Origin: Pyramidobacter sp. YE332
GTDB taxonomy: Bacteria; Synergistota; Synergistia; Synergistales; Dethiosulfovibrionaceae
Reading direction: 5' to 3'
Length of the DNA: 64,000 bases
Assembly (NCBI RefSeq): GCF_033060595.1
Contig: NZ_CP133038.1
Location: forward strand, 744,001 to 808,000
A model generated the notes under the pieces. It ran no database searches. It was given only the letters and a program-made list of their open reading frames with translations, and was not told where the DNA came from. Position 1 is the stretch's first letter. Every line of letters starts with the position of its first letter. The position numbers and the translations under genes were made by a program. Below are positions 1 to 64,000 of this stretch, in pieces.

Positions 1-1
1 G

Positions 2-196
2 GGCATGATCGGCTCCGGCGACCGTTCCGAGCGCATCCGCACCTACAACTATCCGCAGAACCGCGTCACCGATCACCGCATCGGCCTGACGCTTTACAAG
101 CTCGAATACATGATGGACGGCGACCTTTACGAGATGATCAAAGCCCTCGTCATGGCCGAGCAGGCCGCCAAGCTCGAAGCGCTCGATGGTGTATAA
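2..196 (+). CDS. prfA: Peptide chain release factor 1, C-terminal end (partial)
   Basis: This is the last 64 codons of a release factor whose start lies before the window. The frame is open from the first bases to a TAA at 194-196. The visible residues [13 protein letters not shown], then [10 protein letters not shown], are the conserved block near the C-terminus of class I release factors. The GGQ motif and the anticodon-like tripeptide would be upstream and cannot be seen. RF1 recognises UAA/UAG and releases the peptide on the ribosome. Its end overlaps the start of prmC, whose product methylates the release-factor GGQ glutamine, so the two are probably co-translated. RF1 is preferred over RF2 because of the prmC linkage. 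Confidence 0.92.
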
Positions 197-1046
197 GCCC
201 GGCACGCTGGGCGAACTGCGCGCGCTTTTGGCCGCCGAGCTGAAGGAACTCGATTCGCCGCTTCTCGAAGCCGACCTGATCCTCGCTCATTATGCCGGCA
301 AAGGGCGCGCCTGGGTCCACGCTCATCTGCCCGACGCCGCGCCCGCCGCCGTGGCGGAAGCGGCGCTGTCGGCCTGCGACCGGCGCAAGACGCGCGAGCC
401 GCTGCAATACATTTTGGGCTGCTGCGATTTCGACGGCCTTTCGCTGCTCGTCGAGGCGGGCTGCCTCGTGCCGCGCCCCGAAACGGAGCTGCTGGTGGAA
501 TGCGCGGCGGCAAATTTCGACGGCGGCGCGTTCCTCGACTGGGGCACAGGCACCGGCTGCGTGGCGCTGGCGCTGCTGAACCGCTTTCCGAACGCGCGGG
601 CGCTGATGGTGGAAAAAAATCCCGCCGACCTGCACTGCGCGCGACGCAATCTGGAAAAGTTCGGCTTCTCTCCTCGCGCCCGCCTGATCGCCAGCGAGGC
701 GCCCGAAGACATTCCCGGTTGCGAGGTCTCGCTCGTGGTGTCCAATCCCCCCTACGTCCCTTCCGGCGAAATCGAGCGTTTGATGCCCGAAGTCTCGCGT
801 TACGAGCCGCGGCTGGCCCTTGACGGCGGTCCCGACGGGCTGGAGCCGTACCGCTGGCTTTTTGAGCTCTGCGGGCGCGTGCTGCGCCCGGGCGGCTTCT
901 TCTGCGTCGAGTACGGCGGCGGCGCGCAGACGGCAGCGCTGCGCGCGCTCGCGCCGAAAGCTTTTCGTGAAACGGTTCTCTTGCGCGATATTGCCGGTTG
1001 TGATAGAGTGATCGGGTGGCGTTTTGCCGATGTTTTGCCGCAATGA
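186..1046 (+). CDS. prmC: Release factor glutamine methyltransferase PrmC (HemK)
   Basis: The product (286 residues) is an S-adenosylmethionine-dependent methyltransferase that modifies the glutamine of the GGQ motif in release factors RF1 and RF2. The SAM-binding glycine-rich motif ([13 protein letters not shown]) is at about residues 118-130 and the diagnostic NPPY motif at residues 187-190. The N-terminal helical substrate-binding domain ends in the usual REPLQYILG block near residue 70. Length is normal for the family. The ATG at 186 lies 11 bases inside the end of prfA, which supports both this start and the operon. Downstream is the separate trxB promoter. Confidence 0.95.
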
Positions 1047-1061
1047 AACGTTTCTTGACTT

Positions 1062-1070
1062 TGATATAAT
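1062..1070 (+). promoter_or_regulatory. Extended -10 promoter for trxB
   Basis: TGATATAAT at 1062-1070 is a perfect extended -10 element (TGnTATAAT) about 70 bases before the trxB start. No good -35 box is seen at 17 bases, which is common for extended -10 promoters. It sits just after the prmC stop, so trxB has its own transcription start. Confidence 0.6.
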
Positions 1071-1094
1071 CTCGAATATGTTTCTTGTTTACAC

Positions 1095-1110
1095 CCGCTG
1101 ACGTCAGCGG
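1095..1110. promoter_or_regulatory. Perfect 16-bp palindrome in the trxB leader
   Basis: CCGCTGACGTCAGCGG is a perfect dyad centred about 34 bases downstream of the trxB -10 box and 38 bases before its start codon. There is no following T run, so it is not a terminator. It could be an operator for a dimeric repressor or a small mRNA hairpin. Its function is unknown. Confidence 0.5.
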
Positions 1111-1140
1111 AAAATCTCCGTGCAGAGAGGAAGATTTTAG

Positions 1141-2064
1141 ATGGAAGAAAGAGATGTTGTCATCATTGGCGGAGGCCCTGCCGGAATGGCTGCGGCCGTT
1201 TACTGCCGGCGCGCCGGACTGAAAACGGTCGTGCTGGAGCGGGGCAACTGGGGCGGCGCGATCAACCGCACCGAGGAGATCGAGAACTATCCCGCCATCA
1301 AGCACAGCAGCGGCCCCGAGATCGGCAAGATGTTCGTCGAGCACGCCAAGGCTTTCAACGCCGAGATGATCGACTGCACCGTCAACAGCATCAAGGAAGA
1401 CGGCAAGTTCAAGGTCGTTAGCACCAGCAAGGGCGATTACAAGGCCAAGGTCGTCATCGTGGCGACCGGCGCCGAGTTCCGCAAGCTGGGCTGCCCCGGC
1501 GAAGCCGAATACACCGGCAAAGGCGTGAGCTACTGCGCGACCTGCGACGCCGCCTTTACCGAAGGCGTCGACGTGGCCGTGGTCGGCGGCGGCAACACGG
1601 CCGTCGAAGAGGGCTGCTACCTGACCCAGTTCGCCAATAAAGTCTACATCATCCATCGCCGCGACCAGTTCCGCGCCGACGAGATGGCCGTCGAGCGCAT
1701 GCTCAAGAATCCTAAAGTCCAGCCCGTCTACAGCTCGGTCGTCGAGTCGATCGAGGGCGACGGCGACTTCGTGCAGAAGGTCGTGCTCAAGAACGTCAAG
1801 ACCGGCGAGATCAGCGACCTGCCCGTCGAGTTCGTGTTCATGTTCGTCGGCACCGAGCCCAACAACGAGCTCGTCAAGGATCTCGTCAAGTGCACCGAAA
1901 AGGGCGGCTGGGTCGTGGCCAACAGCAACATGGAAACCAGCGTCCCCGGCATCCTCGTCGCCGGCGACGTGCGCGACACGCCCCTGCGCCAGGTCATCAC
2001 CGCCGCCGCCGATGGCGCCGAAGCCGGCATGTCCGCTTACAAGTACATCGCCGAGAACTTCTAG
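1141..2064 (+). CDS. trxB: Thioredoxin reductase
   Basis: The product (307 residues) is a cytoplasmic flavoprotein that passes electrons from NADPH through FAD and a redox disulfide to thioredoxin. The N-terminal FAD-binding GGGPAG motif is at residues 10-15. The redox-active CATC motif is at residues 132-135 and a second nucleotide-binding motif (GGGNTA) is near residue 149. The C-terminal FAD contact block (GILVAGDVRDTPLRQV) is also present. The length fits low-molecular-weight bacterial TrxB. The ATG follows an AGAGAGGAAG ribosome-binding region. It is apparently monocistronic, with its own promoter, a palindrome in the leader and a strong terminator. The protein may use a ferredoxin-like donor in some anaerobes, but the NADPH-type motif favours classical TrxB. 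Confidence 0.95.
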   Translation: MEERDVVIIGGGPAGMAAAVYCRRAGLKTVVLERGNWGGAINRTEEIENYPAIKHSSGPEIGKMFVEHAKAFNAEMIDCTVNSIKEDGKFKVVSTSKGDYKAKVVIVATGAEFRKLGCPGEAEYTGKGVSYCATCDAAFTEGVDVAVVGGGNTAVEEGCYLTQFANKVYIIHRRDQFRADEMAVERMLKNPKVQPVYSSVVESIEGDGDFVQKVVLKNVKTGEISDLPVEFVFMFVGTEPNNELVKDLVKCTEKGGWVVANSNMETSVPGILVAGDVRDTPLRQVITAAADGAEAGMSAYKYIAENF

Positions 2065-2081
2065 CTTTTGCGATCCGGACG

Positions 2082-2124
2082 AAAAAATTCTGCGAACCGT
2101 TTTTGCGGTTCGCAGAATTTTTTT
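2082..2124 (+). terminator. Rho-independent terminator after trxB
   Basis: A stem of about 16 bp (AAATTCTGCGAACCG paired with CGGTTCGCAGAATTT) with a T-rich loop is followed by a run of Ts, 18 bases after the trxB stop codon. Confidence 0.88.
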
Positions 2125-2310
2125 ATCCACGCCCACGTCATGCAGAAAAGCCGGCCGTATATGCAAAAAGGAGCGGAGAAATATTTTAGACAGGGATATT
2201 TTCAGAGGGAAGGAACGCTGTAATTTGTGTTATACTCATTTAGAATAATATTTATTATCGATCCTGAAAGAATGATTTCGGGAATTTTACGGAAAAAGGA
2301 TGGTCCAGTG

Positions 2311-3852
2311 ATGAAGAAAGCATACGGCATTTTGGCTTTGGCGGCGCTGTTGTGCGGCGCGTTTGTTCTGCCGGGCGGGGCGTTGGCGACGGAATATCGC
2401 GAGGAAATGAACATCGCGATCACGGCAAACCCGCCGTCGTTGGAACCGCACAGTGTGAACTCCAATATCGTCGGCGCCATCGGTTCGCATATCTACGAGC
2501 CTCTGTTCGCCATGAACGCGCGCCACGAACCGACGGCGGTGCTGGCCGAGTCCTACGATGTCAGTGCCGACGGCAAGGTTTATACGATCAAATTGCGCCG
2601 CGGCGTAAAGTTCCACAACGGCCAGGAGATGAAGGCCGCAGACGTGACGGCGTCGATGGTGCACTGGCTCGGCGCTTCCGGCAAGGCCAAAGCGCTTCTG
2701 GGCGACACGGTCTTTACGGCCGACGGCGATTACACGGTGACGATGACGATGCCCGAGGCTTACGGCGACGCGCTCTCGGTGCTGGCTGCCCCTGTTCAGT
2801 TCGCGGCCGTCTATCCCCGCGCCCTGGCCGAAGAAGCTGCCGCGGGCAAGGGACTTTCCGCCTGCGTGGGCACCGGCCCGTATCGGCTGAAGGAGTGGAA
2901 GCAGGATCAGTACGTGCTGCTCGAGCGCTATGACGGTTATCGGCAGCCGGCCGTCGAGTCGTCGGGTTTTGCCGGCAGAAAGGGCGCTTTGACGGAGAGG
3001 CTTTGTTTCCGCGTGGTGGTCGATCCGGCGACGCGCGTTGCGGGGCTGCAGACAGGGCAGTTCGACGTGGTGGAAGACTTCCCTGCGGATCGCTATGCCG
3101 AACTGGCCGGCGACACGACGCTGAAGCTCCGCGCGAAGACGTCCGGCACGCTGAACATGTTCCTCAACACGACCAAGGGCATCATGGCAAACCGGAAGAT
3201 GCGTCAGGCCATTTTGGCGGCGATGAACTGCAGCGACGTCATGCTGGCCAGCTACGGTGAACCCGATCTGTACATTCTCGACCCGGGCTGGTGCAATCCC
3301 GACGACGCTTTGTGGGGCAGCGATGCGGGCAGGGAATACTACAATCAGAACAATCCCGAAAAGGCGAAAAAACTTCTGGCGGAGGCCGGGTACGAGAATG
3401 AAAAGATCGTGCTGGTGACGACGGCCGACTACGCGGAGATGTACAACGCCACGCTGGCGGTGCACGACCAGCTGCGGAAGGCGGGCATCAACGCCGAGGT
3501 GCAAAGCTACGACTTCGCCACGTTCATGGAGCGTCGCTCTGATCCCGACAAATTTAGCCTTTTCATTACGAGCAACGGTTACAACATGACGCCAGTGCAG
3601 CTGGCGGTGCTGATGAAGAACTGGGCTGGGCTCGATGTCCCCGAGGTTCCCGGGGGGATCGCCGCGATCCGACGCGCCGCTTCCCCTGAAGAGGCTTCGA
3701 AAGCCTGGGCGGAATTGCAGCGTTTTCTCTATGAATACGGCGCGGCCATCGTCTTCGGTCATTACAGCGACGTGTTCGGCGAGAGCGCGCGCACGGAAGG
3801 CGTGGATCTGCAGCGATTTGCGCTGTACTGGAACGCGCGCGTCACGAAATAG
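2311..3852 (+). CDS. ABC transporter periplasmic peptide-binding protein (SBP family 5)
   Basis: The product (513 residues) is the extracytoplasmic solute receptor of the dipeptide/oligopeptide importer encoded just downstream. It starts with a signal peptide (MKKAYGILALAALLCGAFVL, cut probably after ALA near residue 26); no proper lipobox is seen. The mature part has family 5 landmarks: NPPSLEPHSVNSN at the N-terminus, VKFHNGQEMKAADV near residue 110, and NTTKGIMANRKMRQAI in the second lobe. An in-frame start at 2227 is possible but would put 28 residues before the signal peptide, so ATG 2311 is preferred. A terminator-like hairpin after this gene suggests it is made in excess over the permease genes. 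The exact ligand (di- or oligopeptide, nickel chelate) cannot be told. Confidence 0.9.
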   Translation: MKKAYGILALAALLCGAFVLPGGALATEYREEMNIAITANPPSLEPHSVNSNIVGAIGSHIYEPLFAMNARHEPTAVLAESYDVSADGKVYTIKLRRGVKFHNGQEMKAADVTASMVHWLGASGKAKALLGDTVFTADGDYTVTMTMPEAYGDALSVLAAPVQFAAVYPRALAEEAAAGKGLSACVGTGPYRLKEWKQDQYVLLERYDGYRQPAVESSGFAGRKGALTERLCFRVVVDPATRVAGLQTGQFDVVEDFPADRYAELAGDTTLKLRAKTSGTLNMFLNTTKGIMANRKMRQAILAAMNCSDVMLASYGEPDLYILDPGWCNPDDALWGSDAGREYYNQNNPEKAKKLLAEAGYENEKIVLVTTADYAEMYNATLAVHDQLRKAGINAEVQSYDFATFMERRSDPDKFSLFITSNGYNMTPVQLAVLMKNWAGLDVPEVPGGIAAIRRAASPEEASKAWAELQRFLYEYGAAIVFGHYSDVFGESARTEGVDLQRFALYWNARVTK

Positions 3853-3880
3853 CGGCGCGGATAATCGAAGATTTTTACGG

Positions 3881-3908
3881 GCGGCGGGGAATTTCTCGCC
3901 GCTTTTTT
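3881..3908 (+). terminator. Hairpin with T run after the binding-protein gene
   Basis: GCGGCG and CGCCGC arms enclose a 10-base loop and are followed by six Ts. It may be a partial terminator that sets the receptor-to-permease ratio. The rest of the 254-base gap up to 4106 is AT-rich and shows no gene. Confidence 0.65.
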
Positions 3909-4106
3909 GTGGAGGGGCGGCGTATTTTTTGATATTGATTTTCGATGAAAAAGCATCATTGAAAATGCCGCGCTGGCGACCGTGCCGCAAAGAACGTGCG
4001 TCGCGCGATTTCGCGCAGTTTTCGACGCGCCGCTGGCGCTCTAAAAAGACCGGAGAAACTGTGCCCTTTTTAACGAAGACTCAGTAGAGAAGGGAGCGAC
4101 AAGGGG

Positions 4107-5057
4107 ATGCTCTCCTATGTATGCAGGCGAATCTGGGCGTTGATCCCAACGCTTTTTGTCGTGTCGGCGGCGGTGTTCCTCGTGGTTTATCTGATTCCCG
4201 GCGGCCCGGCGACGGCTCTGTTAGGGCTGGAGGCCGAACCTTCGGCGGTTGCCGCCCTGAATGCGGAGCTCGGCTTTGACCGTCCGTTTCTGACGCAGTA
4301 TGCCGACTGGCTTGTGCGGGCGCTGCGAGGTGACTGGGGCCAGTCTTTCTTTCTGCGTATGCCGGTCCTGTCGGCGTTGCGCGAATATTTCGGGCCGACT
4401 CTGAGCCTTGCCGTCTTGGCGCAGTGCGTCGCGCTGCTGATCGCGCTGCCGCTGGGCATCGCCGCAGCGTATCGGCACGGCACGTTCTTTGACGCGGCGA
4501 CGGTGTCTGCGTCGTTGCTGGGGACGGCGATGCCGGGGTTCCTGCTGAGTTTTTTTCTGATGCTGTTTTTCGGGCTGTCGCTGCGCTGGCTGCCGGTGGC
4601 GGGGTATGCGCCGCTCAGCCGGGGGCTCGCGGAGCATTTGCGTTATTTGCTGCTGCCGGCGCTTTCGCTGGGAATGGTGCAAGCGGCTTACATCACGCGC
4701 ATGTCGCGTTCGGCGCTGCTTGACGTGCTGCACAGCGGCTACATTCGCACGGCGCGCGCCAAAGGGCTGAGCGAAACGGCGGTACTGCTGGTTTATGGGC
4801 TGAAAAACGCCGCCCCCACAGTGTTGACTGTGGCTGGGCAGTCTTTCGGCAGTCTGCTGACGGGCACGATCGTCACCGAGACGATTTTCGGCATTCCCGG
4901 GCTGGGGATGCTGACGATGGGGGCGATCAGCCGGCGCGATGTCTTTGTGATTCAAGGCGTGGCGCTTTTTGTCGCGTTGATTTACGTGCTTGTCAATCTG
5001 GCGGTGGATCTGCTGTGTGCGTTTGTGGATCCTCGTATTCAGTTGGGACGACGGTAG
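4107..5057 (+). CDS. Peptide ABC transporter permease, DppB/OppB type
   Basis: The product (316 residues) is an inner-membrane subunit with about six hydrophobic segments. The first is at residues 10-30, and the DppB-type N-terminal block (FLVVYLIPGGPATALLG) follows. The EAA loop that contacts the ATPases is seen around residues 205-230 (YIRTARAKGLSETAVLL), and the ending DLLCAFVDPRIQLG is typical of the family. It pairs with the next gene to form the translocation pore. An AAGGGAG ribosome-binding site precedes ATG 4107. It is the first gene of a tight group of four (permease, permease, ATPase, ATPase). Confidence 0.92.
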   Translation: MLSYVCRRIWALIPTLFVVSAAVFLVVYLIPGGPATALLGLEAEPSAVAALNAELGFDRPFLTQYADWLVRALRGDWGQSFFLRMPVLSALREYFGPTLSLAVLAQCVALLIALPLGIAAAYRHGTFFDAATVSASLLGTAMPGFLLSFFLMLFFGLSLRWLPVAGYAPLSRGLAEHLRYLLLPALSLGMVQAAYITRMSRSALLDVLHSGYIRTARAKGLSETAVLLVYGLKNAAPTVLTVAGQSFGSLLTGTIVTETIFGIPGLGMLTMGAISRRDVFVIQGVALFVALIYVLVNLAVDLLCAFVDPRIQLGRR

Positions 5058-5068
5058 GGGGGCTTGCC

Positions 5069-5971
5069 GTGTTTTGGAGCGGACGAAGGATTTCTTTTCG
5101 CGGCGGCGAGGTGATTCTGGCGGAAGCGCGGCGGCGGGAGCGGGAACGTTTGTTCGCCAACACGGCGCTGCTTGCCGGGATTTGCGGTTGCGCCGCGGTA
5201 CTGCTGACGGCTTTCCTTGTTCCGGAGCTATGCGCTCTTGATCCCAATGTCATGGCGGTAACGGAGCGGCTTCAGCCGCCTTCGGCGCGTCACCTTTTCG
5301 GAACGGACCGCTTCGGGCGCGATCTCTTCATTCGCGTTGTCTATGGCGCGCGGGTGTCGCTGAGCGTGGGGGCTTGGGTCGCGTTTTTTTCGGGGCTCTG
5401 CGGCGCGGCGCTGGGGCTCTGCGCCAGTTATTTCAGGGCGCTCGACGGAGTGCTGATGCGCCTTTGCGACGGTTTGACGGCTATCCCGGGGATTCTGCTG
5501 GCCATCGCTTTGATGGCGGCGCTGGGGACGGGAAGCTGGAACGTGGCGCTCGCTCTGACAGCGGTTTACACGCCGGGCGTGGCGCGGGTGGTGCGCAGCC
5601 GTGCGCTTGTTGTGAAGCAGCAGCTTTATGTCGAGGCGGCGAAGGTGCAGGGGGCCGGCAGCGCGGCAATTCTCTGGAGGCTGATCTTGCCTGGGGTCGT
5701 TTCGCCGCTCGCCGTGCAGTTGTCGTTTATTTTCGCGCAGGCGATCATCGACGAAGCTTCGCTGAGTTTTCTCGGCGCGGGAATTCCGGCGCCGGCGGCG
5801 AGTTGGGGCAATATTCTTCAGGAAAGTCGTCAGGTGCTTCAGCGCGCGCCATGGACGATCGTCTTTCCAAGCGCCGCCGCCGTGTTCTGCGTGCTCAGTC
5901 TGAATCTTTTGGGCGACGGGTTGCGTGATTATCTTGATCCGCTCACGGAAAGCCGAGTGAGGAAAAAATGA
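5069..5971 (+). CDS. Peptide ABC transporter permease, DppC/OppC type
   Basis: The product (300 residues) is the second inner-membrane pore subunit. It has an N-terminal transmembrane helix, then the family block PSARHLFGTDRFGRDLFIRVVYGARVS split by its usual spacing, and an EAA loop (VEAAKVQGAGSAAILWR) near residues 190-206. The C-terminus LLGDGLRDYLDPL is the standard DppC ending. GTG 5069 is chosen because AGGGGGG lies six to seven bases upstream. A longer frame from 5015 would overlap the previous gene and lacks a ribosome-binding site. The stop overlaps the next start (ATGA). Confidence 0.92.
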   Translation: MFWSGRRISFRGGEVILAEARRRERERLFANTALLAGICGCAAVLLTAFLVPELCALDPNVMAVTERLQPPSARHLFGTDRFGRDLFIRVVYGARVSLSVGAWVAFFSGLCGAALGLCASYFRALDGVLMRLCDGLTAIPGILLAIALMAALGTGSWNVALALTAVYTPGVARVVRSRALVVKQQLYVEAAKVQGAGSAAILWRLILPGVVSPLAVQLSFIFAQAIIDEASLSFLGAGIPAPAASWGNILQESRQVLQRAPWTIVFPSAAAVFCVLSLNLLGDGLRDYLDPLTESRVRKK

Positions 5972-6981
5972 CGGCGAAACGATGGAAGGCGCGCGAACCT
6001 TTTCTGCAGATTCGCGGCCTGAAAGTAAAATTTCCTGAACGGGGTCGCGAACTTGTCGCTGTGGACGGCGTGGATCTGTCCATCGCGCGCGGAGAGATCG
6101 CCGGCGTGGCGGGCGAATCGGGCTCGGGCAAGAGCGTGATGTCGCAGTCGATCCTGCGGCTGGGCGCTTACGACTCGACGCAAAGCTGCGAAGGGGAGAT
6201 CCTTTTCGCGGGACAGGATCTTCTCAGGCTGCCGGAGGCTGAAATGCGTCGTCTGCGCGGCAGCCGCATTGCCGTGATCTTTCAGGATCCGATGACGTCG
6301 CTGAGTCCCGTACATACGGTGGCCCGTCAGATGACGGAGGTGCTGACGCTGCACCGGGACTGTTTGAAAATCGAGGCCCGCCGCCGCTGTGCCGAGCTTC
6401 TGGCGCGGACAGGCATCGCCGCGCCGGAGGCGTGCCTGCGCAAGTATCCTTTCGAACTTTCCGGCGGCATGCAGCAGCGCGTGATGATCGCCATGGCGCT
6501 GTGCTGCGAGCCCGAGCTGCTCATCGCCGACGAGCCGACGACGGCTCTTGACGCGACGGTGCAGCAGCAGATTCTCGAGCTTTTGGCAGGCCTGAACCGC
6601 GAGCTGGGCATGTCGGTGCTCTTTATTTCCCACAATCTGGGAGCGATCGCGCAGCTTTGTCACAGCGTGCACGTTATGTACCTCGGCCAGATTCTCGAAG
6701 AAGCTCCTGCCGCCGAGCTCTTTTCGCGCCCGCTCAATCCCTACACGCGCGGGCTTCTGCAGTGCGCGCCCCATCTTGACTCGCGGCGCGGCGGCCCCCT
6801 GCCGACGATTGCCGGCACCGTGCCTTCGCCGTATCGGACGCCGGCTGGCTGCCGTTTCTGCACGCGCTGTCCGGAGGCGGACGAGCGCTGCCGCAGCGCC
6901 GAACCGCCCATGGTCGAACCGGCGCCGGGGCACCGAGTGAAGTGCTGGAAGTACGCTGCCTCGGAAAGGAACTGCCTATGA
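5968..6981 (+). CDS. Peptide ABC transporter ATP-binding protein, DppD/OppD type
   Basis: The product (337 residues) is one of two ATPases that drive peptide import. Walker A is GESGSGKS at residues 49-56. The ABC signature LSGGMQQR and Walker B LLIADEPT lie in the middle, followed by the H-loop histidine in LFISHNLG. The C-terminal extension CRFCTRCPEADERC is the oligopeptide/dipeptide transporter C-terminal region, whose cysteines bind an iron-sulfur cluster in some members. Translational coupling is clear: ATGA overlaps the stop of the upstream permease and the start of the downstream ATPase. Confidence 0.94.
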   Translation: MTAKRWKAREPFLQIRGLKVKFPERGRELVAVDGVDLSIARGEIAGVAGESGSGKSVMSQSILRLGAYDSTQSCEGEILFAGQDLLRLPEAEMRRLRGSRIAVIFQDPMTSLSPVHTVARQMTEVLTLHRDCLKIEARRRCAELLARTGIAAPEACLRKYPFELSGGMQQRVMIAMALCCEPELLIADEPTTALDATVQQQILELLAGLNRELGMSVLFISHNLGAIAQLCHSVHVMYLGQILEEAPAAELFSRPLNPYTRGLLQCAPHLDSRRGGPLPTIAGTVPSPYRTPAGCRFCTRCPEADERCRSAEPPMVEPAPGHRVKCWKYAASERNCL

Positions 6982-7946
6982 ACGCCGTCGTGCAGATCAG
7001 AAATCTGCGGAAGTCGTATCCGATTTACGGACTCTGGGGCAAATTCCTGCCGCCGCGCGGCTGGCAGAAAGCGCTGGCCGACGTCTCGCTCGATCTGGAG
7101 CGCAGCGAGACCTATGGCCTCGTGGGAGAGTCGGGCTGCGGCAAGAGCACGCTGGCGCGCTCGATTTTGGGATTGGTTAAACCCGACGGCGGCGAAGTCC
7201 TTTATAAGGGCAGGGATCTGACGCGGCTTTCCGACCGCCAGTTCCGAACGCTGCGGCGCGATCTGCAAATGGTTTTTCAAAACACGCTCTCGTCGCTGAA
7301 TCCCCGCAAGCGCGTCGGCGAACTGCTCGAAGAGCCGCTGCTTGCGCAGCGTATGGGAAACCGGTCGCAGCGCTGCGAAAAGATTGTTGCGGCGATGCGG
7401 GGCGTCGGCCTTTCGGAGGAATATTACTTTCGTTGGCCGCACGAGCTTTCCGGCGGCCAGCTGCAACGGTTGGGCATCGCCCGCGCGCTGATCGTCGAAC
7501 CTCGCGTTGTGGTGTGCGACGAACCCGTCTCGGCGTTGGACGTTTCCATTCAGGCGCAGGTGCTGAACACGCTGCTGGAACTTCAGCGGCGCATGAAGCT
7601 GACCATGCTGTTCATCTCGCACGACATCGGCGTAGTGCGCGTCATGTCTCACCGCATCGGCGTCATGTACGTGGGAACGCTGGTGGAGGAAGCGGCGACG
7701 GACGAACTCTTCGCCCGTCCTTTGCATCCCTACACACGCGCGCTTTTCGACTCGGTCCCCGATTACAAGGAAACGGGGCGTTCCCGGCCGGCGCTGCGCG
7801 GCGAGCCGCCGCTGCACGATGACGCGTTCCGCGGCTGCGTTTTTCACACGCGTTGTCCTCTGGCCCAAAAACGATGCTTTGCGGAAACGCCGCCGCTGCG
7901 CCGCCTCGAAAGCGGGCGGCGCGTCGCCTGCCATCTGGCGGAATGA
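6978..7946 (+). CDS. Peptide ABC transporter ATP-binding protein, DppF/OppF type
   Basis: The product (322 residues) is the partner ATPase. Walker A is GESGCGKST at residues 50-58. The signature LSGGQLQR and Walker B VVCDEPVSALD follow, with the H-loop in LFISHDIG. The C-terminal cysteine block CVFHTRCPLAQKRC matches that of its partner. ATG 6978 has an AAAGGA site eight bases upstream and overlaps the previous stop in an ATGA arrangement; the frame open from 6942 would overlap more and has no such site. It ends the importer operon and is followed by a strong terminator. Confidence 0.93.
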   Translation: MNAVVQIRNLRKSYPIYGLWGKFLPPRGWQKALADVSLDLERSETYGLVGESGCGKSTLARSILGLVKPDGGEVLYKGRDLTRLSDRQFRTLRRDLQMVFQNTLSSLNPRKRVGELLEEPLLAQRMGNRSQRCEKIVAAMRGVGLSEEYYFRWPHELSGGQLQRLGIARALIVEPRVVVCDEPVSALDVSIQAQVLNTLLELQRRMKLTMLFISHDIGVVRVMSHRIGVMYVGTLVEEAATDELFARPLHPYTRALFDSVPDYKETGRSRPALRGEPPLHDDAFRGCVFHTRCPLAQKRCFAETPPLRRLESGRRVACHLAE

Positions 7947-8011
7947 GCCTCCGCGCCCACATAACGAAAAATCGCCGCCGCGCCGCAGAAGAATCCGCGC
8001 GAGGCGGGGCG

Positions 8012-8047
8012 AAAAGCTTGATGATTCCGGGATCATCAAGCTTTTTT
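8012..8047 (+). terminator. Terminator of the peptide importer operon
   Basis: A near-perfect stem (AAAGCTTGATGAT paired with ATCATCAAGCTTT) with a short loop and a six-T tail, 66 bases after the last ATPase gene. The gap 7947-8267 holds only this terminator plus the heat-shock promoter and operator. Confidence 0.9.
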
Positions 8048-8168
8048 CATGGAAAACATCACGCGCGGATCGCGTTCCATGGAAAGAACGTTCAGGGTAT
8101 TTCGAGCCCTGCGACCGTGTGTGTTTTGATCATTTGTTTGAACAAATAAAAAATATGTCTGACCAGAC

Positions 8169-8197
8169 TTGACATTAAATCTACTTCCTGCTATTCT
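8169..8197 (+). promoter_or_regulatory. Sigma-A promoter of the hrcA operon
   Basis: TTGACA at 8169-8174 and TATTCT at 8192-8197 are separated by exactly 17 bases. Transcription would start just before or within the CIRCE operator that follows. Confidence 0.85.
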
Positions 8198-8216
8198 CTC
8201 ATGCGTAATAGATGCA

Positions 8217-8243
8217 TTAGCACTCCTTTTAATTGAGTGCTAA
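8217..8243. promoter_or_regulatory. CIRCE operator (HrcA binding site)
   Basis: TTAGCACTC (8217-8225), a nine-base spacer and GAGTGCTAA (8235-8243) match the CIRCE consensus without a mismatch. HrcA bound here would block the promoter just upstream. As hrcA is the first gene, the operon is self-repressed until heat shock titrates GroE away. Confidence 0.97.
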
Positions 8244-8267
8244 TAACATGGAAGGAGGTGCGAGGCC

Positions 8268-9308
8268 GTGCTTACAGAACGGCAGCTCGAGATAGTTTTC
8301 GCCGTGGTGTACGAGTACATCAAGACCGGCGAACCGGTGGGATCGCGCACGATTTCGCGCAAGTTCCTCAAGAGCCACAGCGCGGCGACGATCCGCAACG
8401 AAATGTCCGATCTCGAGGAGATGGGCTATTTCACTCAGCCCCACTCGTCGGCGGGACGCCTTCCCACTTCCATGGCCTACCGGGTCTACGTCAATTCGAT
8501 CCTGCACCGGCCTTCGTCGCCCCCGCCGGAAATCAGCCGTTGGGTGCATCAGGTCGCGGATCAGCTGCAGAGTCTGGACGAGCGTCTGGCCGAAGCGGCC
8601 CGCTTTTTGGGACGCTTCACGCGCTGTTTCAGCGTCGCCGCCGTTTCCGCGCTCGAAGGGCTGAAGCTGCGCAAGGCCGATTTCATCCGGCTGGCGCCGG
8701 AGATCCTGCTGATCCTGCTGGTGGTGGAAAACGGCGCGGTGCATCACAGCCGCGTGCGCGTTTCCCCCGACGTGACGCAGGAGCAGCTGGAGCAGTTGGC
8801 CGCGGTGATCGATCACGCCGCGGGCGGAGTGCCGTGGAACAGCGCGCGCGGCGAGCTGCTCGAGTATCTTTCGAGGGCGATGGCCGAACGCTGGCAGGAC
8901 GTCGAAGATATCTTTATCGCCATCGACGAGATGATGAGCGGCGACGGCCTGACCCTTTCCACCGGCGGCATGCGCGAAGTTTTCATCTCCGACGGCGGAG
9001 AGGCGTCCGACGAGCGGCGGGGCCGCATCCAGGCCATCTCTTCGCTGATGGACACGCGCGAGGATCTGGAAGACTTCATTTCCGATTACGCCGCTTCCGA
9101 GGGACTGAAAGTGACCATCGGCGACGAGAACGAGCGCCCCGCCATGCAGAACTGTTCGGTCATGATGTCCACCGCCACCGGCGGCGGGCGCAGGGCCGTA
9201 GTGGGGTTGGTGGGACCGCTGCGCATGAATTACGAGAACTCGATCGCGGTGCTGGAGGCCGTCCTGAACGGACTGAACCGTCCCGTGACCGAGAAGGAGG
9301 AGCCATGA
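8268..9308 (+). CDS. hrcA: Heat-inducible transcription repressor HrcA
   Basis: The product (346 residues) is the dimeric repressor of class I heat-shock genes. The N-terminal winged helix holds the family block VGSRTISRKF, then SAATIRNEMSDLEEMGYFTQPHSSAGR, with its usual order. The C-terminal GAF-like domain has IGDEN and the conserved GPLRMNYENSIAVLE segment (residues about 311-325). GTG 8268 is preceded by GGAAGGAGG. A perfect CIRCE operator lies 24 bases upstream. The gene is directly followed by grpE after one base, which gives the order hrcA-grpE-dnaK-dnaJ known in many Firmicutes and Synergistota. Confidence 0.96.
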   Translation: MLTERQLEIVFAVVYEYIKTGEPVGSRTISRKFLKSHSAATIRNEMSDLEEMGYFTQPHSSAGRLPTSMAYRVYVNSILHRPSSPPPEISRWVHQVADQLQSLDERLAEAARFLGRFTRCFSVAAVSALEGLKLRKADFIRLAPEILLILLVVENGAVHHSRVRVSPDVTQEQLEQLAAVIDHAAGGVPWNSARGELLEYLSRAMAERWQDVEDIFIAIDEMMSGDGLTLSTGGMREVFISDGGEASDERRGRIQAISSLMDTREDLEDFISDYAASEGLKVTIGDENERPAMQNCSVMMSTATGGGRRAVVGLVGPLRMNYENSIAVLEAVLNGLNRPVTEKEEP

Positions 9309-9309
9309 T

Positions 9310-9897
9310 ATGGAAGACGATTTGAAAAAAACGACGGCGGAGAACCCCGCAGCGGAAGAGCGCCCCGAGAACCAGAGCGCGCCCGAGGCGGAAACGCCCG
9401 CGGACGAGACGCAGCGGAAAATCGACGAGCTGACGGCGCAGTATCAGCAGATGCGCGAACTCGCCGCCCGCGCGCAGGCCGACGGCATCAACTACCGCAA
9501 CTGGGCCGAACGCGAGATGAAGCGGCTCAAGGCCTACGGCAGCGAGCGCGCCATTCTCGCCATGCTGCCCGTGTTCGACAACCTTGAACGCGCCCTCGAT
9601 TCGGCCGAGGCCGATCCCGCCTCGATCAAGGAAGGCGTGCGCATGGTCCGGCAGCAGTTCGCCGACGCGCTCAAAGATCTTGGCGTGACGGAGCTGGATC
9701 CCGCGGGCAAACCGTTTTCCCCCGCGGAGCACGACGCCATGGGCATGGTCCCCGTAAGCGACAGATCTCAGGACGGGCTCGTCCACACGGTCGTGCGCAA
9801 GGGCTTTCAGATGGCCGAGAAGGTCATCCGTCCGGCGCTGGTCATGGTCGGCCGTTACGCCGAAAACGAGCCGGAAGGGAACGGGGAACCGCAGTAA
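9310..9897 (+). CDS. grpE: Nucleotide exchange factor GrpE
   Basis: The product (195 residues) releases ADP from DnaK. The N-terminal 60 residues are acidic and likely disordered, then comes the long coiled-coil helix (residues about 38-75). The head domain follows, with the GrpE signature LLPVFDNLERAL in the variant MLPVFDNLERALDSAE, then the block GVTELDPAGKPFSPAEHDAM and the ending GFQMAEKVIRPALVMVG. ATG 9310 overlaps nothing and follows GAGAAGGAGG near the end of hrcA. Expression is under the CIRCE-controlled promoter. Confidence 0.95.
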   Translation: MEDDLKKTTAENPAAEERPENQSAPEAETPADETQRKIDELTAQYQQMRELAARAQADGINYRNWAEREMKRLKAYGSERAILAMLPVFDNLERALDSAEADPASIKEGVRMVRQQFADALKDLGVTELDPAGKPFSPAEHDAMGMVPVSDRSQDGLVHTVVRKGFQMAEKVIRPALVMVGRYAENEPEGNGEPQ

Positions 9898-9968
9898 CAG
9901 GGGAATAAGCGGGAAAGGCCGCAGCGATATATAAAAACGGAACAAAATTTTTCATGAGGTGATTCATT

Positions 9969-11798
<1,830 letters not shown>

Positions 11799-11811
11799 TC
11801 GGGCGTAGGCA

Positions 11812-12969
11812 ATGGCTGGAACGCATCGGGACTACTACGAAGTTCTTGGCGTCGCCCACGACGCGACGGCGGACGAGATCAAGCGCGCCTTTCGCCTGAA
11901 AGTCCGCGACTGCCACCCCGACACTCATCCTGACGATCCCGAAGCGGAACAGAAATACAAGGAGATCAACGAGGCTTTTTCCGTCCTCGGCAATCAGGAA
12001 AAACGACAGCGTTACGACCGCTTCGGCACCGCCGACGACGCCGGCAATCCCTTTGCCGGCGCCGGCCCCGAGGACATCTTCGGCGACCTTTTCGGCAGCA
12101 TGTTCGGCGGCTTCGGCGGTCCCCGTTCGCGCCCCAACGCCCCTGCCCGCGGCAGCGACCTGCAGATGGTCCTTTCCATCACCCTCGAAGAAGCGGCGAC
12201 CGGCGTGGCGAAGAAAGTCGCCATTCCCCGCTGGGAACCTTGCGACCATTGTCACGGCAGCGGCTCCGAGCCGGGGCACGAACCGCGGGAATGTCCCACC
12301 TGCCACGGCGCCGGCGAGGTCCGTACCCGCGTGCGCACCCTCTTCGGCGACACGCTCAGCGTCAGCACCTGCCCCACCTGCGGCGGCCGCGGCACCGTGG
12401 TGGAAAAAGCCTGCACCGAGTGCGGCGGCGAAGGCCGCATCCACCGCCGCCGCGAGCAGGAGATCAAGATCCAGCCCGGCGTCGACACCGGCACGCGCCT
12501 GCGCGTTCCCGGCGCCGGCGAACTGGGCGCCAACGGCGGCCCTCCCGGCGACCTGTACATCGTCATGCAGGTCAAGGACCATCCGCTGTTCCAGCGCGAC
12601 GGCAACGACCTGCACCGCACCGTCTCCATCCCCTTCCCGCTCGCCGTCATGGGCGGCCCGTCGACCGTCGGCACCCTGATCGACGGCGACGTTCCCTTCG
12701 ACATCCCCGAGGGGACCGCCCCCGGCCAGACCATCCGCGTCAAAGGCAAGGGCATGCCCCGCCTGCGCGGCTCCAGCCGCGGCGACCTGTTCCTGCACGT
12801 CACCGTCGACGTCCCCAAAGGCAGCGTTCTCTCCGAGCGCGCCGCCGAGCTGGTAAAACAGCTCGCCGAGGAAATGGACGTCGCTACCGGCGAAAAGGAA
12901 GGCCTGTTCGACAAACTCTTCGGCAACAAGAAAACCGCCGCCAAAAAGAAAGGCGCGAAAAAGAAATAA
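11812..12969 (+). CDS. dnaJ: Chaperone DnaJ (Hsp40)
   Basis: The product (385 residues) stimulates DnaK ATPase and delivers substrates. The N-terminal J domain has the HPD motif in DCHPDTHPDD near residue 37. A glycine/phenylalanine-rich linker (FGDLFGSMFGGFGG) follows. Four CxxCxGxG zinc-binding repeats (CDHCHGSG, CPTCHGAG, CPTCGGRG, CTECGGEG) lie around residues 144-211. Next are the C-terminal substrate-binding domains and a lysine-rich tail. It closes the hrcA operon. An IS30-family element begins immediately after the stop codon, so any native terminator has been displaced. Confidence 0.97.
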   Translation: MAGTHRDYYEVLGVAHDATADEIKRAFRLKVRDCHPDTHPDDPEAEQKYKEINEAFSVLGNQEKRQRYDRFGTADDAGNPFAGAGPEDIFGDLFGSMFGGFGGPRSRPNAPARGSDLQMVLSITLEEAATGVAKKVAIPRWEPCDHCHGSGSEPGHEPRECPTCHGAGEVRTRVRTLFGDTLSVSTCPTCGGRGTVVEKACTECGGEGRIHRRREQEIKIQPGVDTGTRLRVPGAGELGANGGPPGDLYIVMQVKDHPLFQRDGNDLHRTVSIPFPLAVMGGPSTVGTLIDGDVPFDIPEGTAPGQTIRVKGKGMPRLRGSSRGDLFLHVTVDVPKGSVLSERAAELVKQLAEEMDVATGEKEGLFDKLFGNKKTAAKKKGAKKK

Positions 12970-12999
12970 ACGGTAAATTTTCAGAGTAAATGCAACCTC

Positions 13000-13036
13000 G
13001 TCAAAGTAAATGCGACGGGGTTGCATTTACTTTGAC
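13000..13036. repeat. Inverted repeat at the downstream end of IS30 copy 1
   Basis: GTCAAAGTAAATGC and GCATTTACTTTGAC form a perfect 14-bp stem with a nine-base loop. The arms are the same motif that recurs at the element termini, so they may be paired transposase-binding sites. The hairpin could also stop transcription. Confidence 0.7.
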
Positions 13037-13227
13037 AGGACAAAAGCAGCAAGCAGTCATTACGAACACATAATAACGATCAAGATTGCGCTAACGGAAC
13101 AAATTCAAGGGGATGAAAAGCTGTTACGAGGAAATTGTCCGAAAAAAGTGCATACAAAAGTGATCCTCAACTGAAAGCAAAATTTTCAGTTCAGAGTTAA
13201 TGCAATCAAGAAATTAAAAAGGAGCCG

Positions 13228-14519
13228 TTATTTACCGGCGAGAAGAGTCCGCTTTAAACAGATATCCTGTGGCGGAATAAGTTCGAGTCCGAGTAAATGC
13301 AATACATCCTCGCCATACAGGTTGATAAAGATCTCTGCAGGAGATTTTCCGTTAAATTTTTTCCTCCCGTATGAGTTTATATGAGACATCATCAGGTTGA
13401 TATCAGTTTGGGATAAATTGTCGAAAGTTGTTCCCTTGGGAAGGATCCTTCGAATGAGAGTATGATTATTTTCAACCTTCGGTTTTTCCTGCGGTGCTTG
13501 TGGATTGCAATAGAACATATATGATTTTCTTTCTCCGTCCAGACCTTTTTCGATAGCCGTCGGATTGGAAAACTCTGTACCGTTGTCAGCAAGAAGGACC
13601 TGAAACATGGACTTATAGCGTTTCCTGCCCAGAAGAGTGAAGAGCATTGTAAAAATCTGCTCAACAGATTGAGCAGTATTTTTATCTCTCAAAAAAGCCA
13701 GCATAAAGTTGCAGTTTCTTAAGATGACAGTCAGAAGAACTTTTCCTCCTGCGGTGCCAACGACACTGTCGATTTCGGTAATAAGCATGTCCGGATGTTT
13801 CTCCGAAAAAGAGAGAAAATCATTGTAGGTACGGCCTTCACGACATTTTTTATCCACCTTCATGTTATTTCTTTTTCCCTTTCTCTTCTTAAAACGGACA
13901 GCTCGGGGCAAGTCTATTTTCCGTGCCTCTAAAATACCCGAAAGCAGGAGCCGTCTGGCGGTACTTTCAGAACAGGGAACAGTATCTCGATTATTACGGA
14001 TAATATGATAGAGAGACTGCCCCTGTTTGATGAGAGGAGAGAAAAAAGAATCAATATCTGCAAGCTCGGCATCGGAGATATTGAAGCCTTCACGAGCCTC
14101 ATGCAAAGTTTTCTCGTAAGAGTCATTTGCAGATTTAGCAGAATAGATCCGTTTTTTAAAGTGCAGCGGTGACGGTTGGGGCAGCCGTTACAGACATACG
14201 GAGGAACCGAAAGCTGCGGGCAGACCTCCTCCTTAAAGTCAGGACACATCGTATTACATCTTGAGCACCGGAAACACAGTGAACGGCATTTCGGAGAGGT
14301 GTTACAAAGGGAAGTAACGGAGCAGTCATACCGGTGAAGGCAGCAGTTTGCTGTCCGGCCATAACAGCCTTTGAAGACAGTCTCTGCATGTTTTCTGATC
14401 TCTCTGGAGATCGTACTCGGCGACTTCAGAACTGTTGAGGCAATACTTCTGAGAGATTCTCGCCGGTTGAGGGCGCTTTCAATGGCTTTTCTTTCAGCCA
14501 GAGTCAAATGTTTGTTCAT
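13228..14519 (-). pseudogene. IS30-family transposase, frameshifted
   Basis: This is the same protein as the intact 430-residue transposase at 44571-45863, but the reading frame is broken near 14152-14157. A run of six A (coding strand) replaces seven in the intact copy. The N-terminal part holds the IS30 helix-turn-helix (LAERKAIESALNRRESLRSI) and the start of the cysteine-rich region. The C-terminal part holds the DDE residues (EIDSV, LADNGTEF, ENNHTLIRR). One substitution (Leu for Pro before DGERKSY) also differs. The broken site reads A AAA AAC in the zero frame, a canonical -1 slippery heptamer, so a little full-length product is conceivable. It could also be a consensus error. Confidence 0.85.
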
Positions 14520-14725
14520 GATGATGAACTCCTTTCCGAGATCTGTTGTCTCGTAAGAAAGGTCTTTCATCAATTCAGACTAAATGCAAGCTTCTTTTAA
14601 TTCAGATTTAATGCAACGGGGTACCGGATGTTGCGTTGCATTTACCTTGAAGAATTTCATCCTTTTTTTGTGGACTCGTATTTTGTCGTCTTGCAAGAGT
14701 AACTGCTGTCCTTTGACGGTGTTTT

Positions 14726-14734
14726 TGTTATAAT
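14726..14734 (+). promoter_or_regulatory. Extended -10 promoter for prmA
   Basis: TGTTATAAT (TGnTATAAT) lies 37 bases before the prmA start. TTGACG at 14713-14718 is too close to act as its -35, so recognition is probably by the extended -10. Confidence 0.5.
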
Positions 14735-14770
14735 GTTTTAGGGGATTTTTTCAGGGCAGGAGGCGGGAGA

Positions 14771-15640
14771 ATGGAACACAACGACAACTTCTGGTGGTAC
14801 ATCACGCTGCGCGGGCCGGCGGGGCTGGAAGACGTGCTCAGCTCGGCGGCGGAGAGCACGGGCTGCCTCGGCTCGACGGTGACGAACGAGGGCGACGCCG
14901 TCGACCTGCAGGTTTATTACCGCGCCAATCAGGATCTGGGCGAATGGCTGAAGATGCTGCAGCCGTACCTGGAACCGTGGCGCGAGATCGAGATCAAGGA
15001 CATGGGGCGGGTGGAGAACCGCGCCTGGAACACGGAGTGGATGGATGCCTTCCCGCCGCTGAACGTGGGCGAGAAGCTGGTCGTCATGGCGCCGTGGCAC
15101 GCCGGCAAGGAAGATCCCGGCCGTCTGCCCATCTTCATCTATCCCGGCTCGGCGTTCGGCACGGGCTACCATCAGAGCACGCAGGCGGTGCTGACGCTGA
15201 TGGAGCGCTGGCTGAAGCCGGGCGACGTGGTGGCCGACATCGGCTGCGGCACGGCGATCCTTTCCATCGCGGCGCTGAAGATGGGAGCGGAGCGCGCCTA
15301 CGCCCGCGACCTCGATCCGTCCGTCGTGCACGAGGCGGTGCGCAACACTCTGGAACTGAACGGCATCGCCGAGGAGAAACTCGACATCGCCGTTGGCGAT
15401 CTGCTCAAGGGCTTTGAACATAAAGTCGACCTGCTGCTGGCCAACATCCTTTACGAGCCGAACCTGGCCATGCTGCCCGACGTGGCGGGCGCGCTCAACC
15501 CCGGCGGGCGGGCGATCTTCTCGGGGCTGGTCGTCGAAGAGGGCGAGAAGTTCAAGGAAAAGCTTGCGGAAAACGGCTTGCGCCTCGTCGACGAAGTGCG
15601 GCTGGACGACTGGTGCGGTCTTGCCGTCGCCAGGCTCTGA
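14771..15640 (+). CDS. prmA: Ribosomal protein L11 methyltransferase
   Basis: The product (289 residues) trimethylates ribosomal protein L11 using SAM. The family block PGSAFGTGYHQSTQ (GTGxHxST, near residues 127-140) precedes the SAM motif VVADIGCGTAILSIAALKMGA. The substrate-side motif LLANILYEPN replaces the usual NPPY-like element and is typical of PrmA. The N-terminal ferredoxin-like domain is shortened but present. ATG 14771 follows AGGAGGCGGGAG. The end overlaps or adjoins the mtaB start, so the two are in one transcript. Confidence 0.9.
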   Translation: MEHNDNFWWYITLRGPAGLEDVLSSAAESTGCLGSTVTNEGDAVDLQVYYRANQDLGEWLKMLQPYLEPWREIEIKDMGRVENRAWNTEWMDAFPPLNVGEKLVVMAPWHAGKEDPGRLPIFIYPGSAFGTGYHQSTQAVLTLMERWLKPGDVVADIGCGTAILSIAALKMGAERAYARDLDPSVVHEAVRNTLELNGIAEEKLDIAVGDLLKGFEHKVDLLLANILYEPNLAMLPDVAGALNPGGRAIFSGLVVEEGEKFKEKLAENGLRLVDEVRLDDWCGLAVARL

Positions 15641-16931
15641 GCCGCTGCGGGGGCGTCGCGTCACCGTTCAGGCGCTGGGTTGCCGCACGAACCTCGCCGA
15701 GGCGGAAGCGCTGGCCTCGGCGTTTCAGCGCCGCGGCGCGCTGATCGTGGACGAGCCGCCGTACGACGCGGCCGTGATCGTGACCTGTTCGGTGACAGGC
15801 GCGGCCGACCGCAAGAGCCGCCAGCTGATCAACCGCTGCCGCCGCGCGGGAAAAAACGTCTGCGTCGCCGTGTGCGGCTGCTGGGCGCAGGGCGTCGGCG
15901 AGAAAAAAGCCGCGGCGATGGGCGTCGATCTGCTGATCGGCAACCGCCTCAAGAGCGAACTGCCCGGCCGCGTCGCGCAATGGCTGGCGGGGCATAAGCG
16001 CCCCTTTGAAGCCGTGCGGGGCGAGATGGGGCGGAAGTGGGACGCGCTGGAACTGGAACGCTCCCCCTATTTCGGGCGCGCGTTCGTGAAGGTGCAGGAC
16101 GGCTGCGACCACCGCTGCACGTACTGCATCGTCCCCGTCCTGCGCGGGCCCTCGGTCAGTCGGTCCGCAGCCGACATTCTTGCCGAAGCGCGCCGCTGCG
16201 CGGCGGCCGGGCAGTTCGAGCTGATCCTGACGGGCGTGCATCTGGGGCTTTTCGGCCGCGACAGCGGCGAATCCTTTGCGGCCCTGATCCGCGAACTTGA
16301 CAAAATCGAGGGAATAAAGCGCCTGCGTTTCGGTTCTCTGGAGCCGTTTTCCATCGGCGACGATCTGCTCGAGGCGCTGGCGCAGTCGCCGCGGTTCTGC
16401 CGCCATCTTCATCTGCCCGTGCAGTCCGGCGACGACGAGATCCTGCGCCGCATGGGGCGCGGGCACACGGCCGCGGATTATCTGAAGCTGGTCGAGCGTC
16501 TTCGCGAGGCGCTGGGAAGCGACCTGCACATCTCCACCGACGTGATGTGCGCGTTCCCCGGCGAGAGCGAGACGGCCTTCGAAAACACGCTGGCGCTGCT
16601 TGAGGCGGCGCGCGTCGGCCGCGTGCACGGCTTCCGTTATTCGCCGCGCCCCGGCACGCCGGCGGCGGCCATGCCCGGACAGATCCCGGCGGAGATCGCG
16701 CTCGCCCGCGCCGAACGCCTGAAAAAAGCGGGACGGGAATGTTTGGCCGCGGAGGCGCGGCGCTGGATCGGGCGCGCAGTGGAAGTGCTTTTCGAAGGGA
16801 GACAGCGCGGCCATGCGCAGGGATATACGCGCGGCTATTTTGAATTCCGTCCCGAGAGGGAAAGTATTTATGACGAACTGCGGAAAATGACGGTGATATC
16901 GAGCAAAAACGGGGTTCTTTGGGGCCGTTAG
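15621..16931 (+). CDS. mtaB: tRNA methylthiotransferase, MtaB type (radical SAM)
   Basis: The product (about 436 residues from this start) most likely adds a methylthio group to t6A37 of tRNA. The N-terminal domain begins QALGCRTNLAEAEALASAF, and further cysteines (TCSVTG, CGCWAQ) complete the first iron-sulfur site. The radical-SAM motif CDHRCTYC (CxxxCxxC) follows, then the RGPSVSR segment. A C-terminal TRAM-like tail is present. MiaB and RimO are related alternatives; the overall layout fits MtaB best. The start is uncertain: TTG 15621 overlaps prmA by 20 bases, and no strong ribosome-binding site is visible. Confidence 0.82.
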   Translation: MPSPGSEPLRGRRVTVQALGCRTNLAEAEALASAFQRRGALIVDEPPYDAAVIVTCSVTGAADRKSRQLINRCRRAGKNVCVAVCGCWAQGVGEKKAAAMGVDLLIGNRLKSELPGRVAQWLAGHKRPFEAVRGEMGRKWDALELERSPYFGRAFVKVQDGCDHRCTYCIVPVLRGPSVSRSAADILAEARRCAAAGQFELILTGVHLGLFGRDSGESFAALIRELDKIEGIKRLRFGSLEPFSIGDDLLEALAQSPRFCRHLHLPVQSGDDEILRRMGRGHTAADYLKLVERLREALGSDLHISTDVMCAFPGESETAFENTLALLEAARVGRVHGFRYSPRPGTPAAAMPGQIPAEIALARAERLKKAGRECLAAEARRWIGRAVEVLFEGRQRGHAQGYTRGYFEFRPERESIYDELRKMTVISSKNGVLWGR

Positions 16932-16963
16932 GAAGAAAAAGACCGGCTGTCGATAATTGCCTA

Positions 16964-16993
16964 TTGTCGGAAGCAGTTCAAGAGTGATAAAAT
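16964..16993 (+). promoter_or_regulatory. Promoter upstream of the HIT gene / rpsU
   Basis: TTGTCG at 16964-16969 and TAAAAT at 16988-16993 are 18 bases apart, and TGA precedes the -10 (extended -10). It would drive the HIT protein gene, rpsU and yqeY. Confidence 0.5.
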
Positions 16994-17016
16994 AATCGCT
17001 ATGCGAGGTGACGACG

Positions 17017-17352
17017 ATGGAATCCTGTCCATTTTGCGCGATCGTGCAGAAGCGGCTTCCCGCGGAGATCGTGTACGAGGACGAGAATGCCTTGGCTTTT
17101 CGCGACATCAGGCCGCAGGCGCCCGTTCACGTGCTGATCGTGCCGAAGGAGCATGTCGGTTCTGCCGACGAGGTGCAGGATCCCGCCCTCTGGAGCCGGC
17201 TGATGCCGGCCGTCAAGGCGACGGCGGCGAAGCTCGGCGTGTCCGGCGGATACCGGCTCGTCGTCAACTGCGGCGAATCTGCTGGTCAGACAGTCCCCCA
17301 CCTTCATATCCATTTACTAGCGGGGCGAGGGCTCCAATGGCCCCCGGGTTAA
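17017..17352 (+). CDS. HIT-family nucleotide-binding hydrolase
   Basis: The product (111 residues) is a small cytoplasmic histidine-triad protein of the Hint branch, which hydrolyses nucleoside phosphoramidates such as AMP-lysine. The zinc-like N-terminal CPFC (residues 4-7) and the catalytic triad HLHIHLL near the C-terminus are present, after the block APVHVLIVPKEHV. ATG 17017 is chosen because GAGGTG at 17005-17010 is well spaced; GTG 17008 would sit within that site. The physiological substrate is not known from sequence. Confidence 0.92.
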   Translation: MESCPFCAIVQKRLPAEIVYEDENALAFRDIRPQAPVHVLIVPKEHVGSADEVQDPALWSRLMPAVKATAAKLGVSGGYRLVVNCGESAGQTVPHLHIHLLAGRGLQWPPG

Positions 17353-17390
17353 AAGTTTGATGCAGGTGGAACAGAAAGGAGGGAATTGTT

Positions 17391-17570
17391 TTGACGACAG
17401 TCGTTAGAAAAGACAACGAATCGATCGAAGACGTCCTTCGTCGTTTTAAGAGAGACGTCTCCAAAGCGGGAGTCCTTCGCGAGGCCCGGAAGAAAGAACA
17501 CTACGAGAAACCCAGCGAGGCGAGAAAGCGCAAGCGCCAGGAACTCTCTCGCAGAAAAGTCAGGGGGTAA
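17391..17570 (+). CDS. rpsU: 30S ribosomal protein S21
   Basis: This 59-residue basic protein starts [20 protein letters not shown] and ends in a run rich in lysine and arginine, as S21 does. The start is TTG 17391 with AAAGGAGGG eight bases upstream, which explains why simple ATG-based searches miss it. S21 joins the 30S platform near the anti-Shine-Dalgarno end of 16S rRNA. It is followed after six bases by yqeY, a pairing common in bacteria. Confidence 0.95.
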
Positions 17571-17576
17571 GCAGCC

Positions 17577-18032
17577 GTGAGCACTTTGACCGATCGGGTT
17601 TCCGCCGATCTGAAGACGGCCATGAAAGAGCACCGGGAGCTCGAGCTTTCCGTGTTCCGCATGCTCAAGGCCGAGCTTCAGAAGTTTCAGGCCGACAAGG
17701 GCGTCAGCTACGAACTGACCGACGACGACGTGATTTCCCTCGTCGGCCGTCTGGTGAAGCAGCGCCGGGAAGCGGCGGAGCAGTACAAGGCGGCGGGCGC
17801 GGGCGACCGCGCCGAAAGCGAGCTCGCCGAGATCGAAGTTCTTGACGCCTACCTTCCCGCCCAGCTCAGCGCCGAAGAAGTGGAGACGCTCGTGCGCGAA
17901 ACGGCCGCCGAGATCGGCGCTGCTGCGCCCAAGGACATGGGCAGAGTGATGAAGGCTGTCATGCCCCGGCTGAAAGGCCAGGCTGACGGCGCGCTTGTCA
18001 AGGACGTTGTGATGCGCGTCCTGCAAGGTTGA
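17577..18032 (+). CDS. yqeY: GatB/YqeY domain protein
   Basis: The product (151 residues) belongs to the YqeY family, related to the tail domain of the GatB amidotransferase subunit and thought to interact with tRNA. The N-terminal helical block (LKTAMKEHRELELSVFRMLKAE) and the C-terminal block (DMGRVMKAVMPRLKGQADGA) are both diagnostic. GTG 17577 is the likely start, six bases after the rpsU stop. The precise role is not established. A terminator follows. Confidence 0.92.
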   Translation: MSTLTDRVSADLKTAMKEHRELELSVFRMLKAELQKFQADKGVSYELTDDDVISLVGRLVKQRREAAEQYKAAGAGDRAESELAEIEVLDAYLPAQLSAEEVETLVRETAAEIGAAAPKDMGRVMKAVMPRLKGQADGALVKDVVMRVLQG

Positions 18033-18042
18033 GTATTGCGTG

Positions 18043-18080
18043 AAACGGGTCTGGAGTTTTCCTCCGGATCCGTTTTTTTT
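18043..18080 (+). terminator. Terminator after yqeY
   Basis: A stem (AAACGGGTCTGGAG with CTCCGGATCCGTTT, two internal mismatches) and a T run of eight lie 10 bases after the yqeY stop. Confidence 0.8.
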
Positions 18081-18138
18081 GAAGGCATTGATACTCGTTC
18101 TTGATCGATTGATCGAAGGAAAGGAGTTGTCAGAATCG

Positions 18139-18648
18139 ATGAGATGCCCTCAGTGTGGTTCCATGGAGACTCGCGTGATGGAAACGCGCACCGCCGAAGA
18201 GGGACGCACGATCCGCCGCCGCCGCGAGTGCACGGCCTGCGGGTTCCGCTTCACGACCTACGAGCGCGTGGAAGAGCGAAAAGTGCTGTGGATCTCCAAG
18301 AAAGACGGGCGCCGCGAGGCCTTCGACCGCAGCAAGCTGGTCCGCGGCATCAGCCGCGCCTGCGAGCGCCTTCCCGTTTCCCTCGACACCATCGAGGACG
18401 TGGCCGCCCGTATCGAAGCGCGCCTGCGCGAAAGCGGCGACGAAGTTTCCAGCATGGCGATCGGCGAACTGGTCATGAAAGAGCTGGCCGAGATCAACAA
18501 AGTGGCTTACGTGCGCTTCGCTTCGGTGTATCGCGAGTTCACCGACCTTTCCAGCTTTCAGCGGGAAATCGCCAAACTGGTCTCCCGCGCCGGGCAGCCG
18601 GAAGCAGCCGGCGAAAAGAAAGAGGAGAAGAACGCCCCGAAGAAGTGA
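18139..18648 (+). CDS. nrdR: Transcriptional repressor NrdR
   Basis: The product (169 residues) represses ribonucleotide reductase genes in response to the ATP/dATP ratio. The zinc ribbon cysteines are C3, C6, C31 and C34. The ATP-cone domain starts near residue 49 (KKDGRREAFDRSKLVRGI), and the conserved VAYVRFASVYREF block is near residues 121-133. ATG 18139 is the family start; AAGGAG lies 12 bases upstream. The lysine- and glutamate-rich tail (about 20 residues) is longer than in many homologues. No ribonucleotide reductase gene is seen nearby, so it acts elsewhere on the chromosome. Confidence 0.95.
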   Translation: MRCPQCGSMETRVMETRTAEEGRTIRRRRECTACGFRFTTYERVEERKVLWISKKDGRREAFDRSKLVRGISRACERLPVSLDTIEDVAARIEARLRESGDEVSSMAIGELVMKELAEINKVAYVRFASVYREFTDLSSFQREIAKLVSRAGQPEAAGEKKEEKNAPKK

Positions 18649-18763
18649 AATCTTCCGTGCTCGATGCGCACAGATCGGTCTTTATGTGAGATAATGAACC
18701 GGTTACACCGACAAAAACATCGCCGCGGCTTTTCCTGCGGCGAAAAGGAGAGAGAGTCCTGCT

Positions 18764-19336
18764 ATGCGTTCTCTGAACGTTCCCAATCTCTTGAGCCTGT
18801 CGCGCATTTTTTTGGCTCCGTTCGTGATGGTTCTGCTGCTGTACACGCGCATCGGCCGGGGCATTCCTTTTCTCAGCGCTTACGGCCTTGACCTGACCTA
18901 CAGCGACCTGCTGGCCGGTCTGGTCTTTATTATTGCGGCGCTGACCGATACCGTCGACGGCTACATCGCGCGCAAGAAGGGGCTGATCACCAATCTCGGC
19001 AAATTCATCGACCCGCTCAGCGACAAGGTGCTGGTCATGGCCGCCCTGATCGCGCTGCTGGAGCTGCACCGCCTCAGCGGCTGGATGGTGATGGTCATCG
19101 TCGCCCGCGATTTCATGGTCAGCGGCCTGCGCATGGTGGCCGCCGCCGAGGGGCAGGTCATCGCCGCGTCCCGGCTCGGCAAGTTGAAGACCGTTTCTCA
19201 GATTGTCGCCATCGTGATGATGATCTTCAGGATTCCCTATGCGATCTATGTGATGTATTTCAGCATCGTGCTCACCGTCTGGTCGGGCGTGGTCTACGTG
19301 GCCAACGGCTGGGAACTGATCACCGACGCTGATTGA
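18764..19336 (+). CDS. pgsA: CDP-diacylglycerol--glycerol-3-phosphate 3-phosphatidyltransferase
   Basis: The product (190 residues) makes phosphatidylglycerol phosphate in the inner membrane. The CDP-alcohol phosphotransferase signature is intact: D62, D65, G66, A69, R70, G79, D83 and D87. Five or so hydrophobic helices surround it, and the N-terminal NVPNLLSLSRI block is typical for PgsA. GAAAAGGAG precedes ATG 18764. A weak hairpin follows the gene, then secA. Confidence 0.93.
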   Translation: MRSLNVPNLLSLSRIFLAPFVMVLLLYTRIGRGIPFLSAYGLDLTYSDLLAGLVFIIAALTDTVDGYIARKKGLITNLGKFIDPLSDKVLVMAALIALLELHRLSGWMVMVIVARDFMVSGLRMVAAAEGQVIAASRLGKLKTVSQIVAIVMMIFRIPYAIYVMYFSIVLTVWSGVVYVANGWELITDAD

Positions 19337-19349
19337 TTTCGTAAATGCC

Positions 19350-19370
19350 AAGGCCGCCCGTGCGGCCTTT
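19350..19370 (+). terminator. Short GC-rich hairpin between pgsA and secA
   Basis: AAGGCCGC and GCGGCCTT pair with a four-base loop and a short T run. It may be a weak terminator for pgsA. Confidence 0.5.
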
Positions 19371-19429
19371 GTGAAAAAATATATTCCGGACTCGCGTCAC
19401 CCGGTTTTTTTACGAGAGGTGGAAGGTTT

Positions 19430-22219
<2,790 letters not shown>

Positions 22220-22228
22220 GAGGCGGTC

Positions 22229-24045
22229 ATGAAAAAGTTTGCTCTTGCGTTGTTTTTGGCGCTCTGCCTGCCGGCGGCGTCTTTGGCGCTGCCCCTGACT
22301 TCGGCGGACATCGCCAAAATGGTGCAGGATTGTCCTACGCTCGAGGAGTACCGGGGCGCCGAGCCCGCGGTGATTTGGAGCCGGAAACAGCTCTACACGC
22401 AGGATCCCCAGGGACGTGCCGTCAAAAGCACGTCCTATGTGATCCTCTGCGGAGCGACCGCGCGCCTCGGCTGGCTTCAGGACCAGCTCGTCGCTCCCAA
22501 CGGCGGACATATCGAACTCGAACAGGCGGCGATCTTCGATCCCGGCACGGCGAAGCTTCTGCACGACCTTTCTTATGACCGGGATGAACTGGCCGAGCAC
22601 GGACGGCTTCTCGTCAAATTCCCGAAGATGGACGACGTTTACGTGCTCGTGCTCAGCTATCGCCAGATCTTCGCCGAGCCGAACGTGATGGAAGACATCG
22701 CCTGGCTCGGTTCCGAATATCCCACGTGGGAGGGCAGCGTGCAGATCCGCATCGCCAAGGAACAGGCGCTGGACTGGGAGTCGAGCACCAACGCGGTTCC
22801 CACGATCGACGTGGACCAGACGTTCCGCCGCTACGGCTGGTTCTACTTCAAACAGCCGGCCAACCGCGGCATGCGCGGCATGCTCGAAAGCTCCGACCCT
22901 TACGTGGTCTTCAGCCTGGCGACCGGCCCCGCTACGGCCGTGGCCATGATGCACGATCTGGAAGAGCGCCGCTGGCCCGATTTGCCCGCGAAGTATGTGG
23001 TCGGCGAAGGCAGTTCCCGCGACGACGTTCTGAAAAGCATCGAGAAGTTCTGGCGCAGCGCCGACCGGCTTCCCGGGCGCGGCACGTGGCGCAGTCCCCG
23101 GATGATCCCCGCCGGCGGTCCTTGGACCACGTGGGAGTCCATGTACCTTCTGGCGTCCTGGCTGCAGAAGCAGGGCTGGAAGGCCGAAGTCTGGTTCCAG
23201 CACGTCCTGCCGCAGGACCGCGAATCCATCTCCTGCGCGCCGGCTCTGACCCATCCGGTGTTTCTGCTCGGCGAGCCGGGCGCCAAAAAAGCTGGTACTA
23301 CGTGCCCGGACAGCCGGGGGAGCCAGGCAAGCTGCCCGTATCGCTGCGCGGCAAGACGCTGTACGCCGCCGGCGCGAAGAAACTTCGCCGCCATTCGGTC
23401 GGCGGCACCCGCCTGGAGAAAAACCGCCTTTCCATCGCCTGGAACCTTGACGTCGACGCCGACTGCATCGTCTCCGGCACGGTCGATATCCGCGTGCGCA
23501 ACAATTGGGTCGAAACGTACGAGTCGCTGGCGGACGGGCGCAAGGATCAGATCTATTCGCTGTTCCCCGGCCTCGAAGGCTGGATCGACCTCGATGGGGA
23601 CCTCGACATCTCGCCGCTGGGCAGCCAGGGCTTCAAACTGGTTCTGCCCGTGAGGGCAAGGTCCGGCATCGAAGGGCAGCAGGGCCTGATGATCGGCCTG
23701 CCCTCGATCGCTCCCGGCCCGATGATGCGTCTTCTTGACGTGGGCAGCAGCGCCGTGCTGAAATATCCCTTCGTGGTGGAGCAGTCCTACCGCGTGCAGC
23801 TTCCCAAGGGCTACCGTTCCATGGGCGCGCCGCTCAAAATGGAGCAGGGGAGCATGGTCAGCAGCTACGCGAGCCAGTACCGCATCAATCAGCGCAAGAA
23901 TCAGCTTGAAGGCGAAGAAAAGCTGATCCAGTCCTCTATGCGGGTCGACGTGCCGTATCTGGACGGCTTCAAACGCGTGATCGAAACGTGGGGCACCTGG
24001 AAAACCACCAGCCTGGCCTTGATGCCTGCCGGCCGCTCGAAGTAA
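22229..24045 (+). pseudogene. Secreted protein of unknown function, DUF3857/transglutaminase-like; frameshifted
   Basis: The intended product is about 605 residues with an N-terminal signal peptide (MKKFALALFLALCLPAASLA). The frame breaks at the run of six A at 23285-23290; one more A would join the two halves as AKKSWYYVPG. The N-terminal half resembles beta-rich DUF3857 domains and the middle (residues about 260-340, with PRMIPAGGPWTTWESMYLL) a transglutaminase-like fold, but no clear Cys-His-Asp triad is visible. The C-terminal part ends with a conserved-looking stretch (SSMRVDVPYLDGFKRVIETW). I do not recognise it with confidence. It follows secA after nine bases with its own AGGAGG site. 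The break may be a sequencing error rather than gene decay. Confidence 0.6.
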
Positions 24046-24077
24046 AAGTGCATAAAACGATGGGAGTATAAATTATT

Positions 24078-25756
24078 ATGTCAGAGAACACGAGTGCGCT
24101 GAAGGCTCTTGTTTGGGGAGCCCTTGAAGCGATCGCAAAGGAAAAAGGGCAGGATCCCGCTTCGCTGGGCGAGCTCCACTTCGAGCGCCCCAAGCAGGAG
24201 AACCACGGCGACTGGGCGACGAACGCCGCCATGCAGAACTGCAAGCTGCTGGGCTGCAAACCGCGCGACCTGGCCGGGGACATCGTGCGCCGCATCGGCT
24301 CGGACAAGCACATCCGCCGCGTCGAAGTGGCCGGTCCCGGCTTCATCAATTTCTATCTGTCGAATCTGTGGATGGGCGACATCGTCCGCGACGTGCTGGC
24401 GGCCGGCGGCGATTACGGGCGCGTCGATCTCGGCAAAGGGCGGAAAGCGCAGGTCGAGTTCGTCAGCGCCAATCCCACCGGGCCGCTGCACGTCGGTCAC
24501 GGCCGCGGCGCCGCGGTCGGCGACGTGACGGGCAACATCCTCGCCTTCGCGGGCTGGAGCGTGGAGAAGGAATACTACGTCAACGACGCCGGCCTGCAGA
24601 TGAACATCCTCGGGCGTTCCACGCAGTCGCGCTATTTCGAACTGCTCGGCCATCCCGAGAAGTTCCCTTTCCCCGAGGAGTCCTACAAAGGGCGCTACAT
24701 CTACGACATCGCTCAGGAAGTGGTCGACGCCCGGGGCGAAGAGTTCCTCGACCAGCCGCTCGAAACGTCGCTGCCGTTCTTCAAAACTTACGCGGCCGGG
24801 CGCATCCTCGAGCAGATCAAGGACGAACTGGGCGAGTTCGGCGTCACGTTCGACAACTTTTTCTCCGAGAAGTCGCTGTACGACCGCGATCTCGTGCCGG
24901 CCGCCGTGCGGACGCTGAAGGAGCGAGGCCACCTCTACGAGCAGGACGAGGCGCTCTGGTTCCGCAGCACGGAGTACGGCGACGACAAGGACCGCGTGCT
25001 GATGCGCTCCAACGGAGTGCCCACCTACTTCACGTCGGACATCGCCTATCACAAGGAGAAGTTCGACCGCGGCTTCGAGCGCGTCGTCGACGTGTGGGGG
25101 CCGACCATCACGGTTACGTGCCGCGCATGAAGGCCGCCATCGAAGCGCTGGGCTACGATCCGAAAAAGTTCACGATCCTGCTGATCCAGTTCGTCAACCT
25201 GCTGCGCGACGGCGAGCAGGTGAAGATGTCCACGCGCAGCGGCCAGTTCGTGGAGCTGCAGGAAGTGGTGAGGGAAGTCGGCGTCGACGCCGCGCGCTAT
25301 TATTTCCTGATGCGCCGCAGTGACAGCCATCTCGACTTCGATCTCGAACTGGCTAAAAGCCAGTCGGCGGACAATCCCGTCTATTACGTGCAGTACGCTC
25401 ACGCCCGCCTGTGCAGCATCCTGCAGAAGGCCGCCGAGAGGGGGATCGCCGTGCCCGCCGTCTCGGCCTTCGATCCCGACGCCATCGCCACGCCCGAGGA
25501 AAAACGCCTGTTCACCAAGCTGGCCCAGTTCCCCGACGAAGTGGCTCGGGCCGCGGCCGACCTCGAACCCCACCGCATCGTCACCTACGTTCACGAGCTG
25601 GCGGGCGATTTTCATTCGTATTACAACAACGGCAGCCGCATCCTCGAGGAATCCGGCGCGCTTCGGGACAGTCATCTGCTTATGATCGCCGCCATCCGCA
25701 CGGTGATCGCCAACGCCTTGCGCCTGCTCGGCATCAGCGCGCCCGAAAAGATGTAG
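24078..25756 (+). pseudogene. argS: Arginyl-tRNA synthetase with a single-base frameshift
   Basis: Both halves are clear ArgS: the HIGH-type motif LHVGHGRG (near residue 138) and the block QVEFVSANPTGP are in the first frame. The class I KMSK-like segment VKMSTRSG and the C-terminal anticodon-binding DALR domain are in the second. The frame is lost in the G run at 25096-25100; a sixth G would give VDVWGADHHGYVPR, the normal ArgS sequence, and a 559-residue protein. As ArgS is essential and normally single-copy, a consensus error at the homopolymer is more likely than true loss. GGGAG lies upstream of ATG 24078 at a long spacing. Confidence 0.85.
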
Positions 25757-25758
25757 CC

Positions 25759-26067
25759 ATGAAACTGCGCTGGGTGGCCTTTTGGGCGATGGTCGTCATG
25801 GCGGCGGCGATGCTCGTCACGTCGGCGCTCAACGAACTTCGCCGGCAGCGGCGCATGGACGAACTGATGGAAGAAAAGGTCGAAGCGCTGCGTCAGGCGC
25901 AGGACAAGCTCAATCGCCTGCGCGACCGCGTGGAATTTTTCAAGACCGAGGAAGGCCAGGCCTGGATCGCGCGGGACAAGCTGAACATGGCCTTCGGCGG
26001 CGAAGAGATTTATAAGATCGAAGGGGAAGTCCCGGACGATAAAAAAACGGCGACGGAATCAAAATAG
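25759..26067 (+). CDS. FtsB/DivIC-like cell-division protein
   Basis: The product (102 residues) has one N-terminal transmembrane segment (residues 5-23), then a coiled coil with heptad leucines (about residues 28-60) and a short C-terminal part with EGQAWIARDKLNMAFGGEEIYKI. This layout fits the septum-formation-initiator family (FtsB/DivIC), which bridges the divisome in the periplasm with FtsL and FtsQ. The match is by architecture and the last motif, not by strong identity. ATG 25759 is two bases after the argS stop, so it is in the same transcript. Confidence 0.75.
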   Translation: MKLRWVAFWAMVVMAAAMLVTSALNELRRQRRMDELMEEKVEALRQAQDKLNRLRDRVEFFKTEEGQAWIARDKLNMAFGGEEIYKIEGEVPDDKKTATESK

Positions 26068-26092
26068 AATTTCCCTTTGCGATCGGACATAA

Positions 26093-26147
26093 GGGCCCAA
26101 AAAAATCCTGAACGTGCGAGAGACGTTCAGGATTTTTTTTGGGCCCT
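26093..26147 (+). terminator. Long terminator after the FtsB-like gene
   Basis: GGGCCCAAAAAAATCCTGAACGT pairs with ACGTTCAGGATTTTTTTTGGGCCC around a short loop in two blocks, and the internal T run allows release. It ends the prmA-to-argS side of the map. Confidence 0.88.
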
Positions 26148-26260
26148 CATCATACGCGGTTTTCGTTAAAAGCCCTATCGCTTCGCGCCCTTTCCGCAGC
26201 GCTGGAGACGCGTAGAAAATCAGTATTATATAAAAATCGACGATCAAAAAATATTAGCTC

Positions 26261-26288
26261 TTTACAAAAATATTTTCGTAGATATAAT
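26261..26288 (+). promoter_or_regulatory. Promoter of the M20 amidohydrolase operon
   Basis: TTTACA at 26261-26266 and TATAAT at 26283-26288 are separated by 16 bases in an AT-rich stretch. The remaining part of the 371-base gap 26068-26438 contains the terminator above and about 150 bases of leader in which I see no other feature. Confidence 0.75.
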
Positions 26289-26438
26289 ATGGCCCAACGC
26301 GATTTATTTATTGCGCATGACGACGGGATCACAATGATATATGGTTCAAGAGGGGATGAAACGAAAATCGGTCCGGCTGAAGTGCGCGCAGCGGAAGATC
26401 GCGTTCACTGAACTCGTGAGGAAAGGGGATTGAATTCC

Positions 26439-27758
26439 ATGACGAAGCAGGAACTGAAAGACCTGGCGTGCGGGATCATCGACGCACACCGCGAGCAAAT
26501 CACGGCGCTGGGCGACAGCGTTTTCGCCGAGCCGGAGACGGGCTGGAAGGAGTTCAAGACGGCGGCGAAGATCAAAGGAGTTTTCGAATCTCTGGGGTAC
26601 CCGACGGCCGACGAACAGTGCATCACGGGCGTGATCGCCCAGGTCCGCGGCAGGGAAAGGAAGCTGAAGCTTGCCGTGATGGGCGAGCTGGACGCGCTCG
26701 GCGTGCCCGACAGCCCCTTCGCCGATCCTCGCACGGGGGCCGCGCACATGTGCGGCCATCACTGCATGATCGCGGCGCTGTCCGGCGTGGCCTACGCGCT
26801 GCACGACCGCCGCGTCATGGACGAGCTGAGCGGCGACGTGGCGCTGATGGCCGTGCCCGCCGAGGAATTCATCGAGATGGGCTACCGCGGCCGGCTGCGC
26901 CGCGAAGGCAAGATCAAAATGTTCGGCGGCAAGCAGGAGTTCATTTACCGCGGCCTGATGGACGACGTCGACATGATGGTCATGCAGCACACCACGCCGA
27001 CCGAGGGCGAGCAGGAGACGCCGGTCAAGGCCAACGTCGGCGGCACGTCGAACGGATTCGTCAGCAAGGAAATCTTTTACGCCGGCAAGGCGGCCCATGC
27101 CGGCGGCTCGCCCCACAACGGCGTCAACGCGCTCAACGCGGCCAAGATCGGCCTCGTCGCCATCGACGCGCAGCGCGAGACGTTCCGCGACGAGGACCAT
27201 ATCCGCGTCCATCCCATCGTCACCAAGGGCGGCGACACCGTCAACGTCGTTCCGGCGGACGTGCGCATCGAAACTTACGTGCGCGGCGCCTCCGTCGAGG
27301 CGATCCTGGACGCTTCGCGAAAAGTCAACCGCGCGCTGAAAGCCGGCGGCGACGCCGTGGGGGCGGAAACGATCATCGACGAGGTGCCGGGCTACCTGCC
27401 GATGAAGCCGTGCGGCGCGCTTCAGGACGTGATGTACGCTAACCTTGTTCAGCTCTTGGGGGAAGACGCCGTCGGACGTTCCACGCCTCACAGCGGCGGC
27501 AGCACGGACGCGGCCGACGTGGCGGCGCTGATGCCCGTGGTCCACGCCTATATCGGCGGCGCGGCCGGGGTGGCGCACAGCAAGGACTACCATATCGTCG
27601 ACAAGGATCTGGCGTATATCGTCGCCGCCAAGGCGCTGACGATGACGGTGATCGACCTGCTGGCCGACGGCGCCCAGATCGGCCTGAAGATCAAGGCGGA
27701 TTTCAAGCCTCAAATGACCAAGCGGGAATACATCGACACGTGGGTCAACATGAAATGA
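26439..27758 (+). CDS. M20-family amidohydrolase (aminoacylase / AbgB-like)
   Basis: The product (439 residues) is a zinc-dependent metallopeptidase of the M20D group that removes acyl or aminobenzoyl groups from amino acids. The metal-binding block HMCGHHCMIAAL is near residue 104, and the acid residues PAEEFIEMG follow near residue 145. The dimerisation-domain segment AGKAAHAGGSPHNGVNAL and the late histidine in TPHSGGSTD are present. The substrate could be an N-acyl amino acid or a p-aminobenzoyl-glutamate-like compound. ATG 26439 follows GAGGAAAGGGG at a good distance. It heads an operon with two membrane proteins, which suggests uptake and hydrolysis of one compound. Confidence 0.87.
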   Translation: MTKQELKDLACGIIDAHREQITALGDSVFAEPETGWKEFKTAAKIKGVFESLGYPTADEQCITGVIAQVRGRERKLKLAVMGELDALGVPDSPFADPRTGAAHMCGHHCMIAALSGVAYALHDRRVMDELSGDVALMAVPAEEFIEMGYRGRLRREGKIKMFGGKQEFIYRGLMDDVDMMVMQHTTPTEGEQETPVKANVGGTSNGFVSKEIFYAGKAAHAGGSPHNGVNALNAAKIGLVAIDAQRETFRDEDHIRVHPIVTKGGDTVNVVPADVRIETYVRGASVEAILDASRKVNRALKAGGDAVGAETIIDEVPGYLPMKPCGALQDVMYANLVQLLGEDAVGRSTPHSGGSTDAADVAALMPVVHAYIGGAAGVAHSKDYHIVDKDLAYIVAAKALTMTVIDLLADGAQIGLKIKADFKPQMTKREYIDTWVNMK

Positions 27759-27800
27759 GCGCGAGAGGGCGGCAAAATTTTACGTGACGGGGTGAAAAGA

Positions 27801-28663
27801 ATGCGGGATTTTTTCAAGGATTGGAAAGTGCATGCGCTGTGCGTCGTCATTGCGCTGGCCGCCGAGGCTCTCGGCGTAAGAAAGTTCCAGATCACGCCGG
27901 CGGTCGGTTTCAGCCTGTTCCCGATGCTGTACGCCATGGCCATCGGCATCGTCATGGGAGCGTGGAAGCTCCTTTCGCTGGAAACGATGAAGCAGGCCTC
28001 GGCCTATACCACGATCTCGGTCATGTTCCTGACGGCGAAGGTCGCTTCCGGCATCGCTCCCGGGCTTTATAAAATTTATACGGAAGGCAAACTCGGCGGC
28101 ACGGCGCTGGCTTTGATCCTTCAGGAGTTCGGCAACATGGGCACGGCGATTCTCGGCGTGCCGGTCGCCGTCTTTCTGTTCAAGATGAACCGGGCCGCCA
28201 TCGGCTGCACCGTCTCCACGTCGCGCGAAGGCACCATCGCCATTATCGGCGAGCTGTACGGCCTGGACAGCGACGAGGGGATCGGCGTCATGGGCGGTTA
28301 TGTGACCGGCACCGTGCTGGGCACGATTTTCTTCGGACTGATGGCTTCTCTCTGCGCCCGTTCCGGCCTGTTCCATCCGTACGCGCTGGGAGCCGCCTGC
28401 GGCGTCGGTTCCGCTTCGATGATGTCCGCCTCGCTTGGCGCCCTGCAAATCGAGTTTCCCGAGATGGCCAGTACGCCTACACTTCCCAGGCGCTGACGAA
28501 CGCCGACGGCATGCTGATGAATCTGCTTCTGACGCTGCCCATGACGAACTGGCTGTACGAAAAGTGCGCCGGGATCCGCGGCATGGGAATCCCCGCGCAG
28601 CCTCTGCCTGACCTTGGCGAAGCGGAAGCAAAGATCGAAGCGGAAGACATCGAGGAAAGCTGA
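27801..28663 (+). pseudogene. DUF3100-family integral membrane protein; frameshifted near its end
   Basis: The first 220 residues or so form a multi-pass membrane protein (seven or more hydrophobic segments) with a conserved ending ASMMSASLGALQIEFPEMA. The frame then shifts near 28466-28470; restoring one C would continue as QYAYTSQALTNADGMLM and end at 28663 with a total of about 287 residues. The family is DUF3100, often beside M20 amidohydrolases, and is a likely transporter. The break may be real or a consensus error. GTG 27792 is an alternative start three codons upstream of ATG 27801. Confidence 0.75.
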
Positions 28664-28676
28664 GGAGGCGATCGTC

Positions 28677-29168
28677 ATGACCAGAATGTGGATGCTTACG
28701 AAAGGCTGGATCGTATCCGGCGTCGTGGCGGCGTTCTGCAACTATGTCTACACGCTGAGGCTGAACGATCCCGCCAGAGTGGTCAGGCCGCTCGAAGCCG
28801 CTCCCGGACTGCTGATCTTCCTGGGCATCATCGTGCTGGCGCAGCTGATCTATCAGGGCATGAAGGCCGCCGCCCCGCGCGTGAAGTTTCCCGCAGTCCT
28901 GTACATCACGTTCATCGGGATCCTGGTGACGTGGCCGGGGCTGCTCCCCTGCGCCGATTTCGTCAACAGGGCGGTCGGCAAAATCTATCTGCTGCCGCTG
29001 TGCACGCCGATCTTGGCCTATTCCGGCATCGCCGCCGGCAAGGATCTGAAGACTTTTAAGGAACAGGGCATCGCCATCGTCCTGACCACGCTCATCGCCC
29101 TGGTGGGCACGTTCGTCGGTTCCGCGGTCATCGCTCAGCTGGTCATGAAATGGACCGGCGTGTTTTAA
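28677..29168 (+). CDS. Small integral membrane protein paired with the DUF3100 protein
   Basis: The product (163 residues) has four to five hydrophobic helices (residues about 8-28, 45-65, 75-95, 105-120 and 135-158) and no soluble domain. I do not recognise a named family. It starts 13 bases after the DUF3100 stop, with GAGGAGG at the right distance, and shares the transcript with the M20 amidohydrolase. A two-component secondary transporter (large plus small membrane subunit) for the amidohydrolase substrate or product is a reasonable guess. A terminator follows immediately. Confidence 0.8.
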   Translation: MTRMWMLTKGWIVSGVVAAFCNYVYTLRLNDPARVVRPLEAAPGLLIFLGIIVLAQLIYQGMKAAAPRVKFPAVLYITFIGILVTWPGLLPCADFVNRAVGKIYLLPLCTPILAYSGIAAGKDLKTFKEQGIAIVLTTLIALVGTFVGSAVIAQLVMKWTGVF

Positions 29169-29181
29169 AAATGACATTCTG

Positions 29182-29224
29182 AAAAAGTCCGCCGTCCGAG
29201 AAAATCTCAGGCGGCGGACTTTTG
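29182..29224 (+). terminator. Terminator of the M20-DUF3100 operon
   Basis: AAAAAGTCCGCCG pairs with CGGCGGACTTTT around a loop of about 17 bases, 14 bases after the last stop codon. Confidence 0.8.
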
Positions 29225-29273
29225 CGACGGAGCGGCCGCCGCCCGCCCACCCGCGGAGACGAAAAAGATCCGC

Positions 29274-29302
29274 TTGCGCGGCGTGAGCAAGTAATGTATA
29301 AT
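29274..29302 (+). promoter_or_regulatory. Promoter of the rpsF-ssb-rpsR operon
   Basis: TTGCGC (29274-29279) and a perfect TATAAT (29297-29302) are 17 bases apart. Confidence 0.8.
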
Positions 29303-29308
29303 CGCTAG

Positions 29309-29346
29309 TTGTAGTTCCCTGCCCCATGAGGGGCCGACAGTCCAGA
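29309..29346 (+). ncRNA. Candidate S6:S18 autoregulatory leader of rpsF
   Basis: The leader between the promoter and the rpsF ribosome-binding site contains a small hairpin (CCCTGCCCCATGAGGGGCCG region) followed by CCGACAG. In several phyla an rpsF leader with a hairpin and an unpaired CCG binds the S6:S18 complex and represses the operon. The match here is by position and by the GGGGCCGACAG element only. Confidence 0.4.
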
Positions 29347-29363
29347 GGGAGGAGGTGTTGCGC

Positions 29364-29651
29364 GTGGTACGTTCATACGAAATGATGGTGATCATCGATC
29401 CCACCGTCGAGGACCACAGCGTGGAAGTCAAGGCTATCGAGGAGCTCGTCGTCAAACTCGGCGGCGAGGTCGCGAAGACCGACGTTTGGGGCAAGCGGCG
29501 TCTCGCTTACGAGATCAAGAAGCTGACCGAGGGCATTTACGTCGTCGTCGAGTTCAAGATCGACCCCGATCAGCTCAAGGAGCTTAACCGCGTTCTCAGC
29601 CTACGTCCGCTTATCGTTCGTCATCTCAACGTCGCGGCGGACGGAAAGTAG
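29364..29651 (+). CDS. rpsF: 30S ribosomal protein S6
   Basis: The product (95 residues) starts MVRSYEMMVIIDP and contains VWGKRRLAYEIKKLTEGIYVV, the S6 core. S6 dimerises with S18 and binds the central domain of 16S rRNA. GTG 29364 is preferred over GTG 29355 or TTG 29358 because the GGAGGAGG site then has an eight-base spacing and the N-terminus matches the family. The operon rpsF-ssb-rpsR is classical. Confidence 0.95.
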   Translation: MVRSYEMMVIIDPTVEDHSVEVKAIEELVVKLGGEVAKTDVWGKRRLAYEIKKLTEGIYVVVEFKIDPDQLKELNRVLSLRPLIVRHLNVAADGK

Positions 29652-29665
29652 GCAGGTGTCTTCCG

Positions 29666-30241
29666 ATGCGAGGGTATAACAGAGCTATTATCATGGGCAA
29701 CGTGGCCCGCGATCCGGAGATCCGTTACACCGCCACGCAGCGCGCCGTGGCGTCGTTTTCCGTGGCCGTCAACCGCAGCTGGAAAGACCAGAACGGCGAA
29801 ATGCGCGAGGAAGTCTGCTTTATCCCCGTCGTCGTCTGGGGCAAAGGTGCCGAAGTCTGCGAACGCTACCTGAAAAAGGGCGGCGGCATCCTGGTGGAGG
29901 GACGCATCAACGTGCGTTCCTACGAGGCGAAGACCGGCGAGAAACGCTACGTCACCGAGATCGTGGCCGACAACTTCCAGTTCGTGGGCGGACGCCGCGA
30001 CGACAGCGGCGGATCTGCGCCTTACGGAGGGCAGGACGGCGGCGGTTCTTTCCAGAGCCAGGGCGGCGGTTCCTATCAGTCGGCCCGCGGCAGCGCGCCG
30101 AGAAGTTACCGCGATGCCGCGCCGTCGCAAAACGACGGCGGCTTCGGCGCCAACGACAGTTTCCCCATGGATATCTCCGAGCTCGATTCGGGCGCGGCCA
30201 GCGTTGCGCCGCCCGAGGACGAAGCCGACATTCCCTTTTAA
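29666..30241 (+). CDS. ssb: Single-stranded DNA-binding protein
   Basis: The product (191 residues) has an N-terminal OB fold (MRGYNRAIIMGNVARDPEIRY split at its usual site, VASFSVAVNR, the VVVWGKGAEVCERYLKKG block). A glycine/serine/glutamine-rich linker follows, then the acidic C-terminal tip DEADIPF, which recruits partner proteins. It sits between rpsF and rpsR, as in most bacteria. The start has an AGGTG site at the rpsF end. Confidence 0.96.
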   Translation: MRGYNRAIIMGNVARDPEIRYTATQRAVASFSVAVNRSWKDQNGEMREEVCFIPVVVWGKGAEVCERYLKKGGGILVEGRINVRSYEAKTGEKRYVTEIVADNFQFVGGRRDDSGGSAPYGGQDGGGSFQSQGGGSYQSARGSAPRSYRDAAPSQNDGGFGANDSFPMDISELDSGAASVAPPEDEADIPF

Positions 30242-30248
30242 AGTCCGC

Positions 30249-30276
30249 GCTCCGCGCGCCGCGGGCGCTGCGGAGC
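30249..30276 (+). promoter_or_regulatory. GC-rich hairpin between ssb and rpsR
   Basis: GCTCCGC and GCGGAGC arms, extended by a partly paired GC-rich core, lie eight bases after the ssb stop. No T run follows, so it may stabilise or process the mRNA rather than end it. Confidence 0.45.
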
Positions 30277-30328
30277 ATTGAACGGGGGCGCGCCCCTGGT
30301 TTGTTTTTTGCGAAGGAGGTTTTTCCCG

Positions 30329-30574
30329 ATGCCCTTTTCCGGTCCGATGAGAAAGAGAGGCGGCAAGCGCCGTCCGAAGGTTTGCTTTTTCTGCGTTGAC
30401 AAGCTCGACGAGGTGGATTACAAGGATGTGGAGCGCCTGAAGAAGTACGTCAGCGAGCGCGGCAAGATCATTCCCCGCCGCGTCACGGGCAACTGCGCCA
30501 AGCATCAGCGTCAGCTGACGGTCGCCGTGAAGCGCGCTCGTTTCATGGCCCTTCTGCCCTATACCGCCGAGTAA
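30329..30574 (+). CDS. rpsR: 30S ribosomal protein S18
   Basis: The product (81 residues) is a basic protein containing RPKVCFFC, then [18 protein letters not shown] and [11 protein letters not shown], which define S18. The paired cysteines of the C+ zinc form appear to be present (CFFC and a later C). ATG 30329 follows GAAGGAGGT, so the longer frame from 30278 is rejected. S18 partners S6 on the 30S platform. A terminator follows. Confidence 0.96.
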
Positions 30575-30588
30575 TCATACGCACGCAC

Positions 30589-30624
30589 AGAGAGAGGATG
30601 CTTGTCTTCCTCTCTCTTTTTTTA
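30589..30624 (+). terminator. Terminator after rpsR
   Basis: AGAGAGAGG pairs with CCTCTCTCT, followed by eight Ts. Confidence 0.85.
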
Positions 30625-30681
30625 CACAATCCGTGAAAAACGCGGCTGCTCCGTTCAGCCTGCCATCATAGAAGGGGGAAA

Positions 30682-31635
30682 ATGGACATGACACAGGCGC
30701 GCGGCCTGGTGGAATCGGCGCTCCTCACGGGGCTGTCGGTCATTCTGTACGTTGGGGCGGACATCCCCGTTCTGGGGCTGCTCCTGGCTTTGCTCAGCCC
30801 GGTCCCCCTGGTGATCCTGGAAATGCGCCACGACCTGCGGCTCGGTTTTGCGTCGCTGATCGTCGGCTCCGCGCTGGTGCTGCTTTGGGGCGGCCCGATC
30901 GCCGCGCTGTCCTACGCGCTCGGCTTCGCCCTGATGGGGCTGAGCATGGGGCGCATCATCGAGCTGAAGCGGTCCGCCGTCGAGATCCTGGGCTGGAGCT
31001 CGCTCGTCTCGCTGGGCTGCAAGCTGATCATGGCCGTCCTCCTCTTTTACGTCACCGGGCTCAACCCGATGAACCTCGACATGAGCGGCGCCCAGCAGAT
31101 GATGGACATGATGCTGAAGCTGCCCGTCGGCGCCGAACTGTCGGCCGCCGTCAGAGCGCAGCTCGAAGCGACCATGAAGATCATGCCGCTGATCGTCCCC
31201 GCCGTTCTCATCCTCGTGGCCGTGATCGACAGCGCCGCCTGCTACTGGATCACCGGGCACGTGCTCGGGCGTCTCGACCGCGTCGAACTGCCCAAGCTGC
31301 CGCCCTTCAGCCGCTGGCGTTTCCCCTCCAGCCTGATGTGGGCTTTCCTCGTCGGGCTGCTGTGCACGTGGGCCGGCGCGAGCTATCCGGCGCAGGCGGG
31401 CTTTCTCATCCGCGTCGGGCTCAATCTCGATCTGCTCGTGCGCACGCTGTTCCTGATTCAGGGCATGTCCCTGGCGGCGTGGTACATGGACCGCCGCGGC
31501 CTGCCCCGCATCGTCCGCAACGTCGTACTCGTGACGCTTGCGGTCGTCCCGTTCCTGTCGCAGCTCGCGACTTTCGCGGGGATTATCGACATGTGCTGGA
31601 ATATAAGATATCGTTTTGGAGGCGATCGTTCATGA
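30682..31635 (+). CDS. DUF2232 multi-pass membrane protein
   Basis: The product (317 residues) has about eight hydrophobic segments. It contains the family-like blocks LGLLLALLSPVPLVIL, ALGFALMGLSMGRII and RWRFPSSLMWAFLVGLL. DUF2232 (YybS-like) proteins often lie between rpsR and rplI or just before rplI. Their function is unknown; they resemble small-molecule (ECF-like) membrane components. GAAGGGGG precedes the start region. The stop overlaps the rplI start (ATGA). Confidence 0.8.
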   Translation: MDMTQARGLVESALLTGLSVILYVGADIPVLGLLLALLSPVPLVILEMRHDLRLGFASLIVGSALVLLWGGPIAALSYALGFALMGLSMGRIIELKRSAVEILGWSSLVSLGCKLIMAVLLFYVTGLNPMNLDMSGAQQMMDMMLKLPVGAELSAAVRAQLEATMKIMPLIVPAVLILVAVIDSAACYWITGHVLGRLDRVELPKLPPFSRWRFPSSLMWAFLVGLLCTWAGASYPAQAGFLIRVGLNLDLLVRTLFLIQGMSLAAWYMDRRGLPRIVRNVVLVTLAVVPFLSQLATFAGIIDMCWNIRYRFGGDRS

Positions 31636-32081
31636 AAGTCATTCTCAAGGAAGATGTGCGCAAGCTCGGCAAAAAGGACGCCGTCGTCGAAGTTTCCGAC
31701 GGCTATGCCCGCAATTTCCTGTTCCCGCGCGCCCTCGCCGTGGAGGGCACCGCGCAGAACGTCAACATCCTCAAGGACAAGACCGCCGCGGCCGAGCGCC
31801 GCGACTCGAGGCTCACTGCCGAAGCCGAAGCCGTGAAATCGAAGATCGCCGGCAAGGTCGTCAAAATGAGCGTCGGCGCCGGCGAGGGCGGACGCCTGTT
31901 CGGCAGCGTCACCGCCGCGCAGGTCGCCGAAGCTTTGGAAGCTCAGTACGGCGTGAAGCTCGACAAGAAAAACGTCAAGATCGACGGCGCCGTCAAGGCG
32001 CTGGGGGCTTATGCGCTGACGCTGAAGCTCTATCCGGGCGTCGAGTGCGCCATGACGCTGTCCGTGGAAGGGCAGCAGTAG
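31632..32081 (+). CDS. rplI: 50S ribosomal protein L9
   Basis: The product (149 residues) begins MKVILKEDVRKLGKKDAVVE and contains SDGYARNFLFPRALAV, the 23S rRNA-binding N-terminal domain. A long connecting helix follows, then a C-terminal domain with RLFGSVTAAQVAEAL. Length is standard for L9. GGAGGCGATC precedes ATG 31632, which overlaps the previous stop. dnaB follows after four bases. Confidence 0.96.
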   Translation: MKVILKEDVRKLGKKDAVVEVSDGYARNFLFPRALAVEGTAQNVNILKDKTAAAERRDSRLTAEAEAVKSKIAGKVVKMSVGAGEGGRLFGSVTAAQVAEALEAQYGVKLDKKNVKIDGAVKALGAYALTLKLYPGVECAMTLSVEGQQ

Positions 32082-32085
32082 CGTC

Positions 32086-33432
32086 GTGCCTGACGAGATC
32101 TTCGACCGCCTGCCGCCGAGCAATCTCGACGCCGAACGGGCGGTCCTCGGCGCCTGCCTGCTCGACCGCGAGGCGCTGGTCGACGTCACCGAGTTCCTGT
32201 CGCCGGAGGATTTTTACGACCTGAACTACCGCGACGTCTTCAACGTGATCGCGGACATGGTCAAGACCAGCCGTCCCGTGGACATGCTCACGCTCAGCGC
32301 CGAGCTGCAGAACCGCGGCCTGCTGGAGAAACTGGGCGGGCAGGCGTTCCTCGCCGCCGTCATCGACAGCGTGCCCACGGCGGCCAACGCCGCCTACCAC
32401 GCCCGCATCGTGCGCGACAAAGCCATCCACCGCCGCCTCATCAGCGCCGGCAACGCCATCGTGCGCATGGGCTACGACGAGAGCAAGGACCTCAGCGAAC
32501 TGCTCGAGGACGCCGAGCGCTTCGTCTTCGAAGTTTCGCGCCAGCGCAACGAGGCCAACTTCAAAAGCCTGCGCGACGTCATGCCTTCCACCTTCAACAA
32601 GATCGAAGAAGCCTTCAACCGCGAGGACACCGGCATCACCGGCATCACCAGCGGCTTCATCGGCATCGACCGTCTCACCAGCGGCCTGCAGCGCGGCGCG
32701 TTGAACATCATCGCCGCCCGCCCCTCGATGGGAAAGACGGCCCTGGCCATGAACATCGCGCGCAACGTCGCCGTCAAAGCCCAGCTGCCCGTGCTCGTCT
32801 TCAGCCTGGAGATGGGGGCCGAGCAGCTGGCCCTGCGTCTGCTCGGCGCCGAAGCGCGCATGAACCTGCAGGAACTGGTCAACGGCTCCTTCGCGCGCGG
32901 CGACTGGAAAGATCTTCAGGACGCCGCCTCGATCCTCATCGAAGCGCCGCTGTACATCGACGACAGCTCCATCCTCTCCACGATCGAACTGAAAGCCCGG
33001 GCCCGCCGCTTCAAAGCCAAGCACGGCGAACTGGGGCTGATCGTCGTCGATTACCTGCAGCTCATGAGCGCCAGCCGCGCCATGGACAGCAAGCAGAACG
33101 AAGTGGCCGAGATCTCCCGCGGGCTCAAAGCCATCGCCCGCGAGCTGGAAGTCCCCGTCATCGCCCTGTCGCAGCTGTCGCGCGCCGTCGAGAGCCGCAA
33201 CGAAAAGACGCCGCAGCTCTCCGACCTGCGCGATTCCGGCGCCATCGAACAGGACGCCGACCTCGTCGCGCTGCTGTACCGCGAGAGCTATTACGCCAAA
33301 GACCCGGAAGGCCGCAGCGACAACTCGGCTTCGCTCGACATCGCCAAGAACCGCAACGGCCCCACCGACAAGGTGAGGCTCGTCTTCCTGCGCGAGTACA
33401 CGCGCTTCGAAGACATGGCCTACGGCCGCTGA
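32086..33432 (+). CDS. dnaB: Replicative DNA helicase DnaB
   Basis: The product (448 residues) is the hexameric helicase of the replication fork. The N-terminal domain (NLDAERAVLGACLLDREAL) is followed by the RecA-like motor with Walker A in ARPSMGKTALAMNIARN (near residue 210). Walker B is LGLIVVDYLQLM, and a DnaB-specific segment SQLSRAVESRNEKTPQLSDLR follows in two parts. The C-terminal FLREYTRFEDM is typical. GTG 32086 is the family start. The order rplI-dnaB is highly conserved. Confidence 0.97.
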   Translation: MPDEIFDRLPPSNLDAERAVLGACLLDREALVDVTEFLSPEDFYDLNYRDVFNVIADMVKTSRPVDMLTLSAELQNRGLLEKLGGQAFLAAVIDSVPTAANAAYHARIVRDKAIHRRLISAGNAIVRMGYDESKDLSELLEDAERFVFEVSRQRNEANFKSLRDVMPSTFNKIEEAFNREDTGITGITSGFIGIDRLTSGLQRGALNIIAARPSMGKTALAMNIARNVAVKAQLPVLVFSLEMGAEQLALRLLGAEARMNLQELVNGSFARGDWKDLQDAASILIEAPLYIDDSSILSTIELKARARRFKAKHGELGLIVVDYLQLMSASRAMDSKQNEVAEISRGLKAIARELEVPVIALSQLSRAVESRNEKTPQLSDLRDSGAIEQDADLVALLYRESYYAKDPEGRSDNSASLDIAKNRNGPTDKVRLVFLREYTRFEDMAYGR

Positions 33433-33479
33433 AATATTTTGTACTAATTCTTGATAGAAAGTATTAACATAGTTTCCCG

Positions 33480-33567
33480 GGCGCTGCGGAGGAGTTCAGT
33501 CGCTCAGGACTATTTCGACCGCTACGCGGTCTGCGCAGCTCGCTTTGTGAATCTCCTCCGCAGCGCC
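33480..33567. repeat. Long interrupted palindrome after dnaB
   Basis: GGCGCTGCGGAGGAG and CTCCTCCGCAGCGCC form a 15-bp stem. The 58 bases between them hold a second perfect hairpin (GACCGC TAC GCGGTC at 33517-33531). It looks like a REP/BIME-type element or a structured RNA; no T run follows. No second complete copy was seen in this window. Confidence 0.6.
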
Positions 33568-33606
33568 TCTGTATTCGGCATTTTAATTGAGAAATAGTAT
33601 TCATGA

Positions 33607-33653
33607 CGAAAAACGCCTTTTCCACCGCACGGATGTGGAAAAGGCGTTTTTCG
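33607..33653. terminator. Bidirectional terminator between dnaB and the aminotransferase
   Basis: CGAAAAACGCCTTTTCCAC and GTGGAAAAGGCGTTTTTCG form a perfect 19-bp stem, with A runs on one side and T runs on the other. It serves the convergent genes on both strands. Confidence 0.88.
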
Positions 33654-33664
33654 TTGTTGTTCGT

Positions 33665-34885
33665 TCAGCGCGACGCTGCGGGCAGCAGCTCGCGCATCGC
33701 TTCGCCGAGGGCTTTGACGCCGGCGTCCATCTGCGCGGGCGTGGCGAAAGTGAAGCACATTCTGAAACTGTGCTCGCCGCCGCCGTTGGGGAAGAACGGC
33801 CCGCCGACGACGAAAGCCACGTTGCGCGCGATCGCCCTTTCGAACAGTTCGCTGGCGTCAATGCGCGGCGTCGTAATCCAGTAGAAGAAGCCGCCGTGCG
33901 GCGTGCCCCATTCCGCTTCGCCCGGGGGCAGATGCCTGCGCAGCGCCGCTTCCATGAGGTCGCGCTTGCGGCGGTAGTGGCCGACGATCCCGGGCAGATT
34001 GGCCTCGAGCGCTCCCGAAGCGCAGTACTTGAAGACCAGCGCCTGCGCCACGATGCTGGTGCTCGTGTCCGCTCCCTGTTTGAAGACCGCCAGCGTGCGG
34101 ATCAGCTCGGCCGGACCGACGCACCAGCCCACGCGCGTGCCCGGCGCGAGGATCTTGGAGAACGAGCCGGCGTACAGCACGCAGCCCTCGCCGTCGAGCG
34201 AGTAGAGCGTCGGCAGGTCTTCGCCCTCGAAGCGCACGCTGCCGTACGGGTCGTCCTCCATGATGATCAGACCGTAGCGGCGGGCGATCTCCACGAGCCT
34301 GCGGCGGCGTGCGAGCGAGAGCGTCGCGCCCGAAGGATTGTGGAAGTTGGGGATCGTGTAAACGAAACGCACCTTGCCCCCGGCGGCGAGGACCCGGTCC
34401 AGTTTTTCCGGGAGCAGATCGACCATCATGCCGTCGCCGTCGCAGGGCACGGTGATGAACTTCGCCCCCTGATTGTACATGTTCAGCGAGTTGCCGAGGA
34501 ACGTCGGCTCCTCGGTGACGACGTAATCGCCGCGGTCGACGGTGGCGCGGATCAGCAGATCGCAGACCTGCGAGCTGCCCGCAGTGACGAGGATCTCGTC
34601 GCGCGAAACGGCGCGCCCGAGGCGGGGCGCCATCCAGGCGCGGAGAAAGTCCAGCAGCGGCGGATAGCCTTCGGTGGCGCCGTACTGGAGGATGTCGCGC
34701 CCTTCGTCGCGCAGGATCGACGCGCCGGCGTAAAACTCCTCCACGGGGAAAGCTTCCGGCGCGGGCATGCCGCCGGCGAAACTGATCATGCCGGGCCGGC
34801 GGATCAGCCGGAACATTTCGCGGATCGGCGAGGGACGGATGCCGAGCGCGGCCTTGCTGAACTGCTTTTTCACGTCGAACGTCAC
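33665..34885 (-). CDS. PLP-dependent aminotransferase, class I/II (2-aminoadipate transaminase-like)
   Basis: The product (406 residues) is a fold-type I aminotransferase related to LysN / 2-aminoadipate and aromatic aminotransferases. It shows MISFAGGMPAPEAFP near the N-terminus, the block LQYGATEGYPPLL, PNFHNPSGATLS, and the PLP-lysine motif AGSFSKILAPGTRVGW. The last arginine block FRMCFTF binds substrate carboxylate. GTG 34885 is preferred because GGGAGG lies at the right distance; the frame open from TTG 34909 would place that site inside the gene. It appears to be a single gene, ended by the shared terminator. Confidence 0.88.
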   Translation of the reverse strand: MTFDVKKQFSKAALGIRPSPIREMFRLIRRPGMISFAGGMPAPEAFPVEEFYAGASILRDEGRDILQYGATEGYPPLLDFLRAWMAPRLGRAVSRDEILVTAGSSQVCDLLIRATVDRGDYVVTEEPTFLGNSLNMYNQGAKFITVPCDGDGMMVDLLPEKLDRVLAAGGKVRFVYTIPNFHNPSGATLSLARRRRLVEIARRYGLIIMEDDPYGSVRFEGEDLPTLYSLDGEGCVLYAGSFSKILAPGTRVGWCVGPAELIRTLAVFKQGADTSTSIVAQALVFKYCASGALEANLPGIVGHYRRKRDLMEAALRRHLPPGEAEWGTPHGGFFYWITTPRIDASELFERAIARNVAFVVGGPFFPNGGGEHSFRMCFTFATPAQMDAGVKALGEAMRELLPAASR

Positions 34886-34991
34886 GGGAAAAACCTCCCT
34901 GGATCGCAAGAATTTTCATACTGATACCGATTATAGCGCTTTTCAGCGGAGCCGGCCATAAAGGCGCGGGAAAGAATAAATGCGAAAAATG

Positions 34992-35025
34992 CGATCCCCG
35001 ATAAACCGACGGCCATCGGGGATCG
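34992..35025. repeat. Perfect 11-bp hairpin upstream of the aminotransferase
   Basis: CGATCCCCGAT and ATCGGGGATCG are separated by 12 bases. It lies in the 594-base gap 34886-35479 between two divergent genes. A short T run follows only on the minus strand. Function unknown. Confidence 0.5.
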
Positions 35026-35280
35026 ACGTTTGCCGCAGGTCCTTCGAAAAGGCGCCTGCGCCCTGCGGACGGCGGCGGGGGCGGTCCATCATGTTTCCTC
35101 ACTGAAATATCGCGCGACAAACCTCTGGGAAATTCCGCGGCGCGGGCCGGGCGGAGATCCGATGTTTTTCATGAAGTTTTCTGTCTTTAACGATGTTTTT
35201 CGGTAAATAAATTCTGAAAATGATTGTTGATTTTGACCGTTTCCATCGGCATCCGCCGGCCCCGGCGCGGCAGCCGCCGA

Positions 35281-35301
35281 CCGCCGCGGGAACCGCGGCG
35301 G
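35281..35301. promoter_or_regulatory. Perfect GC-rich palindrome upstream of the adhesin
   Basis: CCGCCGCGG and CCGCGGCGG flank GAA, 46 bases before the candidate adhesin -35 box. It could be an operator or a structured site. The surrounding 35240-35330 is unusually GC-rich compared with the AT-rich stretch 35160-35235 next to it. Confidence 0.4.
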
Positions 35302-35346
35302 CGCTGACCGCTGCGGAGGGGAGACCGATACATACAGTAAGTAATC

Positions 35347-35372
35347 TTTACGCGGGGGGGGTACGATATGAT
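35347..35372 (+). promoter_or_regulatory. Candidate adhesin promoter with a G8 tract in the spacer
   Basis: TTTACG (35347-35352) and TATGAT (35367-35372) flank a spacer of 14 bases that is mostly a run of eight G (35354-35361). A 14-base spacer is too short for good activity, but two or three extra G would give 16-17. This is the layout of phase-variable promoters in other surface-protein genes. Confidence 0.45.
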
Positions 35373-35412
35373 TGTGAACGTTCTCAGAGTAGCTTATTGT
35401 ATGCTACCACAA

Positions 35413-35457
35413 GCGCCGCGCCGGACGGAGCGCTGAAAAAGCGGAACGGCGCGGCGC
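35413..35457 (+). promoter_or_regulatory. Strong hairpin just before the adhesin ribosome-binding site
   Basis: GCGCCGCGCC and GGCGCGGCGC form a perfect 10-bp GC stem with a 25-base loop, seven bases before the GGGGAGG site. It could limit translation initiation or stabilise the mRNA. Confidence 0.55.
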
Positions 35458-38400
35458 ATATTTCGGGGAGGTCATGAAGATGAAAGTGAAAGTTACGGGA
35501 CGGCGGAAGCCGCCTTTCGGACGAAAAGCGGCGGCCCTGCTTCTGGCGCTGGCGCTGGGGGGAACGGGAAGCGCTTTCGGCGCCTGGGTCGACTGGGTCG
35601 AGGGAGGAAAGCTGAAGATCGGCCCGAATGGCTCTCCTTCTGTGGGCTTGCACGCTCTTGCCGCGATAGGGGCGGGCGCCGAAGCGATCGGCGTCAACGC
35701 TATCGCAATGGGGCAGTCGTCCTACGCCAAAGGGCAAAATTCCTTCGCTCTCGGGCTTGTGGCCCGCGCCGAAGGCAACAGTTCCTATGCGATAGGTACG
35801 AATACCAAAGCGACCAACGAAGGTTCCATCGCGATAGGGAGAGAAGCCGAGAGCACCGGCGAAATTTCCGTCGCGCTCGGGTTCAAAACGGTTGCCAAGG
35901 GCGGCTATGCCACCGCGATGGGGAACGAAACCAGTGCCGAGGGCGAGTCTTCCACCGCGATGGGGAGCAAGTCCAAAGCCATCGGCAACGTTTCCACCGC
36001 AATGGGGGTTGAGAGCGAAGCCAAGGGAGGTTCTTCCGTCGCGATGGGGTACAAAGCCCAAACCGCCGGCTACGCTTCCATCGCGATGGGGAACGTGACC
36101 CGCGCCACTGGCGCCGCTTCCACCGCGATGGGGAGCAATACCCTTGCCGAGGGCAACTATTCCACCGCGATGGGTTCAAGTTCGCAGGCGAAGGCTATAA
36201 ACTCCCTGGCGGCGTCGGGAGGCATCGTCGAAACCGCGGCGGTGAATTCCTTCGCCGTAGGCGTGGGGGCGCGCGCCGTGCGGGCCGATTCCGTCGCCCT
36301 CGGCAGCGGGGCGATGGCGGATACCGCCGCCGGGAAAGCGGCGTTTCTGGGGGCCGGGCAGAGCGGTGCGGCGTGGATCTCCACGCGCAACGCCGTCGCC
36401 GTGGGCAACCTGGCCGGTAACATTACCCGCCAGATCACCGGCGTGGCGGCCGGGACCGACAACGATGACGCCGTCAACGTGGCGCAGCTGAAGCGCGCCG
36501 CCACCTGGACCATCAAGGACAGCCAGACCCCGACGCCCGGCTCCAAAGTCATCGACGTCAGCACCCCGCTGGTGGTCAAGGGAGACGCTTACATCAAACC
36601 GGTGGTGAACGCCGCCGGGCTGAACTTCACCCTCGACCAGACCAAGCTGAACAGCCAGATCAACGCCCAGGTGAACACCAACCCCACCGTCACCGGACAC
36701 ACCACTGACATCAACGCCCTCAAAGGCGGCTTCACCGTCAGCAACGCCGCCGGCACCAAACAGACCATCACCCTCGGTGGCGCGACCAAGAAGAACATCC
36801 AGTTCGTAGGCGAAGCCAACAAAATCCTCGTCGAAGTGGCGAGCGCCGCCGACGGCGCCACCGTCACCGTGAAGACCGACCCGAACCTCGGAACTCACCT
36901 CAACATCGCCAACAACGGTGCCATCACCAGTCTGAACACCACGGTAAACGGGCACACCACCGACATCACCGCCCTGAAAGCCGGTTTCAACGTCAAATCC
37001 GGTAGCAGCGTAGGCCCGATCGTGGCCGGCGACACCCTGGAGTTCGCGGGCATCAACTACGTCCAGACCTCCTACGACGCCGCCGCCAAGAAACTGACCG
37101 TCGGCCTCGACACAACGGCGCTGAACAGCCAGATCAACAATCAGGTGAACAGCAACACCACGGTCACCCAACACGGCACCGACATCACCGCGCTCAAGAA
37201 CGGCTTCACCGTCAGCAACGCCGCAGGAACGAAACAAGACATCACCCTCGGCGGCGCGACCAAGAAGAACATCAAGTTCGAAGGCGAAACCGACAAGATC
37301 GACGTGACCGTAGCGGCCGACGGGGCTGACGGCGCAAAAGTGACCGTGACAGCCAACGCCAACCTCGGAACAAACCTCGACATCAGCAACAACGCGACCG
37401 TGACGAACCTGAGCAACACCGTGAGCGGAAACACCGCCAACATCGCCACCAACACCAGCAACATCACCAAACTGCAAGGCGGCTTCGACCTCAAAGCCGG
37501 CAGCACGACCAACAACGTCGCCTTAGGCGGAGCGACAGCCCCGACCGTGGAATTCGCGGGCGCCGACGACACCGTCACCGTCGACCTGACCGGGACGAAA
37601 GTCACCTACGGCATCGACAAGAGCAAGCTGATCACCAACATCAACAACGGCTCCACCCCGATCACCAACGTACAGGCAAAGTTCAAGATCGCCGACGCCG
37701 GGACCGGAACGAAAACCATCACCGCGGACAAGACCGGAACGGAAACCATCAAGTTCGAAGGCGACGGCGCCTACATCACCTCCGCGATGACCGCGAACGG
37801 CGTGAAGTACAGCCTCAACACCACGGCGCTGAACACCGCCATCACCAACAACACCACCGTGCAGAACCTCGCCGGCGGCTTCACCGTCAGCAACGAAGCC
37901 GGAACGAAGCAGGACATCACTTTGGGCGGCGCGTCCAAAAAGAACATCCAGTTCAAGGGCGAAGCCAACAAAATCCTCGTCGAAGTAGCCAACGCCTCCG
38001 ACGGCGCCACCGTCACCGTGAAGACCGACCCCAACCTCGGAACCAACCTCAACATCGCCAACAATTCGGCCATCAACGCGTTGAAAGACGGCTTCGACCT
38101 GAAAGCCGGCAGCACCACGTCGAACGTCGCCCTCGGCGGCGCCAAACCGACGATCGAGTTCGCGACGACCGACGACACCATGACCGTCGGCCTGACCGGC
38201 ACCAAAGTCACCTACGGCATCGACACGGCCAAACTCGCCCAGAACATCACCGGCAGCGTGATCACCAACATCAACAACGCGACCACGACCCCGATCACCA
38301 ACATCAGCGCCAAATTCGGCGTGACTGCGGAAACGGGAACGAAGAAGACCGTAACGCTGGCCAAGGACACCGAACCGACCGTCAAATTCGAAGGCGACGG

Positions 38401-38666
38401 CACCTACATCAAGTCCGCCATGACCACCGACGGCGTGAAGTACAGCCTCGACACCGCGGCCCTGACCGGCGCCATCGGCGGAACGGCGAACTGGACGATC
38501 AAGGACGCGGAAGCCGTACCGGGCAGCAAGTTGATCAACAGCGCCACTCCGCTGGTGGTCACAGGCGCCGGCGGCGTCACCACGAAAGTCGACGCGGGCG
38601 GCCTCACCATCGGCCTGGACGGTTCGACACTGAGCAATACCATCAACAACAGCTCCACCGTGATTA

Positions 38667-39546
38667 GGGCTTGTTTAAAAAACGTCAAAGTTGCCTAAAT
38701 CGATCCAATCGCTTAAACTTTTCTCATGGAAGAGAGAAGATATGAACTGACCTCCAGCGAGTGGAATCGAATCAAGAGAATGCTGCCGCCCGAACACCCG
38801 AAATCAGGTCAACGTGGACGCCCGGCAAAATACGATAACCGCAGGATCATCAATGGGATTCTGTGGCTTGCCAGAAGTGGAGCGCCATGGAGAGATCTTC
38901 CGGAGCGTTACGGCAAATGGCAGGCAGTTTACGCACGTTTCAGGCTGTGGAAACAGCGGGGAATATTCGAGGCGATCTTTGCCGCCCTAAGCGCTGATGC
39001 CGACATGGAAAATCTCTCTATCGACTCCACGTCCTGCAAAGTACATCAAAGTGCCAACGGGAGAGGGAAAACCCCGGAAGGGGGAAAAAAGGGGCTCAAG
39101 CGATTGGCATGTCCAGAGGCGGCAAGAATACGAAAATTCATGCGATAGTAGATGGTTTAGGCAATCCGCTGGCGCTCCTGCTCAGTCCCGGCAATGACCA
39201 CGATTCCCGCCATGCCGTGTCCTTGCTCGGGCAAGCGGAAATCAGAGGGAGCAACGTCATCGGCGATAAGGCTTACGGTTCGCAAGCCATCAGAGAGTAC
39301 ATTACTTCTCGGGAGGGAAGTTACACTATCCCGCCGAAGAGCGATAATCCCGAACCGTGGTTTATAGATGAGCATGTTTACAAGGAACGACACTTGGTTG
39401 AATGTTTCTTTCAGAAAATCAAATGGTTCCGTAGAATTTTCACCCGCTATGACAAACTTGACGCTTCGTTTTTCGCTTTTGTTCTTGTCGCTGCCAGTGT
39501 TATTTTATTGAAATAATACAAGCTGAAATGTTTTTTAAACAAGCCC
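38667..39546 (+). mobile_element. IS5-family element (IS427-like), copy 1, inside the adhesin gene
   Basis: The element is 880 bp with terminal inverted repeats GGGCTTGTTTAAAAAAC / GTTTTTTAAACAAGCCC, flanked by TA (38665-38666 and 39547-39548). The TA duplication and two overlapping transposase frames are typical of the IS427 group of IS5. It looks the same as the second copy at 43628-44507, so it moved recently. Precise removal restores the adhesin frame. Confidence 0.93.
38726..39516 (+). CDS. IS5-family transposase, made by -1 frameshifting (copy 1)
   Basis: Two overlapping frames encode the halves of one DDE transposase. The first (38726-39148) has the N-terminal domain and the first catalytic part (GAPWRDLPERYG, IDSTSCKVHQ). 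The second, in the -1 frame up to 39516, has SRGGKNTKIHAIVDG, VIGDKAYGS and the final VECFFQKIKWFRRI. The slippery heptamer A AAA AAG at 39085-39091 lies in the overlap, and slippage there joins KK to GAQAIGMSRGG, the usual IS5 sequence. The fused protein has about 263 residues. Some IS5 relatives also use the short product as an inhibitor. Confidence 0.9.
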
Positions 39547-41774
39547 TAATAACGTCGAAGCGAAATTCAAGATCGCCGACACCGGGACCGGAACGAAAAC
39601 CATTACCGCCGACAAAACGGGAACGGAAATCATCACGTTCGCCGGCGACGGCAACATCATCGAATCCGAAGTTGGCACGGCTGGCGTGAAGTACAAAGTC
39701 AACACCGCCAACCTGAACACCGCCATCAACAACCAGATCGCCAGCAATACCACCGTGCAGAACCTCGCCGGCGGCTTCACCGTCAGCAACGAAGCCGGAA
39801 CGAAACAGGACATTACCCTCGGTGGTGCGTCCAAAAAGAACATCAAGTTCGCAGGCGAAACCGGCAAGATCGACGTGACCGTAGCGGCCGACGGAAGCGA
39901 CGGCGCGAAAGTGACTGTGTCGGCCAACCCCAACCTCGGTCAAAACATCGACATCAGCAACAACTCCGCCATCACCACCATCACCGGCACCCTGTCCGGC
40001 GGATTGAACTTCGCCGGCAACGACGGCGCCGTCAACCGCACCCTCGGCCAGACCCTGAACCTCAAAGGCGGCCTGGCAAGCGTGACGAGTGGCGCATCCG
40101 GCAAGAACCTCGGCGTGAAAAAGAACGCCGCCGGCGACGGCTTCGACCTCGTCATGAGCGAGACCCCCGAGTTCGCCAGCGTCACAGTCAAAAGTGGCGC
40201 GAACGAAATCAAACTCAACGGCGCGACAGGCACCATCGCCGGTTTGAGCAACACCACCCTCGACGCCGGCTGGGGCGAAAACGCCCGCGCCGGACAGGCC
40301 GCCACCGAAGGCCAGCTGAAAGCCGCCGCCCTCGCCGCGGGACAGAACGCCACCTACACCATCGGCGCCGACCCCCACGGAAGCGCCCCCGGCATCCTCC
40401 TCGACAGCGCGCACAAACGCCTCGACATCATCCCCACAGGCGACGTCATCACCACCGCCGTCAGCGGACGCACCCTCAGAGTCGGCCTCGACCCCGCCAA
40501 ACTCCAGACCCTGATCAACACCACCACCGCGCCCATCACCAACATCTCCGCAAAGTTCAGCGTCAGCGACGGAGCGAGCACCCCCCACAGCCACACCGTC
40601 ACCCTTGCCCAGAACCAGACCCCCAACATCCAGTTCGTCGGCGCCTCCAACCAGATCGTCACCAACGTCACCACCACCCCCGCCGGCGGCGTCGTCACCA
40701 TCGGCCTGCACCAGGACATCCTCGACGCCATCGCCAATGGCAGCGGCGGCAGCGGCGCCTGGAACCTCCAGACCAACGGAGACACCGCCACCCCCATCGG
40801 CAACGGCGACACCGTCCAGTTCAAAAACGGCAGGAACGTCACCGTCACCCGCCCCCATAACGGCAAAGACGTCACCGTGAGCGTCGTCGACGCGCCCGTT
40901 TTTGCCGGCAAAGTGAGCGCCCAAGGCTTCGACGCAACCCACCACAAAATCGAGAACGTCAAAGCCGGAGACGTGAGCGCGGCCAGTACCGACGCCATCA
41001 ACGGAGCGCAGCTGTGGAAGGCTTCGAGCAGCCTCGCCACCCACCTCGGCGGCGGCTCCTCCGTCAACCCCGACGGCACCGTCTCCGCCCCCACCTACAA
41101 GTTCAAGTACGTGGACGGCGGCAGCTACAACACCGTCGGCGACGCCTTGAGCGCCGTAGACAAACAGTTCGGCAAAGTCTACAACAACTTCGGCAACGTC
41201 TACAACCAGATGGGCGAACTGCGGCGCGACCTCAAGAACGTCGGCGCGCTCGGCTCCGCCCTGAGTGCCTTGAAACCGATGCAGTACGACCCGCTCGAAC
41301 CCAGCCAGCTCATGGCCGGCTTCGGAACGTACAAAGGCGAATACGCCCTGGCCCTCGGCTGGGCGCACTACGTGAAAGAAGACTTCATGGTCCACGCCGG
41401 AGTGTCCGTCACCCACCACGGCGAGTCGATGGCCAACGCCGGCCTGACGTGGAAGATCGGCAGGAAAGCAGACAAGGAACAGATCCCCGAACGTTACCGC
41501 AAAGGCCCGATGAGCAGCGTCTACGTGATGCAGAAGGAGAACGCCCAGCTGCAGGCGCAGGTGGCGTCAATGGAGAAGACCAACTCCCATCAGGCCGAGG
41601 AGATCGCGGAGATGAAAGCTATGCTTACCCGCGAGATCCATGAACGGGCGGAAATGAAAGCACGCATGGCCGAGCTGGAACGTCTGCTGCGGGCGTCGAA
41701 ACGGAGATAGCGTTTCGGCTCGACGTTCCGGTCCCCGTATCGGCAATGCAAAGAGAAAGGACCGGCAATGCAGA

Positions 41775-41812
41775 GAAAAAGGGCGGAGTCTTATTCGCTC
41801 CGCCCTTCTTCT
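41775..41812 (+). terminator. Terminator after the adhesin gene
   Basis: AAGGGCGGAG and CTCCGCCCTT form a 10-bp stem with a nine-base loop followed by a T-rich tail. Confidence 0.8.
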
Positions 41813-41880
41813 TTGTTCGTTTTTTATCTGTTTCTATTTATTTTCTATCAATTTGCCATTTATTCGAGGAGGTTTTATCA

Positions 41881-42411
41881 GTGAAACGTTTGATGCAGGC
41901 GGCAGTTTTATTTCTGACATTCGCTATGTCCGCGGCGGCGTCCGCCACGGAGATCGCCGTGGTGGACACGGAAAAGCTCCTGGTCCAGTCCGAACCCGGC
42001 AAGCTGGGACGGGCCCATCTGGAGGCAGTGCAGAAAGTGCTCCAGAAAGGGTATAACGACCTGCGGGCGCTGTACCGCGGCCAGGAGAACACGGCCGAGG
42101 CGCAGAACGCGGTCGCGCAGGGACAGGCGGCGCTGGAACGGCAGATGGAAGTGGAACGCGCGGCGGTGACGTCGGTGCTGCAGTCGGAACTGATGGCGTC
42201 CGTGGAAACGTGGCGGAAGAAGAATCCGAAGTTCCACGCGGTGATGGCGCGTCAGCTGCTGCTCGACGCGGCGCCCAGGCTGGACGTCACCGACGCCGTG
42301 CTGAAGGAGATGAACAGGCGCAGGCCGAAGTTCGCCGCCCTTCCCACGGTGACGGTGAAGAAGCCGGAAGTCCCCGCCAAGGCGGAACAGGCGTCTGCGG
42401 AAGCGAAGTAA
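41881..42411 (+). CDS. OmpH/Skp-like periplasmic chaperone
   Basis: The product (176 residues) has a signal peptide (VKRLMQAAVLFLTFAMSAAA, cut near SAT), then the Skp-like start TEIAVVDTEKLL. Long charged helices (residues about 40-105) would form the tentacle coiled coil. Skp proteins hold unfolded outer-membrane proteins in the periplasm. The C-terminal part (residues 105-150) differs from classical Skp. GTG 41881 is chosen for the GAGGAGG site and the signal peptide. Its place directly after a large YadA-type adhesin suggests it helps that protein cross the periplasm. Confidence 0.75.
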   Translation: MKRLMQAAVLFLTFAMSAAASATEIAVVDTEKLLVQSEPGKLGRAHLEAVQKVLQKGYNDLRALYRGQENTAEAQNAVAQGQAALERQMEVERAAVTSVLQSELMASVETWRKKNPKFHAVMARQLLLDAAPRLDVTDAVLKEMNRRRPKFAALPTVTVKKPEVPAKAEQASAEAK

Positions 42412-42440
42412 CGGCCGAAACAGGAAAAACGGAACGACAG

Positions 42441-42493
42441 GATCCCCGAGCGGGGGAGGCGCAAAAAATGCGTCCCCCGATCGGGGATCTTTT
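42441..42493. terminator. Bidirectional terminator between the chaperone and LysR
   Basis: GATCCCCGAGCGGGGGAGGCGC pairs with GCGTCCCCCGATCGGGGATC (a few mismatches) around an A-rich loop. It separates two convergent genes. Confidence 0.8.
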
Positions 42494-42523
42494 CGTCAGG
42501 GCTGGCGGGCGGCCGAAGCGGGC

Positions 42524-43408
42524 TCATACGTGATACGGAAGCGTGCGCAGGAACGCGTCGAGATGCCGTTCGAAGCGGGCGATCATCTTCGTCCGCCCGC
42601 TGCCGGGCGATTTGTGGAGGATGAGGAAGCATTCGCGGTCCGGGGGGTTTTCGGCAAAGGCGTGGATCTCGATTTCCTGAGTGTCTCGATAGGCCGCGAC
42701 GACGGATTCCGGGCACATGGCCCATGTCCCCGGCGCCAGGTAATTCAGCAGCGCCGCCGGCGTGTCGACGTGGACGACGGGATGGGTCGACGGGTTCCAC
42801 CAGTAATCGTGCCACTGCTGGATGGTTGGGCTCCAGGCGAGATAAATTTCGTCCTGCTTGCGAAGCTGCTGCGGATGAACGGCGTGTTCGTTCCAGGGGC
42901 TGCCGGGGCGGCAGATCATGGAGATGGGTTCGCGCAGGACGGAGCGGGTGACGATGTTGACGTAACGGGCGTCGCGAAAGACGAAGCCGACGTCGGCTTC
43001 TTTGTTGTCGACCAGGTCGTATATCTCCAGCGACTGCTGGGTGCGCAGGCGCGGAAAATAGCCGAGGCCCGGGAGCCGCTTCAAGAAAGGTCCCAGCACG
43101 AAGTTGATCAAACTGTCCGGACTGGCGATGACCAGCGACTGATCCGGTTCCGTGTCCTTTAAGCGGAGGATTTCCTGATAGCTGTTCTCCCACTTTTCCG
43201 CCAGTTCGAGAAAGCGCATGCCCTGTGCCGTGATTTCGACGCGGCGGATTCCCTTCTGCCGATCGATCAGTTTGATGCCCAGCTCCTGTTCGAGGCGCAA
43301 AAGTCTCTGGCTGATGGCGGACTGCGAGAGCAGCAGCGCCTGCGACGCCTGGGTGATGCTGCGGCTGCTGATGATGGCGCGGAAAAGTTCGATATCGAAA
43401 GAGTCCAT
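42524..43408 (-). CDS. LysR-family transcriptional regulator
   Basis: The product (294 residues) has the N-terminal winged helix (FRAIISSRSITQASQALLLS, then the QSAISQRLLRLEQELG recognition region) and a C-terminal effector-binding domain of the periplasmic-binding fold. ATG 43408 has GGAGACAGGAG upstream. Before the IS30/IS5 insertion it stood divergent to the aminotransferase-RraA-symporter genes that now begin at 46127. That layout suggests it controls them in response to a substrate such as an amino or dicarboxylic acid. The intergenic stretch is AT-rich. Confidence 0.9.
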   Translation of the reverse strand: MDSFDIELFRAIISSRSITQASQALLLSQSAISQRLLRLEQELGIKLIDRQKGIRRVEITAQGMRFLELAEKWENSYQEILRLKDTEPDQSLVIASPDSLINFVLGPFLKRLPGLGYFPRLRTQQSLEIYDLVDNKEADVGFVFRDARYVNIVTRSVLREPISMICRPGSPWNEHAVHPQQLRKQDEIYLAWSPTIQQWHDYWWNPSTHPVVHVDTPAALLNYLAPGTWAMCPESVVAAYRDTQEIEIHAFAENPPDRECFLILHKSPGSGRTKMIARFERHLDAFLRTLPYHV

Positions 43409-43469
43409 TCTCCTGTCTCCCCGGGGAATAAATAGTGATTTTATTGATATTAAACATTAAAATTATTCG

Positions 43470-43546
43470 TTGGACGTTGTAATTAGCCAATGATACCATA
43501 AAAAAATAAAAAGATACATGATAATAATATATGAAGGAGGCGTCGG
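43470..43546 (+). promoter_or_regulatory. Original promoter and displaced ribosome-binding site of the 46127 aminotransferase
   Basis: A weak promoter (TTGGAC at 43470, TACCAT at 43494) and a strong Shine-Dalgarno (GAAGGAGG at 43533-43540) are followed by CGTCGG at 43541-43546. The same CGTCGG stands at 46119-46124, two bases before ATG 46127. Joining the two gives GGAGG, eight bases, ATG. The insertion therefore split the ribosome-binding site from its start codon. Confidence 0.75.
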
Positions 43547-43627
43547 CTTGAAATTCTTCAAGGTAAATGCAACGCAACATCCGGTACCCCGTTGCATTAA
43601 ATCTGAATTAAAAGGAGCTTGCATTTA

Positions 43628-44507
43628 GGGCTTGTTTAAAAAACGTCAAAGTTGCCTAAATCGATCCAATCGCTTAAACTTTTCTCATGGAAGAGAGAAG
43701 ATATGAACTGACCTCCAGCGAGTGGAATCGAATCAAGAGAATGCTGCCGCCCGAACACCCGAAATCAGGTCAACGTGGACGCCCGGCAAAATACGATAAC
43801 CGCAGGATCATCAATGGGATTCTGTGGCTTGCCAGAAGTGGAGCGCCATGGAGAGATCTTCCGGAGCGTTACGGCAAATGGCAGGCAGTTTACGCACGTT
43901 TCAGGCTGTGGAAACAGCGGGGAATATTCGAGGCGATCTTTGCCGCCCTAAGCGCTGATGCCGACATGGAAAATCTCTCTATCGACTCCACGTCCTGCAA
44001 AGTACATCAAAGTGCCAACGGGAGAGGGAAAACCCCGGAAGGGGGAAAAAAGGGGCTCAAGCGATTGGCATGTCCAGAGGCGGCAAGAATACGAAAATTC
44101 ATGCGATAGTAGATGGTTTAGGCAATCCGCTGGCGCTCCTGCTCAGTCCCGGCAATGACCACGATTCCCGCCATGCCGTGTCCTTGCTCGGGCAAGCGGA
44201 AATCAGAGGGAGCAACGTCATCGGCGATAAGGCTTACGGTTCGCAAGCCATCAGAGAGTACATTACTTCTCGGGAGGGAAGTTACACTATCCCGCCGAAG
44301 AGCGATAATCCCGAACCGTGGTTTATAGATGAGCATGTTTACAAGGAACGACACTTGGTTGAATGTTTCTTTCAGAAAATCAAATGGTTCCGTAGAATTT
44401 TCACCCGCTATGACAAACTTGACGCTTCGTTTTTCGCTTTTGTTCTTGTCGCTGCCAGTGTTATTTTATTGAAATAATACAAGCTGAAATGTTTTTTAAA
44501 CAAGCCC
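43628..44507 (+). mobile_element. IS5-family element (IS427-like), copy 2, inside IS30 copy 2
   Basis: The 880-bp sequence and inverted repeats are those of copy 1. It is flanked by TA (43626-43627, 44508-44509). Comparison with IS30 copy 1 shows the empty site GCATTTAGTCTGAATT, which proves a simple insertion with TA duplication. It lies between the left end of IS30 and its transposase gene. Confidence 0.95.
43687..44477 (+). CDS. IS5-family transposase, made by -1 frameshifting (copy 2)
   Basis: The two frames (43687-44109 and the -1 frame to 44477) encode the same residues as the copy at 38726-39516. The slippery heptamer A AAA AAG is at 44046-44052. The fused product has about 263 residues with an apparently intact DDE core, so this copy could supply transposase for both elements. 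Confidence 0.9.
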
Positions 44508-44570
44508 TAGTCTGAATTGATGAAAGACCTTTCTTACGAGACAACAGATCTCGGAAAGGAGTTCATCATC

Positions 44571-45863
44571 ATGAACAAACATTTGACTCTGGCTGAAAGA
44601 AAAGCCATTGAAAGCGCCCTCAACCGGCGAGAATCTCTCAGAAGTATTGCCTCAACAGTTCTGAAGTCGCCGAGTACGATCTCCAGAGAGATCAGAAAAC
44701 ATGCAGAGACTGTCTTCAAAGGCTGTTATGGCCGGACAGCAAACTGCTGCCTTCACCGGTATGACTGCTCCGTTACTTCCCTTTGTAACACCTCTCCGAA
44801 ATGCCGTTCACTGTGTTTCCGGTGCTCAAGATGTAATACGATGTGTCCTGACTTTAAGGAGGAGGTCTGCCCGCAGCTTTCGGTTCCTCCGTATGTCTGT
44901 AACGGCTGCCCCAACCGTCACCGCTGCACTTTAAAAAAACGGATCTATTCTGCTAAATCTGCAAATGACTCTTACGAGAAAACTTTGCATGAGGCTCGTG
45001 AAGGCTTCAATATCTCCGATGCCGAGCTTGCAGATATTGATTCTTTTTTCTCTCCTCTCATCAAACAGGGGCAGTCTCTCTATCATATTATCCGTAATAA
45101 TCGAGATACTGTTCCCTGTTCTGAAAGTACCGCCAGACGGCTCCTGCTTTCGGGTATTTTAGAGGCACGGAAAATAGACTTGCCCCGAGCTGTCCGTTTT
45201 AAGAAGAGAAAGGGAAAAAGAAATAACATGAAGGTGGATAAAAAATGTCGTGAAGGCCGTACCTACAATGATTTTCTCTCTTTTTCGGAGAAACATCCGG
45301 ACATGCTTATTACCGAAATCGACAGTGTCGTTGGCACCGCAGGAGGAAAAGTTCTTCTGACTGTCATCTTAAGAAACTGCAACTTTATGCTGGCTTTTTT
45401 GAGAGATAAAAATACTGCTCAATCTGTTGAGCAGATTTTTACAATGCTCTTCACTCTTCTGGGCAGGAAACGCTATAAGTCCATGTTTCAGGTCCTTCTT
45501 GCTGACAACGGTACAGAGTTTTCCAATCCGACGGCTATCGAAAAAGGTCCGGACGGAGAAAGAAAATCATATATGTTCTATTGCAATCCACAAGCACCGC
45601 AGGAAAAACCGAAGGTTGAAAATAATCATACTCTCATTCGAAGGATCCTTCCCAAGGGAACAACTTTCGACAATTTATCCCAAACTGATATCAACCTGAT
45701 GATGTCTCATATAAACTCATACGGGAGGAAAAAATTTAACGGAAAATCTCCTGCAGAGATCTTTATCAACCTGTATGGCGAGGATGTATTGCATTTACTC
45801 GGACTCGAACTTATTCCGCCACAGGATATCTGTTTAAAGCGGACTCTTCTCGCCGGTAAATAA
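44571..45863 (+). CDS. IS30-family transposase (intact)
   Basis: The product (430 residues) begins MNKHLTLAERKAIESALNRR with the IS30 helix-turn-helix, followed by a second one (SPSTISREIRKH). A cysteine-rich zinc-binding region (residues about 55-120) and a DDE catalytic domain follow, with EIDSVVG, LADNGTEF and VENNHTLIRR. The C-terminal INSYGRKKFNGKSPAEIF is typical. ATG 44571 follows AAGGAG; an upstream ATG at 44517 is in frame but lacks such a site. The seven-A run at 44933-44939 keeps the frame that is lost in copy 1. Confidence 0.93.
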   Translation: MNKHLTLAERKAIESALNRRESLRSIASTVLKSPSTISREIRKHAETVFKGCYGRTANCCLHRYDCSVTSLCNTSPKCRSLCFRCSRCNTMCPDFKEEVCPQLSVPPYVCNGCPNRHRCTLKKRIYSAKSANDSYEKTLHEAREGFNISDAELADIDSFFSPLIKQGQSLYHIIRNNRDTVPCSESTARRLLLSGILEARKIDLPRAVRFKKRKGKRNNMKVDKKCREGRTYNDFLSFSEKHPDMLITEIDSVVGTAGGKVLLTVILRNCNFMLAFLRDKNTAQSVEQIFTMLFTLLGRKRYKSMFQVLLADNGTEFSNPTAIEKGPDGERKSYMFYCNPQAPQEKPKVENNHTLIRRILPKGTTFDNLSQTDINLMMSHINSYGRKKFNGKSPAEIFINLYGEDVLHLLGLELIPPQDICLKRTLLAGK

Positions 45864-46054
45864 CGGCTCCTTTTTAATTTCTTGATTGCATTAACTCTGA
45901 ACTGAAAATTTTGCTTTCAGTTGAGGATCACTTTTGTATGCACTTTTTTCGGACAATTTCCTCGTAACAGCTTTTCATCCCCTTGAATTTGTTCCGTTAG
46001 CGCAATCTTGATCGTTATTATGTGTTCGTAATGACTGCTTGCTGCTTTTGTCCT

Positions 46055-46091
46055 GTCAAAGTAAATGCAACCCCGTCGCATTTACTTTGAC
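46055..46091. repeat. Inverted repeat near the downstream end of IS30 copy 2
   Basis: GTCAAAGTAAATGC and GCATTTACTTTGAC again form a 14-bp stem with a nine-base loop, equal to 13000-13036 in copy 1. It is part of a set of GTAAATGCAA-type motifs near both ends of the element. Confidence 0.7.
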
Positions 46092-46126
46092 GAGGTTGCA
46101 TTTACTCTGAAAATTTACCGTCGGAT

Positions 46127-47308
46127 ATGTCTTTGAATTTGAACCGGGAGATCGCTGCGATCGTTCCGTCGGCTTCGATGGTGACCATGGCCAAAGCGAA
46201 AAGGCTGAAAGCCGTGGATGCGGAGATCGTGGATCTGGCCGGAGGCGAACCGGATTTCGATACGCCGAAGAAGATCTGCGACGAACTGTTCCGTCAGATC
46301 AACGCCGGCTATACGCACTACACCGTGGGCAACGGCCTGCCGGAGCTGCGCGAGAAGATTGCGGCCAAGCTCCGTACCGAGAACGGCTGCGCCGGCTATG
46401 ACGCCGACAGCGTGATCGTCACGCCGGGCGGCAAGTACGCCATTTACGCCGCTGTGCGTGCGCTGGTGAATCCCGGCGACGAGGTCATGTACCTGACGCC
46501 GGGCTGGGTGTCGTATCCGGCCATCGCGCAGGCGGCTGCGGCCGTTTCCGTGGCGGTCCCCCTCGACCCCGACGGGGGCTACCGCATCACCGAAGAGGCT
46601 CTGGAAGCGAAGGTGACGAGCAAAACGCGCCTGCTCATTGTCAATTATCCCAACAATCCCACCGGCCGGGTGCTGACGCGCCCCGAAGCGGAAATCCTGC
46701 GCGGCTTCATGCTCCGCCACCCCGACGTCGTGCTGCTGTCCGACGAGATGTACGACAAGATCCTCTTCGACGGAAACGAGAACATCAGCCCGGCCTCCTG
46801 CGCCGACATTGCGCTGCGCGTCGTCACGGTCAACGGTTTTTCCAAATGCGTCGCCATGACGGGCTGGCGCATCGGCTACATGGCGGCTTCTCCCGGGATC
46901 GTCAAGGTGGCGGGAAAACTGTTCCAGCACACGATCTCCTGTACGAGCGGCTTCATCCAGAAAGCCGCGGCGATGGCCTTTAAATGCGGCGAGGAGATCG
47001 AAGCGATGCGCCGCACATATCAGGAGCGCCGCGACTTTTTTGTCGGCGGGCTGAACGCCGTTCCCGGCGTGCACTGCGAGATGCCTGAGGGGGCTTTTTA
47101 TGCCTGGACGAAATTCGATCTGCCCGGCATGGATTCGAACCAGGGCGGCGAGTATATCCTGAACAACGCCAAGGTGGTGGGCGTGCCCGGCGTTTCTTAT
47201 GGGGAAGAAAAGGGCTGCTGGATGCGTTTTTCCTTTGCGACCGACGACGCGCAGCTGCGCCGTGCCGTGGAGAACATCGCGAGAATGATGAAAGGGCTGA
47301 GAAAATAA
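46127..47308 (+). CDS. PLP-dependent aminotransferase, class I (ribosome-binding site displaced)
   Basis: The product (393 residues) is an aspartate-aminotransferase-type enzyme. It shows VDLAGGEPDFDTP, YTHYTVGNGLPELR, NYPNNPTGRVL and the PLP-lysine motif NGFSKCVAMTGWRIGY, with a final arginine in MRFSFA. The amino-acid substrate is unknown. ATG 46127 now follows the end of IS30 copy 2 by eight bases, and no Shine-Dalgarno is visible there; the original one is at 43533. Translation is therefore probably low. The next gene starts after one base, and a dicarboxylate symporter follows, so the enzyme may feed a keto-dicarboxylate to the aldolase-like protein. Confidence 0.88.
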   Translation: MSLNLNREIAAIVPSASMVTMAKAKRLKAVDAEIVDLAGGEPDFDTPKKICDELFRQINAGYTHYTVGNGLPELREKIAAKLRTENGCAGYDADSVIVTPGGKYAIYAAVRALVNPGDEVMYLTPGWVSYPAIAQAAAAVSVAVPLDPDGGYRITEEALEAKVTSKTRLLIVNYPNNPTGRVLTRPEAEILRGFMLRHPDVVLLSDEMYDKILFDGNENISPASCADIALRVVTVNGFSKCVAMTGWRIGYMAASPGIVKVAGKLFQHTISCTSGFIQKAAAMAFKCGEEIEAMRRTYQERRDFFVGGLNAVPGVHCEMPEGAFYAWTKFDLPGMDSNQGGEYILNNAKVVGVPGVSYGEEKGCWMRFSFATDDAQLRRAVENIARMMKGLRK

Positions 47309-47309
47309 C

Positions 47310-47984
47310 ATGAGCACGATTGGCTGTCGGATCCGTACCGATTTTCCCCGTCCGCCCCGTGAACTGGTGGAACTGTTTCGCGGCGTTCCTGTGGCGAACA
47401 TCGACGACTGCATGAACCGCATGGCCGCCGTCGACGCGGCGATTCGTCCGCTGAACGCGGCGCCGCTGCTGGGCACGGCTTTTACGGTCAAGGTCGCCGA
47501 AGGCGACAACCTGATGTTCCACAAGGCCATGGACATGGCCCAGCCCGGCGACGTGTTCATGATCGACGCCGGCGGATGCACGGAACGCTCGATTTTCGGC
47601 GAGCTGATGCTGACGTACTGCAAAGTCCGCGGCGTGGCCGGCGTGGTCGTGGACGGCGCGGTGCGCGACGCCGGCGCCATCGCCGGGATGGATCTGCCTG
47701 TTTACGCGCGCGGCGTCACGCCCAACGGGCCGTACAAGAACGGCCCCGGCGAGATCAACTATCCCATTTCCCTGGGCGGCATGATCGTCACCCCCGGCGA
47801 CATCGTGGTGGGCGACGCCGACAGCGTGCTGGTGATCCGCCCCGGCGAGGCCGAGGATCTTGCCAAAGCTGCCCGCGCGGTGGTCGAGAAGGAAGCGACG
47901 ATCATGGCGGGCATTCTCAGGGGCGAATACCCGCGTCCCTGGGTGGACGCCAAGCTCGGGGAGCTGGGCTGCACGGTCGAATGA
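47310..47984 (+). CDS. RraA / HMG-aldolase-like protein
   Basis: The product (224 residues) belongs to the RraA-like fold shared by 4-hydroxy-4-methyl-2-oxoglutarate (HMG) aldolases, oxaloacetate decarboxylases and the RNase E inhibitor RraA. The aldolase-type residues are seen in the block GGCTERSIFGELM and in VDGAVRDAGAI, where Arg and Asp bind substrate and metal. With an aminotransferase before it and a dicarboxylate transporter after it, an enzymatic aldolase or decarboxylase role is much more likely than RNase control. The start follows the previous stop by one base. Confidence 0.8.
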   Translation: MSTIGCRIRTDFPRPPRELVELFRGVPVANIDDCMNRMAAVDAAIRPLNAAPLLGTAFTVKVAEGDNLMFHKAMDMAQPGDVFMIDAGGCTERSIFGELMLTYCKVRGVAGVVVDGAVRDAGAIAGMDLPVYARGVTPNGPYKNGPGEINYPISLGGMIVTPGDIVVGDADSVLVIRPGEAEDLAKAARAVVEKEATIMAGILRGEYPRPWVDAKLGELGCTVE

Positions 47985-48060
47985 CTCTTGGCCGTAAAAG
48001 AAATCGTCGCGTCCGGATGAACGAAACGGTTTTATCGCAGTTTGCAGAAGGAGGGGTATT

Positions 48061-49287
48061 ATGAACTTTTGGTCCAAGCTGTCCATGTCCCGTAAGATCG
48101 TCGTCATGATGTGCGTCGGTATCGCCGCCGGCATTTACTGGGGCCCTGCCGTGACGGTGATCAAGCCTGTCGGCGACCTGTTCCTGCGCCTGCTCAAGAT
48201 GCTGATCGTGCCGCTGGTGTTCTTCACTCTGGTCGCCGGGGTGACCAGCATGGAGAGCCCCGGGAGCCTGAAAAAGATCGGCGGTTTCATCGTCGCCTTT
48301 TACCTTTTGTCTTCTCTCGTTTTTGCCGCTATGGGCACCGGCGTGGCGCTTGCGCTCCGCCCCGGCAGGGGAGCCGAGGGCGTGCTCGGCTCCGTGGTCA
48401 AGGAAGTGACGGTCGGCAGGTATTCGGCGATCGACACGATCCTCAACTGGATCCCCGAGAATCCCGTGGCTTCCATGGCCAACATGAACATGATCCAGGT
48501 GATTTTCTTCGCGCTGATCACGGGCGTGGCGCTGCTGCACCTGAAAGACAGGGTCCCCGCGGCGATCGCTTTTTTCCGCAACATGGCCGACGTGATGATC
48601 AAGATCACCGAGTTCGTCATGGGCTTCGCCCCCTACGGCATCGGCGCGCTGGTCGCCTGCGTGGCGGGCACGATCGGCGGCAAGATGATGACGGCGATCG
48701 CCAAGTTCTTCGTCGCCGATTACGCGGCGATCCTAGCGGGCATGTTCGTCGTGTATCCGCTGGCGCTGAAGATCTGGAACGTCCCCGCTCTGCGCTTCTT
48801 CAAGCACGTGGCTCCGGCCATGCTGGTGGCCGCCACGACGACTTCCAGCGCCGCGACGCTGCCGATGGAGATGAACATCGCCGAGGAAAAACTCGGCCTC
48901 GACGAGAGCGTTTACGGGTTCTCGCTGCCGCTGGGCAACACGATGAACATGAACGGCATGGCCGCCGCTTTCGGCGTGATCGCCGTCTTCGCTTTCGACA
49001 TCTTCGGCGTGGAGATCACGCCGCTCCGTCTCGTGCAGACCGTTCTGCTGGGGCTCATGCTGGCGGTCGGCGCCGCCGGCGTAAAGGGCGCGGGGATCGT
49101 TATGTCCGCCGTGTTCTTCGAGTCGCTGGGGCTGCCGCTTGGCCTCGTCCCCATCCTGGCGGCGATCTGGCCCGTGATCGACATTCCCCATACGACCGGC
49201 AACGTCACCGGCGACATGGTCGGCACGATGGCGGCCTGCGCCAGATTCGGCAAGGTGGACTGGAACGTTTTCAACGCCGACGCGTAG
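48061..49287 (+). CDS. Dicarboxylate/amino-acid:cation symporter (DAACS family)
   Basis: The product (408 residues) is an inner-membrane symporter of the DctA/GltP family. It has about eight transmembrane helices. The conserved serine-rich stretch is in TTTSSAATLPM (residues about 260-270) and the NMNG motif in NTMNMNGMAAAFG near residue 300. The likely substrates are C4-dicarboxylates, glutamate or aspartate. GAAGGAGG precedes ATG 48061. It is the last gene of the LysR-linked operon and is followed by a terminator. Confidence 0.9.
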   Translation: MNFWSKLSMSRKIVVMMCVGIAAGIYWGPAVTVIKPVGDLFLRLLKMLIVPLVFFTLVAGVTSMESPGSLKKIGGFIVAFYLLSSLVFAAMGTGVALALRPGRGAEGVLGSVVKEVTVGRYSAIDTILNWIPENPVASMANMNMIQVIFFALITGVALLHLKDRVPAAIAFFRNMADVMIKITEFVMGFAPYGIGALVACVAGTIGGKMMTAIAKFFVADYAAILAGMFVVYPLALKIWNVPALRFFKHVAPAMLVAATTTSSAATLPMEMNIAEEKLGLDESVYGFSLPLGNTMNMNGMAAAFGVIAVFAFDIFGVEITPLRLVQTVLLGLMLAVGAAGVKGAGIVMSAVFFESLGLPLGLVPILAAIWPVIDIPHTTGNVTGDMVGTMAACARFGKVDWNVFNADA

Positions 49288-49333
49288 AAAACGCCCGGCC
49301 GCGCCTTTAGATCTTCGAAAATTCTCTCCGAAT

Positions 49334-49394
49334 GAAAAAAGTTCCCCGCCGGACAGGGCGCGAAGGCGCCGCCGTCCGGCGGGGAACTTTTTTC
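49334..49394. terminator. Bidirectional terminator after the symporter
   Basis: GAAAAAAGTTCCCCGCCGGAC pairs perfectly with GTCCGGCGGGGAACTTTTTTC (21 bp; given here in two arms at 49334-49354 and 49374-49394). It also covers the last bases of the convergent LysR gene. Confidence 0.9.
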
Positions 49395-50409
49395 ATTCCT
49401 GTGGAAGAGCCGTCTTTTCGGCTTTCGTTCCCGGCTCGCCGGCGCGCAGCCACTGTTCGAGAGCGGCGTCTTCGCTTTTCATGGTCTCGACGAGCATCTG
49501 CCCGAGAGCGCTGATGAACTTGGCGGGGCGGGCGCTGCGCGGCGTGACCAGCTCGACGGCGAGCCGGTTTTTGTCCCGGAGCGGGAAGACGCGCAGGCGT
49601 TCTCCCGGTTTTTCGCGGCGTTTTTGTCCCTTCAGGCGGTGCAGCTGGCCCCGGGAGCAGATGGTCGCGCAGCCGCACTGCCGGCAGAGGTCGAGCATGA
49701 TGTCGAAGTTGCTCACCTCGACGTGCAGATTCGGCTTGAGGCCGCTTTTCTGCCAGAGCTCGCGCACGAGCAGCGTCGTCGTGCTCATGTCGTTGCCCTG
49801 AACGAAGGGGACGTCGGCGAACGGCGTCAGGTCGGCGCCGCTGCGGCGGAGTTTTGCCGCGGCGGACTCGTCGCAGTCGGGGAACGCGCGGCTCAGCTGC
49901 GGTTCGGGAACGACGAGGTAGAGCGGCTCTGCGGCGATCGGCACGAACCGGAACAGCGGGCTGTGTTCGGCGCCGACGCCGACGAACAGGTCGAGCGTGC
50001 CCTCGACCGTCATCTTCTGCAGGTCGCGGGTGTCGCGAAGCGCGATCTTCACGTCGACGCGGGGAAAACGGCGCTGGAATTCGGGCATGATCCGGGGGAT
50101 GAAGATGCGACCGCGCGTGAGGGGGATGCCGAGGCGGACGGTGCCGCGCATGCCCGCGCTGACGTCTTCCATCTCGAGCGCCATGTTCTCTTCCAGCTGG
50201 GCGATTCGGCTCAGATAATCCCGGAGCGTCCGGCCTTCGCGCGTCAGTTCGAGCCGGGGACGGCGGTGGAAAAGTTTCACGCCGTACCGCTCTTCGAGCC
50301 GGCGGATGTGGTCGCTCAGGCACTGCGGCGTGACGAAGGCCCTTTTGGCGGCGCGGGAAAAACTCAGCTCCTGGGCCGCCAGCAAAAACATTTCCTGTCC
50401 TGTGGTCAT
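49393..50409 (-). CDS. LysR-family transcriptional regulator
   Basis: The product (338 residues) has the N-terminal helix-turn-helix (AAQELSFSRAAKRAFVTPQC, then LSDHIRRLEERYGVKLFHR) and a LysR effector domain. The C-terminal tail is longer than usual. It resembles the regulator at 62030 in the QCLS...LE..Y.V..F.R.PRL.LT block, so both may come from one lineage-specific subgroup. It is divergent to the IlvD-like dehydratase gene, with the parS-like palindrome in the intergenic region, and may control that gene. Confidence 0.88.
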   Translation of the reverse strand: MTTGQEMFLLAAQELSFSRAAKRAFVTPQCLSDHIRRLEERYGVKLFHRRPRLELTREGRTLRDYLSRIAQLEENMALEMEDVSAGMRGTVRLGIPLTRGRIFIPRIMPEFQRRFPRVDVKIALRDTRDLQKMTVEGTLDLFVGVGAEHSPLFRFVPIAAEPLYLVVPEPQLSRAFPDCDESAAAKLRRSGADLTPFADVPFVQGNDMSTTTLLVRELWQKSGLKPNLHVEVSNFDIMLDLCRQCGCATICSRGQLHRLKGQKRREKPGERLRVFPLRDKNRLAVELVTPRSARPAKFISALGQMLVETMKSEDAALEQWLRAGEPGTKAEKTALPQE

Positions 50410-50432
50410 GACCGTTCTTCCTTTCCCGCGAA

Positions 50433-50448
50433 TGTTCCACGTGGAACA
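50433..50448. promoter_or_regulatory. parS-like centromere site
   Basis: TGTTCCACGTGGAACA is a perfect 16-bp palindrome. It differs from the parS consensus TGTTTCACGTGAAACA only at one symmetric position, and TGTTCCACGTG half sites are found in known parS. It lies between divergent genes, as an operator would, so a role for a local regulator cannot be excluded. Confidence 0.6.
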
Positions 50449-50656
50449 TCCGCTCTCGGTTAACGTGCGGCGGAGCTCTGTCCGGCACGCTCCGCGCGTT
50501 TTTTACGATGCTACCAGAACGGTCGAACGATGGCAAGTTTTTACTTGTAATAAACGGTGTTAAATATTGTTTTCTTTTAAGACGGATCATTTTATAATCG
50601 AAACAAACGATGCGAACGCCTTCGCTCGTTTGCGAAACAAAAAGGGGGGAGCGCAG

Positions 50657-52315
50657 ATGGGGCAATGGAAAGGACGCGACGCGGACGATCCTCAGGAAGC
50701 CTATTGGGCGGGGCTGATGAATTCCTGCGGCTATCGCGTCAAGGATCTGCACAAGCCGGTGATCGGCATCGTCAATTCGTACGCTGACGTCAACCCGGGG
50801 CATCGGCCGCTGAAAGATCTGGCGAATTTCGTCAAAGAGGGCATCTGGGCCGCGGGCGGCGTCCCCGCCGAGTTCAACGTGCCGGCGCCCTGCGACGGCA
50901 TGGCCCAGGGCGATGGCATGCACTACATCCTGCCGCAGCGCGATCTGATCGCCGGCAGCGCCGAAGCGATGGTGAACGCGCACGGCTTCGACGGCCTCGT
51001 GTTCATGTGCAGCTGCGACAAGATCGTCCCCGGCATGCTCATGGCCGCCGCCTCGCTGAACAAGCCGACGCTGTTTTTGACCTGCGGCAGCATGATGCCG
51101 TGGGAGACGCAGGAACGCACCTTCGTCACTCCCGACCTGAAAGAGTCCATCGGCGAACGCGCCGTCGGGGCGATCAGCGAGGAGACCTTCAGCGAATACC
51201 GCGAGAAGATCTGCCATTCCTGCGGCACGTGCAGCATGTACGGCACGGCCAACACCATGGGCGTCTTCGCCGAAGCGATCGGCGTCTGCCCGATCGACAG
51301 CACCACGATGCTGTTCTGCTCGTCGGGCAAGTACAAACAGGCCCGCGACGTGGGGGAGCGCATCGTCGAACTGACCCGGGAGGGCGTGCGCTTCCGCGAC
51401 GTCGTCGGCGAAGGCAGCCTGAAAAACGGCCTGCGCCACATCGCCGCCACCGGTGGTTCCACGAACGCCCAGCTGCACGTCTGCGCGCTGGCCAAAGTGA
51501 TGGGCATCAAGCTGGACATCGGCGACTTCGACGCGATTCAGAGAGACGTGCCCTGCATCGCCAAGTTCAAGCCCTCGTCGAAGTACAACATCTACGACTA
51601 CTACAAAGCCGGCGGCGTCGGCGCCACGCTCAAGGCCATCGAACGCCACCTCGACCGCGCGGCGAAAATGGCCATGGGCGGCACCATGGGCGATCTGCTC
51701 GACCGTTTCAGCCGCGCGGTCGATCCCGCGGTCATCCACAGCGAAAGCGCCCCGCTTTATCCCGACGGCTGTTTCGCCGTGCTTTACGGCAACATCGCCC
51801 CCGGCGGCTGCATCGTCAAGAAGAGCGGCGTCGATCCGGAGATGTTTCATCACCGCGGCCCCGCCGTGTGCTTCGAGTCCGAGGAAGAACTGCGCCGCTG
51901 CATGATCGACAGGAGCGTCAAGCCCGGCTGCGTGCTGGTGATCAAGTACGAAGGCCCCAAAGGCGGCCCCGGCATGCGCGAAATGTCCATTCCCGCCGCC
52001 ATGCTCGTCGGCATGGGACTGCACAAGAGCTGCGCGATGATTACCGACGGGCGCTATTCCGGCGCCACCCGCGGCCCCTGCATCGGCCATGTCACGCCCG
52101 AAGCCTGGGACGGCGGCCCCATCGCCGCGGTCCAGGACGGCGACATGATCGAAATCGACATCGACCGGCGCAGCATCCATCTCGAAGTCAGCGACGAAGA
52201 GATCGCCCGCCGCCTTGAAAACGTCACAAAGCCCGACCATCCCGCCAAAGGCGTGCTGGCCGCTTACCGCAAAATGGTGAACGGCACCGATTCCGGCTGC
52301 ACGTGGCTGTACTGA
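50657..52315 (+). CDS. IlvD/Edd-family dehydratase (dihydroxy-acid dehydratase-like)
   Basis: The product (552 residues) is an iron-sulfur dehydratase. It could be dihydroxy-acid dehydratase of branched-chain amino-acid synthesis or a sugar-acid dehydratase. The cluster cysteines are in [23 protein letters not shown] and [16 protein letters not shown]. The C-terminal block [18 protein letters not shown], then [10 protein letters not shown], is standard. ATG 50657 follows AAAGGGGGGAG. No other ilv genes are nearby, and a LysR regulator is divergent, so a catabolic role is plausible. A terminator follows. Confidence 0.85.
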
Positions 52316-52333
52316 GGTCAAGGGTTCGCTTCA

Positions 52334-52380
52334 AAAAAATTCCCCTGAAATCGGATGAATCCGTTTTCAGGGGAATTTTT
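52334..52380. terminator. Terminator between the dehydratase and the aminotransferase
   Basis: AAAAATTCCCCTGAAA and TTTTCAGGGGAATTTTT form a long stem with T runs on both strands. It serves the two convergent genes. Confidence 0.88.
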
Positions 52381-52396
52381 ATGGAGCTGTCCTATT

Positions 52397-53524
52397 CTAT
52401 TCCAGCGTCTTCATGAACTGGCTGATGCCGTCCAGGCCGGCCTTGAGGTACTCGGCGGTGTTGCCGGCGTAGCCGAGGCGGAAGCAGCCGGGCATTTCGA
52501 AGCAGTCGCCGGGGGACACGAACACTCCGGTCCGGTCGAAGAGTTTCTGGCAGAAGTCGTACGAGTTCATGTCGAAATCGTAGTAGAGCAGCGTGATCGA
52601 GCCGCCCTGCGGCTTCACCCAGGAGATGTGCGGCTCGCTTTGCACCCAGCCCTCGACGACCTGCAGATTGTCGCGGATCACGCGCTGTCCGCGCTCGATC
52701 AGAGTGCCGGCGTGTTTCAGCGCCAGCGCGGCGATGGTGTCGTCGAGGTTGCCACAGCTGACGAGGTTGTAGTCGCGGTGCGACAGGCAGGAGGCGACGA
52801 AATCGCGGTCGCGGCAGGCGATCCAGCCCATGCGCAGCCCCGGCATGGAGAACACTTTCGAGGTGCTGCTGGTGGAGATGCCTTTTTCGTACAGATCGGC
52901 CACCGAATCGATCCATTCGCCGTTCTGCGTCAGGTGCCGGTAGGATTCGTCGCAGAGTAGCCAGGCCCCCGCGGCGCGGGCGATGCCGACGACGCGGCGC
53001 AGCGCCTCGTTGGAGATGACGGAGCCGCAGGGATTGTTGGGGTTGATGATGCAGATCATCTTCGTCCCGGGGGCGGCCAGACGTTCCAGTTCGTCGAGAT
53101 CGGGCTGGAAGCCGTCTTCCTTGCGGAGCTTGAGCCACTTCACGTCGGCGCCATAGCCTTCGGGGATCGAATAGAGCTGCTGATAGGTCGGTACGATGCT
53201 GACCACGCGGTCGCCTGGTTCGATGAGCGTGTAGAAGACGTGGTGGTTCGCGCCCGCGGCGCCGTGCGTGGGGACCACGTCCGCGGGCTTCAGCGTGCGG
53301 TACAGGCCGCAGACGCCCTGCAGCAGTCCCGGCGAACCGCCGATGTGGCCGTAGGACAGACGGCGCGAGCAGAGCTCCCCGAGAAACGCTTCCCGATCGG
53401 TTCCCGTCAGTTCCAACAGGCCGTCCAGCGTCAGGTTGACCACGCCGGTGCTGGAGATGTTGTATTTGGCGGTCTGTTCGTGAGCGTTGATCCACTCTTC
53501 GACTTTAAACGGCTTGATGTACAT
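52397..53524 (-). CDS. PLP-dependent aminotransferase, class I/II
   Basis: The product (375 residues) shows the fold-type I features LSYGHIGGSPGLLQGV, THGAAGANHHVFYTL, INPNNPCGSVIS and the PLP-lysine motif SSTSKVFSMPGLRMGW. The C-terminal CFRLGYAG holds the carboxylate-binding arginine. The exact substrate is unknown. It is the last gene of a three-gene operon (-) after an NhaC antiporter and a PHP phosphatase, spaced by 13 bases. The pair aminotransferase plus PHP phosphatase recalls the last steps of histidine synthesis (HisC, HisK), but this protein is not a clear HisC. Confidence 0.85.
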   Translation of the reverse strand: MYIKPFKVEEWINAHEQTAKYNISSTGVVNLTLDGLLELTGTDREAFLGELCSRRLSYGHIGGSPGLLQGVCGLYRTLKPADVVPTHGAAGANHHVFYTLIEPGDRVVSIVPTYQQLYSIPEGYGADVKWLKLRKEDGFQPDLDELERLAAPGTKMICIINPNNPCGSVISNEALRRVVGIARAAGAWLLCDESYRHLTQNGEWIDSVADLYEKGISTSSTSKVFSMPGLRMGWIACRDRDFVASCLSHRDYNLVSCGNLDDTIAALALKHAGTLIERGQRVIRDNLQVVEGWVQSEPHISWVKPQGGSITLLYYDFDMNSYDFCQKLFDRTGVFVSPGDCFEMPGCFRLGYAGNTAEYLKAGLDGISQFMKTLE

Positions 53525-53537
53525 GGAAATCCCTCCG

Positions 53538-54350
53538 TCACAGCGGCAGGAACTCGGGCTGATGATTTTTGAACACGCAGTAATATGTGAAGCCCGCGTC
53601 TTTGAGAATGTCGCCGGCGATGTCGAAGCACGCGCCGATCCGTTCCGGGAAGTGCGCGTCGGAACCGAGCGTGACCAGTTCGCCGCCCAGCTCGCGGTAG
53701 CGTTTGAACACCTCGCGTCCGGGGCTGGAATCGCGCATGCCCACGACGAGAGATTTTGTGTTCAGCTCGACGGCCTTGTTCTTTCTGATCGCCGTGAGCA
53801 GCATGGCGTCGATCAGGTCGGCGTACTGCGCGTAAGCGAAGCCCTCGTTCTTGCCGGGGATGTCGCGCAGCACGTAATCCAGATGGCCGACGGTGTCGTA
53901 GCCGTCGGTGACGGACAGGTTTTCCAGCTCTGTTTCGAAGTAGGCGCGGATCGAGGCTTCCTTGCTGCGCCCCTCGTAAAGCGTCTGGTCCTCCGTGTCG
54001 CGCCCCTCGAAAATGTGCGTCGAGCCGATCACCATGTCGAACGGGTAGTCGGCGTAGACTTTGTTGTGCTTTTCCGCCAGGTGGGGCTGCAGGCCGAACT
54101 CGATGCCCAAAAGCATCTCGATGCGTCCTTTGTAGGCTTCGCGCGTTTTCAGCAGTTTTTCGACGTAAGCGCCCACGTTGCCGTTCTCGTTCAGCTGGTA
54201 GGTGCTGTGCCATTGAGGATAATCGTAATCCTGGTGGTCGGTGATGCAGACGTACTTCATCCCCAGTTTGACGGCGCGGTCGAGCTGGTCTTCGATGGTC
54301 GTCTTCGAGTCGCTCGAAGCTTCCGTGTGAATGTGAACGTCGCAGTACAT
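53538..54350 (-). CDS. PHP-domain phosphoesterase (histidinol-phosphatase-like)
   Basis: The product (270 residues) has the metal-binding motifs of the PHP family: DVHIHTEASSD at residues 4-14, ITDHQD near 36, GIEFG near 81, GSTH near 103, GHLDY near 150 and GSDAH near 231. It fits the HisJ/HisK histidinol-phosphate phosphatase subgroup best. The reaction could be removal of phosphate from histidinol phosphate or a related compound. It stands between an NhaC antiporter and an aminotransferase gene, with spacings of 12 and 13 bases. Confidence 0.85.
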   Translation of the reverse strand: MYCDVHIHTEASSDSKTTIEDQLDRAVKLGMKYVCITDHQDYDYPQWHSTYQLNENGNVGAYVEKLLKTREAYKGRIEMLLGIEFGLQPHLAEKHNKVYADYPFDMVIGSTHIFEGRDTEDQTLYEGRSKEASIRAYFETELENLSVTDGYDTVGHLDYVLRDIPGKNEGFAYAQYADLIDAMLLTAIRKNKAVELNTKSLVVGMRDSSPGREVFKRYRELGGELVTLGSDAHFPERIGACFDIAGDILKDAGFTYYCVFKNHQPEFLPL

Positions 54351-54362
54351 TTCCGCGCGCCT

Positions 54363-55844
54363 TTACTGCGCGGCGGCGCGCCGGGCGGCTTTTTCACGCT
54401 GCTTGCGGGTCGGCGACGTGCGCAGCCCCAGGCCGGTGAAACCGTAGAAAATGGCGAGGAGCCAGACGATCCAGCTGAAGAAGGAGTAGCGCAGGAACGT
54501 CGTGCTCGACGAGAAAAGCACGCTGGCGTAGAGGATCCCCGACGAAGTCCAGGGGAAGAAACCCGAGGTGCCCGTGCCGAAGTCCTCCAGCGTGCGGGAC
54601 AGGTTCAGCGTGTTGACGCCCATCTCCTCGTATTTGGACTTGAACATGCTGCCGCCGATCAGCAGCGAGACCGTGGAAGAACCGCCGACGGCCGTCAGCA
54701 CCACCATCGAGATTCCCGTGGTGAGGATCAGGCTGCCCGTGCTCTTGACGAAGCCCATCAGCGAATCCAGCAGCACGTCGAGACAGCCGCACTGCTCGGC
54801 GATGGCCGCGAAGTAGAAGCACAGCCAGGTGGCGACGAACGTCTTGTTCATGTCGGCGATGCCGCCGCGCTCGAGCAGCGTCTTGGCCGCCTTGCTCATG
54901 GCCGCGACGTCGAAATCGGGATGCGCCGCCAGCACCATTTTGGAATTGAAGCCGCCGTACAGCACGTTGACGGCGTCTTTGGCGGAGAATCCCTGGTAGA
55001 GCACGCCGATGACGACGGCGATGAAGCCGGCGCCGAAGAGCACCAGCGTGGTGGGCTTCTTCGTGAAAGACCCCCAAAGCAGGAACGCGACCGGGATCAG
55101 CAGCACCCAGTGGAACTTGAACATGGCGCTCAGCGACGCGAGCAGCGCCGCCGAATCCTTGCTGACCACCGCGGGCGTCTCGGGGGAGTTCATGCCGATG
55201 GAGACGTAAATGCCGATGGCGATCAGCGCCGCGGGAACGACCGTCTTGGACATGTTGATGATGTGATCGAAAATGTCGTTGTCCGTCGTCAACGAGGCCA
55301 GGACCGTCGTGTCGGAAAGAGGAGAAAGCTTGTCGCCGAACTGCGAACCGGCGTAGCAGGCTCCCGCCACCAGTCCCAGATTGACGTCCGGCATCGCCAT
55401 GGCCAGCCCCATCATCGCCAGTCCCGCCGTGGACGCCGAACCGTTGGACGTACCGGTCACGGTCGAGAACACGCAGCAGAGCAAAAAGGCGCAAAGCGCG
55501 ATCCAGCGCGGCGAGACCACCTGCAATCCGTAATAGATCAGCATCGGCAGCGTGCCGGAGAACATCAGCCCGCCCAGCATGAAGCCGATCGCCAGCAAAA
55601 TCATGATCACCGGCACCGAACGGCCGATGCGTTTGCCCACGGCCGATTCCATCTCGTCCCAGGTGTAGCCGCACCGCCAGCTGATCAGCGCCGAATAGGC
55701 GGCGACCACGACCATCAGCGGCACGTAGTTCAGCCCCCACAGCGCGCCGGCGCCGAACGTCAGCAGCAGAAAAACAACCGTTGAGACCGCTTCGAACGTG
55801 GTCGGCTTTCTCTTCTCTCGCGCTTTCTTCTCCGCGCTGGACAT
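54363..55844 (-). CDS. nhaC: Na+/H+ antiporter, NhaC family
   Basis: The product (493 residues) is a membrane protein with about 11-12 hydrophobic segments. The conserved NhaC-type blocks are CCVFSTVTGTSNGSASTAGL, GACYAGSQFGDKLSPLSDTT and FFPWTSSGILYASVL. Members exchange sodium for protons; some exchange metabolites such as malate and lactate. ATG 55844 follows GGGAGG. As the first gene of the operon, it may move the compound handled by the phosphatase and aminotransferase behind it. An IS630-family element lies just upstream. Confidence 0.87.
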   Translation of the reverse strand: MSSAEKKAREKRKPTTFEAVSTVVFLLLTFGAGALWGLNYVPLMVVVAAYSALISWRCGYTWDEMESAVGKRIGRSVPVIMILLAIGFMLGGLMFSGTLPMLIYYGLQVVSPRWIALCAFLLCCVFSTVTGTSNGSASTAGLAMMGLAMAMPDVNLGLVAGACYAGSQFGDKLSPLSDTTVLASLTTDNDIFDHIINMSKTVVPAALIAIGIYVSIGMNSPETPAVVSKDSAALLASLSAMFKFHWVLLIPVAFLLWGSFTKKPTTLVLFGAGFIAVVIGVLYQGFSAKDAVNVLYGGFNSKMVLAAHPDFDVAAMSKAAKTLLERGGIADMNKTFVATWLCFYFAAIAEQCGCLDVLLDSLMGFVKSTGSLILTTGISMVVLTAVGGSSTVSLLIGGSMFKSKYEEMGVNTLNLSRTLEDFGTGTSGFFPWTSSGILYASVLFSSSTTFLRYSFFSWIVWLLAIFYGFTGLGLRTSPTRKQREKAARRAAAQ

Positions 55845-55972
55845 GGAAAATCCCTCCCGATCGAGTGTTTTATGTGAAGGGAACCGGCGGTTCCCTAAAC
55901 ATCCTTTTGTCGCTGAATAAGTTCTAATTTGTATACAATGAAAATCTTATGACAATAGAATTATACCTTATA

Positions 55973-57084
55973 CTATTTCTCATTTAAAGCACCTAACAAT
56001 CCATTGTCTTGCGGTAATACTCCTTATGGTCTGAGCGGTGAGATTTCTGATCGTGCGGCACAGACGCTCGACAACGTTCTCAAGCGTCGAAAAAATCTCG
56101 TTTCGAAAGCCCTGACAGCGCAGCTCTCTCCAGATCTGCTCAATGGGGTTCATCTCGGGGGTATAGGGGGGAATATGGAACAGGGTGATGTTGGCAGGAA
56201 CCTGAAGCGCTTTGGACTTGTGCCAGGCAGCTCCGTCACAGCAGAGCAGAATATGGTCTTCCGGAAATCGGTGTGAAAGTTCCCGCAGGAAAACGTTCAT
56301 GCAATCGCTGTCGCAGTTGGGCATGATCAGAAAGAGGCTTTCTCCCGTAAGCGGCTCTACGGCACCGTAAGCATAGCGGTATTCGCGGATGTGAAGGCAG
56401 GGAACGTTCGGTCGAATGCCTTTCCTGCACCAGCAGTATTTGGGCGTGTTGATTCTGCCGAAGCCGGCTTCGTCCTGAAACATCAGTCTGACGTTCCCTG
56501 TTGTGGATAACTCTTTTAATTCCTGAACTTGAGCGTTAATTTTTTTGAGGCCTCGATGGCCTCCTCGTTCGCTTTCCTGGGGTGACGGCTGCGCGGCATG
56601 ACTTTTCTCCAGCCATGACGTTTCAGGACCGCGTAAATCTGAGTCGGACTGATAGTATGTCCCACCGCGGTCTGATAGGCTTGGGCTATTTCCGCCACCG
56701 AAACGATTTCTCCTTTCCCGGCTTTCTCCAGGTAAGGAGCAAGTACGGCTTCTTCCTGCTCATAGGTCATGTTCCGATGGTTGCCGAGGTAATGGCATTG
56801 CAGCACATACGAGAGACCGCGATGGATAAACTGCGAGATGATCTTGCTGACGTTCGTGAAGTGGTATTCCGTGATTTCGCTGATTTCTTTCAGGGTTTTC
56901 CCTTCGGCGCGCAAGCTGAGGATTCTCAGTTTGGCTTCGATCTTCTTGTTGCGATTCTTTTTCCGCGCTGCTTCGATTTCCGCCTGCTGTTCCGATGTGA
57001 TCTCGTATTTTACGGGCATTCTCCATCACCTCGGGTGCATTATAACTGAGGTACGGATACTTTGGCTATACTATAATGAAATAG
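55973..57084 (-). mobile_element. IS630-family insertion sequence
   Basis: The element spans about 1.1 kb, with short inverted ends CTATTTC / GAAATAG and TA on each side (55971-55972, 57085-57086), as expected for the IS630/Tc1 superfamily. The ends beyond seven bases match poorly, so the limits are less certain than for the IS5 copies. It lies upstream of the NhaC operon and may separate it from its promoter. Confidence 0.75.
55980..57019 (-). CDS. IS630-family transposase in two frames
   Basis: The first frame (57019-56516) holds the N-terminal DNA-binding domains (KTLKEISEITEYHFTNVSKI and TISPTQIYAVLKRHGW). The second (to 55980) holds the DDE domain with MFQDEAGFGR, LLCCDGAAWH and PPYTPEMNPIEQIWRELR. 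They are joined by a -1 shift at the A7 run on the coding strand (56540-56546), which forms A AAA AAA in the zero frame. The fused protein would have about 346 residues, a normal length. Either programmed frameshifting or a lost base explains the break. Confidence 0.85.
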
Positions 57085-57199
57085 TATTATAACAAAGCTT
57101 TGTCAATCGGGGCGAAGATATTTTTTCAAGAACGTTGGAATGCCGCAGCGCAACGACGCGAACAAAAACCGCGCCGGCGGAAAAACGTCGCGCCCGGAC

Positions 57200-57242
57200 A
57201 AAAAACGGAGTCGGCCGAGAAACTCGACCGGCTCCGTTTTTT
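57200..57242. terminator. Terminator after citF
   Basis: AAAAAACGGAG-CGG and CCG-CTCCGTTTTTT arms form a strong stem with T runs on both strands, 11 bases beyond the citF stop. Confidence 0.85.
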
Positions 57243-57252
57243 GTATGCGATT

Positions 57253-58803
57253 TTATTTTTTCTTCAGCTGACGCACCACGTCGATGACCGTGCCGTCGCG
57301 CCATTCGATGACGCCGACGATCCGGTCGGTGGTCTCGACGGGATCCATGGGGCCGGACATCCGCCTGGCCTTGTCGGCCAATTCGTCCATGGAGATCACC
57401 GGCACGTCACGGATCCCCCGGCACGCCTCGACCAGGTCGGCGCGGCGCGGATTGACGGTGATGCCGTACTCCGTGACGACGGCGTCGACGCATTCGCCGG
57501 GCGTCGTCACCGAGTAGACTGTGTCGGTGACGCAGGGGATGCGGCCGCGCAGCAGCGGCTGGGCGATGATCGTCAGTTTGGCGCTGGCCGCCGTGTCCTG
57601 ATGGCCGCCGATGCCGTGCAGCAGCGCGCCGTCGGCTTCCGTGTTGACGTTGACGTTGAAGTCGCGGTCCACTTCCGTGGCGCCGAGAATGACCACGTCG
57701 AGCATGTTGACCGCGGCTCCCCGGTTCCATGGATTGGCGTACATGTCGGCGGAAATTTCCACGTGCCGCGGATCCGCGGCGATGGATCTGACCGCGCCGA
57801 GATCGAAGGACTGCACGTCGAGCAGCTTGTCGACCAGCCCCTCGCGAAGCAGGTCGACGAAATAGCTGGTGATGCCGCCCAGGCCGAAACTGCCTTTGAT
57901 GCCTTTCCTGAGCATGGCGTCTTTCATGAACGCCGTCACGGCGAGGGCGATGCCGCCGGCGCCGGTCTGGAAGGAAATCCCGGTTTGGAAGTACGGGCTC
58001 GCTTCGATCAGTCTGGAGGCGTAGCGGGCGATGAGCAGCCGCAGCGGATCTCTCGTCACCTTGGTGGTGCCGGAGACGATGCCCGCGGGATCGCCGATGC
58101 TGGGGACCGCGACGACGAAGTCGGCGCAGGTCTGGTTGATCGAGATCGGCGCGTTGGGATAGGGCACGAGGTTGTCGGTGACGGCGACGACGCAGTCGGC
58201 GTACTGACAGTCGGTGAAGGCGTAGCCCAAAGACCCGCAGGCCGAGGGGCCCTGCACGCCGTTCATGTTGCCGTAACGGTCGCATGACGGCGCGGCCATG
58301 AAAGCCACGTCGATATGCACGTCGCCGCACATGATGGCGCGCGGCCGGCCGCCGTGGCTGCGCAGCACCGCGGGCTCCCCGAGCCCCCCCGCGGAGACGA
58401 TCTGGCCGATGGGGCCGTTGACGGATCCCCAGATGCGGGCGACGACGCCCGATTGGATATGATCGATCAGATGCTTGTGCACGCCGAAAAGCGCCGTGGG
58501 AAAGAGGGTCAGGTCGCGGATTCCCATTTCCGCGCAGGCGTCGATCACCTGGTTGACCACGTAATCGCCGTTGCGCAGATGATGGTGGAAGGAAATGGTC
58601 ATGCCGCTTTTCAGGCCGGACGCGGCGATGGCGGCTTTGAGGTCGGGCAGCACCTTGTCGGTGCGGTCGGCGTTGGTGACGCGCAGACGCGGGCCGACGA
58701 CGTTGCCCGACGGCTGAAGGGCGAAAGCGCCGCGATAGGGTTTGACTTTTCCGTATCCTTCGATAAAGGCGGGGATGTCCCGTCCCAGTGCGTTGAGAGG
58801 CAT
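57253..58803 (-). CDS. citF: Citrate (or citramalate) lyase alpha subunit, CoA-transferase
   Basis: The product (516 residues) transfers the acyl-carrier protein from acetate to citrate in the lyase complex. It shows AFALQPSGNVVGPRLRV near the N-terminus, ISFHHHLRNGDYVVN, then APSCDRYGNMNGVQGPSACG and NTEADGALLHGIGGHQD, all typical for CitF. It is the last gene of citDEF. The genes for the activating ligase (citC) and the prosthetic-group enzymes (citX, citG) are not adjacent. ATG 58803 lies two bases after the citE stop with GGAGGACG upstream. Citramalate lyase of amino-acid fermenters has the same subunits, so the substrate is not certain. Confidence 0.93.
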   Translation of the reverse strand: MPLNALGRDIPAFIEGYGKVKPYRGAFALQPSGNVVGPRLRVTNADRTDKVLPDLKAAIAASGLKSGMTISFHHHLRNGDYVVNQVIDACAEMGIRDLTLFPTALFGVHKHLIDHIQSGVVARIWGSVNGPIGQIVSAGGLGEPAVLRSHGGRPRAIMCGDVHIDVAFMAAPSCDRYGNMNGVQGPSACGSLGYAFTDCQYADCVVAVTDNLVPYPNAPISINQTCADFVVAVPSIGDPAGIVSGTTKVTRDPLRLLIARYASRLIEASPYFQTGISFQTGAGGIALAVTAFMKDAMLRKGIKGSFGLGGITSYFVDLLREGLVDKLLDVQSFDLGAVRSIAADPRHVEISADMYANPWNRGAAVNMLDVVILGATEVDRDFNVNVNTEADGALLHGIGGHQDTAASAKLTIIAQPLLRGRIPCVTDTVYSVTTPGECVDAVVTEYGITVNPRRADLVEACRGIRDVPVISMDELADKARRMSGPMDPVETTDRIVGVIEWRDGTVIDVVRQLKKK

Positions 58804-58805
58804 GG

Positions 58806-59678
58806 CTATTCGTCCTCCTTTTCCAGGCCGGCCTTGACGAGAATGTAACGGGCGCGCTTGACCACGGGAACGTCGACCATCCGTCCGTCCACGGACACCG
58901 TGCCGAGGCCGCGCGCGCGGGCGTCCTCGGCCGCGGCGATGATGCGCTGCGCCTTTTCGATTTCCTTCTCCGAGGGCGTGAAGATCTCGTGGATGACGGG
59001 GATCTGGTTGGGATGGATGATGCTCTTGCCGTCGAACCCCAGATCCTTGGAAAACTGGGCGTCGCGGCGCAGACCTTCGTCGTCGGTGACGCGGGGAAAC
59101 ATCAGGTCGATGGCGTCCACCCCGGCGGCGCGGGCGGCGATGACGATCATGCGGCGCGACCATTCCAGCTCGGTGCCTTCGGGCGTGCGGCTTGTCTTCA
59201 GATCGGCGACCAGATCTTCGCCGCCGGGCAGGATGGCGGTCACGCGCCTGGAAGCCATGGCGACGTCGTAGGCATGCCAGATCCCGTAGGCCGTTTCGAG
59301 GATGCAGAACAGCTTGATGTGCCCCTGCGCGATGCCGTATTTGTCCTCGAGGCGGCTCAGCTCTTCGTCCACGTCTTTGATGACCTGCGGGCTGTCGGCC
59401 TTGGGCAGGCGGATGCCGTCGAGGCGTTTGCAGGGAACGACGGCCTCGAGGTCTTTCTTCCAGAACTCGGTGTCGGCGCCGTTGATGCGCACCGTCACTT
59501 CCACGCTGCCGAAGTCGCCGCGCCGGAGAAATTTGGAGATCATGACGCGGGCCGCGTCCTTTTCGGACAGCGCCACGGCGTCCTCCATGTCCATGACGAT
59601 GCCGTCGGAGCCGAAGAGATGACCGCGCACCAGCATATTGGGATTGTTGCCGGGCAGATAGAGCATCGTGCGGCGCAT
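58806..59678 (-). CDS. citE: Citrate (or citramalate) lyase beta subunit
   Basis: The product (290 residues) is the aldolase-type lyase that cleaves citryl-ACP to acetyl-ACP and oxaloacetate. The HpcH/HpaI-type fold is seen in MLYLPGNNPNMLVRGHLFGS, MDMEDAVALSEKDAAR, EVTVRINGADTEFW and the block GFDGKSIIHPNQIPVIHEIF. The magnesium-binding Glu and Asp residues are present. Its start overlaps the citD stop by one base. Length is normal. Confidence 0.94.
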   Translation of the reverse strand: MRRTMLYLPGNNPNMLVRGHLFGSDGIVMDMEDAVALSEKDAARVMISKFLRRGDFGSVEVTVRINGADTEFWKKDLEAVVPCKRLDGIRLPKADSPQVIKDVDEELSRLEDKYGIAQGHIKLFCILETAYGIWHAYDVAMASRRVTAILPGGEDLVADLKTSRTPEGTELEWSRRMIVIAARAAGVDAIDLMFPRVTDDEGLRRDAQFSKDLGFDGKSIIHPNQIPVIHEIFTPSEKEIEKAQRIIAAAEDARARGLGTVSVDGRMVDVPVVKRARYILVKAGLEKEDE

Positions 59679-59944
59679 TATCTCTCACCTCTCAGACGCT
59701 TCACGGCCGTCTCGACGCGCGCTTCGAGCACCACGTCGAGCGCGCCGCGGTCGTTCACGTTCACCGTCAGGTCGTTGGCGCCCAGCGCTTCGAGCGTGTC
59801 CCTGACGGCCTTTTCCATGGCGGAGCGGAAACGGCTGACGCCGTTCCCTTCAAGTTCGACGACGAGGCCGGAACCGGGAGCTGCCTCGGTCACTGTGACC
59901 AGACAATCCATCGATTCAAGCGTGCCCGCGCTTGCTGTTTTCAT
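59678..59944 (-). CDS. citD: Citrate (or citramalate) lyase acyl carrier protein
   Basis: The product (88 residues) carries the phosphoribosyl-dephospho-CoA group on a serine; AGTLESMD near residue 10 holds the likely modified serine. The C-terminal VNDRGALDVVLEARVETAV is typical of CitD. ATG 59944 is used; a TTG two codons earlier also follows the GGAGG site closely. It is the first gene of the operon, and the 85-base AT-rich gap before it should hold the promoter. Confidence 0.92.
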   Translation of the reverse strand: MKTASAGTLESMDCLVTVTEAAPGSGLVVELEGNGVSRFRSAMEKAVRDTLEALGANDLTVNVNDRGALDVVLEARVETAVKRLRGER

Positions 59945-60028
59945 TCCCAAAAGACCTCCTTAAAAGGGCTTTGTTCAACGGACGAGTATTCTCGAAAAGG
60001 TTCGCTCTAAAAATTATTATTGTAAAAT

Positions 60029-60613
60029 TTACAACGAAATGTCACTCTGGATGCGGCCATCTTTGCGTGATGGAACCGGCGGATTATCTATGTTCGTATG
60101 TCCTACGCACAGCGAGGCGAGGATTACTTCATCATCCGTAAGTCCCAGTGGCACAAAAAGCGCACGGAGAGCCGGCACATCAGTGAACCAATGTGGTTGG
60201 TTGATCCAACATGCGCCAAGTCCCAATGAATGTGCAGCCAGTAGCATGTTTTCGACAGCTGCCGCACATTCAGCCATTCCATTTGTCCTGTCTCGAGGGG
60301 CTACGGCAGAGATTAGTACCGGTGCATGATAGATAAAATGGTAATGAGGTGCCTTTGCACGTGCGACCGAAAAATCCATGATATCATTCTCTGTCAATTT
60401 ATGTGCGAGTAGTTCGCGCTGTATGACAGCATTAATTCTTGCTAAAGACTCATGTTTTGTCTGCACAAACAGCCTTACCCTTTGTGTATTATGCCCAGTT
60501 GGCGCATGTAAGCCACAGTCGATAATCGTTCGGAGAAGTTCTAATTCAACCGGTGTATCTGAATAGTTGCGTATACTGCGACGCGAAAGTATGTTCTGAA
60601 TAACAGTGTTCAT
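60029..60613 (-). CDS. Nitroreductase-family FMN protein
   Basis: The product (194 residues) belongs to the nitroreductase superfamily of FMN-dependent NAD(P)H oxidoreductases. It shows ILSRRSIRNYSDTPV at the N-terminus, GLHAPTGHNTQRVRLFV and the late GLGACWINQP block. Its natural substrate is unknown. ATG 60613 has GAGGAGG upstream. Codon use and base composition are visibly more AT-rich than in the neighbours, which suggests recent acquisition. It stands alone between the cit operon and the prpF-like gene. Confidence 0.87.
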   Translation of the reverse strand: MNTVIQNILSRRSIRNYSDTPVELELLRTIIDCGLHAPTGHNTQRVRLFVQTKHESLARINAVIQRELLAHKLTENDIMDFSVARAKAPHYHFIYHAPVLISAVAPRDRTNGMAECAAAVENMLLAAHSLGLGACWINQPHWFTDVPALRALFVPLGLTDDEVILASLCVGHTNIDNPPVPSRKDGRIQSDISL

Positions 60614-60692
60614 AGTTAAGCCTCCTCTAATGGTAGCTCTCATGAAAAACATTATAGACAATAATTATTCGCTTACAAATACTAATACTGTG

Positions 60693-60735
60693 AAGATCGC
60701 CGTTGCTTTAGCAGTACAAAAGCAACGGCGATCTT
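60693..60735. terminator. Perfect 17-bp hairpin after the PrpF gene
   Basis: AAGATCGCCGTTGCTTT and AAAGCAACGGCGATCTT are separated by nine bases. It lies just beyond the stop of the minus-strand PrpF gene. No good T run follows, so it is a likely but not typical terminator. Confidence 0.6.
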
Positions 60736-60767
60736 GGGGATAGCACAGCATACTGCTTCGAACGGAC

Positions 60768-61946
60768 TTAGTCGCGGACGTAGACCCAGCCTTCCATGAT
60801 GCGGCGCGCCGTGCGATCGAGATTGCCGCTCAGCACGGTATGAGTGCCGTCGGAGTTGTCTTTCAGATCGGCGTAGGCATCCATGACGCCCCAGGGATGG
60901 CCGATGCGGATGTGCGCGGCGTGATTGTCGGGGCGCTTGCCGCGGCCGCAGACGATCTCGTTGACGATCGTGCCGGGAGTGTTGGCGGCGGTGATGGTGC
61001 AGATCGCGCCGGTGCCCATGTAAGCGTCGATCATCTTCATGTTGACCGAGAATAAACGTCCGACCAGGTCGATATCTTCGGCGGAGATGGGCTTGCCGCT
61101 GCCGGCCGTGTAGTCGACGGGCCGGCGTACGAAAGCGATCTTGGGCAGCGTCTGGCTGTTCTTTCTGGCGTCTTCGAGATCTTTGGCGAAGCCCAGCGTG
61201 ATGGCGCCGGTGCCGCGGATGATCTCGAGGACGCGGCAGATTTCCTGGCAGTTCGGCAAAGCGTTGAACTCCGCCGGAATCTCGGTGCCGGAGACGCCGA
61301 AATCCTCTGGATGGACGAAGATCACGGGATTGGCGGCGTCGACGAAGCTGTACTCGTAGGTCGTGCCGTCGACAGTGATGGAGTCTTTGACATGCCCGGT
61401 CGGCAGCAGCTTGCCGGAGGCCGCTCCCTGAGGCGCCACGAACTTGAGCGTGACTTTTGCGGCCGTGCCGGGAACGCCGTCGATGGCGAAATCTCCTTCG
61501 GTGACGGCGCGGCCGTCTTTGACGGGAACCTGGGCGACGATTTCCTTCTGCGTGTTGGTGTTGAAGATGTGAACTTCCGTCATGGGCTCGACGGCTTTCA
61601 CCAGGCCTTCGTCGATGGCGTACGGCCCGACGGCGGATGAGATGTTGCCGCAGTTCATGGTCTTGCCGACGATCGGCGCCGTCACGTCGACCTGGCCGAA
61701 CGAGTAATCCACGTCGATGCCGGGACGGCTGCTCTTCTTGATCACGGCGACCTTGCTGGTGGACGTGTTGGCGCCGCCCATGCCGTCGATCTGGCGGCGA
61801 TCCGGCGAACCGAAGGCGGAAAGAATCACCTTGTCGCGTTCCGCCACGTCCTGCGGCAGGTCCTCGTCGCGAAAGAACACCGCCTTGCTCGTGCCTCCGC
61901 GCATATAGACGCAGGGAATTTTCCTGTTGGGCTTGTAGTCGGCCAT
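60768..61946 (-). CDS. PrpF-family isomerase (methylitaconate/aconitate isomerase-like)
   Basis: The product (392 residues) has the two-domain diaminopimelate-epimerase-like fold of the PrpF family. It shows YMRGGTSKAVFFRDEDLP near the N-terminus, IDGMGGANTSTSKVA, NCGNISSAVGPYAI and the C-terminal HIRIGHPWGVM. Members move double bonds in methylaconitate, aconitate or methylitaconate. It is divergent from a LysR gene that probably controls it, and an MmgE/PrpD protein lies beyond that. Together they point to breakdown of a tricarboxylic or methylated dicarboxylic acid. Confidence 0.88.
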   Translation of the reverse strand: MADYKPNRKIPCVYMRGGTSKAVFFRDEDLPQDVAERDKVILSAFGSPDRRQIDGMGGANTSTSKVAVIKKSSRPGIDVDYSFGQVDVTAPIVGKTMNCGNISSAVGPYAIDEGLVKAVEPMTEVHIFNTNTQKEIVAQVPVKDGRAVTEGDFAIDGVPGTAAKVTLKFVAPQGAASGKLLPTGHVKDSITVDGTTYEYSFVDAANPVIFVHPEDFGVSGTEIPAEFNALPNCQEICRVLEIIRGTGAITLGFAKDLEDARKNSQTLPKIAFVRRPVDYTAGSGKPISAEDIDLVGRLFSVNMKMIDAYMGTGAICTITAANTPGTIVNEIVCGRGKRPDNHAAHIRIGHPWGVMDAYADLKDNSDGTHTVLSGNLDRTARRIMEGWVYVRD

Positions 61947-62029
61947 CGTAAAACTTCCTTTCTTATCCGCAATTTTTGAGATAGAATGTTTGTGGAAATG
62001 TGCAAATTTTATTTGCGAGGTGAAGCGTC

Positions 62030-62980
62030 GTGCTGAACAATTACAACTATTTCATCACTCTTGCCGAGGAGAAGAACATCTCCCGCGCCGCGGAACGGCT
62101 GTTTATTTCCCATCAGTGTCTGAGCAAATACCTGAAAAACCTCGAGCAGGAATACCGCGTCACGTTTTTCGAACGCTCTCCCAGGCTGAAATTGACGGTA
62201 GCCGGCGAAGCCATGCTGAACATGCTGCGCCAAGTCCAGTTTCTCGAGAGGAACCTGGAAAGCCAGCTCGACGACATCCGTCAGTCCAGAAGGGGAATCA
62301 TTCGTCTGGGAACGACCGAGGGACGCTATCGGATCCTGTTCCCCGATCTGCTGTCGCAGTTCAAAAAGATCTATCCCGACGTGCTTCTCGAGGTCAGTTA
62401 CGCCACTTCCGAACAGTTGACCGAAAGCGTTCTCAAAAATGAGCTCGACATCGTGCTGATGAACAAGAGCTTCGTGAATCGCAGCCAGCTCACCGTTCAG
62501 CCGCTGCTGGACGAAAGGATCTATCTGGTCATTTCGGACAACATGCTTGAACAGTACTTTCCGGAGCGGTATCCGGAATGCCGGGAACTCTTCGCGGCGG
62601 AAGGCGCCGATCTGAAGATGTTCCAGCACGTTCCCTTTATCCTCAACCGTAAGAGCTTCAACAGCCGTATCATGCTGGACTCTTATCTGCAGGCCCATAA
62701 CCTTCATCTGAACTGCGTCATGGAACTGACCCAGCTGGATCTGCATTTCATGATGTCCGCCCGCGACTACGCCGCCAGTTTCTGTTGGTCCATGTACATC
62801 CCGCTGATCCGGCGCATGAATCGGGCGGATCCCGAACGTCATCTGAACGTATTCCCCGTCAAGGGCGTCGAGGCGCTGAACCATATGGTTCTGGTGACTC
62901 AAGAGGGAAAAATCCTGCCGGAATACGGGCGTGAGTTGATCGAAGTGATAAAAAGAAACTGCGCCGGGTTTGAGAAATAA
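62030..62980 (+). CDS. LysR-family transcriptional regulator
   Basis: The product (316 residues) has the N-terminal LysR helix-turn-helix (ITLAEEKNISRAAERLFISH, then QCLSKYLKNLEQEYRVTFF) and an effector domain. GTG 62030 follows GCGAGGTG. It is divergent from the PrpF gene with 83 bases between them, and convergent with the MmgE/PrpD gene (four bases apart). Control of one or both is likely. It shares subgroup features with the LysR at 49393. Confidence 0.88.
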   Translation: MLNNYNYFITLAEEKNISRAAERLFISHQCLSKYLKNLEQEYRVTFFERSPRLKLTVAGEAMLNMLRQVQFLERNLESQLDDIRQSRRGIIRLGTTEGRYRILFPDLLSQFKKIYPDVLLEVSYATSEQLTESVLKNELDIVLMNKSFVNRSQLTVQPLLDERIYLVISDNMLEQYFPERYPECRELFAAEGADLKMFQHVPFILNRKSFNSRIMLDSYLQAHNLHLNCVMELTQLDLHFMMSARDYAASFCWSMYIPLIRRMNRADPERHLNVFPVKGVEALNHMVLVTQEGKILPEYGRELIEVIKRNCAGFEK

Positions 62981-62984
62981 GTCG

Positions 62985-64000
62985 TTAAGCGGGAGCCTCG
63001 TTCAGCAAATTCATGAGCGGTTCCACGGAGTTCTGTTTTTCGAACGCGCCGATGAAAGAGAGGATCGCGCCGATCTTTTCTTCAGACAGTGCGGCAGCGG
63101 CATTCGAACGGAACTTGCCTTCCAGTTCATTCCAGCCGACGGGATTGCCGGGCGAGCCCTTCAGGTCGTAAAGCTCTTTTTCGAAAACGCGTCCGTCTTT
63201 CAGCGTGATCTTCACCTTGGCCCCGCGCTTTTTGGGGAACGCGGACTGCACGTCGGGGTCGATCACGCAGGTAACTTTCCGGGCCAAAGCGAGAAGCTCC
63301 AGATCCCGGTAGTGCTGGGGCGTCAGGTCGACAACGCCGAACCGGCGGTCGCGAAGCGCCACGGCAGAACCGTAAGCAAGGCTGAATTTGGCCTCGCCGG
63401 AATTTTGCGGCGCCGTGATGGTGCCTGTCAGCTCATAGGCGACTTTGTGCGTGCCGATCCAGATGCTTTCCACCTGTGCCGGAGTGATATTATTTTCCGA
63501 CGCCAGGTCGAGGACCGCTTCAATGCCGGGCTGAGCATGGCGGCAGGAAGGATACATCTTGTTGTAGGTGTCGCCGATCGACCAGACCGTGCCGAGACCT
63601 TGACAGACCGCTTCAACATCGACGTTTTCCGACTGAGTGTTGAACAGGCCGTTCGGACCTTCCAGCGCTGAAAGACACCCCTCCATGCCGGTCTGGGCGA
63701 TATAGGCGGCCATGATGCCGTTGTAGGCGGCGTTGCCGACCTGCACGCATTTCGAACGCTGCCCCGACTTCGTCGCTTCCATCGTGCCGCTGGCGAGCAT
63801 CCCCGCCTGGCCAAGACCGTTGGCAAGCTGTTTCGCGTCGAGCGCGAGAAGTTTGCCGGCCGCGGCCATGGCCCCATAGGCGCCGCAGTTGCTCGAAGGG
63901 TGGAATCCCTTGTTGATCTGCGCCGGGTTGACGTGGGCGGCGATACGGTAAGTTATTTCATACCCGATCGCCACGGCGGCAACGATCTCTTTGCCTGTCC
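62985..64000 (-). CDS. MmgE/PrpD-family protein, C-terminal part (partial)
   Basis: The last 338 or so residues are inside the window; the gene continues past 64000. The MmgE/PrpD family includes 2-methylcitrate dehydratase, cis-aconitate decarboxylase and iminodisuccinate epimerase. Family blocks seen are NKGFHPSSNCGAYGAMAAAG, GTMEATKSGQRSKCVQVGNA and KMYPSCRHAQPGIEAVLDL. The stop is at 62985-62987. The nearby PrpF-type isomerase supports a methylcitrate- or methylitaconate-type pathway. Confidence 0.87.
   Translation of the reverse strand, partial: TGKEIVAAVAIGYEITYRIAAHVNPAQINKGFHPSSNCGAYGAMAAAGKLLALDAKQLANGLGQAGMLASGTMEATKSGQRSKCVQVGNAAYNGIMAAYIAQTGMEGCLSALEGPNGLFNTQSENVDVEAVCQGLGTVWSIGDTYNKMYPSCRHAQPGIEAVLDLASENNITPAQVESIWIGTHKVAYELTGTITAPQNSGEAKFSLAYGSAVALRDRRFGVVDLTPQHYRDLELLALARKVTCVIDPDVQSAFPKKRGAKVKITLKDGRVFEKELYDLKGSPGNPVGWNELEGKFRSNAAAALSEEKIGAILSFIGAFEKQNSVEPLMNLLNEAPA

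Follow-up and report, generated by a model that had tools for sequence, protein, structure and literature searches.

The Adhesin Locus and Its G8 Tract

The DNA analyzed here (the window) is a stretch of 64,000 nucleotides from the genome of Pyramidobacter sp. YE332, a strain originating from cattle rumen fermentation and sequenced on the PacBio RS II (PMC11008178); its assembly comprises two contigs and 2,795,328 bases in total, of which 2,777,081 belong to the larger contig. Within the window, a gene for a YadA-type adhesin is preceded by a run of eight G residues (positions 35354-35361, + strand), itself preceded by a C at 35353 and lying between two promoter-like hexamers. As read from the sequence, positions 35344-35372 are ATCTTTACGC-GGGGGGGG-TACGA-TATGAT. 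The putative -35 element TTTACG (35347-35352, +), which agrees with the -35 consensus at four of six positions, is part of a conserved ATCTTTACRC (35344-35353) common to the nine adhesin promoters described below. The putative -10 element is TATGAT (35367-35372, +), and it lacks the preceding TGn that is present in most other copies. An earlier note on this DNA had described TTTACG and TATGAT around a 14-base spacer consisting mostly of G8, which proved exact when the sequence was re-read, and had called the tract the longest G run noticed in the window. No longer run of G or of C occurs there, the second being a C7 at 58384. A consensus promoter scan of the window reported no promoter at the G8 site, because a 14-base spacer falls outside the 16-18 bases that the scan allows.

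Downstream of the boxes a GC-rich hairpin is predicted in the putative 5' leader (35413-35457, +), the fold of 35379-35500 having an energy of -42.9 kcal/mol and a z of -2.5 against shuffled sequences. Rfam returned no match for the leader, and on that ground its reading as an RNA element was dropped. A Shine-Dalgarno sequence, GGGGAGG (35465-35471, +), precedes the likely start codon, ATG at 35480-35482, which is preferred because the ATG at 35474 lies too near the Shine-Dalgarno sequence. The divergently transcribed aminotransferase gene has a terminator-like hairpin in its leader (34992-35025, - strand), possibly an attenuator.

All three kinds of YadA-type domain, head, stalk and anchor (PF05658, PF05662 and PF03895), are found in the adhesin, but no single uninterrupted frame holds the signal peptide, head and anchor together. 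The 5' part (35474-38698, +) encodes the signal peptide, the YadA head repeats (PF05658, E 6e-28) and stalk (PF05662, E 2e-7), and its reading frame terminates within an insertion sequence of the IS4/5 type (IS5-like; about 38665-39550, +; PF13340 and PF01609) with inverted ends TAGGGCTTGTTTAAAAAAC, whose transposase is read as two overlapping frames, 38726-39148 and 39109-39516. The 3' part (39686-41710, +), comprising stalk (PF05662) and the YadA membrane anchor (PF03895, E 1e-12), is severed from the promoter and the signal peptide. Since the insertion splits the gene, the window copy probably drives no anchored adhesin: in YE332 as assembled, at most an anchorless fragment is probably made, and the tract is probably a switch standing before a broken gene. 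The earlier note had placed the tract upstream of the only adhesin gene recognized in the window. An adhesin gene does lie downstream, but its division by the insertion and the 17 YadA anchors encoded genome-wide had been missed, as had the lack of TGn in this copy and the limited reliability of homopolymer lengths in the assembly.

Identical copies of the insertion sequence are present at 43626-44509 of the window, at genome position 2341222, and within the adhesin gene at 278396. The element appears to have been recently active, inserting into the stalks of two adhesins, that of the window and that at 278396. Directly after the window adhesin (41746-42411) lies a gene for an OmpH/Skp-like periplasmic chaperone that possibly helps adhesin export.

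A Cassette Shared by Nine Adhesin Genes

The exact motif TCTTTACRC-G(n) (TCTTTACRCGGGG) occurs nine times in the YE332 genome, and every copy is followed by an open reading frame for a YadA-type trimeric autotransporter adhesin; in five of the nine loci one long frame extends up to the anchor region. By genome position, the copies lie at 228361 (n = 10, spacer 16), 278396 (n = 6, spacer 12), 485113 (n = 11, spacer 16), 779354 (the window copy; n = 8, spacer 14), 1116030 (n = 9, spacer 15), 1271154 (n = 13, spacer 18), 1585849 (n = 8, spacer 15), 1985941 (n = 5, spacer 11) and 2326144 (n = 8, spacer 14). All nine have a G homopolymer, of 5 to 13 residues, between recognizable -35 and -10 elements, and the spacers, at 11-18 bases, range around the 17-base optimum of porA and tp0126. 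A TAnnnT hexamer stands 4-6 bases past the G tract in all nine, and at the same place in both promoters of a congener (below); TGn precedes it in seven copies, and CGA takes its place in the window copy and in its twin at 2326144. The sequence (T/C)GnTAnnnT follows eight of eight distinct cassette tracts versus one of 376 other tracts of at least five G in 436 kb of the genome, a comparison that is descriptive since the pattern was derived from these very loci, some of them paralogous. The eight further copies, which share the -35, the position of the -10 and the tract, support the earlier proposal that an adhesin promoter here has poly-G in its spacer. That proposal had also held that added G residues would bring the spacing to normal, and paralogues with 10, 11 and 13 G indeed have spacers of 16, 16 and 18 bases.

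Upstream of the cassette the loci have mostly diverged. In the 56 bases before the motif, ungapped identity between loci is mostly 25-55%; close copies (83-94%) are restricted to the window, 278396 and 2326144, and one further pair is 67% identical. Recent duplication alone was dropped as an account of the recurrence, given that only these few upstream regions are close. The putative promoter core is retained across diverged upstream flanks while the G count varies.

Tract Length in a Second Strain

Strain C12-8, also from the bovine rumen, has 99.01% average nucleotide identity to YE332 (PMC11008178). Cassette tract lengths in YE332 and C12-8, respectively, are 10/10, 6/9, 9/9, 13/9, 8/9 and 5/5. 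No counterpart of the window tract was found in C12-8, whose contig stops upstream of it. When two adhesin tracts of other kinds are included, the strains disagree in length at five of the eight adhesin tracts, a count to be read with the knowledge that the YE332 assembly under-calls homopolymers. This was established in a 115.6-kb control, in which 10 of 506 homopolymers of at least five bases differ and YE332 has the shorter version in all ten; control G tracts, too, differ at times, and in the same direction. As all ten differences are shorter in YE332, homopolymer frameshifts in this assembly are to be distrusted. The differences 6/9, 8/9 and 8/11 become doubtful and may be partly errors, and the G8 of the window may be a minimum, the true tract being perhaps longer. 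The differences between the strains accordingly carry less weight as a demonstration of slippage. Only two run against the direction of error: 13/9, with flanks that are 92% identical, and the C10/C8 tract described next. Taken together, the strain data support a change in tract length but do not prove it.

The first of the two other tracts is a C10 (+ strand) at genome position 2497292, about 130 bases before the adhesin gene at 2497440, and is C8 in C12-8; this adhesin has a different promoter region, and the tract is a second kind of candidate for slippage. The other is a G8 near 1686836, between the start codon of an adhesin and its signal peptide, which is G11 in C12-8. The adhesin is out of frame in YE332 and in frame in C12-8, with GGAA ahead of the run. 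It may be a candidate translational switch, or an instance of under-calling.

Distribution in Other Genomes

Two related promoters are found in a Pyramidobacter congener (G001). One reads TTTACG-CGCGGAGAGAGGGATGA-TATGAT, where other bases interrupt the tract and the spacer is 17; the second is TTTACA-C-G10-TATGG-TATGTT, with a spacer of 16. We read the interrupted tract as a formerly pure one that became mixed while its spacing was optimal. Among GTDB genome contigs, the motif followed by TGATA gave four matches in C12-8 and three single matches in unrelated bacteria that lack the -10 layout, and the motif was absent from viral contigs. With a looser pattern applied to 183 genomes of the order, the only matches outside Pyramidobacter came from genus g5 (six genomes) and genus g17 (one genome); on inspection these showed no cassette and no visible adhesin head, and several of the tracts lay inside reading frames.

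The Synergistales genus g5, which belongs to another family, has runs of 10-13 G within the starts of open reading frames and a G12 between TTGACA and TATGAT (L232, L235 and L237). These poly-G tracts are possible independent slippage loci.

A Proposed Promoter-Spacer Switch and Its Alternatives

We consider it highly probable that the cassettes form a family-wide system of promoter-spacer phase variation, in which a slippage-prone G(n) cassette precedes half of the genome's trimeric autotransporter adhesins. The cassette may be written ATCTTTACRC-G(n)-nnTGn-TAtgaT. If the main sigma factor uses these boxes and transcription starts from them, slippage during replication in the cell would change n, and with it the gap that separates TTTACR, the -35, from a -10 that is mostly of the extended type. 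A spacer near 16-18 would give high transcription, and one of 11-15 low transcription or none, so that expression would be graded. Independent slippage at each locus would yield a population with many combinations of surface adhesins.

The alternative that survives best, although we judge it unlikely, is that the cassette is a real promoter shared by the adhesins whose tract is stable in the cell, n being an old, fixed spacing that sets a lasting strength for each gene. The G10, G9 and G5 tracts that are the same in both strains are compatible with such stability, and under-calling accounts in part for the tracts that are not. Arguing the other way are the two differences opposite to the direction of error, 13/9 and C10/C8, and the scarcity of long runs elsewhere. 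For G or C runs of at least eight, a first-order model predicts about 1.6 per 64 kb or 69 per genome, and 12 are observed (0.27 per 64 kb); pure tracts of 8-13 G are nevertheless retained at these promoters. Of the 12, nine are placed either at the 5' end of a YadA-type adhesin gene or a short distance ahead of it (binomial P about 1e-21, a descriptive value only, as the distance limits were chosen after looking). The remaining runs are in a tRNA-Leu gene at 1344766 and at 48138 and 1870341, where no adhesin anchor is nearby.

Less probable again is a promoter whose true -10 lies upstream of the tract, as TATCTT or AATCTT, with the G residues at the start of the transcript and acting through slippage of RNA polymerase or early elongation. 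The ATCTTTAC sequence is strongly conserved, and several copies have a -10-like TATCTT; some copies, however, have CATCTT or AATCTT, on our reading of the sequences no conserved -35 stands about 17 bases ahead, and the conserved TGnTAnnnT past the tract would be left unexplained. Slightly more remote still is the view that the G tract promotes recombination among the adhesin genes, by gene conversion or through a G-quadruplex like that of pilE, instead of acting on transcription. The near-identity of some upstream regions (83-94%) would suit this, but most copies are without long flanking homology, an intramolecular quadruplex would need more than a single run of 5-13 G, and the spacing to the -35 and -10 is preserved. 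A chance G run in a GC-rich genome beside weak promoter-like hexamers, for which one could cite the predicted frequency of such runs, is refuted by the recurrence of the whole motif in nine exact copies, every one at an adhesin.

Relation to Known Systems and Significance

Promoter-spacer switching by a homopolymer has been demonstrated experimentally for porA and tp0126, with an optimum of 17 (PMC7864442), and for fetA (PMC5320596), all of the design proposed here for the YE332 cassette. In Neisseria porA and fetA, the promoter of an outer-membrane protein gene likewise has a G or C homopolymer between its -35 and its -10, and the spacing sets transcription; the device there serves one or two unrelated genes, whereas in YE332 one cassette with a mostly extended -10 would switch nine paralogous trimeric autotransporters. 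Treponema pallidum has promoter poly-G tracts on several outer-membrane protein genes, that of tp0126 being between the -35 and -10 (PMC7864442). The tuning of an adhesin promoter by length of a homopolymer is also represented by Helicobacter pylori sabA, in which a T tract varies by slippage (PMC4081817). The Treponema tp0126 and tpr genes belong to other protein families than the YE332 adhesins, and the tpr tracts are partly outside the spacer; the sabA tract lies beside the -35 and affects UP-like elements, in contrast to the -35/-10 spacer of YE332. The uspA1 product of Moraxella catarrhalis is a trimeric autotransporter, and the G(n) of its gene is not known to form a clear -35/-10 spacer. 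This system resembles that of YE332 as an adhesin with upstream G(n) but is a single locus, versus nine. The tract lies upstream of the uspA1 open reading frame, and the mRNA level depends on n, which is 8-12 (PMC7302503).

No paper linking Pyramidobacter or Synergistota with such phase variation was found in the literature searched, which was open-access with few subscription journals. The promoter-spacer device is known; what appears to be new is its deployment in nine copies on the trimeric autotransporters of a commensal from Synergistota. A broader reading, to which we give a little better than an even chance, is that this rumen commensal randomizes its surface, with the slippage cassette before at least nine trimeric autotransporters and, in addition, two adhesins with poly-C upstream or poly-G in the signal region.

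The nine spacer lengths within one genome, together with the interrupted tract of the congener, constitute a natural test set for the relation of spacer length to promoter strength. Promoter-spacer phase variation is best known in human pathogens, and a set of nine adhesin loci in a commensal of the rumen would be an example of this device put to use in gut colonization. If the broader reading holds, the switch would provide a non-pathogen with a combinatorial adhesin coat and would be the first phase-variation system described in Synergistota.
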